A stretch of 50,054 nucleotides of DNA, taken from the NCBI GenBank assembly GCA_021780535.1, contig JAJXYN010000007.1, forward strand, positions 1-50,054, written 5' to 3'. This document shows, piece by piece, positions 1 through 50,054 of this stretch. Below the pieces are notes generated by a model. That model searched no databases, was not told the DNA's origin, and saw only the letters and a program-made list of their open reading frames with translations. Origin of the DNA: a bacterium (GTDB taxonomy: Bacteria > Patescibacteriota > Patescibacteriia > JAGPKW01). Both the position numbers and the translations under genes were made by a program. The number at the start of each line of letters is the position of its first letter. Position 1 is the first letter of the stretch.

Positions 1-180
1 CATCTATCGCCAATAGTAGCAAAAGAATAATTAAAAGAAACCAGAAAGAAGAAAGAAGAAAGAAAAAAACTAAAAACTAAAAATATTTTTAAATAAACTT
101 TTTTGCATAATTTAATATATGAGAATATTTATATATTAATTATATCATAAAAATAAAATAACCCCCTATACACAATTAAG

Positions 181-213
181 TATGAGGGGGTTAAAGCAGT
201 TTAGGGTTGCCAA
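181..213 (-). terminator. Rho-independent terminator of the 201..1052 gene
   Basis: Inverted repeat aaccccctatac...gtatgagggggtt just after the stop codon, followed on the minus strand by a T-rich stretch. Confidence 0.75.
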
Positions 214-1052
214 TCCCAGAGAAAATCCTCCGACACAAGAATAAGAAAATCGGAAGAAGTTCTGTAGAGTGAATAAAGTTCTTTTTTCTTATCCCCAAAA
301 ACGAAAGCAATACCAAGAGGATAAAGATAATCATTTTTGAATGCTTTCGTGATTTTTACCGTAATATCCATAGTCTTATCAAGTGTGGCAAGCAAAACCT
401 TCTCCAACTTCTGTCCACTGTGAGACTCCATGAAGTCACCAACGGGATGGCCGATCTTAAAGATCTTGACGATCATCTTCGGTGTTGCAACGAGGTTGTT
501 CTGGTTGTTCTGACCATATCGGATGATCGGAATACCAGTGTCGTAGCTTCCGGGATCTTGGTTATTGGCGACCTCAAAGTCAGCTTGGCTAACTTTACGA
601 AAAGGCTGATCAAATTCATCCTTGCTATCGGGTCTACCTTTGTTGTTTTCAAGGATTCTATTGTCATAGATAATCCCAATGTAAGTGCCCTTGGTGTCAT
701 ATTTTGCATCAAGAGAGAAAATAACTCCCTTCACGGTCGGAGCAGATTTGTCAAAGTTGAGTTTATAAAAATCCGAATCAAACTCAACCATTCCATTGCT
801 CTGACTGCTCAAGGAAAATTCTTCGACTCTCGAAGCAATCGGAGCCTTGATAACGGGAACGCCGTTATCATAGACATTCATCTCCGACATGTCCACGGGG
901 TAGAGCTGCCAGACGTTTTTGTTGAATTCAGCCTTATTTGGCCAGAATTTTTGAAGTTCCGTCTGCAAGTCTCTCGGCGTGCTCTGGGCAAAGATGGTCA
1001 AGGATGTGACCATCAACATCACTATGATCGTAAAAAGACGTCCAACCTTCAT
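201..1052 (-). CDS. Secreted hypothetical protein with signal peptide
   Basis: ORF starts at MKVGRLFTIIVMLMVTSLTIFAQ after a GGAGG ribosome-binding site; the ORF-track start at 1067 is a TTG inside the RBS region. Promoter TTGACA-N17-TATTTT upstream. Confidence 0.8.
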   Translation of the reverse strand: MKVGRLFTIIVMLMVTSLTIFAQSTPRDLQTELQKFWPNKAEFNKNVWQLYPVDMSEMNVYDNGVPVIKAPIASRVEEFSLSSQSNGMVEFDSDFYKLNFDKSAPTVKGVIFSLDAKYDTKGTYIGIIYDNRILENNKGRPDSKDEFDQPFRKVSQADFEVANNQDPGSYDTGIPIIRYGQNNQNNLVATPKMIVKIFKIGHPVGDFMESHSGQKLEKVLLATLDKTMDITVKITKAFKNDYLYPLGIAFVFGDKKKELYSLYRTSSDFLILVSEDFLWDWQP

Positions 1053-1084
1053 GTGTCTTACCTCCAAAAAGAATTTGTATTTTT

Positions 1085-1113
1085 AAAATACACTTTTTTA
1101 GTAGGAATGTCAA
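1085..1113 (-). promoter_or_regulatory. Sigma70-type promoter for the 201..1052 gene
   Basis: TTGACA (1113-1108), 17-nt spacer, TATTTT (1090-1085) on the minus strand. Confidence 0.7.
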
Positions 1114-1163
1114 TAATATTTAGTACAAATAAAAAACCGAGCGAATAATCCACTCGGTACAGA

Positions 1164-1454
1164 TCAAAGATCCACCCCAGTTTGTTTCTTAGCAAGATCT
1201 ATAATATCTTGATCAGAAAGATCTGGGTTTTTCGCCCTAAGACTAAGAAGATCCTTAGCAGAAATAGACTTTTTTCCATTGAGTTGTTCAATTTCGTTTG
1301 ACAACTTAGCAATTTCATCTTGCAATGCTTGATTTGAATCTTGCAATGCTTGATTCGAGTCCTTAAAACCTTGTAAGGTTTTATCGAAAGAATCTTGAAC
1401 AGGTTTCATTCTTTTATCAACAATACCCATTACAAGATCATCAAGTTCACTCAT
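1164..1454 (-). CDS. Small coiled-coil hypothetical protein (MSELDDLVMGIVDKRMKP...)
   Basis: GGAGGA RBS 6 nt before the ATG at 1454. Contains a 21-bp tandem repeat encoding DSNQALQ twice. The longer ORF-track start is upstream of the RBS. Confidence 0.7.
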   Translation of the reverse strand: MSELDDLVMGIVDKRMKPVQDSFDKTLQGFKDSNQALQDSNQALQDEIAKLSNEIEQLNGKKSISAKDLLSLRAKNPDLSDQDIIDLAKKQTGVDL

Positions 1455-1533
1455 TCTCATTCCTCCATTTATAAGATTAGAAAGCTCTATATCTTTCTCT
1501 GGAAACTTTTGTTTTAAAAAAGTTTCCATTTTC

Positions 1534-1562
1534 AAAATACACTTTTTGTGTTCAAATATCAA
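1534..1562 (-). promoter_or_regulatory. Sigma70-type promoter for the 1164..1454 gene
   Basis: TTGATA-N17-TATTTT on the minus strand, same aaaaagtgTATTTT context as the promoter at 1085-1113. Confidence 0.6.
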
Positions 1563-1569
1563 TGATAAC

Positions 1570-1600
1570 TTGCTTTTTTTTTAAAATGTGTTATTATAGT
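1570..1600 (+). promoter_or_regulatory. Putative promoter for the ncRNA at 1604-1722
   Basis: TTGCTT with TATTAT (16-nt spacer) or TATAGT (19-nt spacer) immediately before a GC-rich transcript-like segment. Confidence 0.5.
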
Positions 1601-1603
1601 ATT

Positions 1604-1722
1604 AAGGCTTGGTGGCGAAAAGCGGACCTCCTTGAAGCGCCTGATGTCCTCCTTTCCAAAGTTCAAACCACCAAGTCGGGTTGCGGTGTCGTACGTCGTA
1701 CACATCGCAACCCTCTTTTTTT
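1604..1722 (+). ncRNA. Putative small RNA with CCUCCUU (anti-SD-like) motifs and an intrinsic terminator
   Basis: GC-rich island with closing stem CTTGGTGG (1608-1615)/CCACCAAG (1668-1675), internal ACCTCCTT and TCCTCCTTTCC, then strong hairpin GGGTTGCG...CGCAACCC (1678-1713) followed by TCTTTTTTT. No ORF with an RBS. Confidence 0.6.
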
Positions 1723-3214
1723 ATTTTCTTGATTTAGGAGTAACCCAAAACCCCATATATTTACCTATCATAAGTCTCATATAAGCATCAATAGCTGGGA
1801 TAGATCCTAGTAATATAGTAATAAAAGGTAATAAAACCCATTCACCAAACAATAATATATATTTATAAAATTTAACTTTTTCTTTTGTTTTAGGTAATAA
1901 AAGAAAAGAAATAAAAGCATTTATAATCATACCAAGCATACCAATTCTCATAACCGTTTGTAATATAAAAGGAGCATTTCTAACTATTATAGATTGAGAT
2001 AAATTAGTAATATTAACAACAATCAAGGGAATAAAACCAAAGAAAAACATAACAATAGGAGCAGTAGCCCAAGTTATACCACCTTCCAATTGATTAAAAA
2101 TATAATAAAATTTAATATTAAAAGGTATTTTTTTATTTTTAAGCCACTCAGTCATAAGATAAGGAAAATTTTCCATACCATAAGCCCACCTTCTTTGTTG
2201 TTTGTATTGGTTTATAACGCTCTTAATAAAATTCTTTTCATCAACAACGTCAAGAGATACTGGTATATAAACAGGTAATACTTTATAATCTCCGTTATAA
2301 TAATTAACACATTGAAGACCAATCCTAGAATCTTCCGACACAACATCATTATTCCAAAAACCAACATCAACAAGAGCTTTAAAATTCATAGAATGAGATG
2401 AAAAAGTAAATAGTTTATCCTTTTTCATAAAATCAGAAAGCAACCAAAAAGTAGTACCACGAGCAACAAGTCTGTTTGTTGATGTGGCTTCCCAAAAATT
2501 ATTATTAAATATAGCAATAGGCTGATAACTAGTTCTGGTAGGATTATTAATAGTTAAGTGTAAATAAGACAAATGAGCAAAATATTGTTCATGAACAATA
2601 GTATCAATATCAAAATTAGAAACTATAATATTCTCATAAGGGATCTCAGGAAATTCAGCATCTAAAACCTTTTTAATATATTTACCAGCATAATTACAAT
2701 TAGATCCCTTACCTTGTACTTCGCCTTCTTGTAGATAATGAACCGTATAAATAAATTTTAAAAATTTACTTCCATATTTTTTTTCTATAATTTTTGCTTT
2801 TAAAATAAAAGCTTCTCCCTCTACACCTTCTCCAGCAAGAACAATAATCATCTTACTTAGATCATAAAAAGTATTAGACAATTTCAAAAGAGATGCTTCT
2901 ATAACCTCAATAGGTTCTCTCAGTGTAGGCAATAAAATCAAATGATAAACATTTTTCCAACTATCATTTTTTTCAGTTTTTAATTTAAAGAACCAATCTA
3001 TTGCAACTGTTTTTTTAAATTTATTCCAAGAAGCAACCAAATGTATTTCCATATAAATGACTTTGAAAAGCCACAATATATCATAAATTATAATAAAATA
3101 GATAACAAAAATAGGACTTATAAAAGTGAAAGCAAACAAAAACAAAAAAATAAATATAACAAGAGCGCCAGGTATAATTTCAAAAATTCTATATTTAAAA
3201 TCTCTTTCTATCAT
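1721..3214 (-). CDS. Family 2 (cellulose synthase-like) membrane glycosyltransferase
   Basis: TM segments at both ends; VSNFDIDTIVH, SEDSRIGLQC and QQRRW motifs typical of processive GT2 enzymes. Confidence 0.8.
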   Translation of the reverse strand: MIERDFKYRIFEIIPGALVIFIFLFLFAFTFISPIFVIYFIIIYDILWLFKVIYMEIHLVASWNKFKKTVAIDWFFKLKTEKNDSWKNVYHLILLPTLREPIEVIEASLLKLSNTFYDLSKMIIVLAGEGVEGEAFILKAKIIEKKYGSKFLKFIYTVHYLQEGEVQGKGSNCNYAGKYIKKVLDAEFPEIPYENIIVSNFDIDTIVHEQYFAHLSYLHLTINNPTRTSYQPIAIFNNNFWEATSTNRLVARGTTFWLLSDFMKKDKLFTFSSHSMNFKALVDVGFWNNDVVSEDSRIGLQCVNYYNGDYKVLPVYIPVSLDVVDEKNFIKSVINQYKQQRRWAYGMENFPYLMTEWLKNKKIPFNIKFYYIFNQLEGGITWATAPIVMFFFGFIPLIVVNITNLSQSIIVRNAPFILQTVMRIGMLGMIINAFISFLLLPKTKEKVKFYKYILLFGEWVLLPFITILLGSIPAIDAYMRLMIGKYMGFWVTPKSRK

Positions 3215-3223
3215 ATAAAACTA

Positions 3224-3655
3224 TTACTTATTTTTTTTAAATATTAAAATAAGACCAACAACAATCAATATAACCGGCCATATTCTAGAAAGATTTAAAT
3301 AATAAAATATATGAAAAAAATTATTCAATAAAAATAAAACTCCAACAACAATAATAATAACAGCAAATAAACTAGAATTATTTTTTTTAGTTATAATTTT
3401 AAAAATATCACCTTCTTTATCCATATCAAAAATCCTAGAGCCATCATTATTATTTTCTCTTTTAATGTTTTGTGAATCAGAATAAGGCAAAAATGCCCAC
3501 AAAAAAATATATACAATTACACCTATTCCAAAAATACTGAATATAACAAAAACAAGTCTAACTATATTTGAATCTACATTAAAATATTCACCAATACCAC
3601 CACAAACACCAGCAATTAGTGCATCATTTTTTGATCTACAAAATTTTTTATCCAT
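3224..3655 (-). CDS. PspC domain membrane protein
   Basis: N-terminus KKFCRSKNDALIAGVCGGIGEYFNVDSNIVRLVFV...LWAFLPY matches PspC domains; extra C-terminal TM helices. Confidence 0.85.
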   Translation of the reverse strand: MDKKFCRSKNDALIAGVCGGIGEYFNVDSNIVRLVFVIFSIFGIGVIVYIFLWAFLPYSDSQNIKRENNNDGSRIFDMDKEGDIFKIITKKNNSSLFAVIIIVVGVLFLLNNFFHIFYYLNLSRIWPVILIVVGLILIFKKNK

Positions 3656-3657
3656 AT

Positions 3658-3903
3658 TTATTTATTGTTTGACTTATAAAATTCAACAACATCTACAAAC
3701 TTACCATTTATCTTACATTGTTTCAACTTTTTTCCATCAGAATCAGAGGTTTCTCTATATTCATTACCATTTTCTGTACAATATTGAATAGCACGCTTCT
3801 CAACATTTTCTGGTTTATTGTAATCTATAGAAATAAAAATATTAATAATAAAAATCAAAACAATAGATGAAATTAAAAATAATAATAAATTTCTTTTAGA
3901 CAT
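3658..3903 (-). CDS. Small membrane-anchored hypothetical protein
   Basis: 81-aa ORF with an N-terminal TM helix, directly upstream of the PspC gene. Confidence 0.6.
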   Translation of the reverse strand: MSKRNLLLFLISSIVLIFIINIFISIDYNKPENVEKRAIQYCTENGNEYRETSDSDGKKLKQCKINGKFVDVVEFYKSNNK

Positions 3904-3935
3904 AAAAAGATTTTAATCTTTAGTTATTATACATT

Positions 3936-3975
3936 AAAAAAGACTACCAGCCAAAGGCTAGTAGTCAAGGAAGAA
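3936..3975 (-). terminator. Rho-independent terminator
   Basis: GACTACCAGCC/GGCTAGTAGTC hairpin followed by a T-run on the minus strand. Confidence 0.7.
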
Positions 3976-3982
3976 AGAGAAA

Positions 3983-4261
3983 TTACTTTTGTCCTCTTTC
4001 TTCCTTCTCGCGAGAATCACAGTCGCGGCCATTTCCTCGAAGATCGTGGTGTTTGCCACGATTCTCAAGACCATAGCCATGGCCAACTTTCTCCTTGTGT
4101 TCGCCATAGCCATTGCCATTGCCATTATCATGGCAAACAACAACAGGTGACGGAGTAGGAGTCGGGGGCGGCGGAGTGATTGTCGGAGACGGAGGGGTGA
4201 TTGCAAACGAACCCACAGAAAGTGCAAGTCCGATCGCAACAAAGATAACAACCCTCTTCAT
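3983..4261 (-). CDS. Small secreted Pro-rich / Gly-Asn-His-rich protein
   Basis: Signal peptide MKRVVIFVAIGLALSVGSFA, then TPPSPTITPPPPTPTPSP and a charged GNGNGYGEHKEKVGHGYG tail; AGGAGG RBS and TGTTATAAT extended -10 upstream. Confidence 0.75.
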   Translation of the reverse strand: MKRVVIFVAIGLALSVGSFAITPPSPTITPPPPTPTPSPVVVCHDNGNGNGYGEHKEKVGHGYGLENRGKHHDLRGNGRDCDSREKEERGQK

Positions 4262-4414
4262 CCAAACCTCCTAATATGAATTTACATTCTTACGAATGTA
4301 TGAAACATATTATAACACATTTTTTTATTGCACAAAATAATTACAAAACAAATAACACAATAACTAGAATAGTTCTACAAATACCAAAAAAACAAAATTA
4401 TATTTTTAATATAA

Positions 4415-5005
4415 TTAAAGTCCAATTTCAGTTGCAATTCCTTGCATAGAAATTAAACAAATTTCGATAAATTTCTCTAATGATAAGTCTAAACCATCTG
4501 AATTTGCACACAAAGCAATTTCGTCACGTCTAGTACCAGCGGCAAATTTAGGTTCTTTTAAAAATCTTTTCAAAACGGAGGATACTTTAACTTCTGATAA
4601 TTTTTTTGATGGATAAACATATGCCACTGCACTAATCAAACCCATCAAACTATCTGCACAAAAAATAGACCACTCCGCTTTATTGTGTGGCTGTTTACCA
4701 GTTAAACTTGGGGCGTGAGATTTTATTATATCATGCACTGTTTCAGAAAGTTCTAATCCATATTTATCAAAAACAATTTTTGTCATATTCGGGTGAAATT
4801 CTTTATATTCGCCAGAATAATCAATATCATGAGTTAATCCAGCAATTTTCCATTCTTCAAGCAAAGGTTCGTCTATATTCAATTTATTTTCTGTTTTAAA
4901 ATAATTATAAAGTCCTTCCATGCAAGCCTCAAGCGCAAGTGAATGCGTAAATATTTTTGGTTCTACTTGCATCTTTACAGCTTCAAGGTATTTTATTCGT
5001 TCCAT
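4415..5005 (-). CDS. HD superfamily metal-dependent phosphohydrolase
   Basis: FTHSLALE...GLTHDIDY...IIKSHAP pattern of HD-domain hydrolases. Confidence 0.8.
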   Translation of the reverse strand: MERIKYLEAVKMQVEPKIFTHSLALEACMEGLYNYFKTENKLNIDEPLLEEWKIAGLTHDIDYSGEYKEFHPNMTKIVFDKYGLELSETVHDIIKSHAPSLTGKQPHNKAEWSIFCADSLMGLISAVAYVYPSKKLSEVKVSSVLKRFLKEPKFAAGTRRDEIALCANSDGLDLSLEKFIEICLISMQGIATEIGL

Positions 5006-5072
5006 ACTAATTTATTATTTACTATTTTATTATTATCATAATACTATAAATCATAAATTATATAAAATAAAA

Positions 5073-6374
5073 TTAAAAAAATATTTTTATTTCTGTTCCA
5101 AATTTTTTCTTAGTATAAACATCTGCATTAATTTTATTCTCTATCAAAAAAGATTTAACAAATTCCATTCCATAGCCAAGACCTTCGTTTTTAGTAGTAT
5201 TACCAATTTTGAAAAAATCACAATCAATCAAAGATTTAGAAAAAAGTTCATCTTCTTTAACAAAAGCAATCCCCGTACCATTATCTTTTATAGAAACATA
5301 TTTACTATCACCAGTATTACAAATTTCTATATCTATTCTCTTATTTTGATCTAAATTCTTTAAATTATCATAAGAATTTTTAATAATATTTTCAATAACA
5401 AAACAAAAATTCATAGGGCTACCTTTAAAATAAATATCTGCACCGTATTGTTTAATTGTTAAATTAATATTTTTTTTAAATTCTAAATTAGATTTAAAAA
5501 ACTCAACAATAGATTTAATGGTTTTATTAATATTAATAGTTTCAAAATCTTCTTTATGTCTGTTTTTTGTAGAATACATAAGCTTATCAAGTAACCCAGA
5601 TAAACCATCAACAGATTTAATCTGAGTTTTGCAAAAATCTCTTGTTTCTTCATCTATTCTTTCATCATTAGAAAATTCTTCAAGAAGAAGATAAACAGGA
5701 GTAAGTTTATTCTTAATATTATGAATAACACCAAGAACATTTCTGCCATACCAGGCATCACCTTCACTTTTATAGAGAGCAATTTGGAGTTTATCAGATT
5801 TTTCTAAATAAATTCTCACTTCATCAATTAAGGCAAGCCACAAAATTGACATAAATAAAAATAAAAACAACAAAGCAGGAACCAAATGGAATATTAGTCT
5901 AATAGATAAATTTATTATATGAGGAGAATAATTTGAAAAATTAATATATTTATACAAATATGCATCAAGAAAATTTATGGATAAAATTCTAATAAAAAAT
6001 AAAATAATAACAGTAAGTGTTAATACAAAAAATGTTCTAGATGGTTTTAATTTATTCTTATAATAAAACCATATTAATAAAATAGAATATCCCAGCAAAA
6101 TCAAAGAGCTAACATCTTCTGGATTTTTATTTACTATAGAAGTATACAAAGCACAAAGAAGCAATCCTATAATTTGCAATATTTTAGAAAAATTATAAGG
6201 AATAAAAAAAGCTAACAAAAAAACAATAGAAACAAAAAAAGAAAAAATAACATTAAACAATGTTGAATTGTAGAAATTTCCTAAATTATAAAAAATTAAT
6301 AAAATCAAATTCAAAAAACACAAAGCCAACATTGGCAAAGATAAAATCAAAGCAATTTTCTTATACTTTAACAT
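5073..6374 (-). CDS. Membrane sensor histidine kinase
   Basis: Multiple N-terminal TM helices; VIHNIKNKLTPV (phospho-acceptor His), NIIKNSYDN, DNGTGI and GLGYGM ATP-binding motifs. Confidence 0.85.
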   Translation of the reverse strand: MLKYKKIALILSLPMLALCFLNLILLIFYNLGNFYNSTLFNVIFSFFVSIVFLLAFFIPYNFSKILQIIGLLLCALYTSIVNKNPEDVSSLILLGYSILLIWFYYKNKLKPSRTFFVLTLTVIILFFIRILSINFLDAYLYKYINFSNYSPHIINLSIRLIFHLVPALLFLFLFMSILWLALIDEVRIYLEKSDKLQIALYKSEGDAWYGRNVLGVIHNIKNKLTPVYLLLEEFSNDERIDEETRDFCKTQIKSVDGLSGLLDKLMYSTKNRHKEDFETININKTIKSIVEFFKSNLEFKKNINLTIKQYGADIYFKGSPMNFCFVIENIIKNSYDNLKNLDQNKRIDIEICNTGDSKYVSIKDNGTGIAFVKEDELFSKSLIDCDFFKIGNTTKNEGLGYGMEFVKSFLIENKINADVYTKKKFGTEIKIFF

Positions 6375-6393
6375 AAATAAAACATATAAACTT

Positions 6394-6426
6394 AACCAAT
6401 AAAATTAATAAATAATTTTATTGGTT
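6394..6426. terminator. Hairpin, likely terminator between the 6503..7114 gene and the histidine kinase gene
   Basis: Perfect inverted repeat AACCAATAAAATTA...TAATTTTATTGGTT. Confidence 0.5.
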
Positions 6427-6502
6427 AAATAAGTTAGTTAATTAAACCACCAACCTTGCACTACAAGAATATCATTCAATTTTTTAATTTTTTTAGACAT
6501 AC

Positions 6503-7114
6503 TCATAAACCTTTTTCTATTATATCAACCAATCCTTTTTTATATTCTAAAAACATAGATTCATTTATTTCTTCAGTTAAAAATGGGTTATTAAATTTAC
6601 ATTTTATTTTATCTTCTTCTTGATCCTCATAATGATCTTGAAGTGATGTTAGCGCAATTTTAGCCATACAATTTAAAAAAACATCTTTTTCATAAATATT
6701 AAACCTAAAAAGATATTGTAGTCTATCCATAAGACCATAACCAATTCTATGACCACAAATATCCTTACCCAATGCAGTTCCAATATATGTAATCATATTA
6801 GTATAAGATATCATACGAGCAACTTCCAAAGTTGGTGCACCACCAAAATATTGAGCAAAAACTATAATTCTAGAAGCATTTACCTTATTAATAAAATCCT
6901 CTACAATATCACTTTTATTTTTATAAGCATCAAATAAATTAAACACTTTTCTAATAATTTCTTGATATTCTTTTTCTACAAATATTTCATCGTCTGTAGT
7001 AAAATAATTTTTAGAGATATTATCATTCTCAAGTTCCCATCTATTAATAACCATATTCATACAGTCTTTAATAAATTGTTCTTTATTCCATTTCCATTTT
7101 GGATTTACTGACAT
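6503..7114 (-). CDS. Hypothetical protein between sensor kinase and response regulator
   Basis: 203-aa ORF, codon usage like its neighbours; no family recognised. Confidence 0.65.
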   Translation of the reverse strand: MSVNPKWKWNKEQFIKDCMNMVINRWELENDNISKNYFTTDDEIFVEKEYQEIIRKVFNLFDAYKNKSDIVEDFINKVNASRIIVFAQYFGGAPTLEVARMISYTNMITYIGTALGKDICGHRIGYGLMDRLQYLFRFNIYEKDVFLNCMAKIALTSLQDHYEDQEEDKIKCKFNNPFLTEEINESMFLEYKKGLVDIIEKGL

Positions 7115-7183
7115 AATGTTATATTGTTAATTATTTTATAGCGACCTTTCAATAATTATGATTATAACAAAATCAAAATGAAT

Positions 7184-7897
7184 TTATCGTGAACATTTAT
7201 AATTCTTTAAATAATTAAGTCTTGGCCTATCCCCTACGTAATAACCAAGACCTTTAATATTGTGAATAAATTCATCGCCGTTAGTAATTTCTTTAATTTT
7301 TTTTCTAATTTTTTTAATAAATGCCTCCACGATATTAGAAAATGGATTTGCGTTTATATCCCAAACACTTTCCAAAATATCATTTCTAGTAATTATTTTA
7401 TCATTATTTATCATCAAAAATTCAATAAGAGCAAATTCTTTCTTAGTAAAATTAATAAACAAATCTTCATAATATAATCTCTTTGTATTTCTATCAAGCA
7501 AAAAATTTTTAACTTCAATTCGGCTATTAGACATAATAGCAGGCCTTCTAAGAACAGCCTCAATTCTGACCAAAAGCTCATTAAAATTAAAAGGCTTTCT
7601 CAAATAATCATCTGCACCACTTCTAAAAGCTTTAATCAAAGAATCGTCTTCCCTATTACTAGTAATAAAAACAATAGGAGTAGTAACACCATCTTCTCGT
7701 ATCTTTTTACAAATATCAATTCCATTAGAATCACAGAGATTCAAATCCAATAAGATTACATCATATTTATTCACAAGAGCATTAACAAGACCCTTTCTTC
7801 CATTAGTTTCAATATCAACAATATAACCATTTTTAAATAAAAATTTTTTAACTAAAAAAAGTATAGCTTCTTCATCATCAACAAACAATATTTTCAT
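7184..7897 (-). CDS. OmpR/PhoB-type response regulator
   Basis: Receiver motifs VDDEE, LLDLNL, ITSN, RKPF and a C-terminal winged-helix DNA-binding domain. Confidence 0.92.
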   Translation of the reverse strand: MKILFVDDEEAILFLVKKFLFKNGYIVDIETNGRKGLVNALVNKYDVILLDLNLCDSNGIDICKKIREDGVTTPIVFITSNREDDSLIKAFRSGADDYLRKPFNFNELLVRIEAVLRRPAIMSNSRIEVKNFLLDRNTKRLYYEDLFINFTKKEFALIEFLMINNDKIITRNDILESVWDINANPFSNIVEAFIKKIRKKIKEITNGDEFIHNIKGLGYYVGDRPRLNYLKNYKCSR

Positions 7898-8061
7898 AGA
7901 ACTAGAGTTAAGACAAACATTATTATATAATATTATATAATATTTTAATAAAAAAATAACCCGTATAAAATATATAGCATAAGTAATTAAAAAATGAGTT
8001 AAAATATGAAATATTAATAATTTTTACTAAAAACAAAATAAAACCATAAACAAGGCAGATA

Positions 8062-8090
8062 TTGATTTATTAAAAAAATTAGTTTATACT
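8062..8090 (+). promoter_or_regulatory. Promoter of tRNA-Ile
   Basis: TTGATT-N17-TATACT about 17 nt before the tRNA 5' end. Confidence 0.6.
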
Positions 8091-8107
8091 TGTTTTATAT
8101 TAAATTC

Positions 8108-8184
8108 GGACATATAGCTCAGTTGGTTAGAGCGCAGCACTGATAATGCTGAGGTCCCAAGTTCAACTCTTGGTATGTCCACCA
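8108..8184 (+). tRNA. tRNA-Ile(GAT)
   Basis: Complete cloverleaf GGACATA...TATGTCC, anticodon loop CTGATAA, T-loop TTCAACT, encoded CCA. Confidence 0.97.
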
Positions 8185-8186
8185 TC

Positions 8187-8220
8187 GTCCGCCGTAGCTT
8201 TTAGCGAAGGTGGACTTTTA
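8187..8220 (+). terminator. Terminator of tRNA-Ile
   Basis: GTCCGCC...GGTGGAC hairpin followed by TTTTA. Confidence 0.65.
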
Positions 8221-8267
8221 TTTTAAGTATTGCTTAGCTAGTTTTAGCTTATTTTTTTATACTACAA

Positions 8268-8296
8268 TTGACTTTTATAATAAAATAATGTATAAT
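8268..8296 (+). promoter_or_regulatory. Near-consensus sigma70 promoter for the 8326..8664 gene
   Basis: TTGACT-N17-TATAAT, then an AGGAGG RBS before the ATG at 8326. Confidence 0.85.
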
Positions 8297-8325
8297 TTAT
8301 ACATCAAATTTTAGGAGGTACTCTT

Positions 8326-8664
8326 ATGAGCTACAAGATTGTAAGAAAAAAAGAAACTCCTAATATTTGGGAGTTCTTTGAAGATGGAAAGTTGCTTATT
8401 ACCATTGATGAAGAAAAAGAAACATCAACCGGTAAGGGTTTACTAACTATTCATAAGACATTTAATAGAAGACCTGAAGAGATTGATGTTGCTTTTGAAA
8501 TTGTTGCCAAAAAAGAAGTAAGGCGAAAAACAATAGAAGAAAGACAATTTCTTAGAAGTCAGTTTAAGGCAAAGGATATGCATTTTGTTGATAGTTTTAA
8601 AATTATTGATGCAATGCATATGTATTTTTGCATGAGAAAGCCAAATTGGTTTCCTAGGGAGTAA
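8326..8664 (+). CDS. Small hypothetical protein
   Basis: 112-aa ORF with consensus promoter, AGGAGG RBS and its own terminator; no family recognised. Confidence 0.8.
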   Translation: MSYKIVRKKETPNIWEFFEDGKLLITIDEEKETSTGKGLLTIHKTFNRRPEEIDVAFEIVAKKEVRRKTIEERQFLRSQFKAKDMHFVDSFKIIDAMHMYFCMRKPNWFPRE

Positions 8665-8683
8665 AACAATTGTTTTACTCCTA
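8659..8683. terminator. Bidirectional terminator between convergent genes
   Basis: Palindrome GGAGTAAAACAATTGTTTTACTCC followed by a T-rich stretch. Confidence 0.7.
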
Positions 8684-8690
8684 TTTTATT

Positions 8691-9371
8691 TTATGCAGAA
8701 AGTAAACCAACAGCCTTTTCATAAGAATTTATAATATCTACATATTGTCTTAAAACCTGTATTTTATAAGTTTTATCGATATCGCTATCTTTAGTTTCTT
8801 GATAATCTTTTTCTAGTTTTATAATAGAAGCTTCAAAAATAGATTTTTTCTCAGTTCTAAATCTTCCATCATCTAAATTCTTAAAAAATTCAACTCCATA
8901 AACATAAGAACTTAAAGATTTGAATCCAAAATCCATAATAATATTTATCTTTTGGTCTAAATCATCTATAGTATCCTCAATATTTGCAACAATATCAAGA
9001 TTATCAGATTTCTCAATTCTTTTTTGGAGTTTAGAAATTGTTTGATTAAATTTATCTACATAAGCATCTTTTAATAAAGAAGAACCCAATTCTATTATTC
9101 TAGAGGTAACTTCTTCGTTTATAACTTTTCTAAAATGTTCTGGGTTATGAATACCGGCAATTTCTTTTTGTCTATCAGATATTAAAGTAGTTAACTCAGC
9201 TATGTCTTTATTTTTATCAGTAGTTACTGATAAATCTTTGCTTTCTTCTAAAAAACTACCTATAGTAGAAAAATATGAATTTATTTCAATTTTAAGTTCT
9301 CTTGTGTCTCTATCCTCTTCATCTTGTTTTTCATATTTTGGATTATAAACATTTGAATTATCTAAAGACAT
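8691..9371 (-). CDS. Coiled-coil hypothetical protein
   Basis: 226-aa ORF, strongly helical and charged; no family recognised. Confidence 0.7.
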   Translation of the reverse strand: MSLDNSNVYNPKYEKQDEEDRDTRELKIEINSYFSTIGSFLEESKDLSVTTDKNKDIAELTTLISDRQKEIAGIHNPEHFRKVINEEVTSRIIELGSSLLKDAYVDKFNQTISKLQKRIEKSDNLDIVANIEDTIDDLDQKINIIMDFGFKSLSSYVYGVEFFKNLDDGRFRTEKKSIFEASIIKLEKDYQETKDSDIDKTYKIQVLRQYVDIINSYEKAVGLLSA

Positions 9372-9584
9372 AATAGTTTTATTTATTATTTAACTTTAAT
9401 ATTATATTCATTATTATATTATAGTTCAATGCAACAGTTAGTATATATATTAAAATACATAACCAACCTACGGTCATAAAATCACAAAGTTAGTTCAATA
9501 AATATTTGCAAAAATACACATAAAGTGTTATGGTAAAAATATTCTTTAAAAGAATATACACCACAAAATATATTGGAGGAAACA

Positions 9585-10049
9585 ATGAAATATTCCACAT
9601 TAACATTAGTAAATGCAATAAATATAATAATATCAAAACATTTAAAAAGAAGAAACAGAAAAAAAGTATTTACTGTAAAATGTAAACAATGCAATAAATC
9701 GGAAACAGAATTTATCTCAGGGTTACCAGGAGAATATAAAAATGTTGATACAGATTATACGCACAACGGTAAAGGACTCGCGGTTTGTCCATCTTGCATT
9801 GGAACATCAAGAATATTAATCTCTGGGGATATTTTAATTCCATGGGAAAAAATGTCTGAGCAAGTATTGTTAATAAGAGCTAGCAATTTTAGAATACAAT
9901 TCATTAATACAAATCATTTAGAAAACAACCGCCTTGTTAATGAAAACAATGAAAAATTAAAAATATTAATGAGAAAAGCCATGGAACTTGTTAATTACAA
10001 AGTACCAGAAAATTGCCTAGCTAGAATCATTTTAGATAAAGACAAGTAA
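9585..10049 (+). CDS. Putative zinc-ribbon protein
   Basis: GGAGGA RBS before the ATG at 9585 (track start is an upstream TTG). CKQC...CPSC zinc-binding pairs. Confidence 0.7.
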   Translation: MKYSTLTLVNAINIIISKHLKRRNRKKVFTVKCKQCNKSETEFISGLPGEYKNVDTDYTHNGKGLAVCPSCIGTSRILISGDILIPWEKMSEQVLLIRASNFRIQFINTNHLENNRLVNENNEKLKILMRKAMELVNYKVPENCLARIILDKDK

Positions 10050-10064
10050 CACAGGAGGAATCAC

Positions 10065-10214
10065 ATGGAAGAAAGTGAGAAAAAATTCATTTGCCCACTA
10101 TGTGGCGATGAAACAATAGACATTGATGTAGCAGTAATATCCGCAAACGGAGACGAAATTCCATCTCATTATTGTGGTGCGTGCGACAAACACATAATAG
10201 ATCCTCCACAATGA
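10065..10214 (+). CDS. Small 49-aa zinc-ribbon protein (MEESEKKFICPLCGDETIDIDVAVISANGDEIPSHYCGACDKHIIDPPQ)
   Basis: Missed by the ORF track because of its size. AGGAGGA RBS 5-6 nt before the ATG, CPLCG...CGAC pairs, strong terminator downstream. Confidence 0.75.
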   Translation: MEESEKKFICPLCGDETIDIDVAVISANGDEIPSHYCGACDKHIIDPPQ

Positions 10215-10218
10215 AACA

Positions 10219-10262
10219 AATGCGTCATAAACGACTATTGTCGAAAAATGACGCTTTTTTAT
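10219..10262 (+). terminator. Rho-independent terminator
   Basis: GCGTCAT...ATGACGC stem with inner CGAC/GTCG, followed by TTTTTT. Confidence 0.75.
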
Positions 10263-10314
10263 TTTTATAAATTTATATATAATACTCACAAATAATATTT
10301 TTAAATTTAGACAA

Positions 10315-10947
10315 ATGAGAAAAGAAGATTTTTCAGAATTAATTAAAAAAGATTATGAAGAAAAAAATTTAAACAATTTCAATGTAAGACCAGAAATAAA
10401 AAATAATACAATAGAAGAATTAAAAAAAATATCAAAAAAAGATAGATCTAATTTTGACTTAATGTTATTAAATATCACTGGAGATTTAAATTTTGGGATA
10501 ATAATCAGAACAAGTCACCTACTTGGGGCAAACAAAGTCATAGTATTCGGAAGAAGAAGATTAGACAAGAGAGCAACAGTTGGGGCAGAAAATTATCAAA
10601 AAGTAGAAAGATATGAGGGATTAAATCCAGACCTAACAATAAATAAAGAAGAATTTTTCAAAGTATTAGATAAAAACAAATTATATTTTCCTATATTTGT
10701 TGAAATTGGAGGAAAAAATTTGAAAGAAATAAAATGGAAAAATGAAATACCAAAAAATGTAACTCCAATATTCATATTTGGGAATGAGAATAGAGGAATA
10801 AGCGAGGAAATAATGGATGAAGCAAAAAAAAGAAATCTTGGCATAATAGTTTCAATACCACAAAAAGGAGTATTAAAATCTCTAAATGTATCAACAGCAG
10901 CAAGTATAATACTTTGGGATTATGTGAAAGAGATGGGCCTAATATAA
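10315..10947 (+). CDS. SpoU/TrmH-family RNA 2'-O-methyltransferase
   Basis: NFGIIIRTSHLLGANKVIVFG, FGNENRGIS and SLNVSTAASIILWDY SPOUT motifs. Confidence 0.88.
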   Translation: MRKEDFSELIKKDYEEKNLNNFNVRPEIKNNTIEELKKISKKDRSNFDLMLLNITGDLNFGIIIRTSHLLGANKVIVFGRRRLDKRATVGAENYQKVERYEGLNPDLTINKEEFFKVLDKNKLYFPIFVEIGGKNLKEIKWKNEIPKNVTPIFIFGNENRGISEEIMDEAKKRNLGIIVSIPQKGVLKSLNVSTAASIILWDYVKEMGLI

Positions 10948-10970
10948 AAAATAAAACTGAGATTAATTTC

Positions 10971-11312
10971 TCAGCTTTGTTTTTTGTAAGCATTTATTTT
11001 ACTTTCTTGACCTAAAGTTTCAACAACAGAACCAGACATTGAGAGATTTGTAAGATAATTCATAGTTCCTGGATCCATACCAACACTATCAGTGCTGGTT
11101 GGTTTCGTTATCACCGTAGCTTCCTCTTGTTGTTTTCTAACAGCATCATCAAAAATTTCACCAAAAAGTTTACCAGTTATAGGTGGCTGTTTTAGTTTCC
11201 CAAAAACCTTATCTTTAGGATTTTTATCAAAACTACCACCAAAAGACTTTTCCGTACTTTTGATAGGAGTAATTCTTGATCTATTATTATCTAAATTCAT
11301 AAACATTCTCAT
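10971..11312 (-). CDS. Hypothetical protein
   Basis: 113-aa polar, low-complexity ORF; terminator-like CTGAGA/TCTCAG hairpin at the convergent junction. Confidence 0.55.
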   Translation of the reverse strand: MRMFMNLDNNRSRITPIKSTEKSFGGSFDKNPKDKVFGKLKQPPITGKLFGEIFDDAVRKQQEEATVITKPTSTDSVGMDPGTMNYLTNLSMSGSVVETLGQESKINAYKKQS

Positions 11313-11417
11313 TTAAATATTAATTTATTATAAGATATCACAAAAAAATCAAAAAATCTAACAAATATTAATTATCTAAAATAATTTTTTATCTTTTAAT
11401 AAATCACAAATCAATAA

Positions 11418-12518
<1,101 letters not shown>

Positions 12519-12530
12519 TTATAACATCAA

Positions 12531-14450
12531 TTATTTAACAACTTTATTAATACTCATAATAGGATTCAAATCAACAGAAAAATCTTTATTTAATGTAGTA
12601 TCTCTATATATAACATTAGTGTTTAAAGTCAATCCAATAGTTTTCCCGATAAATTTACTATTAGGAGTAACATTTACATAAAATTTACCAACAACATCCT
12701 TTTCAAACGCGGCAATATCTCCTATAACCCAACTAATTTTTTTAGAAATCGGATCGTAATCAAGTTTAGTAGATTTTGAAAGAATAGAGTCAGAAGAATA
12801 ACTAACACCATCAGGCAAAGTAAAATAAACAGCAACGCCGGAAAGATTATTATAATTATTATACAAATTAAAATCCAATTCTAAAGGAGAAGATACAACC
12901 CCACTCTTCAAATTAACTTTAGCAGATGATGTTTTTATAGACAAATCACTATCCAAAATTAATTTAAATATTTTATTATCAACCAAAGTCATTTCATCAT
13001 TGGAACCATTTTTGCCAAACAAAGTTATCTTAACATTAGAATAATATCCACCATCTTTAAATTTTGTTAATAAATCTTTCTTAAAAGATAATGTCATATC
13101 CAACTCTTTTTCAACATCAGAAACATCTTTAAACCCAGCATTATTATCTTTATTCCATTCTACTATCAAATCAGATGATCCATTATTAACAGTATTGGTA
13201 AATTTTGGGGCAGAGCTAAAATTTATTTTCGGGTTAATAATATCATCTCCCAAAAATTCAACAACCAGTCTCAAATCTTTAAAAGATAAGTCTTTATTCG
13301 TTTTACTATACTTAAATGATATTTTATAAGGGTTATTAACATTAGCAGAAGCAATTCTATTAACGCCATCATCAACAATATCTGAAGACGTATTAATAGA
13401 AAAATTCAACCCAGAAATTGATGTCCTTATAGTATCATCTTTAGAAAACATCGAATCTACATTATCTAAGTTGCTCATATCAACAACAATACCTGCAGAT
13501 ATATTCAAGTTAACTTCACTAATATTATCAGAACTTACAACCCCAGTTAAAGTAATAACTTTTTCATAATAATCATCAACAGAGGGGTCGGTTTTGTTTT
13601 CTTGTTTTTTATTTAGATCAAAAATCCAATAAACCTGTTCCCCTTTATATACTTTTGTCGGATCTTCACTGTATTTATTAATTTGAAAATAATCAGGATA
13701 TTTAAAAGTTAATTTAACATTTTTTAAAGCTTTAGGGCTATTATTTTTAATTTTAATTTTATAAGATATTTCTTTATCTTTATAAAAAATATCACTTCTT
13801 TCAATAACAATATCAAAAACAGGCTTAGTAATAGTAACTTTATAAGAATTATTACTAGAAAAAGAAGAAGAAATAGATTCAAAATTATAATTCATAGTTG
13901 CAGATAAAATACTATCAACACCAACAGACCCAAATAAAGAACCTCTCAAAGTAACTTTCTTTTCTTCTCCAGGATTCAAAATATCAAATTTCCATTTAGC
14001 ATATTCATCATTTACAAGATATGGTTCTGTATCTGATGAAATATATGAAAATTCAGAAGGGAATCTAGCGGAAAGTTCTATATTTTTCATCTTATAGTTT
14101 TCAGTATTTTTAAAGGACAAAGAATACTCAATTTGACCATCACTACCAACACCAAGAGGGCTATTTATGTTTATAACAATTCTATTTGAATAATCAGCAG
14201 AAACAACATTAGTATCAACGGTTTTATTAAATTTAACAAAGCCAATAAATAAAACAACAATAGACACTAACAAAATAATAATAAGAGATAAAAGCACTTT
14301 TTTAAACAAACTAGATTTTTTTAAATCCAAAGTTTTATCTTTATCAGAATCAAAAATATTCTCGACAACCTTCCTGTGCTCAGTCTTAAGAATATCATTT
14401 AAAGCTTCTTCATTATTTCCATCTTTTTTTTCTTCATTATTTTCAAACAT
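12531..14450 (-). CDS. Membrane-anchored surface protein with Ig-like/DUF11-type repeats
   Basis: One N-terminal TM helix then repeated beta-rich modules (VKITLFGK, LKNVKLTFKYPDYF, VAVYFTLPDGV). Confidence 0.7.
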   Translation of the reverse strand: MFENNEEKKDGNNEEALNDILKTEHRKVVENIFDSDKDKTLDLKKSSLFKKVLLSLIIILLVSIVVLFIGFVKFNKTVDTNVVSADYSNRIVININSPLGVGSDGQIEYSLSFKNTENYKMKNIELSARFPSEFSYISSDTEPYLVNDEYAKWKFDILNPGEEKKVTLRGSLFGSVGVDSILSATMNYNFESISSSFSSNNSYKVTITKPVFDIVIERSDIFYKDKEISYKIKIKNNSPKALKNVKLTFKYPDYFQINKYSEDPTKVYKGEQVYWIFDLNKKQENKTDPSVDDYYEKVITLTGVVSSDNISEVNLNISAGIVVDMSNLDNVDSMFSKDDTIRTSISGLNFSINTSSDIVDDGVNRIASANVNNPYKISFKYSKTNKDLSFKDLRLVVEFLGDDIINPKINFSSAPKFTNTVNNGSSDLIVEWNKDNNAGFKDVSDVEKELDMTLSFKKDLLTKFKDGGYYSNVKITLFGKNGSNDEMTLVDNKIFKLILDSDLSIKTSSAKVNLKSGVVSSPLELDFNLYNNYNNLSGVAVYFTLPDGVSYSSDSILSKSTKLDYDPISKKISWVIGDIAAFEKDVVGKFYVNVTPNSKFIGKTIGLTLNTNVIYRDTTLNKDFSVDLNPIMSINKVVK

Positions 14451-14543
14451 TTGTAGATATTAAAATATTAAAATATATAAATATATAAAAATTCCTTACT
14501 TTTCCATATTTATATATTTATATATTTCCATATTTATATATTT

Positions 14544-15134
14544 CTAATTAAAAAAATTTTCAATCTCCAAATCTCTCTCTATATTATCATAAATAAATTT
14601 AAAAAAAACATTTTTATTAAGCACTTTCCCATTTATAGGAATAATTCCAATACCATTTATTTTAAAAAAATTAACAAAAAACCCATATAATATCTTTATC
14701 AAGTCCTTATCTCTAATAAAATCAATAGAATTAATAATTAAGTCATCTTTTAATTTCATGTTATTAATAAAATCAAAATATCCTATACATAAATTATAGA
14801 CCCTTTTATCAGAAAAATGAAAATCCATCTGTTTGCCAACAATTTCAGAAATAAAAATATAAGCAATATTTTTTCTCAAATCAGCAAACATATTCTGATA
14901 AACATATTCTACACTAGCATTGCATATTTTATCAAAACTCTTACCAATAACAATATCACAATCAATAATAGAAAATAACTGAACATTAGAATTTAATTTA
15001 GATAAAAATTTATAAGAACTCTTAAGTTTAATAATTCTTTTACCAAAATCAGAAGTAAAAACAGTAATAACCCTATCAAGATCACCAGAATCCTGTTGCT
15101 TTAAAATAAATAAATTAGTCCTAATGTCCAACAT
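14544..15134 (-). CDS. recO: DNA repair protein RecO, short form
   Basis: Start RTNLFILKQQDSGDLDRVITVFTSDFGKRIIKLKSSYK resembles the RecO OB fold; lacks the C-terminal zinc finger. Confidence 0.75.
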   Translation of the reverse strand: MLDIRTNLFILKQQDSGDLDRVITVFTSDFGKRIIKLKSSYKFLSKLNSNVQLFSIIDCDIVIGKSFDKICNASVEYVYQNMFADLRKNIAYIFISEIVGKQMDFHFSDKRVYNLCIGYFDFINNMKLKDDLIINSIDFIRDKDLIKILYGFFVNFFKINGIGIIPINGKVLNKNVFFKFIYDNIERDLEIENFFN

Positions 15135-15168
15135 TCATTAATAAATACAAATAATAAAAACCCTTAGA

Positions 15169-15252
15169 TATAATAGCGATGTTTTTTGAACGTTGTGTAG
15201 CTCTTATGATATCTTAATTGAGCGAAACACAGAGAAGAAAATATCACTATTA
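15169..15252 (-). repeat. R element copy R1 (A-type) between ileS and recO
   Basis: ATAATAGCGATGTTTT...AAAATATCACTATTAT arms around core GAACGTTGTGTAGCTC...TTGAGCGAAACACAGAGAAG. Confidence 0.8.
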
Positions 15253-15281
15253 TATTTTTATACGAATAATTATAATTTAAA

Positions 15282-18200
15282 TCATTCAATTTCAATAAAT
15301 AACTTATTACCATCTATTTCAATTTCTTTTCCATTATTAGAAACAAATAGAATCTCATTAGCAACAACATTATTTAAAATAAATTTTTCATTATTTTCAA
15401 CAGCTTTTTTAATATTATTTTCTTCAGAAAAATATTTAATATTTATTTTATCAGAAAGTGTTAAGTTTTTTTCAGATCTCAAATCATTAATAATAGAAAT
15501 AAATTCACGAGCCAATCCTTCAAGTTTCAAACTTTCAGTTATTTCAGTATTTAAAGCTATAACAATACCATGGTCAGAAGCAACATCAATTCCGTCTTTA
15601 CCAATATAAGCAACTTCACAATCAGATAATTCTATTCTCCATTTAGAATCAACAACAACTATATCACCTTCTAACTCAAAATTTCCAGATTTTGCCTCAT
15701 TTATAATATTTTGTACATCTTTACCAAACTCAGGACCAAGAACTCTAGCATTAGGTTTTAATTGCATTTTAGAAATATCTTCAGTTTTAGAAACAAATTC
15801 AATTTCTTTAATATTAAGTTCAGAGCAAATAATGTTTTTATTATTTAAAACAATACTTTTTTGAACATCATTAGCAACAATAGTAATATTATTCAAAGGT
15901 TGACGAGTAACAATATTTTTTTGTTTTCTAATAGAAAGACCAAGACTTATCACATCACGAGCAAAAGAAATTTCTGATAGCAATTCTTTATTAATTAATT
16001 TTGTATTAGCAATAGGAAAATTTTCCAAATGAACAGATTCTAAGCTATTATCTATTTCTTTGTATAAATACTCAGATATAAAAGGTGTAACGGGAGCCAT
16101 TATCTTAGATAAATTAGATAAGACGTACCTTAAAACAGATAAAGCTAAAGCTTTATCATTTCCCATTTTTAATCTAGACCTATTAATTCTCACATACCAA
16201 TTAGATAAATCATCAATAAAACCATCTATTAAACGAGTTCCTTCAGCTAAATAATATCCATCCCAATTTTCAGATACTCCTTTTATAAATTCATTCAATC
16301 TAGCAATAATCCACTTATCAGAATTATTTTCCAATATATCAAAATTTTGTATTGATGCGATATTTTTTGCTCCTCCGGCCATTTTATAAAAATCTAAAAC
16401 ATTAATTATTTTCAAAATAATTTTTCTAACGACTTCTTCAACGCCTTTTTCATAAAAATTCAAATCTTGCAAAGATACAACTGGAGAAGATAAAAGATAA
16501 TATCTTAAAGCATCAGCTCCATATTTTTGCAATACAATATTTGGATCAGGATAATTTTTAAGCTTCTTGCTCATTTTTTGACCATCTTCAGCAAGTACAA
16601 TGCCGTTAACTACAACATTCTTAAATGCTGGTTTATCAAACAATGCCGTACCTAAAACAACTAAAGTATAAAACCAACCCCTCGTCTGATCCTGCCCTTC
16701 AGCAATAAATTCAGCGGGGAAAGTATTCTCAAATTTTTCTTTATTTGAAAAAGGATAACCTAATTGAGCATAAGGCATAGAACCACTTTCAAACCAACAA
16801 TCAAAAACTTCAGGTATTCTTTTCATATCACCACCACATTCAGGACAACTAAAACTTATTTCATCAACAATATGTTTATGGAGATCAAACTCTTTTTTTG
16901 TTGTATTATCAATAAAAACAGTAGAATAACCAAAACTATTCCCATCAACCATATATAAATATTTTTCAATATTCCAACCTCTTAAAACACTGTCTATCAT
17001 GTTTTTTAACCCATCATGAGTAACAATTAAAATTTTTTTTCCTTTATATTGATCCAAAGAATTAATAAATTTTCTAACTCTGATTTCAAGATCTGCAAAA
17101 GATTCTCCACTATCACCTTTCTTATAACTATATCTATCACTGCCAGATAATTTTTTATATTTCTTAATTTCCTCTTTAATTTCAATAGAAATATCTTCAC
17201 CTTCCCAACAACCTTTATTCATTTCTCTTAATTCTTCAACGATAATCAATTCTTTTTTTGCTTTTTTGTTCAAAATTTCTGCTGTCTGTCTTGCTCTTAG
17301 CACAGGTGAACACAAAACAATATCAAAATCATCACCTATTTCATTAGATATTTTTCCTACATTATTTTCTCCATTTAAAGTTAATGGGTATCCATCATTT
17401 CCAGACCATTCTATTCCTTTAATATTTTTTTCGCTTTCACCATGTCTTGCAACTATTATTTTTGTAATTCTGTCATTTCCATCTCTATTCAACTCTTTTT
17501 GCAAATCTTCAACGCCACCAATAACTTTTATGTTTTTGCAGTTATCCCCATGACATCTCCAAATAGGAAGTGGCGAACCCCAAAATCTAGAACGAGAAAC
17601 AGCCCAATCAATACTATTTTCAAGCCATTTACCAAATCTACCATCTTTAACATTTTCCGGCACCCAATGAATCTTCTGGTTGTTTGCTATTAATTTTGTT
17701 TTAATTTCTTCAACTTTAACAAACCAAGAACTTGTAGCATAATTAAGTAATGGTGTATCACATCTCCAACAATGAGGATAAGAATGTTTATGTTTTTCTT
17801 TAGAAAACAACTTATCATTATCCATAAGCCACTTAACAATTTTTACATCCATCAAACTAGAATCTTCTTTTGGTTTTACTTGTCCATCTCCAAAATCTTT
17901 TGCAACAGTAGAAATAAAAGAACCACTCATTTTAACATGTTGTATAAATGGCAATTTAAATTGCTTACCAAGATTCATATCATCAAGACCAAAAGCAGGT
18001 GCAATGTGTACTATACCAGTACCTTCCTCGGTTGTAACAAAGTCAGCAGAATAAATTTTCCAACCATTTTCTTTATTTTTTATATTTTCATCATTCACAA
18101 AATAAGAAAACACGGGTTTATAAGACAATCCTATTAATTCTTTACCAAAAAAAACTTTTATCCGGAAAGTAACATGACCAGAATCAATCATAGATATTCC

Positions 18201-19055
18201 AGCATCTGCCCAATCATCAATACCAATTCCAGTGTTTTCTGCATAACCCATACCTTTTAATTTTTCTTCAAAAAAGTCATTAGATGCTATATAAGTACAT
18301 CCAGCTTTAAATTCTTTATAATCATTATTAAATTTAATCTTTTTATAAAGAATATCATTACCGATAGCCAATGCCACATTCCCTGGTAATGTCCATGGAG
18401 TAGTAGTCCAAGCTAATATAAAAGTATTAGGTTCATCAACCAATTCAAATTTCACCGTAGCAGTCAAATCCGTAATATCTTTATAACCTTGAGTAACTTC
18501 AAAATTAGATAAAGTCGTTTCACATCTTGGACAAATTTGCATAGCCTTATAACCCTCATAGATTAAATCTTTATCCCAAAGAGATTTAAAGACCCACCAA
18601 GTTGATTGCATAAATTCTGGGTTCATAGTTCTGTAATCATTGTCCATATCAACCCATCTACCAATTTTTGGAATGAATTCTTTCCAATCATCAGCATATC
18701 TCAAAACAGAATTACGACAAGCCTCATTAAATTTACCAACACCAAAATCTTCAATATCTTTTTTCGTATTAAAACCTAACTCTTTTTCAATTAAATTCTC
18801 AACTGGAAGGCCATGACAATCCCAACCCCAACGTCTTTCAACTTTATAACCTTTCATAGTCATATATCTTGGAACCATATCTTTAATAGCAGAAGCCACG
18901 ATATGTCCATAATGAGGCAAACCAGTAGCAAAAGGAGGACCATCATAAAAAGAATAATCCCCTTTTGGAGCATCTTTCTTTATAGATTTTTTAAAAATAT
19001 TATTTTCATTCCAAAAATCTAGAATATTTTTTTCATTTTCAGCAATATTAAACAT
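15282..19055 (-). CDS. ileS: Isoleucyl-tRNA synthetase with inserted histidine-phosphatase domain
   Basis: HIGH-type LPHYGHI, KMSKKLKNYPDP, WRFWGSPLPIW-like and DCWFESGSMPYAQ; internal RHGESEKN...THDGLKN domain. Confidence 0.95.
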   Translation of the reverse strand: MFNIAENEKNILDFWNENNIFKKSIKKDAPKGDYSFYDGPPFATGLPHYGHIVASAIKDMVPRYMTMKGYKVERRWGWDCHGLPVENLIEKELGFNTKKDIEDFGVGKFNEACRNSVLRYADDWKEFIPKIGRWVDMDNDYRTMNPEFMQSTWWVFKSLWDKDLIYEGYKAMQICPRCETTLSNFEVTQGYKDITDLTATVKFELVDEPNTFILAWTTTPWTLPGNVALAIGNDILYKKIKFNNDYKEFKAGCTYIASNDFFEEKLKGMGYAENTGIGIDDWADAGISMIDSGHVTFRIKVFFGKELIGLSYKPVFSYFVNDENIKNKENGWKIYSADFVTTEEGTGIVHIAPAFGLDDMNLGKQFKLPFIQHVKMSGSFISTVAKDFGDGQVKPKEDSSLMDVKIVKWLMDNDKLFSKEKHKHSYPHCWRCDTPLLNYATSSWFVKVEEIKTKLIANNQKIHWVPENVKDGRFGKWLENSIDWAVSRSRFWGSPLPIWRCHGDNCKNIKVIGGVEDLQKELNRDGNDRITKIIVARHGESEKNIKGIEWSGNDGYPLTLNGENNVGKISNEIGDDFDIVLCSPVLRARQTAEILNKKAKKELIIVEELREMNKGCWEGEDISIEIKEEIKKYKKLSGSDRYSYKKGDSGESFADLEIRVRKFINSLDQYKGKKILIVTHDGLKNMIDSVLRGWNIEKYLYMVDGNSFGYSTVFIDNTTKKEFDLHKHIVDEISFSCPECGGDMKRIPEVFDCWFESGSMPYAQLGYPFSNKEKFENTFPAEFIAEGQDQTRGWFYTLVVLGTALFDKPAFKNVVVNGIVLAEDGQKMSKKLKNYPDPNIVLQKYGADALRYYLLSSPVVSLQDLNFYEKGVEEVVRKIILKIINVLDFYKMAGGAKNIASIQNFDILENNSDKWIIARLNEFIKGVSENWDGYYLAEGTRLIDGFIDDLSNWYVRINRSRLKMGNDKALALSVLRYVLSNLSKIMAPVTPFISEYLYKEIDNSLESVHLENFPIANTKLINKELLSEISFARDVISLGLSIRKQKNIVTRQPLNNITIVANDVQKSIVLNNKNIICSELNIKEIEFVSKTEDISKMQLKPNARVLGPEFGKDVQNIINEAKSGNFELEGDIVVVDSKWRIELSDCEVAYIGKDGIDVASDHGIVIALNTEITESLKLEGLAREFISIINDLRSEKNLTLSDKINIKYFSEENNIKKAVENNEKFILNNVVANEILFVSNNGKEIEIDGNKLFIEIE

Positions 19056-19118
19056 AATTTCAGAATTTAATTATTATAAGATTACATCTAATTTAACATT
19101 TATACTTTATTTTTTCAA

Positions 19119-19155
19119 TATAAAAAAGACAATTTTGATTGTCTTTTTTATATTA
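19119..19155. terminator. Terminator hairpin
   Basis: AATATAAAAAAGACAATTTTGATTGTCTTTTTTATATT near-perfect hairpin. Confidence 0.65.
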
Positions 19156-19161
19156 TAAATT

Positions 19162-19952
19162 TTAGAATACAAGACCAGGAGGAGGAAGAGAGCAGGCATT
19201 ATTAGCTTCAAAAATACTAGAATAACATCCACCACAACTAGCCCAAAAATATCCAGCAGCAACACAAGAATCATAACTAATAAAAGAGCTAGCACTAGCA
19301 GTAGTAGAATTTCCAATTATACTCATAGTCATATTTATAGAATAATCTCCAGATGGAACCATAGCAGGAATGGTTTGAGAAATTTTAATACCATTAATAA
19401 CATAATCGGCAATTTTATCAATAGAAGCATTAGCTTGCACTAATGTTATAGAATCAACAACACCATTATTAAAGCTACTAGGAGAACCTAAAGACACTCC
19501 AGATGTAGTACAAAAAGAACTAGAACATAAACCATTAGAAACAAAAGCAATAGATGGATCAACATACATACGACCACCATAAGTAGTATAACCCTTTCCA
19601 ACAAAACCATTGGCAGCAGCATCAGGATTTTGAATATAAATATTACCACCAGTTTCAACGGCAGGATATCTAAGATAAGTTGGATTAGAACCTAAAATCA
19701 TACTAGGAGCACTAAATCCAGATTGACAATCAATAGAAACAGGAATTTGACTAAATTTATAAATAGGAGAAGATATTGGAGTATAGTTTTACTAGCATCA
19801 ACAATATCAACAGTAAGAGCACCAGGATTTATAGATAAATGCAAATTTACATTATTATCAGCAAAAACAATAAAAGAAGAAATAACTCCAACAAATAACA
19901 AGGAGATCCCAAAAATATTTTTCAAATTGTTTTTTCTAAATAAAGAGTTCAT
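19162..19952 (-). pseudogene. Frame-disrupted secreted surface protein
   Basis: Signal-peptide ORF 19952..19698 runs out of frame after DIVDASKT; the other frame continues TPISSPIYKFSQIPVSIDCQSGFSAPSMILGSNPTYLRYPAVETGG into ORF 19701..19162. Confidence 0.7.
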
Positions 19953-20043
19953 AATAAATTAAAAAATAATATTCAATTACATTAATTATATCATTTTTAA
20001 AAACAAGACAATAAGTGGAAAAGTATTATTTTATTAATCAAAA

Positions 20044-20072
20044 TTGACATCATGTAAAATATAATATATAAT
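20044..20072 (+). promoter_or_regulatory. Consensus sigma70 promoter of initiator tRNA
   Basis: TTGACA-N17-TATAAT, perfect match to consensus, 18 nt before the tRNA. Confidence 0.9.
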
Positions 20073-20090
20073 AGCATTTATTATAAATAT

Positions 20091-20166
20091 CGCAGGATAG
20101 AGCAGTTGGCAGCTCGTCGGGCCCATAACCCGGAGGTCGTTGGTTCGAATCCAACTCCTGCTACCA
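20091..20166 (+). tRNA. Initiator tRNA-Met(CAT)
   Basis: Cloverleaf with unpaired C1:T72, GGG:CCC anticodon-stem pairs, anticodon loop CCCATAA, T-loop TTCGAAT, encoded CCA. Confidence 0.95.
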
Positions 20167-20167
20167 A

Positions 20168-20208
20168 ATAATAAAACATATCACGTAAGTGATATGTTTT
20201 ATTATTTT
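20168..20208. terminator. Bidirectional terminator
   Basis: AATAATAAAACATATCAC GTAA GTGATATGTTTTATTATT inverted repeat between convergent tRNA and CDS. Confidence 0.75.
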
Positions 20209-21262
20209 AATTCAACGTAACATCATTAGTTATTTCTTTACCGCTTCTTATCAAAATAAATCTCACCTTATCACCTATTTTATAATTCTGAAGAATAAAA
20301 TCTAATCCATCATTAACAAGATTATTATTCACCTCTGTTATCAAATCTCCAACAACAAATCCATAATTATTTTTAGGATCAACGGATTTAACATAAACAC
20401 CTTTTTCTATTTTCTCACCAGAACCAAGAACGTCTCCAAATCCAGAGAACGTTAATCCGACAAGCGTTGGTCTCATTATATAATCACTCTTAGTATCTAT
20501 AGAATAAATAACATTTTTTAAATATTCTGGAGAATATACAAAACTAGTTTTTACAGATTCTGATTTTCCAAATTTATTTTTTGGGCCATCTTTATATACA
20601 GAGCCATAAACACCTATTATTTTACCAGATAAATCAAATATACAAATATTATTAATATGATTATTTAAAAGCTCTATAATGCCATTAGATTTATTTTTAA
20701 CATAATCTATACTGATACCTTTATATCCATCATTAGAAAAAACCAATGAACCAATATTTGTATCATCATAAGAACCAAAAGAAGAGACTAACATTTTTTG
20801 ATTATTTATTTTTAACAAAACAAAATCATATTTATCAAAAATAATATTTTGAACATCATAATATTCTCCATTAGAAAGTAAAACAACATATTTTTTATTT
20901 TTATCAAAAAGTGACTGATTATTAGTAAATATCCACCCATCAGATGTAAAAACAAATCCAGAATTGATAATATCTCCTTTAGAATAAATATTTGTAGAAT
21001 TTTTTACAGCCAAATAAACCATACTATCATTGGTATTTTTATAAACATCCTGTAATCTTTTATCATTATCAACATAAACTTGTTCTGTTTTTTCAATAAT
21101 AACATTTTTTTGTGGAATCATTTTTTCAATATCAAAAGAACTCATAAAAGGAAGATTGATTTTTTTTGAGGTCAAAAAAATTACACTGCCAGAAAAACCA
21201 GCAACAAAAGCAATCATTATAATTAACACAAACAATAATAAAAATCTAAACAATTTATTCAT
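20207..21262 (-). CDS. HtrA/DegP-like protein with PDZ domain, apparently catalytically degraded
   Basis: N-terminal TM; SGFVFTSDGWIFTNNQ (His position is Gln), YDFVLLKI, no GNSGGP; C-terminal PDZ-like GVYVKSVDPKNNYGFVVGDLITEVN. Confidence 0.7.
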   Translation of the reverse strand: MNKLFRFLLLFVLIIMIAFVAGFSGSVIFLTSKKINLPFMSSFDIEKMIPQKNVIIEKTEQVYVDNDKRLQDVYKNTNDSMVYLAVKNSTNIYSKGDIINSGFVFTSDGWIFTNNQSLFDKNKKYVVLLSNGEYYDVQNIIFDKYDFVLLKINNQKMLVSSFGSYDDTNIGSLVFSNDGYKGISIDYVKNKSNGIIELLNNHINNICIFDLSGKIIGVYGSVYKDGPKNKFGKSESVKTSFVYSPEYLKNVIYSIDTKSDYIMRPTLVGLTFSGFGDVLGSGEKIEKGVYVKSVDPKNNYGFVVGDLITEVNNNLVNDGLDFILQNYKIGDKVRFILIRSGKEITNDVTLN

Positions 21263-21272
21263 AATTAATTTA

Positions 21273-22025
21273 TTACACTCTTTTAGCGGTTATTAAAATA
21301 GCAACAAGTAATAAGATTGAGATAATTAGCATTCTCTTTAAATAACTAGAGTTAAACTTATTGAATAAGTAATCTTTCATAACAGACGATAACACAAAAT
21401 TAAACAATAATACAATAATAGCATTTACATAAAAGCTATAAGGCAAAAACGAAACAACAACAAATACTTCTGAAGATACTAAAGATGATGCAAAAATATA
21501 TTTATAAACATCTTTTATATTTTTTGTGTTATAATAATAAACACAAAAATAAAATATAAAAAAGTAAATAAAGACGATAATGGTTAATAAAAATTTATTT
21601 AAGCCTAAAAATATATTAAAAGCGAACAAAGAAGATGTTGCTAAAAAAGAAGAAAAAAGAAATATATAAAAATCAACATCATTCAAAAAATAATTTTCTC
21701 TATTATGAACAATTAAATATCGTATATGTTTTAAACTTAAAAAACTCATTAAAAAGCCAATGAAATAAATAGCTATTTTTAAAAAATCATCCTTTATAAA
21801 TATAAAACACACAACAAGAGAAATAATAAATAAAAAATAAGAAAATAAATTAGTTAAAGATTTTGGGTTTGGTTTAAAAAACAATAAAGAAAGAATAAGA
21901 AATAATAAATTTAAAACAACAAACAAAATGGTAAACAAATTAAATCTACTAGGATCTAAATTTATATAATATAAATATAAAACATTACAAATAGGAAGTA
22001 ATAAATTTAATAATTTCAAAAACAT
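21273..22025 (-). CDS. Polytopic membrane protein, unknown
   Basis: 250-aa ORF of about seven or more hydrophobic segments. Confidence 0.65.
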   Translation of the reverse strand: MFLKLLNLLLPICNVLYLYYINLDPSRFNLFTILFVVLNLLFLILSLLFFKPNPKSLTNLFSYFLFIISLVVCFIFIKDDFLKIAIYFIGFLMSFLSLKHIRYLIVHNRENYFLNDVDFYIFLFSSFLATSSLFAFNIFLGLNKFLLTIIVFIYFFIFYFCVYYYNTKNIKDVYKYIFASSLVSSEVFVVVSFLPYSFYVNAIIVLLFNFVLSSVMKDYLFNKFNSSYLKRMLIISILLLVAILITAKRV

Positions 22026-22086
22026 TTTAAAAGATTAATTTATTTTATCTAATAGTAACCGATAAACAACAAACAGTAAAGACATA

Positions 22087-22209
22087 TTACAAACTATTGT
22101 TGATCAAAACAAAAACAAAATACAAGGCCCACAAAGACAATATAAAAAGCCCAAAAAGTATTAAAAAAAACTTTTTTTTATTTAAACCTCTTTTTTTTCT
22201 TCTAGACAT
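22087..22209 (-). CDS. 40-aa small membrane protein (MSRRKKRGLNKKKFFLILFGLFILSLWALYFVFVLINNSL)
   Basis: Missed by the ORF track because of its size; ATG overlaps the end of the upstream SanA-like gene; basic N-terminus then one TM helix. Confidence 0.6.
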   Translation of the reverse strand: MSRRKKRGLNKKKFFLILFGLFILSLWALYFVFVLINNSL

Positions 22210-22825
22210 TATTTTTTATTTTATATAAGACTAATTTAACCCAATTTGTAAAAAATGCTGGGATTTCTCTCATCTTAAATTTTACTATATCTTGGTAATT
22301 ATTTAAATCCGACGACAAACCAATACTATCAACACCAACAGAAATACAATCATACAAAGCCCTATTCATGTGATAATTTTGAGTAACCAATATTGCTGAA
22401 TTAATATTAAAAAACTTACGAGCCCTAAAACAAGTATTATAAGTATTTATACCATATATATCAGTTTCTATATCTTCCTCATGGAAACCAAGCTTTAAAG
22501 CATAGCTTTTCATGGTTTTTACCTCGTTATAATATTTTTCAGTCCCATATCCAGACAACAAAACTTTACTAATCTTTTCAGATTTATAAAGTTCGTATGC
22601 CATCCTCATTCTATCAGCCAAGATATCACTCGGCATATCATCACTCTTAACACTTGCTCCAAAAACTATAGCATATTCCTGTTTCGGGATAAGATTTACA
22701 TCGGAAAAAATATAACCAGAAACAGATTTCCATTCAATAAATAAATAAAAAATAAAATAAGACACTAAGAAAAATAGTATTATCAAAACATACCTAAATT
22801 TTGTAAAAATATTTTTATCCATCAA
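22202..22825 (-). CDS. SanA/YdcF-like (DUF218) membrane protein
   Basis: YAIVFGASV...ILADRMRMAYELYK...VLLSGYG...INTYNTCFRAR...ILVTQNYHMNRALY motifs. Confidence 0.85.
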   Translation of the reverse strand: MMDKNIFTKFRYVLIILFFLVSYFIFYLFIEWKSVSGYIFSDVNLIPKQEYAIVFGASVKSDDMPSDILADRMRMAYELYKSEKISKVLLSGYGTEKYYNEVKTMKSYALKLGFHEEDIETDIYGINTYNTCFRARKFFNINSAILVTQNYHMNRALYDCISVGVDSIGLSSDLNNYQDIVKFKMREIPAFFTNWVKLVLYKIKNNV

Positions 22826-22884
22826 ATAAGAAATTTAATAATTTTAAATTTCCAAATTAATTCTATTAACTCACTCTATCAAAA

Positions 22885-23610
22885 TCAGTTCTGTCCCGCA
22901 ATAGCAACACCTATAATCATATTTGTAAAACCATTTTCCCTTAAAACTTTAGCGCAAGTATCAAAAGTATTACCAGTAGTAACAACATCATCAAACAAAA
23001 TAATATTAAAATTTTTATATTCCAAAAAATCAATTTTATTATTTAAAACAAAAGCATTTTTAAGATTATTATCTCTATCTTTCCCAGAAAGACTAGCTTG
23101 ATGTCCAGTGTTTTTAATTCTTTCTAATAAATTAACAATTCTCATTTCATCCATTCCCACATCTTCACACTTATTTTTATTTATTCTTTTTAGTACTAAT
23201 TCACTCTGATTAAACCCTCTTTCATTAAATCTCTTATTATTCAAAGGAATTGGAACAAAAATAAATTTACCAAATTGCTCTTTTAAATAAAAAATAAACT
23301 TAAAAAAATCTTTATAAGTAATTTCAGCCAAAAATCTAGCAATATCATAAGCATATTTATATTTCAAAATATGAATTAATTCAGAAATAATCTTATTATC
23401 AAAATCAAAAAAATAAAAAATATCATCAATATAAGTAAGATTATCTATATTTTTCTTTTTAATAACATTAATTTCCATATCATTTTCATACTGGCATAAT
23501 AATTTTGTTTTATTAAAACAATCTTTACAAGCCCATTCACCTTCCTCTTTACAACCGACACAATAAATAGGAAAAATAATATCTAAAATAAATTTAAAAA
23601 GTTTGTTCAT
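22885..23610 (-). CDS. ComF-family phosphoribosyltransferase
   Basis: CVGCKEEGEWACKDC zinc site, VPIPLNNKRFNERGFNQSE, ILFDDVVTTGNT PRPP motif. Confidence 0.9.
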   Translation of the reverse strand: MNKLFKFILDIIFPIYCVGCKEEGEWACKDCFNKTKLLCQYENDMEINVIKKKNIDNLTYIDDIFYFFDFDNKIISELIHILKYKYAYDIARFLAEITYKDFFKFIFYLKEQFGKFIFVPIPLNNKRFNERGFNQSELVLKRINKNKCEDVGMDEMRIVNLLERIKNTGHQASLSGKDRDNNLKNAFVLNNKIDFLEYKNFNIILFDDVVTTGNTFDTCAKVLRENGFTNMIIGVAIAGQN

Positions 23611-23625
23611 AAAAAATGGTTGTTT

Positions 23626-23723
23626 AATAATTCAATAATAATGTTTTCGTTCATTTATGAAGCTCCTACAATATCTTAATTGAGCGGAATACCATGAAAA
23701 GAAAACATTATTATTGAATTATT
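23626..23723 (-). repeat. R element copy R2 (B-type) between clpC-like and comF
   Basis: Perfect 23-bp arms AATAATTCAATAATAATGTTTTC/GAAAACATTATTATTGAATTATT around core GTTCATTTATGAAGCTCC...TTGAGCGGAATACCATGAAAA. Confidence 0.9.
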
Positions 23724-23755
23724 TTAAACTTAATTAATTCTAAATTAACAAATAA

Positions 23756-23784
23756 AAAATAATGCTATTTCTAGCATTATTTTA
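23756..23784. terminator. Terminator overlapping the clpC-like 3' end
   Basis: AAAATAATGCTATTTCTAGCATTATTTT hairpin. Confidence 0.6.
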
Positions 23785-26308
23785 TCTTCAAAGAAATTTT
23801 TTTATTAAAATCAATACTCACATTTTTAATATTTTCAAAATTACCATTATCAACAAAAGAATCTATAAGTTTATTCTCTATTTCATCAAAAATTGCAGTA
23901 TCAACACCCCTTGCACCATTACCCCTTTTAAAAGCCACTTCTGCTATATAATTTAAAGCTTTATCGGATATTTCAATTTTACAATCACTTGGTAGATATC
24001 TAGATAACGCGTCAACTTTAATTCTAGCTATATCTTTTAAATTAACCTTTGTTAAATCATTGAAGACTAAAACTTTATCAATTTTTGCAGTGAATTCAGA
24101 AGTAAAAAAATCTCTAGTCAAATCATTTAAATTCTCTTTTTCATTTTTATTTTTTACACTTTCTTTATCTTTCTCATCTAAAGAATTAAATCCTAAATCA
24201 TTTTCAGAAATATCATCACTTCCTAAATTTGTAGAAATTATAACAACAGTATTTTTAAAACTAATTCTTTTACCAGTAGCATCAGTAACAAAACCAGAAT
24301 CCAATATTTCTAAAATAAGACTCAAAACCCTAGGATGTGCTTTATCAGCATCATCAAAAAGAACAACACTATACGGTTTTCTTTTAACAGCATCTGTTAA
24401 AACACCGCCCTCTCTGTATCCAACATAACCAGCAGGGGCTCCTATAAGTGAAGTAATCCCTATATTTTCAGAATATTCACTCATATCAAATCTTATAAAA
24501 TTTTCTTCATTATCAAAAAAATTCTTAGCTATATTCTTTGCAATTTCAGTTTTTCCTGTTCCAGATTTACCGACAAATAAAAAACTAGCAAGCGGTTTAT
24601 CTTTAAAATTAGATTCAAAAACCCCTCTTTTAATATAAGAAATTATAGAAGATATAATATCATCTTGGCCAATAATGCCATTTCTCAAGCCATTATCAAG
24701 ATTTTTTAATTTTAAAGAAATATTATTATGTAAAATATTATCAACAGGGACAGATGAAACATCAGAAACTATATTAGCAACATCAGAAATAGTCACAATC
24801 CCAAGTTTCTTTTTAGATCTAGTTTCACTCAAAGCTTTAAGGTTTTCCAATTTTTCAACCAAAACAGATTGTTTGTTTTTTATTTCTATAACAATTTCAA
24901 AATTTTCTTTTTCAATAAAAGAATCTTTCTCAATCTCAAGTTTATCAATAGATCTTTCTAATTTTATAATATCCTTCAATAAAACATTGTTTGTATTTTT
25001 AACTTTAATACGAGCACAAGCTTCATCTATCAAATCTATAGCCTTATCTGGCAAAAATTTGTCAGTAATATATCTTTTAGAAAACTTAGCCGCGCCAATA
25101 ATGGCATCGTCCTCTATTTTTACATTATGGAATTTTTCATAATTATTTTTAATACCCATGAGTAATTCTATAGTTTCATCAACAGAAGGCTCATTAACAT
25201 AAACTGGCTGAAACCTTCTCTCAAGAGCTGGATCTTTTTCAATATATTGCTTATATTCTTCAAAGGTAGTTGCACCAATAACTTTCACTTTTGATTTAGC
25301 TAATGCTGGCTTTAAAATATTAGCAGCATCACCATTACCAGTATTAGAACCAGCACCAACTATCGAATGAATCTCATCTATAAAAAGTATAATATTAGAA
25401 TCAGCATTAACTTCTTCTATAATATCTTTTAATCTAATTTCAAATTCACCTCTATAAGAAGCTCCCGCAATAATAGAATTCAAATCCAAATTAAATATTC
25501 TTTTACCAATCAAAACATCAGGGACTTCATTATTTAAAATCCTTTTTGCTAAACCTTCAACAATAGCAGTTTTACCAACACCAGCATTACCCAATAATAT
25601 AGGGTTATTCTTATATCTCCTAGAAAGAATATAAATCAATCTATCAATTTCTTTTTCCCTTAAAATAACCGGATCAATATTTTTTTGATTTTCAATATTA
25701 GTTAATTCTGTAGAAAAATAATCTAATGCTGGCGTTCTTTTATTATAACCACCAACATTAAAACCCATATAATCAGTAATATCAGAAAAGTTAGAAATAC
25801 TTTTCAATATTCCAAGAACAGATGCTGAAACCTCAGACACATTCAATCCACTTGTAACTAATATAAGTTTTAATCCATCATCATTGCTTTTTAATAAAGA
25901 ATAAAGCAAGTGTTCAGTTCCAATATAAAAATGATCATAAGATGCCGCAACCATCAAAGCATTATCAACAATTTTTCTAGCATTAGTATCAAATTTTACT
26001 TTTATTAAAGAAAAATCATTATTAAACAATCTCAAAGAATCATTAATTCTTGCATCAAGATTCGCATCAAAAATTTTATTTATTTTTTTAAACTTAGAAA
26101 GAATAGAAAAAGCTAGACTATCTGGATATATAGATAATGCCAAAAATAAATGTTTAGGAGCAACAAAAATAGAAGATAAAATATTTTTATCAACATTTTC
26201 AATTAATAAATTATTATTTTGCAAATATTCATCTTTAGCTATCTCATAGGCCAAAACACATATTTTAAGAAAATTTAAGCTAAATTTACCTTCAAAAACC
26301 TTAATCAT
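23777..26308 (-). CDS. ClpC/ClpB-type two-domain AAA+ ATPase
   Basis: Two Walker A motifs (GNAGVGKTAIVEG, GKSGTGKTEIAKN), FIDEIHSIVGAG, ALERRFQPV; N-terminal Clp repeats. Confidence 0.93.
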   Translation of the reverse strand: MIKVFEGKFSLNFLKICVLAYEIAKDEYLQNNNLLIENVDKNILSSIFVAPKHLFLALSIYPDSLAFSILSKFKKINKIFDANLDARINDSLRLFNNDFSLIKVKFDTNARKIVDNALMVAASYDHFYIGTEHLLYSLLKSNDDGLKLILVTSGLNVSEVSASVLGILKSISNFSDITDYMGFNVGGYNKRTPALDYFSTELTNIENQKNIDPVILREKEIDRLIYILSRRYKNNPILLGNAGVGKTAIVEGLAKRILNNEVPDVLIGKRIFNLDLNSIIAGASYRGEFEIRLKDIIEEVNADSNIILFIDEIHSIVGAGSNTGNGDAANILKPALAKSKVKVIGATTFEEYKQYIEKDPALERRFQPVYVNEPSVDETIELLMGIKNNYEKFHNVKIEDDAIIGAAKFSKRYITDKFLPDKAIDLIDEACARIKVKNTNNVLLKDIIKLERSIDKLEIEKDSFIEKENFEIVIEIKNKQSVLVEKLENLKALSETRSKKKLGIVTISDVANIVSDVSSVPVDNILHNNISLKLKNLDNGLRNGIIGQDDIISSIISYIKRGVFESNFKDKPLASFLFVGKSGTGKTEIAKNIAKNFFDNEENFIRFDMSEYSENIGITSLIGAPAGYVGYREGGVLTDAVKRKPYSVVLFDDADKAHPRVLSLILEILDSGFVTDATGKRISFKNTVVIISTNLGSDDISENDLGFNSLDEKDKESVKNKNEKENLNDLTRDFFTSEFTAKIDKVLVFNDLTKVNLKDIARIKVDALSRYLPSDCKIEISDKALNYIAEVAFKRGNGARGVDTAIFDEIENKLIDSFVDNGNFENIKNVSIDFNKKISLKIK

Positions 26309-26435
26309 TTTATTTTAAACTTAGATAATTAATTAGCATAAGCAATATTAAAACATTATACAGATTTTCACAAATAATAATATTTTAATTTTATCTAAAA
26401 AAATTAAACAACTTACAACTATAATACGTTACAAA

Positions 26436-26464
26436 ATTATAAATTATTAGCAGTCAAAAATCAA
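26436..26464 (-). promoter_or_regulatory. Promoter of the clpC-like gene
   Basis: TTGATT-N17-TATAAT on the minus strand, overlapping the CIRCE element. Confidence 0.7.
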
Positions 26465-26473
26465 GAGTGCTAA
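26447..26473 (-). promoter_or_regulatory. CIRCE operator (HrcA-binding site)
   Basis: TTAGCACTC-N9-GACTGCTAA; consensus TTAGCACTC-N9-GAGTGCTAA with a single mismatch. Confidence 0.88.
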
Positions 26474-26886
26474 ATTTCTCTATCCAATGCCTCATTAACC
26501 AATTTGTCAGCTTCTTTATTAAATTCACGTCTAACATGAATAAATTTACATTTATCAAAAAAATCCTTCATAATAAAAATTTTAGCAGCAATTTTAGATA
26601 AACCAAGATCTTTAATCTTATATTCTTTATTTAATTGTTTTACAACAAGTTCCGAATCAAGATAACACTCAATATCTTTAAATTTCTTAGTTTTACAATA
26701 ATTTAAAGCCCACAAAATAGCCATATATTCCGCTTGATTATTGGTGTTAATACCAATAGGCTCATTATATTTTTTAATATTAACGATATCACCATTTGTC
26801 ATTTTCTCGTCAATAACAACACCAATAGCAGCTGGGCCAGGATTACCACGAGAACCACCATCAGTGTGGATAATATAAGAAGACAT
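26470..26886 (-). CDS. RNase H-like protein
   Basis: IHTDGGSRGNPGPAAIG, NTNNQAEYMAI, YLDSELVVKQL, VRREFNKEADKLVNEAL. Confidence 0.9.
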   Translation of the reverse strand: MSSYIIHTDGGSRGNPGPAAIGVVIDEKMTNGDIVNIKKYNEPIGINTNNQAEYMAILWALNYCKTKKFKDIECYLDSELVVKQLNKEYKIKDLGLSKIAAKIFIMKDFFDKCKFIHVRREFNKEADKLVNEALDREI

Positions 26887-26939
26887 AAGTTTAAATAATT
26901 AATAGTTACTTAATTGATAGTTAATTAAAGTAAAAACAC

Positions 26940-27020
26940 AATAATAATATTTTCGTTCATTTGTGAGCTCCTTAAACATACTAATTGAGCGGAACACCAT
27001 GAAAAGAAAATATTATTATG
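26940..27020 (-). repeat. R element copy R3 (B-type) between recJ and the RNase H gene
   Basis: AATAATAATATTTTC/GAAAATATTATTAT arms around core GTTCATTTGTGAGCTCC...TTGAGCGGAACACCATGAAAA. Confidence 0.85.
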
Positions 27021-27045
27021 ATTTTTATTTATTAAAATTAGCAAA

Positions 27046-28758
27046 TCATAGATTAACACTTCTATAATCCATAAAATTTAATCTAAGTTCCCTACTTCCA
27101 TTCCATTCGTTTAAATTAATTTTATAAACTAAATCTATTCTATCACCAACCTTAAATTTTGAAAAAAGTTCAGAAGCTAAAGAAAACGCAAAACAAGAAA
27201 ATATAGATCCATTTTGTTTTAAGCTCATTTTAAAATGTTCAGAATTTCTACCAAAAACAGAAAAATCAACAATTTCAAGACTCAATGAAACAAAAACTGG
27301 TTCATCATTTCCCTTTCCATAAGGTTCAAGTTTTAATAAATCATTATAAAATTCAAAATTAATATTATCAAAAGAAATAATCATATCAATATTCAAATCA
27401 TTTACAAAAACAAAATTTTCTAATTTTTCTTTTGCATATTCTTTAATAGTTTTAACAAATTCATTATATTTATCAGGAGCAACACTACAACCACAAGCAA
27501 GTTCATGTCCTCCAAATTTTATAAACAAATCAGCATTATCTTGCATAGCTTTCGTAATATCAAAACCATTAAGACTTCTACCAGAACCAACCATACAATT
27601 ATTTTCTGTAGTCATAGCAAACGCTGGCAAATTAAAGTAATCTCTAATTTTAGTTGCGATAAGACCAACAACTCCGACAGGCCATCTATCATGATGAGCA
27701 ATAACAACTCTATCTTCAGAAACGTTTCCATTTTCTTTTATAAAATTTTTAACAGAAGTAGAAACAATATTTTGTCTTTCTGTATTTTTCAAATCAAGCT
27801 CCAAAGCAATTCTTCTAGCAGAAATAACATCAGTAGTAATAAGTAAATCAAAAGCAATCATAGCGTGATCCATACGACCAGCGGCATTAATCCTTGGACC
27901 AATCCTAAAACCAATATCAGAAACAGTAATTTCATCATGTGGTTTGTTATCAAAACAAATTTTAAACAATTCTTGTAGTCCAATATTTTTAGTCTTACTC
28001 AAAACTATTAAACCATATTTAACCATAATTCTATTTTCAGAAACAAGAGAAACCATATCGGCGATAGTAGCAATAGCAACAAGATCTAGATTCCATTTTA
28101 AAAAATTCAAAAATTCATCTTTACTTGAATGATGCAACGCTAAAGCTACACAAAACTTAAAAGCAACACCAACCCCAGCAAGATCATTAAAAAAATAACC
28201 AGACTCATCAAGTTTTGGGTTAATAACAGCTAGGGCGTCAGGAATTCTCCCAGGAATAGGATCATGATGATCAGTAATAATAATATCCACATCAAGACTA
28301 TTAGCTTTTATAACCTCATCAAATGCAACAATCCCAGTATCAACAGATATAATTAAATTAACTCCCTGTTGCTTAATATTTTCAATAGCAGGAATATTTA
28401 ATCCATTTCCTTCGCTTTTCCTATCAGGAATATAACAAAAAACATCTGCTCCCATTTTTTTCAAAAATAAAAACATTAAAGCAGAAGAACAAACACCATC
28501 AGCATCATAATCTCCATAAATACATATCTTTTGATTATTTTTTATAGCAAAATAAACCCTTTCAACCGCCTTATCCATATCTTTAAAAAGAAAAGGATCA
28601 TAAAGCTCATTATAATCAGGATCAAGAAAAGAATTAATTTCAAAATCAGAAATTCCCCTATTTGCAAGTAATTGCAAAATATTTTTGTTCAATTTCAAAT
28701 CAAGATTAACACCAAAATCCTCACCGATTTTCTCAGCAACTTTCCAATTAAATTTCAT
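27046..28758 (-). CDS. recJ: Single-stranded-DNA exonuclease RecJ
   Basis: IYGDYDADGVCSSALM, VDTGIVAFDEV, ITDHHDPI, NPKLDES, GPRINAAGRMDHA, GSGRS and FGGHELACG motifs. Confidence 0.95.
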   Translation of the reverse strand: MKFNWKVAEKIGEDFGVNLDLKLNKNILQLLANRGISDFEINSFLDPDYNELYDPFLFKDMDKAVERVYFAIKNNQKICIYGDYDADGVCSSALMFLFLKKMGADVFCYIPDRKSEGNGLNIPAIENIKQQGVNLIISVDTGIVAFDEVIKANSLDVDIIITDHHDPIPGRIPDALAVINPKLDESGYFFNDLAGVGVAFKFCVALALHHSSKDEFLNFLKWNLDLVAIATIADMVSLVSENRIMVKYGLIVLSKTKNIGLQELFKICFDNKPHDEITVSDIGFRIGPRINAAGRMDHAMIAFDLLITTDVISARRIALELDLKNTERQNIVSTSVKNFIKENGNVSEDRVVIAHHDRWPVGVVGLIATKIRDYFNLPAFAMTTENNCMVGSGRSLNGFDITKAMQDNADLFIKFGGHELACGCSVAPDKYNEFVKTIKEYAKEKLENFVFVNDLNIDMIISFDNINFEFYNDLLKLEPYGKGNDEPVFVSLSLEIVDFSVFGRNSEHFKMSLKQNGSIFSCFAFSLASELFSKFKVGDRIDLVYKINLNEWNGSRELRLNFMDYRSVNL

Positions 28759-28855
28759 TAAAAATTAGTTAATATTTAAAAAAAATTAGCAAAACATTGT
28801 AAACAAATTTTAAATATCAACTACATTTATTGTGTTTCTCTATGTTTTATTTTTA

Positions 28856-28953
28856 AATAAATTCAATAATACTATTTTCTGAACGTTGTGGAGCTCATTT
28901 GATATTTTAATTAAGCGGAACACCGAGAAGAAAACAGTATTGTTGAATTTATT
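28856..28953 (-). repeat. R element copy R4 (A-type) between PGK-like gene and recJ
   Basis: AATAAATTCAATAATACTATTTTC/GAAAACAGTATTGTTGAATTTATT arms around core GAACGTTGTGGAGCTC...TTAAGCGGAACACCGAGAAG. Confidence 0.9.
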
Positions 28954-29004
28954 GATTATTGTTGCAAATAATAAATTATAAAAATCTTATTTTTAATTAT
29001 ATAA

Positions 29005-29043
29005 AAAAAATTGCGTGTCAGCAACACACAATTTTTTATATTT
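29005..29043 (-). terminator. Terminator of the PGK-like gene
   Basis: AAAATTGCGTGTCAGCAACACACAATTTTTT hairpin. Confidence 0.6.
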
Positions 29044-30214
29044 TAATCTTAGTCTCCTCTTCATTAAACAATCTATAAAAAGTATCCTTTTCATAAAATA
29101 AGAAATCAACATCTTCACCGTATTTAGTAGCATTAATAAAATCACAAGTCCTATTCCCAACAACAATTCCAAAAGCTGGTCCTCTAGATCTATTACAGAA
29201 TAATTGAGATATAAGGCTACTTCCATGAGAAAATTTCTTATCTTCCACAAAACCAAGAACACCACTCCAAATAAGACATTTAGCTCTTTTAATATATGGA
29301 ACGTAAGACTTAATAGTTTCTGGCCCAACATCATAAACATTATCATATTTACTAAGTTCAGATATATTTTTTCTATGAATAGAAACATTTTTATCTTTAT
29401 TTTCAGAAACCATAAAATCAATAGGGAGAACAATATTGTTTTTATATTTTTTAATCAAACTTAAAATCTTATCACTAGATTTTTTATTAACATTTTTAAT
29501 TTTATTTATTAATCTATTTCTATATACAGAAATAAATATAGATGAAACTTCACCGCCAAGCAAAACATAAAATCCTTTAGATAAAAGGTTTTCTATAAAT
29601 GCAAACTTAGCATTATCATATTCTCCACCAACAACTGCAACAGAATTATTTTTTTCTATTTGCATACGGCTATAATTATCAAGTTTATTCAAAAATGAAT
29701 AACCAAAAAAAGTTTTGATTTTCTTTGAAAAATTAACAACAAAATAATCATCTATATATAATTTATTAAAATTCTCAAAAACAAAATAATCACATTTAGA
29801 AACAATTCGTTTCAAAACATCATGTGAAGATTTTATAATATTCAATCTATCAATATAATGATCAAAACTATTCACAGCAACAATATCACCAAAATTAACA
29901 AGCTTTAAAACATCTTCTAATTTATTTATTTCAGAATTATTGTAATAAACTATTTTATTTTTAAAATCATAATTTAATTTTAAAAATTTATTTAAAATAT
30001 TTAAAATTATTTCTATTTTTTTTGTATTACTTTCATCAGAAAATAATAACACCTTAGCACCGGCAAAAGATAAATATTCTAAACTATCTATAATTTCTCT
30101 AATTTTTCTATCATCAATAACTTTTTCATTATCAATAGCAATATCAAAATCACAATAAAACAAAACTGTTTTATTTTTCAAATTTTTTAAATCAGAAATA
30201 GATCTAAATTTCAT
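29036..30214 (-). CDS. Phosphoglycerate-kinase-like protein, divergent, probably non-catalytic
   Basis: PGK architecture (VLFYCDFDIAIDN...DDRKIREI, AGAKVLLFSD, VAVVGGEYDNAKF, YDVGPETIKSY, LIWSGVLGFVED) with key residues replaced. Confidence 0.75.
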   Translation of the reverse strand: MKFRSISDLKNLKNKTVLFYCDFDIAIDNEKVIDDRKIREIIDSLEYLSFAGAKVLLFSDESNTKKIEIILNILNKFLKLNYDFKNKIVYYNNSEINKLEDVLKLVNFGDIVAVNSFDHYIDRLNIIKSSHDVLKRIVSKCDYFVFENFNKLYIDDYFVVNFSKKIKTFFGYSFLNKLDNYSRMQIEKNNSVAVVGGEYDNAKFAFIENLLSKGFYVLLGGEVSSIFISVYRNRLINKIKNVNKKSSDKILSLIKKYKNNIVLPIDFMVSENKDKNVSIHRKNISELSKYDNVYDVGPETIKSYVPYIKRAKCLIWSGVLGFVEDKKFSHGSSLISQLFCNRSRGPAFGIVVGNRTCDFINATKYGEDVDFLFYEKDTFYRLFNEEETKIKI

Positions 30215-30361
30215 ATTTATTTTAACCCTTTATTAAAACATATTTAATAATTATATTATACAATAAAAATACACCATTGAATAGTTGAAAAAATGGTATT
30301 TACTTAATTATTTTTTTACTATAACATACAAAACAAGAAATCTAATATGGAGGTTTACACT

Positions 30362-30976
30362 ATGGAATACGCAAACAATGAGCCGAGAATCATAAGGGAT
30401 TTTAAAGAATTGGAAATTATAATTAAAGTCATGAGGGATAGCAACAAAAAAATTGCACTAACAAGTGGAACTTTTGATATACTGCACGTAGGACATTGCA
30501 GATACCTAAAAGAAGCTAGGTATTTCCTAAAAGACCCAGAAAATACAATACTAATAGTTGGTGTTGATAGTGACAAAAAAGTAAAAAAACAAAAAGGTCC
30601 CGATAGGCCAATAGTTCCAGAAGATGAAAGAATGGAAATGCTATCACACATACGATATGTTGATGTAGTATTTTTAAAACAACCAGAAGAAGAAAAATGG
30701 AAATTAATCAAGGCAGTAAAGCCAGATGTTTTAATAATTTCCTCAAGAACAGGATATAATCAATCAGAGCAAAAAGAACTAGAAACATATTGTGGGCAAA
30801 TAGCAGAACTTGAATCTCAAGCAGAAACATCAACGACCGCAAAAATTAGATTAATAGCAATAGACAGCGCTCAAGAAATGAAAAAAGTATTTGAAAGTTT
30901 TTATTCTTCTATGTCAGAAATATTGTTCAAGTTCAGACACGAACTTGAAAATAAAATGGACGGAATGAAAAAATGA
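30362..30976 (+). CDS. Cytidylyltransferase-like nucleotidyltransferase (HldE/TagD type)
   Basis: SGTFDILHVGHCRYLKEAR, GVDSD, GPDRPIVPEDER motifs. RBS GGAGG places the start at 30362, not 30347. Confidence 0.85.
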   Translation: MEYANNEPRIIRDFKELEIIIKVMRDSNKKIALTSGTFDILHVGHCRYLKEARYFLKDPENTILIVGVDSDKKVKKQKGPDRPIVPEDERMEMLSHIRYVDVVFLKQPEEEKWKLIKAVKPDVLIISSRTGYNQSEQKELETYCGQIAELESQAETSTTAKIRLIAIDSAQEMKKVFESFYSSMSEILFKFRHELENKMDGMKK

Positions 30977-31791
30977 AAATAGCAATATTATACATTCCGG
31001 TAATACACAAGGGGTATATAGATTTTTTCAATAAACACAAAGATTGTGAACGTTTTTTCATAATAGGAAATGAATTTCTAAAATACTGTGACTATATAAA
31101 AAAAGAAATTAGAGCGATAACATCAAATGAAGCTTTAATTTCAATAAATTCCCTAGGTTTTCATAACGTTTCAATATTAACTCTAAAAAATATAAATAGT
31201 CTCAATATTGAAAGTAATATAATAATAATACCGGACGAAGATTTTATAGACACAATAGTGGAAAAATTTTTATTCAACTGCAAAAGAGAAAAAGACACAA
31301 TTTTTTTAAGATGGAATAAAAATAACATTAACAAACAAGATCAAGAATATTTTGATAAAGAAATAGAAAAATCTGATTTAATGAATAAGGCTCAACAAAT
31401 AGCAAAAAAAAGTTCAGACTGGTGGAGACAAATAGGGGCAATACTATTGCTAAAAAACAATACAGAAATTATTGCTCACAATATCCACCTACCAACACAA
31501 CACACCCCATATATAAATGGAGACCCAAGAAACGCTTCATCAAAAGGAAAAGATTTAGACATATATTCATCCATTCATGCAGAAGCTGCAACAATAGCTC
31601 TAGCCGCAAAAAACGGGCTAGAAACAGATGGTGCAGAAATATATGCAACAACATTTCCCTGTCCATCTTGTTTAAGAATTATAATTTTTAGTGGCATAAA
31701 AACCATATATTATTCCGAAGGATATTCAATACTAGACGGAATTGCGTTACTTAAACAATATGGAGTAACTATTGTTAAAGTAAAAAACTAA
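30973..31791 (+). CDS. Cytidine/deoxycytidylate deaminase-family protein with extra N-terminal domain
   Basis: HAEAATIALAAKNG...TTFPCPSCLRIIIFSGI zinc site; about 130-aa N-terminal region unassigned. Confidence 0.85.
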   Translation: MKIAILYIPVIHKGYIDFFNKHKDCERFFIIGNEFLKYCDYIKKEIRAITSNEALISINSLGFHNVSILTLKNINSLNIESNIIIIPDEDFIDTIVEKFLFNCKREKDTIFLRWNKNNINKQDQEYFDKEIEKSDLMNKAQQIAKKSSDWWRQIGAILLLKNNTEIIAHNIHLPTQHTPYINGDPRNASSKGKDLDIYSSIHAEAATIALAAKNGLETDGAEIYATTFPCPSCLRIIIFSGIKTIYYSEGYSILDGIALLKQYGVTIVKVKN

Positions 31792-31802
31792 AAGATAGTA
31801 CA

Positions 31803-31838
31803 ACCTCCATCAGCTTTTTTGGCTGGTGGATTTTTATT
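31803..31838 (+). terminator. Terminator of the deaminase gene
   Basis: CCTCCATCAGC TTTTTT GGCTGGTGGA then TTTTTATTTTT. Confidence 0.7.
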
Positions 31839-31865
31839 TTTATCTACTATTTTTTTATAATAAAA

Positions 31866-31886
31866 AACACCGAGACTAGCTCGGTG
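31866..31886 (-). terminator. Terminator hairpin of the DHFR-HIT gene
   Basis: CACCGAG ACTAG CTCGGTG hairpin. Confidence 0.6.
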
Positions 31887-31893
31887 CAAATTT

Positions 31894-32853
31894 CTACTTT
31901 TTTTTCGCAGAAACTCTAAATTTGATGTCAACAAAACCTTCATCTCCAGGTTTTTTTGGAACTATTATATGTATATGAATATGATTTACTGTACCTCCAT
32001 TGAATTTGGGATTACCAAACCTCATACACAAAGACCCACTTTCAATATCAAGCTTCTTTTCAATTTCACAAATAATATTTTCCAAAGCACAAAACTCCTC
32101 ATGAGTTATATCACTTATTTTTTCTCTGTGCTGCTTTGGAATCAATAAAATATGATAATTTGTTCCATTGTAAGGCCACTGATTTTTTGTAACAATCCAA
32201 TGTTTATCATCAAGAATAACTGGATTTTTATGCTCTTTGAAAAAGTTTTCAACACAGAAAGGACATTCCGATCTATTATTAATCCTGGTCATAGCTTCAA
32301 ACTGAGAAGCTTCTCTGGCATTATCCAATACAGTAAATGTTTTTTTTATTAATACTTTAAAAACATAATCAAATTCATCTTTTTCGCTTTTAGCAAAATA
32401 TTCACTAGTTTCAACATTCCAAACATTCCAATCTACAACAGGAAAAAATGAATCAGCACCATCAATTTCCGTATTAATTTCAGAAAGATATATTTTATCA
32501 ACACGAGACAGTGCTTGTTTATAAACACTTGCCCCACCAATTATAAAAACATTCTTTTGAAATACATAAGCTTTCTTAATTGCTTCATTCAAACTTCTAC
32601 AAACAATTACATCTTCCATAATATCAGATTTAAACGTTCTACTAATAACAATATTTATCCTATTAGGAAGTGGCCTGTATTTTGTTGGTAAAGATTCATA
32701 AGTTTTTCTTCCCATTATAACAACAGAATCATCCGTTATTTCTTTAAATCTAGCAATATCAGTCTTAAGTTTCCAAGGTATAATATTTCCCTTTCCTATT
32801 GCCAAATTTCTATCAACAGCAACTATTATAGAAAGTTCACGCTTATTATTCAT
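31894..32853 (-). CDS. Dihydrofolate reductase fused to a C-terminal HIT-family domain
   Basis: N-terminal DHFR (SIIVAVDRNLAIGKGNIIPWKLKTDIARFKEIT, VIMGRKTYESLP, VFIIGGASVYKQAL); C-terminal HIT domain (CPFC, HILLIPKQH, NHIHIHIIVP). Confidence 0.93.
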   Translation of the reverse strand: MNNKRELSIIVAVDRNLAIGKGNIIPWKLKTDIARFKEITDDSVVIMGRKTYESLPTKYRPLPNRINIVISRTFKSDIMEDVIVCRSLNEAIKKAYVFQKNVFIIGGASVYKQALSRVDKIYLSEINTEIDGADSFFPVVDWNVWNVETSEYFAKSEKDEFDYVFKVLIKKTFTVLDNAREASQFEAMTRINNRSECPFCVENFFKEHKNPVILDDKHWIVTKNQWPYNGTNYHILLIPKQHREKISDITHEEFCALENIICEIEKKLDIESGSLCMRFGNPKFNGGTVNHIHIHIIVPKKPGDEGFVDIKFRVSAKKK

Positions 32854-32872
32854 ATCTACCTCCGCACTAAGC

Positions 32873-33808
32873 CTATATTGGTGTTTTTATTACAAACCTA
32901 CCAGACTGAGGAAAATAATCCTTCACTTCAAAATCATTAGGTCTAAAATCTTGAATATGTTTAATATCGGGATTTATAATAACAGTAGGAAATCTTTCAG
33001 GTTTTACATCTAGTAAACCTTTTACAGCTTCATCTTGCGTAGGAGTATAATAATGAGCATCATCAATAAAATAAATCAATTTTCCAGGCATATAGCCAGT
33101 AACCTGGGCTAGCATAAAAGTTAACGCTGCATATTGAATAATATTAGCAGGAAGACCAACCGGATAATCAGCACTTCTTTGTATATGTACCAAGTCCAAA
33201 AATCCAGTATCAGTATTAATATGAATATCAAAATCACCATGGCAAGGCACAACAACAACTTTTTGAATCATACCAGAAATACGAGGTGTATAATAAGGTA
33301 TCCAATTAGAAACTCGGTGTGTTTTAAGTTTTGGGTTTTCTCTAATTTGTTGTAGAACAACGTCTATTTGATTGAAAAATTCACCATTAGACATAGGAAA
33401 ATTAGTCCACGCTGGACCATAAGATCCTGGGCCAAGATCTCCTTCTTCTAGTTCTCTTTTATTGCATTTTTCTTTTGTTACCCATTTTTTCCACCAGAAA
33501 CACCCAAAAGACTCAAGCTCTGCTTGGGTTCTAGCACCATTCAAAAAACCACAAAGTTCACCCAAACATTGAGAAAAAATAGATCGATTAACACCATTTT
33601 TAATATTTGGTGTAGCTATATCTCTTTCAGTAATTACAGGAAAACCATTCCTAAGATCAAATTTATACATGATACCAAAAATATGTTTTTCATATTCCTC
33701 CATTTGGGTATAAACAATATCTCCATTATCAACAATTTCTTTCAAACCATTACGATATTGAAAATCAATTTTTCTTTCTGCAAAAGGCACATAATATTTA
33801 TCGTTCAT
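32873..33808 (-). CDS. thyA: Thymidylate synthase
   Basis: VVVVPCHGDFDIHI active-site Cys, QRSADYPVGLPANIIQYA, YIDDAHYY-type motif. Confidence 0.93.
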   Translation of the reverse strand: MNDKYYVPFAERKIDFQYRNGLKEIVDNGDIVYTQMEEYEKHIFGIMYKFDLRNGFPVITERDIATPNIKNGVNRSIFSQCLGELCGFLNGARTQAELESFGCFWWKKWVTKEKCNKRELEEGDLGPGSYGPAWTNFPMSNGEFFNQIDVVLQQIRENPKLKTHRVSNWIPYYTPRISGMIQKVVVVPCHGDFDIHINTDTGFLDLVHIQRSADYPVGLPANIIQYAALTFMLAQVTGYMPGKLIYFIDDAHYYTPTQDEAVKGLLDVKPERFPTVIINPDIKHIQDFRPNDFEVKDYFPQSGRFVIKTPI

Positions 33809-33866
33809 ATAAAATCCCCCTTATTGGATTGTAATATAAATCCTACACACAAAACAATTTAAAGTA

Positions 33867-33903
33867 AATACAATAAAAGACGCTAATAATAGCGCCTTTT
33901 ATT
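33867..33903 (-). terminator. Terminator of tsf
   Basis: AATAAAAGACGCTAATAATAGCGCCTTTTATT hairpin. Confidence 0.65.
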
Positions 33904-33933
33904 AATCATTAAACCTTTTTATATAATTTTAAT

Positions 33934-34782
33934 TTAACAAGTAGAAGCAGAAGTTAGTTCATACAAAACAAATTCTTTAATTTCAGAACCATTACCAAGA
34001 GAAGCAGCCACTTGTTTTACAGTCTTACTGTCGTCCTTAACAAATAATTGTTCAACAAAACAATTTTCAGAATAAAATTTGTTAACACGTCCAGCTACAA
34101 TCTTTTCAGCAATTTCAGCTGGTTTAGATTGCATATCAGGTTGTGCCATAAGAATTTCTTTTTCTTTAGTAACAACTTCCATTGGGATATCTGTAACATT
34201 TAAATATTGAGGTCTTAAAGCAACAGCATGCATTCCAAGATCTTTAATAGCAGATATAGCTTTATTAACATCAACCACATTAGAAACGGACATCATAGCT
34301 CCACTTTTTCCATCAAAATGTACATAAGCAGAAACCACGCCAGACTCAGAAGTCATTTTAGTAAATCTCTTAATTTCTATTTTTTCTTTAACTTTAGAAA
34401 TAACTTCATCTTGTATTTCTTTAATGGTTTTACCATTTACAGAAAAATCCATAAGAGAAGCTACATTCCCTGCATCGCTTACAACAGCAGCGGCAACTAC
34501 AGATTTTGTATAATTAACAAAATCTTCATTTCTCGCAACAAAGTCAGTTTCACATGCTATTTCCATGATAACACCCGTTTTATTATCATCGGAAGCAGCA
34601 AAAGCTACAACACCTTCATTAGCAACTCTAGTAGCGGTTTTGTTTGCTATTTGTTGACCTCTTTTTCTAATTAATTCAACAGCTTTATCAAAATCATCAC
34701 CAGCTTCTTTTAGAGCCTTTTGACAATCAACAATACCAATACCAGACATATCTCTAAGTTTCTTTACAAGTTCCAAAGACAT
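33934..34782 (-). CDS. tsf: Elongation factor Ts
   Basis: VKKLRDMSGIGIVDCQKALKEAGDDFDKAVELIRKRG and CETDFVARNEDF motifs; next to rpsB. Confidence 0.97.
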   Translation of the reverse strand: MSLELVKKLRDMSGIGIVDCQKALKEAGDDFDKAVELIRKRGQQIANKTATRVANEGVVAFAASDDNKTGVIMEIACETDFVARNEDFVNYTKSVVAAAVVSDAGNVASLMDFSVNGKTIKEIQDEVISKVKEKIEIKRFTKMTSESGVVSAYVHFDGKSGAMMSVSNVVDVNKAISAIKDLGMHAVALRPQYLNVTDIPMEVVTKEKEILMAQPDMQSKPAEIAEKIVAGRVNKFYSENCFVEQLFVKDDSKTVKQVAASLGNGSEIKEFVLYELTSASTC

Positions 34783-34873
34783 AACTTTTTTTTATTAAAA
34801 ATTAGATATTACCTTTTTTATTTTTTTGTATCTTAAACATTTATCAAAATCAGAATTTTACAAGGAAATAATT

Positions 34874-34918
34874 TAAATATTTATGAGACGTATATTTTAT
34901 ACGGCAAATAAATATTTA
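34874..34918 (-). promoter_or_regulatory. Structured rpsB-tsf intergenic hairpin
   Basis: TAAATATTTA arms flanking CGTATA/TATACG stem, separated by a symmetric internal loop. Confidence 0.5.
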
Positions 34919-34954
34919 ATGAAATTGACACCGTAAAAACTGATTTTCATAAAT

Positions 34955-35659
34955 TTACACAGTTTTTTTAATCTTACTCTTTCCATCTAACACTGCATCA
35001 GCAACAAGATTAACAATCATATCAAGAGATTTTACAGCATCATCATTTGCTGGAATAACATAATCAACTAATTCTGGATTAACATTTGTATCACAAATTC
35101 CAATTATTGGAATTTTTTTCACTTTTGCTTCTAAAATAGTTGTTTCTTGCATTTTTAAATCTGTAATAAAAACCATTGCTGGTAATCTTTTCATATTTTT
35201 AATACCACTCAAATTTCTATTTAATTTTTCAATAAGTCTAGATAAAACAACAACTTCTTTTTTTGTGTATTTAGCGAATTCTCCACTCTCTTTATCCGCT
35301 TCTAATTTATTTAATTTTTTTATAGATTTAATTAATGTGCCAAAATTTGTAAAAGTACCGCCAAGCCATCTTTCTGTAACATATGGCATAGTGCATCTTT
35401 CAGCAGCTTTCTTAGTAATTTCTTTAGCTTGTTTTTTAGTACTAACAAACATAATTTCTTCACCCATAGCAACAACATCAGAAACTCTCTTCAAAATTTT
35501 CTCCAAAGCTTCTGTAGTTTTAGTTAAATTAATTATATGAACACCATTTTTAGCAGTATAAATATAAGGTTCTGCTTTAGGGTGCCATTTAGAAACCGGG
35601 TGACCAAAATGTACTCCAGCTTCAAGCATTTCTTCCGCAGAAGGAATTTTATAAGACAT
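34955..35659 (-). CDS. rpsB: 30S ribosomal protein S2
   Basis: MLEAGVHFGHPVSKWHPK, YVTERWLGGTFTNF, IGICDTNVNPELVDYVIPANDDAVKS. Confidence 0.97.
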   Translation of the reverse strand: MSYKIPSAEEMLEAGVHFGHPVSKWHPKAEPYIYTAKNGVHIINLTKTTEALEKILKRVSDVVAMGEEIMFVSTKKQAKEITKKAAERCTMPYVTERWLGGTFTNFGTLIKSIKKLNKLEADKESGEFAKYTKKEVVVLSRLIEKLNRNLSGIKNMKRLPAMVFITDLKMQETTILEAKVKKIPIIGICDTNVNPELVDYVIPANDDAVKSLDMIVNLVADAVLDGKSKIKKTV

Positions 35660-35688
35660 ATATAAGTTCTTAATTTATTAGATTTTTT

Positions 35689-35730
35689 ATGCTTTGTCTC
35701 GCTAAAAGCGGACTAATTTTTTAAAAGCAT
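35689..35730 (-). promoter_or_regulatory. Putative rpsB leader hairpin
   Basis: ATGCTTT/AAAGCAT outer stem and GTC..CGC TAAAA GCG GAC inner stem in the rpsB 5' region. Confidence 0.45.
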
Positions 35731-35846
35731 AAATGTTCTTTTAACACTTTTTATTTTAGATAAAAAATAAAAAGATGCATAAATTGACATCCAGATAATC
35801 TTATCAAAAGATAAGCAAAATGTCAATTTCCACAATAAATATAATT

Positions 35847-36722
35847 TTAACTTTTAGCTTTTAATTTCACAATTCTATCATCAAAAAATTCTTCAATATT
35901 AAAATAATCACCAAATTCTTCTTTTATTCTATCAGATTGTCCTTTTTCTACTTCTAAAAATATACAGCCCTCATTATTTAACAATTTTTTATTAATAATT
36001 TTTTTAAGAAGTTTTTTAATCAAATAAAAACCATTATCTTTTTCAAATAAAGCCACTTTTGGTTCAAATTGCAAATCTTTTTGATTATCTTTATTAAAAT
36101 CTACAGAATCAAAATCAACATAGGGCAAATTAGCAATAATAAAATCAAATTTTTTATTTGCAGGAAATTTTAAATTACCTCTATAAAATTTTATTTTATT
36201 TTCAACACAAAAATATTTAGAATTCTCACGAGCAACTTTCAATGCCCTAAATGATATATCTGAAGCAAAAAAATTAAATTTAAAATCTACAAAAGAATTT
36301 AAAATTTTTTTTATAATAGAAATAATAACACACCCCGAACCAGTACCTATTTCAATAATATTTTTGATATTCCCATCAATTCTAATAGAATCAACAACCA
36401 TATCAACAATTTCTTCTGTAATAAATCTTGGAATTAAAACATTTTTATTAACCTTAAAATCAAGCCCACAAAAATTCTTATGACCCAATATATAAGCCAC
36501 TGGTTCATGTTTTAATCTTCTTGAGAATAGTTTTTCAAATTTTTTCAAATTTTTTTTATCAACTTCTTCTTCAGATTTAGAAATCAAATCTACCCTACTT
36601 AAACCAGAAACAAAAGAAAATAAAAGCTCCACATCAAGATATGGAGACTCAAATCCATTTTTCAATAAAATATTAGAATAATTATTTAATAAATCTTTAT
36701 TTTTCATTATTTTTATCAACAA
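35847..36722 (-). CDS. prmC: Peptide chain release factor N5-glutamine methyltransferase
   Basis: VLIPRFITEEIV, IEIGTGSGCVIISI, FDFIIANLPYV (NPPY-like) motifs. True start may be MKNKD (36707). Confidence 0.9.
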   Translation of the reverse strand: MLIKIMKNKDLLNNYSNILLKNGFESPYLDVELLFSFVSGLSRVDLISKSEEEVDKKNLKKFEKLFSRRLKHEPVAYILGHKNFCGLDFKVNKNVLIPRFITEEIVDMVVDSIRIDGNIKNIIEIGTGSGCVIISIIKKILNSFVDFKFNFFASDISFRALKVARENSKYFCVENKIKFYRGNLKFPANKKFDFIIANLPYVDFDSVDFNKDNQKDLQFEPKVALFEKDNGFYLIKKLLKKIINKKLLNNEGCIFLEVEKGQSDRIKEEFGDYFNIEEFFDDRIVKLKAKS

Positions 36723-37140
36723 TCAAAATTCCATTCAAATGATCAATTTCATGTTGAATAATTCTAGCAAAAAAATTATTAGCAGTAACTTTATATAGAT
36801 CACCATCTTCTCCAATAAATTCAATATCAATATGTTTATATCTCTTAACATTAATCCATTTATTAGGGACAGAAAGACAACCCTCGGTATCACAAGCCAT
36901 TTCAACACCTTTATTAATAATAACGGGATTAATAAATACATAAACTTCTTTTTCTGGTTTAACTAAAATTAATCTTTTATTAACACCAACTTGAGGAGCA
37001 GCAAGCCCAACACCTTTAGATTTTTTAAAAGTATCTTTCATATTTTTAATCAACTTCAAAACAGATTCATCAATACTATGAATTTCTTCAGAAACCTTTC
37101 TAAGCCTTTCATCACCAATTTTAATAATATCAAGTAACAT
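36697..37140 (-). CDS. def: Peptide deformylase
   Basis: GVGLAAPQVGVNKR, EGCLSVP, IQHEIDHLNGIL motifs. Confidence 0.95.
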   Translation of the reverse strand: MLLDIIKIGDERLRKVSEEIHSIDESVLKLIKNMKDTFKKSKGVGLAAPQVGVNKRLILVKPEKEVYVFINPVIINKGVEMACDTEGCLSVPNKWINVKRYKHIDIEFIGEDGDLYKVTANNFFARIIQHEIDHLNGILIVDKNNEK

Positions 37141-37149
37141 AACTTTGTC

Positions 37150-37245
37150 ATAAATCTAATAATAGTATTTTCGTTCATTTGTGAGCTCCTTTAAAAAATA
37201 ACTGAACGGAACACCATGAAAAGAAAATATTATTATTAGATTTAT
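37150..37245 (-). repeat. R element copy R5 (B-type) between methyltransferase gene and def
   Basis: ATAAATCTAATAATAGTATTTTC/GAAAATATTATTATTAGATTTAT arms (22 of 23 Watson-Crick, one G:T) around core GTTCATTTGTGAGCTCC...CTGAACGGAACACCATGAAAA. Confidence 0.9.
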
Positions 37246-37259
37246 TTTTATTAAGTATT

Positions 37260-37880
37260 TTATTTACTATATCTTCTAATAGTGATTTTACCAATTTGTC
37301 TTTCTTCTTGCAATTTCAAATTTTTAAAAGTAAACCCATGAGAAACAATAACAACCGAATCCTTACATTCATTTAAAATTTTATCCTCTAATTTATCCAT
37401 AGCATGTGGTAATAAGTATGTAAATAAAACATCAGCGTCAGATATATTTTCTTTATACATATCTCCTTGCTTAACAATAGCTTTGCTTTTTTTAAAAAAG
37501 TTTCTAATCTTAGCAGTTAAAACAACGTCAGCTTTCCATTCAACACCAATACATTTAGTATTTGGAATATAAGAGGCTTCGGTAACTAACCTTCCATCAC
37601 CACAACCCATATCATAAACATTATCACCCTCTTTAACACCTGCCATTTTTATCATTTCATAAACAACTTTCATAGGAGTAGGCACATAAGGAACAAAACT
37701 TTTATTTTCTTTTATTAAAGAATAAATAAAATAAAAAATATAAATAAATAAAATTACAGTGATAATAGCCATAACTCCAAAAATCACAACAAAAGTTGTT
37801 ATATTAAATCCAAAAACCAAACCCAATAAAACAAGAAAAATTAAAAGAATATTAACATACAAAAAAACAACAAGATTCAT
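37260..37880 (-). CDS. Membrane-anchored class I SAM-dependent methyltransferase
   Basis: Two N-terminal TM segments, then VYDMGCGDGRLVTEAS and CIGVEW motifs. Confidence 0.8.
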   Translation of the reverse strand: MNLVVFLYVNILLIFLVLLGLVFGFNITTFVVIFGVMAIITVILFIYIFYFIYSLIKENKSFVPYVPTPMKVVYEMIKMAGVKEGDNVYDMGCGDGRLVTEASYIPNTKCIGVEWKADVVLTAKIRNFFKKSKAIVKQGDMYKENISDADVLFTYLLPHAMDKLEDKILNECKDSVVIVSHGFTFKNLKLQEERQIGKITIRRYSK

Positions 37881-37889
37881 AATAAAATA

Positions 37890-39059
37890 TTATTTAATAA
37901 ATTTAAGAGCTTCTTCGGCTATCATTTTCTCTTCATTGGTTTTTATAACTTCAATATTTACGTTATCAGTAAAAGGCAAATCCTTCATTATCAAACTTCT
38001 TATAATTTCACTTCTTTCACCAATCCCGGCAGTAAAAATTATGGCATCAACTCTTCCTAGTATAGCATAATAAGAACCAATATACTTTTTAACTCTATAA
38101 ACAAAAACATCAACAGCTAGCTTACACCTCTTTTTCAATAAAGTTAATTCATCAAAATTATATTTTTCATTTAAATAAGACCCATCAAAATTAGAAACAG
38201 GATAATCAGCCAAATATAAAACTTCTCTCATATCAATATTAGTCATGCCAGTCATACCAACCAAACCAGACTTTTTATTTAATAAATTATCAACTTGATC
38301 CAATGTTAAATTTTCTTTTCTAGCTATAAATAAAGGGACAGAAGCATCAAGATCTCCAACTCTAGTACCCATTAACAACCCTTCAAGTGGAGTAAATCCC
38401 ATTGAATTATCAACAGATTTCCCATTTTTTATAGCACAAACACTACATCCTGAGCCAAGATGACATGTTATTAAATTTAATTCACTCTCATTTTTATTTG
38501 CTGTTTTTGCATACTCTTCCAATATATATTCATGTGACAAACCATGGAAACCATATCTTCTAATCAAATATTTTTCAGCTAGTTCAACAGGAAGTCCATA
38601 AGTATAAGCATAATCAGGAAGAGAATGATGGAAAGCAGTATCAAAACTCAAAGAATTTTTAATATTAGGAAATAATTCTATACAAGCATTCACAACAGAC
38701 ATTTGGACAGGATTATGTAATGGTGCTAATTCGTTAACCAATTCCATTTGTTTTAAAACAACATCATCAACAAGCAAATTATTGCTATTATTTCCACCAT
38801 GCACAATTCTATGACCTATTATCTCAATATCATCAACATTTATATTATACATTTTAAATTTTTCAAACAAAAAAATCAAAGCATCTTTATGTGTTTTATA
38901 ATCTTGTTCATACTTATCATCATTTCCATTTATTTTAAATTCAGAAAAAGAATTAGATACACCAATTCTTTCAAAAATACCTTTAACAACCTCGTTTAAT
39001 TTATTATCAAACAAAGCAAATTTTAAAGAAGACGAACCACAATTGACAACTAAAATCAT
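37890..39059 (-). CDS. ackA: Acetate kinase
   Basis: VVNCGSSSLKFALFD, HRIVHGG, FDTAFHHSLP, RRYGFHGLSHEY, FTAGIGE motifs. Confidence 0.96.
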   Translation of the reverse strand: MILVVNCGSSSLKFALFDNKLNEVVKGIFERIGVSNSFSEFKINGNDDKYEQDYKTHKDALIFLFEKFKMYNINVDDIEIIGHRIVHGGNNSNNLLVDDVVLKQMELVNELAPLHNPVQMSVVNACIELFPNIKNSLSFDTAFHHSLPDYAYTYGLPVELAEKYLIRRYGFHGLSHEYILEEYAKTANKNESELNLITCHLGSGCSVCAIKNGKSVDNSMGFTPLEGLLMGTRVGDLDASVPLFIARKENLTLDQVDNLLNKKSGLVGMTGMTNIDMREVLYLADYPVSNFDGSYLNEKYNFDELTLLKKRCKLAVDVFVYRVKKYIGSYYAILGRVDAIIFTAGIGERSEIIRSLIMKDLPFTDNVNIEVIKTNEEKMIAEEALKFIK

Positions 39060-39113
39060 AAAATAAGTTAAATTAAATAGTTAAATAGTTTATAGCTAAA
39101 TACCGTAAGAAAA

Positions 39114-40247
39114 TTATTCTTCTGCACTAGTTTTATCAATTTCCAAAACCTCAACCTCACCCCCACTACCAGTAATCTTTAATACATCCTTATCAACCTT
39201 CTTAAACTCTTTATAAGCAGTATTATAACCATTTACAGTAGTATTAAGATTATTGCCCAATTTTTTTAAATATTCGTCATAAGAAATTATGTGCTTACCA
39301 AGTTGCTCAACATTTTTAATAACCTTACTAACACTCTCTTCCATTTTCATGGCACGAAGGCCTTGTAAAACGGTTTGTAAATAAGCAAAAAATGATGTTG
39401 GAGAAACAATCATAACATGCTTTTTAAAAGCATACTCAATTAAATTTATAGAATTTACATTAAGTACCCCAACTTTATTAATTAATAAATCATGATAAAT
39501 ACCCTCTGCAGAAATAAACATAAAAGCAAAATCTGTAGTATTTAGATCTGGCCTAATATATTTACTAGTTTCATCAATCCTAAGCTGTAAATCGTTTTTT
39601 AACTTCTTTTCCAATTCCGTTATAGTAATAGGGTCTTTAGCCTCTATTAATTTATTATAATTTTCAAGAGAAAATTTAGAATCAACCGGAATAATTAATT
39701 TACCTAGAAAAATAGCCGCATCAACAATTAAATCTTGATCAGTTTTTTCATCACGACCAATTTTATATTGCATTTTATATTGATCAGGAGAAAATAAATT
39801 TTTAAGCAAACTTTCAAGAAAATATTCTCCTAAAATACCACGCTGTTTAGGGTTTTTAAGAATATCTTCTAATCCTTTTATTTGCCCAGACAAATCCAAA
39901 ATTTGCTTATTCGTTCCTTTTAAACTTTCAAGTTGAGTAGAAATTTCTTTAATCGTAGAAATAGATTTTTCAAGATGACCATGAACAGTTTTATTGGAAC
40001 CTTCAAGTTTTTCATCAAAAGTTTTACGAAGAAGTTCCACTTGTTCCCTATTCATCTTAGAAGAGTTATCAATTTGATCTCTAGTTAATTTTAATGAATC
40101 ATTAAGTTGATTTTGTAACATTAGAAAAACATCATTATTTTTATCGTCAGGCTTCTTAAGTTCATCCAGTTTTTTAGAAAAAACAAAAAATATAGCAACA
40201 ATAATTGCAATTAATAAAACTATTAAAATAATTAAAAATATTTCCAT
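39114..40247 (-). CDS. rmuC: DNA recombination protein RmuC
   Basis: N-terminal TM, coiled coil, RGILGEYFLESLLKN, IIPVDSKFSLENY, AFMFISAEGIY motifs. Confidence 0.92.
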   Translation of the reverse strand: MEIFLIILIVLLIAIIVAIFFVFSKKLDELKKPDDKNNDVFLMLQNQLNDSLKLTRDQIDNSSKMNREQVELLRKTFDEKLEGSNKTVHGHLEKSISTIKEISTQLESLKGTNKQILDLSGQIKGLEDILKNPKQRGILGEYFLESLLKNLFSPDQYKMQYKIGRDEKTDQDLIVDAAIFLGKLIIPVDSKFSLENYNKLIEAKDPITITELEKKLKNDLQLRIDETSKYIRPDLNTTDFAFMFISAEGIYHDLLINKVGVLNVNSINLIEYAFKKHVMIVSPTSFFAYLQTVLQGLRAMKMEESVSKVIKNVEQLGKHIISYDEYLKKLGNNLNTTVNGYNTAYKEFKKVDKDVLKITGSGGEVEVLEIDKTSAEE

Positions 40248-40250
40248 ATA

Positions 40251-40832
40251 TTAATTTATAATCTCCCCCATCATACAAACACCCCCCATACTAAACGCAT
40301 TCCCCTCATCAGTATCAACATGAACAGCATCACTAAATTCATCAGAAATTCTAACTTCAATATTGTCAAAAATTAAACCACGAGCACCAAATTCTCCTGT
40401 TTTTACCTTAACAATACTTTTATCAACTAAATTTAATTCCTTAGCAGTTTTTGTAGTACAGTGGAAATGTCTTTTAGCAATAATAACACCTTCCTTTAAA
40501 ATAATTTCACCTTTAGGTCCAACAAGTTTAATAGAAGCAGATCCTTCCAAATCGCCAGACAATCTCAAAGGAGCATCCACTTTCAAACGTCTTGCATCTG
40601 TTTGAGAAATTTCAACTTGAGATTTTAATCTAATTGGTCCTAGTATTCTAACATTATCAAGCCTTCCATCCGCAGAAATTAAATCAACTTTTTCAAGAGA
40701 AGCAAATTGACCGGGTTGAGAAAGTTCTTTAAAAAAAGTTAATTCATAATTAACACCAAACAAAACATCAAGATCCTCACGAGAAATGTGGACATGATGA
40801 GCAGAAACTTCAACTTTAACTCGTTTTAACAT
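40251..40832 (-). CDS. pduL: PduL-type phosphate propanoyl/acetyltransferase
   Basis: EVSAHHVHISREDLDVLFG, QPGQFAS, LGPIRLKSQVEIS, AKRHFHCT, MHVDTDEGNA-like motifs. Confidence 0.92.
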   Translation of the reverse strand: MLKRVKVEVSAHHVHISREDLDVLFGVNYELTFFKELSQPGQFASLEKVDLISADGRLDNVRILGPIRLKSQVEISQTDARRLKVDAPLRLSGDLEGSASIKLVGPKGEIILKEGVIIAKRHFHCTTKTAKELNLVDKSIVKVKTGEFGARGLIFDNIEVRISDEFSDAVHVDTDEGNAFSMGGVCMMGEIIN

Positions 40833-40930
40833 AGAAAAAATAAATTATACTTATTAAAATACTTAATATATAATAGAATAAAAGAAATATAATGGCAATA
40901 AATATAATTTAAAAATTCAAATTAATTATT

Positions 40931-41416
40931 ATGATTATTCTTGGTGTTGATCCAGGTTATGCAATAACAGGTTATGGCGTAATAGAAAAACTTGGCAATA
41001 AATATAAATATTTAGCACACGGGGTCATAACAACTGATTCTAGTTTAAATTTTCAAGAAAGGTTAAAAATAAACCATGAAGAATTAAATAAGATAATAAA
41101 ACAATACAAACCAGAATTATTTTCTATAGAAGAATTATTTTTTGCAAAAAATACAAAAACAGCAATTAATGTAGCACAAGCAAGAGGGGTAATAATATTA
41201 ACAGCATTACAAAATAATTTAAAAATATATGAATACACTCCGCTACAAATAAAACAAGCATTAACAGGTTATGGTAGAGCAGATAAAAATCAAATACAAC
41301 AAATGGTAAAAATATTATTAAACTTAAAAGCAATACCAAAACCAGATGATGCGGCAGATGCTCTCGCCATAGCAATCACTTGTGGAAATTCATATAAATC
41401 ATTATTAAATAAATAA
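40931..41416 (+). CDS. ruvC: Holliday junction resolvase RuvC
   Basis: IILGVDPGYAITGYGVIE, SIEELFFAKNTKTAINVAQARGV, TGYGRADKNQIQ, DDAADALAIAI. Confidence 0.96.
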   Translation: MIILGVDPGYAITGYGVIEKLGNKYKYLAHGVITTDSSLNFQERLKINHEELNKIIKQYKPELFSIEELFFAKNTKTAINVAQARGVIILTALQNNLKIYEYTPLQIKQALTGYGRADKNQIQQMVKILLNLKAIPKPDDAADALAIAITCGNSYKSLLNK

Positions 41417-41458
41417 AATAATAGGTTCCAGATATATCTGGAACCTATTATTTTATTT
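41411..41458. terminator. Perfect 48-bp palindrome, bidirectional terminator
   Basis: AAATAAAATAATAGGTTCCAGATATATCTGGAACCTATTATTTTATTT, fully self-complementary, between convergent genes. Confidence 0.8.
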
Positions 41459-41824
41459 AGCTATGAATTTAATATTATTAATAATAAACTGAGACAAAGA
41501 ATAAGCAGTAACAATTATTATAATTCCAATAGATGCACTCTTTATTAAGTCCCAAGCCTTTTTAGTTTTTCCAGAATCTCCTTTGGAGGTAAGATAAACA
41601 AAGCCCGCATATAATATAACAACAAGCATAACAGTAGCAGATAACCCCATTATAATCTGTATAACATTAGAAATAATAGTAGGAATATCGGCTTGACCAA
41701 ATAAACTTTTAGCTCCAAGATTTGTATTACTTAATCCATAATTATAAAAATCTTCAGCCAAAACAGAGTTATAAATAAACAAACTAAAAAATGATGATAA
41801 AACAAAAAATATTTTTTTTAACAT
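41453..41824 (-). CDS. T4SS pilin / VirB2-TrbC-like protein, paralog 1
   Basis: Signal peptide, two TM helices, YAGFVYLTSKGDSGKTKKAWDLIKSASIGIIIIVTAYSLSQFI. Confidence 0.75.
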   Translation of the reverse strand: MLKKIFFVLSSFFSLFIYNSVLAEDFYNYGLSNTNLGAKSLFGQADIPTIISNVIQIIMGLSATVMLVVILYAGFVYLTSKGDSGKTKKAWDLIKSASIGIIIIVTAYSLSQFIINNIKFIAK

Positions 41825-41897
41825 AACAAAAACTTAAATTTAAGAATTTAAAAACAAATGCTAATTAATTTTAACATATTTTCCCAAATATAAAAAC

Positions 41898-41921
41898 ATG
41901 AGAGTATCTCACGTCTTTATT
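41898..41921 (-). terminator. Terminator hairpin
   Basis: CATGAGAGTATCTCACG stem with a T-run on the minus strand. Confidence 0.6.
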
Positions 41922-41931
41922 AATAAACATA

Positions 41932-42393
41932 TTATGCTCCAACAGTCTTCAATAAACCACTTATCAAGAAAGCAGTAATAGCATATCCTGATACAATAAG
42001 AACCATGCCAACCGCACCAGCTATCATAATCTTTTTAGCAGAATCAATTTTTTGAGTATCTCCTTGAGAAAGCATCCACTTAACACCACCAGTAACAATA
42101 ATAACAGTAGCAACTATACCAAATAAACCAAGAATAACTTTAACAATATTACCTATTATTTGTGGCAAACTAGTGCCAGATAAACCAATATTATCACCAA
42201 CAGATTGAACATCATCACCACCAAACATATTTATACAAGTACATTTGTTAGTAGTAGTATCAGTTTGAGCATTATAACCCTTTGGACATTTACCATCAGA
42301 GCCACAATCTAAAGCATAAGTATTTGCTGTAAAAGACAAAGCCCCAAATACGATTACCAAAGAAAAAATTATGGAAGAAATAACCTTTTTCAT
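41932..42393 (-). CDS. T4SS pilin / VirB2-TrbC-like protein, paralog 2
   Basis: Signal peptide, small Cys-containing segment, two TM helices with MLSQGDTQKIDSAKKIMIAGAVG. Confidence 0.75.
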   Translation of the reverse strand: MKKVISSIIFSLVIVFGALSFTANTYALDCGSDGKCPKGYNAQTDTTTNKCTCINMFGGDDVQSVGDNIGLSGTSLPQIIGNIVKVILGLFGIVATVIIVTGGVKWMLSQGDTQKIDSAKKIMIAGAVGMVLIVSGYAITAFLISGLLKTVGA

Positions 42394-42461
42394 ATTTATA
42401 AATTATTTTAATTATTTGTTTATTATATTATAACAGATATTTTTATTTTAAAAAATGTTTA

Positions 42462-43427
42462 TTATTTTATAAGAGGATAAGTAGCACTATTAATACAAAT
42501 CAAAGTAGTATCACCACTTGTTCCACTACAAGTACTGCTAGATAAAGTATTAGATACAACAGGGCTAGAAGCAAGACTAGATGTTAAAACATAAATGCAT
42601 CTTCCAGCACAAGAACTAGAAGAAACAGTACCACCACTACAAGAACAAAGATCACCATTACTTACGCCAGACTTAAATGAAGTACCCAAAATACTAGTTG
42701 GAGTAGTTGTAGTATTAGTGCTAGTTGTTGTATCTGTTTTATAACAATTCCATCCAGCTATATCTTTACAAAAACCATCTCCCGTTGGTATTTTTCCTGT
42801 TATATCAGCAAGATCCGTGGTTCTATAACAACTGCCACCAGATTTTCCACAATCATCTCCAGATTTAATAATATTACAAGTCTTATCAATACAATTACTA
42901 AAATTAGCAGAATACAAACAACAGAAAGAATCAGCAATATTATTACAGTCAGCCTGCGATGTACATGCAACATCTGTAGAGATATTAGGGGTTGGATTAC
43001 CGGTAACATTAGGGATAGTGGTAGTAAGAAAACTCACAATCGCATAACTAAATATAATTATTAAAATTCCACCAAAAGTATATTTAATAATTCCCATGCC
43101 TTTTTGATAAGCTTTTGGATCACCGTTAGAAATTAATATCATAACACCAGCATAAACAAAAGCTATAAGTCCAATGGTAGCAGAAAAACCAAGAATAATT
43201 TTTACAATAGTGTTTACTTTAGAAGCAACAGTATCTGCTAAAATTTTTTTATTATCAGTAGTTGATGTAAGGTCTGGGCAACTTCTCCCAGTTGGGTCAG
43301 ACAACAGATCTATTCCCACGGTTGTTATACCAACGCCACTTTTACTACAATCCGCAGCAAAAGAAACAGTACTAGAAATAATAAATAAAGAAAATAATAT
43401 TAAAAATAAACTTATATATCTTTTCAT
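42462..43427 (-). CDS. T4SS pilin-like protein with Cys-rich C-terminal domain, paralog 3
   Basis: Signal peptide, YAGVMILISNGDPKAYQKGMGIIKYTFGGILIIIFSYAIVSF followed by a long Cys-rich, Thr/Ser-linked domain. Confidence 0.75.
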   Translation of the reverse strand: MKRYISLFLILFSLFIISSTVSFAADCSKSGVGITTVGIDLLSDPTGRSCPDLTSTTDNKKILADTVASKVNTIVKIILGFSATIGLIAFVYAGVMILISNGDPKAYQKGMGIIKYTFGGILIIIFSYAIVSFLTTTIPNVTGNPTPNISTDVACTSQADCNNIADSFCCLYSANFSNCIDKTCNIIKSGDDCGKSGGSCYRTTDLADITGKIPTGDGFCKDIAGWNCYKTDTTTSTNTTTTPTSILGTSFKSGVSNGDLCSCSGGTVSSSSCAGRCIYVLTSSLASSPVVSNTLSSSTCSGTSGDTTLICINSATYPLIK

Positions 43428-43444
43428 TTTAATTTTTTAAAAAA

Positions 43445-44056
43445 TTATTGACCACCAAAGAATAATTGCCACTTATTATCAACTAATGCTATAACAATAA
43501 ATTTAACAAGGGTATAAGCAAAAATAACTATCAACAACCCTATTACACTATTTTTCATAATATCTTGAGCCTTTTTGATTTTATCCTTATCACCACGAGA
43601 AATAATAATCATTATACCTCCATAAACAAACATTAATAATATAAAAATACCAGAAATACCAAGTGCTGTTCTTATAAGTGATGTCCATATAGGCGGAGCA
43701 TTTGCATAATCTAAAGGATTCCCAAATAAATCTTCTGCATTACAATCATTAACACATGGAACAAGACCGCCAGTTCCTCTAGGTATGCAAGTGCAACTAC
43801 CACTAACATTCATTACAGTACTAAGAGTATCATTAGTACCTGCACTCTTAACTGTACAAGTAGTTGTACTAACAGTAAAATTAAGAGGACAAGTAGATGT
43901 AGCAATACTACCAGAAACGCCACAAACACAATTAGCATTAGTATTTGCCGCAAAAACAAAATTAGAAGAAACATTAAAAACAAAAATTATAGCAACAACA
44001 CAAAAAAGACTTCCTATTTTTTTAAATTTTAAATTTTTAAATTTTAAATTTCCCAT
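43445..44056 (-). CDS. T4SS pilin-like protein with Cys-rich N-terminal extension, paralog 4
   Basis: Signal/TM, CVCGVSG...CTCIPRG...CVNDCN segment, then YGGIMIIISRGDKDKIKKAQDIMKNSVIGLLIVIFAYTLVKFI. Confidence 0.75.
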   Translation of the reverse strand: MGNLKFKNLKFKKIGSLFCVVAIIFVFNVSSNFVFAANTNANCVCGVSGSIATSTCPLNFTVSTTTCTVKSAGTNDTLSTVMNVSGSCTCIPRGTGGLVPCVNDCNAEDLFGNPLDYANAPPIWTSLIRTALGISGIFILLMFVYGGIMIIISRGDKDKIKKAQDIMKNSVIGLLIVIFAYTLVKFIVIALVDNKWQLFFGGQ

Positions 44057-44057
44057 A

Positions 44058-45422
44058 TTACCATGTCATATTAAGTTGAGCATTAGCACCTTGTTCTAAA
44101 GTTTTTAAACTTTGATCTTCTGATTTATTCAAAACATCTAAAGCTAGCTTATTTAAAACAGATTCTGCTGTTGCATAATCCTTACCATGATACCAATCTT
44201 TCGCAGTAAATGCCTGTTTAGCAAACACTCCAATATCAGGATCATCTTGTTGTTTTCCAAGAATATTTCTAATAGCTGAAGGATTTTTAGCTGCATTTAA
44301 ATATTTAGTAACATTTGCTTCATCTGTAATATATTTAAGAAAATCCCATGCTTCATTTTGATGTAAGCTTTTTTTAGGAACAACTTCTACAAAATAATTT
44401 GCATAATTAACATTTTTAGTAGAGCCATCAATTTGAGGGACTGGGCTAACATAATAATTCAAACCAGGATTTTTAGCTTTAATTTGTGCATTATTGTATG
44501 AATAACCAAATGTATAAGCTACTTTTCCATCAGCAAAAGCATCTAAAGAATTTGGCATTGAAGCATTCCAAGAATAAACATCTTTATTTGGATTAGCAAA
44601 ATCAGTATAAAAAGAAACTGCTTCCATTCCTGGATTATAACCATTAGTTTCACCACCTACACAAAAAGACTCACCACAAGACATAGGAGAACCATTTTGC
44701 ATCATAAGAAGAGAAACTATATCAAAAGATCTATTCACATTATCAACCAAACCCAAAGAAGTCCCCGCCTGTATTATATTACCCTTTTTATCAACCAAAG
44801 TAAGTTGCTTTACGTCTTGTTTAAACTGAGACCACGTTAAAGCAGGTTCTGATATTCTTGCATTATCAAGTAAATCTCTATTATAAAATAAAGACAAGGT
44901 ATCAACAGCAAGTGGTAAACCATAAATAGCATTGTTTTTTACAACATCATCATAAACAACAGAAACAAATTTAGTTTTAATATCATTCAAAGTAGGAGAT
45001 ATGTTGGTTTTTTTAACATAATCCTTTGTGCCCTTTTTAGCATCAGTCACAATTTCATAAGTCATGTTTGTAGAGGCTGGCATTGTAGATAATCTATCAT
45101 TTGATATATATTCGCCAACCCATGTAGCTGGAATAGAAAAAATATCTGGGCCTTTATCTTCAGACCAAGCATTTATAAGTTCCTGTTTATATTCATCAAG
45201 TCTTAGTTTTTTATAATTTATAGTTACATAAGGATGATCTTTATTGTATTGATTTATCAAATCAGAAAAATCAGCACCATCATCTGTAATTCTCCAATAG
45301 TTCAAAGTAATTTGAGGTAAAGAAGCTTTAATTTGTGCCGTTTTATTATCATTTTTACATCCAAAACCAGAAAAAAATGTAAAAGATAAACATATAAAAA
45401 ATATAGCAAAAACCTTTTTCAT
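44058..45422 (-). CDS. Extracellular solute-binding lipoprotein (family 1)
   Basis: Lipobox-like FSGFGC; ITLNYWRITDDGADFSDLINQYNKDHPYV, GLPLAVDTLSLFYNRDLL, NEAWDFLKYIT. Confidence 0.88.
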   Translation of the reverse strand: MKKVFAIFFICLSFTFFSGFGCKNDNKTAQIKASLPQITLNYWRITDDGADFSDLINQYNKDHPYVTINYKKLRLDEYKQELINAWSEDKGPDIFSIPATWVGEYISNDRLSTMPASTNMTYEIVTDAKKGTKDYVKKTNISPTLNDIKTKFVSVVYDDVVKNNAIYGLPLAVDTLSLFYNRDLLDNARISEPALTWSQFKQDVKQLTLVDKKGNIIQAGTSLGLVDNVNRSFDIVSLLMMQNGSPMSCGESFCVGGETNGYNPGMEAVSFYTDFANPNKDVYSWNASMPNSLDAFADGKVAYTFGYSYNNAQIKAKNPGLNYYVSPVPQIDGSTKNVNYANYFVEVVPKKSLHQNEAWDFLKYITDEANVTKYLNAAKNPSAIRNILGKQQDDPDIGVFAKQAFTAKDWYHGKDYATAESVLNKLALDVLNKSEDQSLKTLEQGANAQLNMTW

Positions 45423-45587
45423 GAAAACAAATTTAAATATATAAAAATGTAAATATAGAAAAATAAAAACCTTTATATGTTTCTATGTTTTCATATTTCT
45501 ATATATTTATTATAGCATAAAAAAAATAAAACAAAAATTAATTTGCTCTATTTTATATTTTATAATTTTGTATTTTTTCTCTTTTTT

Positions 45588-47057
45588 TTATTTTTTATTA
45601 TTAATTGCATTGCTCAATTCTTCAACTTCATCCCATGGTAAAATTTCACCATTTTTTACAGCTATTCCTTTTTCTGCTCCTTTACCAGTACAAACAATAA
45701 CATCTCCAGGATTTGCCAAACTAACAGCTTTAATAATAGCTTCTTTTCTATCTAATATTTTAAATGCATTAATATTTTCTTCTTTCTTATTATTTAAATT
45801 TCTTACAATTTTATCAACAACTCTGTCACTATTTTTATCTTCAACATCATTAATAACTCCAACAAAAACATCCTCAATTATTTTCATAGGATCATCATCA
45901 TACGGATCTTCATTAGTTACAACAACATAGTTGCAGAAAGAACCAGCGGCATTACCTTTATCAAAACGAACAACTTTATCTCTCCCACCACCACAAGAAC
46001 CAATAACAGCTATTAATTTATTTTCTGGCTTTATTATTTTCAACAAATTATTATAAACACCAGCAACACTATTAGGGTCATGTGCATAATCAACAAATCC
46101 AAATATTCCATTATTCCCTTTTATAAGCTGCATCCTACCATTAACTTGTTCAATTTTACTTAAAGCATTTTTTATATTTTCTAAATCAAAACCGAGAGAT
46201 AAGGCAACAGAAGCTGCAGCTAAAGAATTATAAACATTAAATAAACCAGTTAATTTTAATTCAAATTTAGAATTTAAAATTTGCGACTTAAAATCATTCT
46301 TCGTTTTAATTTCAACTTCAAAATCAGTTTCTCCTAATTCTAATTTTATATTATTGGCTATCAAAAATTTATATTTTGGATCATTAATAAAATTTTGTAT
46401 TGGAAAATTATTATTCACCTCAGTATTAACAATATTAAATCCAAAAATTTCATCAACATTAAAATTAATAAAATCCAAAACATATTTATCATCAAAATTT
46501 GCAACAATAGATTTACTAATCTTTTTACCATTAATAACTTTTTCTTTTCTAGATTCTAATTGTTTAAATAATTTTAATTTAGCTTTCTTATAATTATCAA
46601 AACCACCATGAGCTTCAATATGTTCAGGTGTTATATTGGTAAAAACGCAAATATCATAATCTATACCAAAAGATCTAAATTGTTCAATACCTTGGGAAGT
46701 AGATTCAACAATCACATATTCACATTTAACATCCAACATTCTTCTCAAATATTTCTGCAATTTAAAACGACCCTGCATACCTTGTTTGGTAGTATTAACC
46801 CATTCTTCTCCCCCAATTTTAAAATTAATAGTTGTCATCATACCAACTTCTTTACCATTTTCTTCTAAAATTTTAGCAATCATATTACAAGTAGTAGTTT
46901 TACCATTAGTACCCGTAACACCAATAACGATCATTTTATGAGAAGGAAAACCATAAATAACATTAGCAAACATAGCCAAAGAAAAATGATAGAACCTAAA
47001 TAAAAACTTAGGGGTAAAAGATTTTATAGTTTTTTTTATGTTGTAAATTAGAGACAT
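45588..47057 (-). CDS. Mur ligase, MurE-like
   Basis: VIGVTGTNGKTTTCNMI, VVESTSQGIEQ, FTNITPEHIEAHGGFDNYKKAKLKLF, LFNVYNSLAA, VDYAHDPNSV, GSCGGGRDKVVR, VTNEDPYDDDP. Confidence 0.92.
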   Translation of the reverse strand: MSLIYNIKKTIKSFTPKFLFRFYHFSLAMFANVIYGFPSHKMIVIGVTGTNGKTTTCNMIAKILEENGKEVGMMTTINFKIGGEEWVNTTKQGMQGRFKLQKYLRRMLDVKCEYVIVESTSQGIEQFRSFGIDYDICVFTNITPEHIEAHGGFDNYKKAKLKLFKQLESRKEKVINGKKISKSIVANFDDKYVLDFINFNVDEIFGFNIVNTEVNNNFPIQNFINDPKYKFLIANNIKLELGETDFEVEIKTKNDFKSQILNSKFELKLTGLFNVYNSLAAASVALSLGFDLENIKNALSKIEQVNGRMQLIKGNNGIFGFVDYAHDPNSVAGVYNNLLKIIKPENKLIAVIGSCGGGRDKVVRFDKGNAAGSFCNYVVVTNEDPYDDDPMKIIEDVFVGVINDVEDKNSDRVVDKIVRNLNNKKEENINAFKILDRKEAIIKAVSLANPGDVIVCTGKGAEKGIAVKNGEILPWDEVEELSNAINNKK

Positions 47058-47081
47058 AGTATTTAATTTAAAATTTTTTTA

Positions 47082-47645
47082 TTATTTTCTTTTCAATGCA
47101 GCTTTCAATCTATCTTGTAAATCCAATCCATTATCCACATTTTTCAACATAATTTTAGCATCTTTTTCAGAATATCCAAGAGAAACAAGAGCAGAAACAG
47201 CCTCATCAGAACCACTAACATAGGAATTCTCAGCTATTATATCATCAATATTTAGTTTACCAGCAAGTTCCAATATAACCCTTTCAGCAGTTTTTTTACC
47301 AACACCTTTAACTTTAGAAACAAAAGCAACATCACCAGATAAGATTCCTTGCTTTAACATATTTACATCACTAGCAGAAGAAAGAATATTAATAGCAGTT
47401 TTAGGCCCAATACCTTTCACGGAAATTAATTTTTCAAAAAATTCTAATTCATTTGCATCCACAAAACCAAACAAATCATCAGCATCTTCACGTAAATTAT
47501 GATAAGTGAAAACCTCTAATTCAGACCCAATGTTTTTGGCAAGCAAAGAATAACCAGCATAAACCTTATACCCAACATCATGAACATCAAGAATAATGTA
47601 ATCTTTAAAAATATATTTAATTGTACCTTTTAAATATGCAATCAT
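47082..47645 (-). CDS. ruvA: Holliday junction helicase subunit RuvA
   Basis: MIAYLKGTIKYIFKDYIILDVHDVGYKV, REDADDLFGF, SVKGIGPKTAINIL, VKGVGKKTAERVILEL. Confidence 0.95.
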   Translation of the reverse strand: MIAYLKGTIKYIFKDYIILDVHDVGYKVYAGYSLLAKNIGSELEVFTYHNLREDADDLFGFVDANELEFFEKLISVKGIGPKTAINILSSASDVNMLKQGILSGDVAFVSKVKGVGKKTAERVILELAGKLNIDDIIAENSYVSGSDEAVSALVSLGYSEKDAKIMLKNVDNGLDLQDRLKAALKRK

Positions 47646-47664
47646 AATAAATAAATTTGAATTT

Positions 47665-49101
47665 TTAAATTATTTTCTTAAACAATATAATTTTTTCTCT
47701 ATTTTTCAAAGCTTCTTTAGCTTTCTTTGCAGATTCAGGAATAATTGCTTCGTATAAATCAGAAACTGAATAAAGCAAATAACTCAAATTATTTAAAACC
47801 TTCTGCACATCTTCTTTTGCTTTATCTTTTTCCCACGGTTTATTTTCTTGAATATATACATTACCAAAGGTAGCAAGTTCATTAATTAATTTAACGGCTT
47901 CCATTATTCTAAAATTTTCAAAATGAACTCCAGCATCAATAAAAACCTCATCTACTTTAATCTTAAAATTATCTTCAACATTATCAAAATCATTAATGTT
48001 CACTTCTTTAGCGTTAGACAAATGGATAACTCTATTTAATAAATTACCAAAATTATCAGCAAGCAATGAATTATATATATTAACAAGATCATCTTCTTTA
48101 TAAGGAGAATCCATGAAACCAAAACTAGAAGCAATATAAAATCTTATAGCCTCATAGCCATATTTATCTAATTGTTCAAATGGAGAAACCACATTACCAA
48201 GAGTCTTAGACATTTTTACGCCATCAGGTCCTAAAATCATACCATGAACTACTATACTTTTTGAATTTTTAAAACCAGCAGACATAAGCATTCCTTGCCA
48301 TATACCTCCCTGAAATCTTAAATTATCTGGACCACAAATTTGGTACATATTATCAGCATATTCATAATTCAAATCATCAGGGAACCCTATAGCTCCTATA
48401 TAATTAGATAATGCATCAAACCAAACATAAACAACTTGAGAAGGATCATTTAAAACATCAACCCCCCATGGTAAATTAATTTTTAATCTGGATATAGAAA
48501 TATCATCCATATCTTTAACAAAATTTTTAAGTTCTAACTCCTTAGCGGATGGGATTATAAAACTTTTATTATTATCAATATACTTCAAAAGTTTTTCTCT
48601 ATATTTAGAAAGTTTAAAAAAATAATTTTCTTCAGAATAAAAAATTGGCTCTTTATCATGATCCGGACATTTACCGTTTACTAAATCTTTTTCTATTTTA
48701 AAACTCTCGCAACCAACACAATATAAGCCTTCATATTTTTTTTTATATATATCTCCATTATTTAAACTTCTCTTCCAAAATTCTTGCACAACTTTAATAT
48801 GAGATTCATTACTAGTTCTATAAAAATTATCATAAGAAATATTAAAATAAGAACAAAACTCTTTTAATTTATTAGAATAAATATCAACAAAATCTTGAGG
48901 AGTCTTATTAATTTCAATAGCCTTATTATAAATTTTAGAACCATTCTCATCAGCACCAACATTAAAAAAAACATTTTCATTGCCAAGTTTCTTTCTCATA
49001 TAACGAACAATAATATCCGCCTGAATAAATTCAAGAGTATGCCCCATGTGAGGCTCAGCGTTAACATAAGGCAATGTTGTGGTAAGATAAAATTTTTCCA
49101 T
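47665..49101 (-). CDS. metG: Methionyl-tRNA synthetase
   Basis: TTTLPYVNAEPHMGH, FNVGADENG, YVWFDALSNYIGAIGF, KMSKTLGNVVSP motifs. Confidence 0.96.
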   Translation of the reverse strand: MEKFYLTTTLPYVNAEPHMGHTLEFIQADIIVRYMRKKLGNENVFFNVGADENGSKIYNKAIEINKTPQDFVDIYSNKLKEFCSYFNISYDNFYRTSNESHIKVVQEFWKRSLNNGDIYKKKYEGLYCVGCESFKIEKDLVNGKCPDHDKEPIFYSEENYFFKLSKYREKLLKYIDNNKSFIIPSAKELELKNFVKDMDDISISRLKINLPWGVDVLNDPSQVVYVWFDALSNYIGAIGFPDDLNYEYADNMYQICGPDNLRFQGGIWQGMLMSAGFKNSKSIVVHGMILGPDGVKMSKTLGNVVSPFEQLDKYGYEAIRFYIASSFGFMDSPYKEDDLVNIYNSLLADNFGNLLNRVIHLSNAKEVNINDFDNVEDNFKIKVDEVFIDAGVHFENFRIMEAVKLINELATFGNVYIQENKPWEKDKAKEDVQKVLNNLSYLLYSVSDLYEAIIPESAKKAKEALKNREKIILFKKII

Positions 49102-49246
49102 GAAAAAAAGTTAAATATAAAAATATGGAAATACAAAAAAGTTAAATAGTGTTTTTAATACTTTGTCCCAAAATAAATTTAATAATTATTTCAGCAAATC
49201 ATATATTAACACTACCACTTTATCATTTCCACAAATTTCTTTCAAT

Positions 49247-49280
49247 ACAAAAAGACGAGCAATCATCTCGTCTTTTTTTA
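49247..49280 (-). terminator. Rho-independent terminator
   Basis: AAAAAGACGAG CAATCAT CTCGTCTTTTTTT hairpin. Confidence 0.7.
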
Positions 49281-49287
49281 ATTTCTA

Positions 49288-50054
49288 TTATTTAGTAGCA
49301 TTAGCTGTACCACATCCAGCACCAGCGCTAGCAGCAGTAGAGGCTTGAGAATCAGATGTTAATGTTTTTTCACATCCAGGAGTACCTACGTTATATTTAC
49401 AGAACAAAGTCTTTATAGATTCAGGATCAAGAGCAGAACCTTGGTATTTATTATTTACAAGCCAAGTAGGACTAGCGCCAATACCTAAATCATCAGCAAT
49501 CTTAATATTTTGTTCAAGCAAATAAGAACCTTCTTTTCCAGTAGAACATGTAGCTATAGAATTTGTAAGTCTTGTAGATATACCAACTTGTGCTGCACAA
49601 TCTTGCCATTTAGTAGTTTTAACACCTTTATCATCCATACAAGTCACAAAGTCAAAATTTTTAAGCGGAGCATATCTATTTACACAAACTTCAACAAGAT
49701 CTTCTTTAGCTTCATAATCGCCATGTAATGATGTAAATGTTCCATCAGTGTTTTTAGAAGCTATATAATTAATATGAAAATCCATATTCTTTCCAAAATT
49801 AGCAACCACTTCTTTCATAGCCTCTTCAGCTTGATTACCATAAGGACAATCTGACATTACAAACACATCTAATCTTTTTGCAATTTCAGCTCTAGGTTTT
49901 GGTGGATTTAAAGGATCAAATTTACTTCCAACAGCAAGAAGTTGATAATCACCTTGTTGTGTTAAATATGATTTAACATTTGCATATCCTTCTCCATCTT
50001 TAACATTAGCACCAAATAAATAAGCCGGCAATTTAATACTAGGAACAGAAGAAG
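49288..50054 (-). CDS. Thioredoxin-fold (DsbA/GILT-like) protein, 5' end outside the window
   Basis: LDVFVMSDCPYGNQAEEAM, ASPTWLVNNKYQGSALDPE; reading frame stays open through 50054. Confidence 0.7.
   Translation of the reverse strand, partial: SSVPSIKLPAYLFGANVKDGEGYANVKSYLTQQGDYQLLAVGSKFDPLNPPKPRAEIAKRLDVFVMSDCPYGNQAEEAMKEVVANFGKNMDFHINYIASKNTDGTFTSLHGDYEAKEDLVEVCVNRYAPLKNFDFVTCMDDKGVKTTKWQDCAAQVGISTRLTNSIATCSTGKEGSYLLEQNIKIADDLGIGASPTWLVNNKYQGSALDPESIKTLFCKYNVGTPGCEKTLTSDSQASTAASAGAGCGTANATK

Follow-up and report, generated by a model that had tools for sequence, protein, structure and literature searches.

A candidate orphan small RNA gene with two anti-Shine-Dalgarno-like motifs in a probable Parcubacterium

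Described RNAs with anti-Shine-Dalgarno motifs

In rhizobia the small RNA NfeR1 (alpha-r14) silences ntrB through redundant anti-Shine-Dalgarno (anti-SD) motifs, three in number (PMC10746234). The candidate described here would resemble it as a trans-acting small RNA with multiple anti-SD motifs, which lie in unpaired regions there and in partly paired ones here, and with targets at start regions (PMC10746234). The two differ in architecture: alpha-r14/NfeR1 is built of three hairpins, each with an exact CCUCCUCCC, whereas the candidate has one clamp holding two CCUCCUU motifs, followed by a terminator hairpin. The exact loop motif is missing from the candidate, which has ACCUCCUU and UCCUCCUUUCC instead, and three motif-bearing hairpins, as in alpha-r14/NfeR1 and the cuckoo RNAs, were not found in it. 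No anti-SD small RNA family appeared in the Rfam match lists for the candidate, and no sequence homology to alpha-r14 was detected. Differing in motif and in architecture, and lacking an Rfam match, the candidate is not a member of the alpha-r14/NfeR1 family; it is analogous to that family or to the cuckoo families. An NfeR1-like action is the most likely one for it.

Cuckoo and CcsR-type RNAs of Proteobacteria are small stem-loop RNAs that are named beside anti-SD RNAs in passages of two reports (PMC10746234, PMC10253847). The candidate is likewise a small stem-loop RNA. Cuckoo and CcsR-type RNAs usually form tandem hairpin arrays carrying another motif, whereas the candidate is a single copy with a terminator of its own. 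C-rich small RNAs of Firmicutes, RsaE among them, pair with SD sequences through an unpaired C-rich motif of the UCCCC type. The candidate would also set a C-rich motif against the SD sequence, but its motif resembles the 16S tail and there is no homology between the two.

Anatomy and neighbourhood of the transcription unit

The locus lies on contig C12 of an 860-kb genome in 12 contigs, whose host is a probable Parcubacterium, and was analysed within a stretch of 50,054 nt (the window). The first-pass annotation had placed a single RNA feature at 1534-1722; the candidate RNA proper takes up about 1604-1722 of the plus strand, whereas 1534-1562, read on the minus strand, is the divergent promoter of gene 1164-1454 (Table 1). 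The plus-strand unit sits between this divergent gene, which has the GGAGG ribosome-binding site ascribed to it earlier, and the end of a convergent glycosyltransferase gene (1721-3214, minus strand), whose stop codon adjoins the RNA terminator. Promoter, terminator and closing stem (CTTGGTGG/CCACCAAG) were all found where that annotation had put them, the stem being in fact 10 bp long and closing a body of 72 nt. From the promoter position, transcription is predicted to start near 1604-1606, giving an RNA of about 110-119 nt with the U-run counted in; the run reads TCTTTTTTT in DNA. A consensus scan did not pick up the RNA promoter because its -35 element fits at only 3/6 positions.

Table 1. 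Positions of the candidate RNA, its elements and its neighbours in the window
Feature	Positions	Strand	Evidence or remark
Candidate small RNA	1604-1722	+	Placement of promoter and terminator; G+C content; fold z; no Rfam match
RNA promoter: -35-like TTGCTT (1570-1575), 16-nt spacer, extended -10 TGTTATTAT (1589-1597)	1570-1597	+	Read from sequence
Closing stem, 5' arm GGCUUGGUGG	1606-1615	+	Paired in essentially the whole predicted ensemble
Anti-SD motif 1, ACCUCCUU; 3' half in apical loop	1626-1633	+	Sequence; opening cost 2.0-4.0 kcal/mol
Anti-SD motif 2, UCCUCCUUUCC	1647-1657	+	Sequence; opening cost 3.0-3.9 kcal/mol
Closing stem, 3' arm CCACCAAGUC	1668-1677	+	Predicted ensemble
Intrinsic terminator: singly bulged hairpin of 16 bp at 1678-1713, followed by UCUUUUUUU	1678-1722	+	Sequence and fold
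Divergent promoter TTGATA-17-TATTTT of gene 1164-1454	1534-1562	-	About 8 bp from the -35 of the RNA
Divergent gene for a small coiled-coil-like product of 96 aa, with a GGAGG site; possible target	1164-1454	-	
Orphan gene whose product of 283 aa resembles a secreted protein, with a GGAGG site; possible target	201-1052	-	Paralog elsewhere in genome

The G+C enrichment noted earlier was borne out, with 53% in the RNA against 27.4% in the window and 17% in the 46 nt just upstream. The predicted fold of 1606-1720 lay 5.4 standard deviations below dinucleotide shuffles (z = -5.4). This signal rests largely on the terminator because the 72-nt body alone gave only z = -1.4, folding, outside the closing stem, just slightly better than shuffled sequence. 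A coding reading was ruled out: no SD-preceded reading frame was present inside the RNA, and the frames that cross it reach into or past the terminator. A mobile repeat was likewise dismissed, the sequence occurring in one copy only in the genome. Other G+C-rich intergenic islands in the sampled contigs were mostly tRNAs or structured-RNA candidates, which was counted in favour of an RNA gene. With its own promoter and terminator and no coding role, 1604-1722 (+) is very probably a genuine stand-alone RNA gene; its transcription is presumed from these signals.

Comparison with known and related sequences returned no homolog. Rfam gave no match at the gathering score and only noise at E values up to 10, so that, as the first-pass annotation had expected, no known family was matched at gathering or permissive thresholds. 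The covariance search of relatives that it had proposed as a check returned no relative: BLAST and a single-sequence covariance model run on 57 related genomes recovered the window and otherwise chance-level matches. The host's own order was represented by only three genomes. Scattered matches only were returned by a scan of genome contigs for the double-motif pattern and by a scan of viral contigs for the motif pair plus stem; rescored with the covariance model, these reached at most 23 bits against 151 for the window and were judged to be chance. Phage and plasmid records contained no match to the RNA. Two genomes of the same family carry orthologs of the glycosyltransferase (65% and 54% identity), and in both a different gene follows closely after it with no RNA between. 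A search of 95 genomes of the class for relatives of gene 201-1052 gave nothing but a paralog, 66% identical, in the same genome. Since the RNA has no relatives, is missing from the loci of the same family and neighbours this orphan, the RNA and its two adjoining genes look like a lineage-specific block, to judge from sequence comparison.

Elsewhere in the genome the promoter of the divergent gene recurs just twice, each time ahead of a homolog of gene 201-1052. A shared promoter (TTGAYA-17-TATTTT with AAAAGTGTATTTT) was considered as the mark of a regulon and rejected, since the genome holds no more than three clean copies of it, with 18 others at background level.

A duplicated block was also observed. 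It comprises genes 201-1052, 8326-8664 and 8691-9371 together with the beginning of a gene for a secreted-protein-like product at the left end of the window. Paralogs of this block (window 1-1113 and 8326-9371) seem to lie in a cluster close to one end of contig C2 (L046, G000:C2:131154-135011). There, just upstream of the paralog of gene 201-1052, lies an apparently broken frame resembling a REP-associated transposase (L046:926-1458, motif MPNHIHGI), with an inverted GTAGGGGCATGCC repeat inside it.

Anti-Shine-Dalgarno motifs and possible mRNA partners

The two CCUCCUU motifs, spelled ACCTCCTT and TCCTCCTTTCC in the DNA of the window, are spaced 21 nt apart. CCTCCTT is not enriched overall in the 50-kb window, where both strands together hold three copies (3.3 expected), 2/3 of them inside the RNA. 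The unusual feature is the presence of two copies within one 72-nt RNA, not the window-wide count: among dinucleotide shuffles of the body, 0.02% had at least two copies and 0.5% matched the 16S tail at 12/16 positions or better. The likeness to the 16S 3' tail that had been proposed agrees with the 16S gene of the host genome, which ends GGATCACCTCCTTTCT and whose 3' end as RNA is GAUCACCUCCUUUCU. Motif 2 together with the GAU(G) ahead of it resembles this end; in context (GAUGUCCUCCUUUCC) it equals the tail at 12/15 positions from GAU onward. The motifs lie where the first-pass annotation had them, between the stem arms, and are unpaired only in part: a weak predicted inner helix takes up GGAC/GUCC and UUUC and holds parts of both, with an opening cost of about 2-4 kcal/mol. 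The body is complementary to GGAGG sites of the same genome.

Use of SD sequences was gauged on sampled stretches, namely the window and 105 kb from five other contigs (122 genes). A strong SD preceded 14/122 genes (about 11%) against 3/122 in an antisense control, and GGAGG-type sites were present at about 7 of the 50 window genes. The four genes named earlier as likely targets (201, 1164, 8326 and 9585) do bear GGAGG sites, and most genes do not; the SD genes include both neighbours of the RNA, 201-1052 and 1164-1454. Two sites elsewhere in the genome showed perfect complementarity of 9-10 nt to motif 2: L278:8961 (GGAAAGGAGG), over 10 nt, and L282:15902 (GAAAGGAGG), where the complementarity is long. 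A Pfam match above cut-off was obtained for 1/10 SD genes and 5/10 SD-less genes, a sample too small to lean on, and SD-less genes of like size also often had none. As a side observation, the 16S gene keeps CCUCC although most sampled genes lack an SD, and the SD genes are often orphans.

Target prediction, which had been proposed as a check, was made with a crude estimate of pairing minus opening energy. This estimate put 10 start regions at or below -6 kcal/mol against 3 internal control regions; about half of its top dozen were SD genes, and several were not. The excess at start regions is suggestive only, because any RNA bearing CCUCC favours SD sites.

Proposed action and competing explanations

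We tentatively propose that the locus encodes an orphan trans-acting anti-SD small RNA, and put the probability of an anti-SD mechanism at about 0.45. The transcript would fold so that the 10-bp clamp displays a pyrimidine-rich region of about 50 nt with the two CCUCCUU motifs, and would end at its own terminator. One or both motifs would then base-pair in trans with mRNAs at their GGAGG sites, and the pairing would block ribosome binding and so repress the message. Because most genes of this genome have no GGAGG site, only a limited number of genes would be affected, for the most part orphans and with the neighbours 201-1052 and 1164-1454 among them. In an ordinary bacterium an RNA that can pair with GGAGG would encounter the majority of mRNAs; here it would encounter few, which makes the anti-SD idea more plausible than it appears at first sight. 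A stronger version, in which one small RNA copying the 16S tail acts as master switch of the SD-dependent minority of mostly orphan genes, is doubtful; if true, it would be a first regulator of such kind in Parcubacteria, working by a selective anti-SD pairing that is not on offer in an SD-rich genome.

In the literature searched, no relevant account of a small regulatory RNA from Patescibacteria or Saccharibacteria came up. If the proposal is true, this would be a first regulatory RNA of the Patescibacteria lineage. It would suggest that an SD-poor genome keeps a few SD sites in order to put those genes under one RNA regulator. With its two motifs, the RNA allows target mutants to be designed easily.

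A genuine small RNA gene may also make no use of CCUCCUU, acting for example as a protein-binding RNA in which the motifs are a by-product of a pyrimidine-rich loop. This is a real possibility: the strong promoter-terminator anatomy does not depend on the motifs, which are moreover partly paired in the predicted fold. Against it stand the rarity of two CCTCCTT in 72 nt among the shuffles, which makes them improbable by composition, and a likeness to the local 16S tail that reaches beyond CCUCC. The arrangement of the locus could instead be what matters, the RNA product being of little importance, if transcription from 1604 disturbs the promoter of the divergent gene 1164-1454, or if the terminator blocks read-through of the glycosyltransferase gene. 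The two back-to-back promoters, and a terminator placed right at the convergent stop codon, would suit such a local regulator, but it would have no need of so elaborate a product, structured, rich in G+C and bearing 16S-like motifs, and we consider the explanation unlikely. Still less probable is an inert relic or newly arrived DNA with promoter-like and terminator-like sequence by chance; the want of relatives, and of the RNA behind the glycosyltransferase gene in both genomes of the same family, would fit it, but promoter, clamp and terminator are intact where a relic would be expected to have decayed.

That the RNA is a divergent SRP (4.5S) RNA, or another housekeeping RNA overlooked by Rfam, is highly improbable. 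Its length of about 110 nt, G+C-richness and hairpin-like form would be compatible with an SRP RNA, and no other was found in the genome. It lacks, however, the GGAA loop and AGCAG core of domain IV, and the window has no match to RF00169 or RF01854; the latter model found no SRP RNA anywhere in the host genome. RF00169 detected SRP RNA in 0/57 genomes of the class against 12/14 controls, and the Ffh M domain (PF02978) was found in 0/19 genomes of the class against 14/14 controls. These negative results in the sampled genomes of the class agree with the published finding that Parcubacteria have neither ffh nor ffs (PMC4508563), and therefore no SRP RNA is expected here. The same agreement, taken with the size of the genome, is the ground for regarding the host as a probable Parcubacterium. 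With no core, no covariance match and no Ffh M domain in the sampled relatives, an SRP RNA is effectively refuted; the absence of an SRP domain recorded in the first-pass annotation is confirmed by the covariance models and by the missing Ffh partner.

Two further sequences were observed on the plus strand of another stretch of the genome. At L278:3668-3985 (G000:C2:3668-3985) an intergenic, G+C-rich sequence of about 320 nt is preceded by TTGACA, which resembles a promoter element, and ends like a terminator. It matches no Rfam family, its fold lies 4.5 standard deviations below that of shuffles, and it is possibly a large orphan structured RNA of the same genome. L278:6692-6850 is a tRNA gene (Rfam, 47.9 bits) that ARAGORN did not report; its anticodon arm is interrupted by about 90 extra nt, which probably form an intron.
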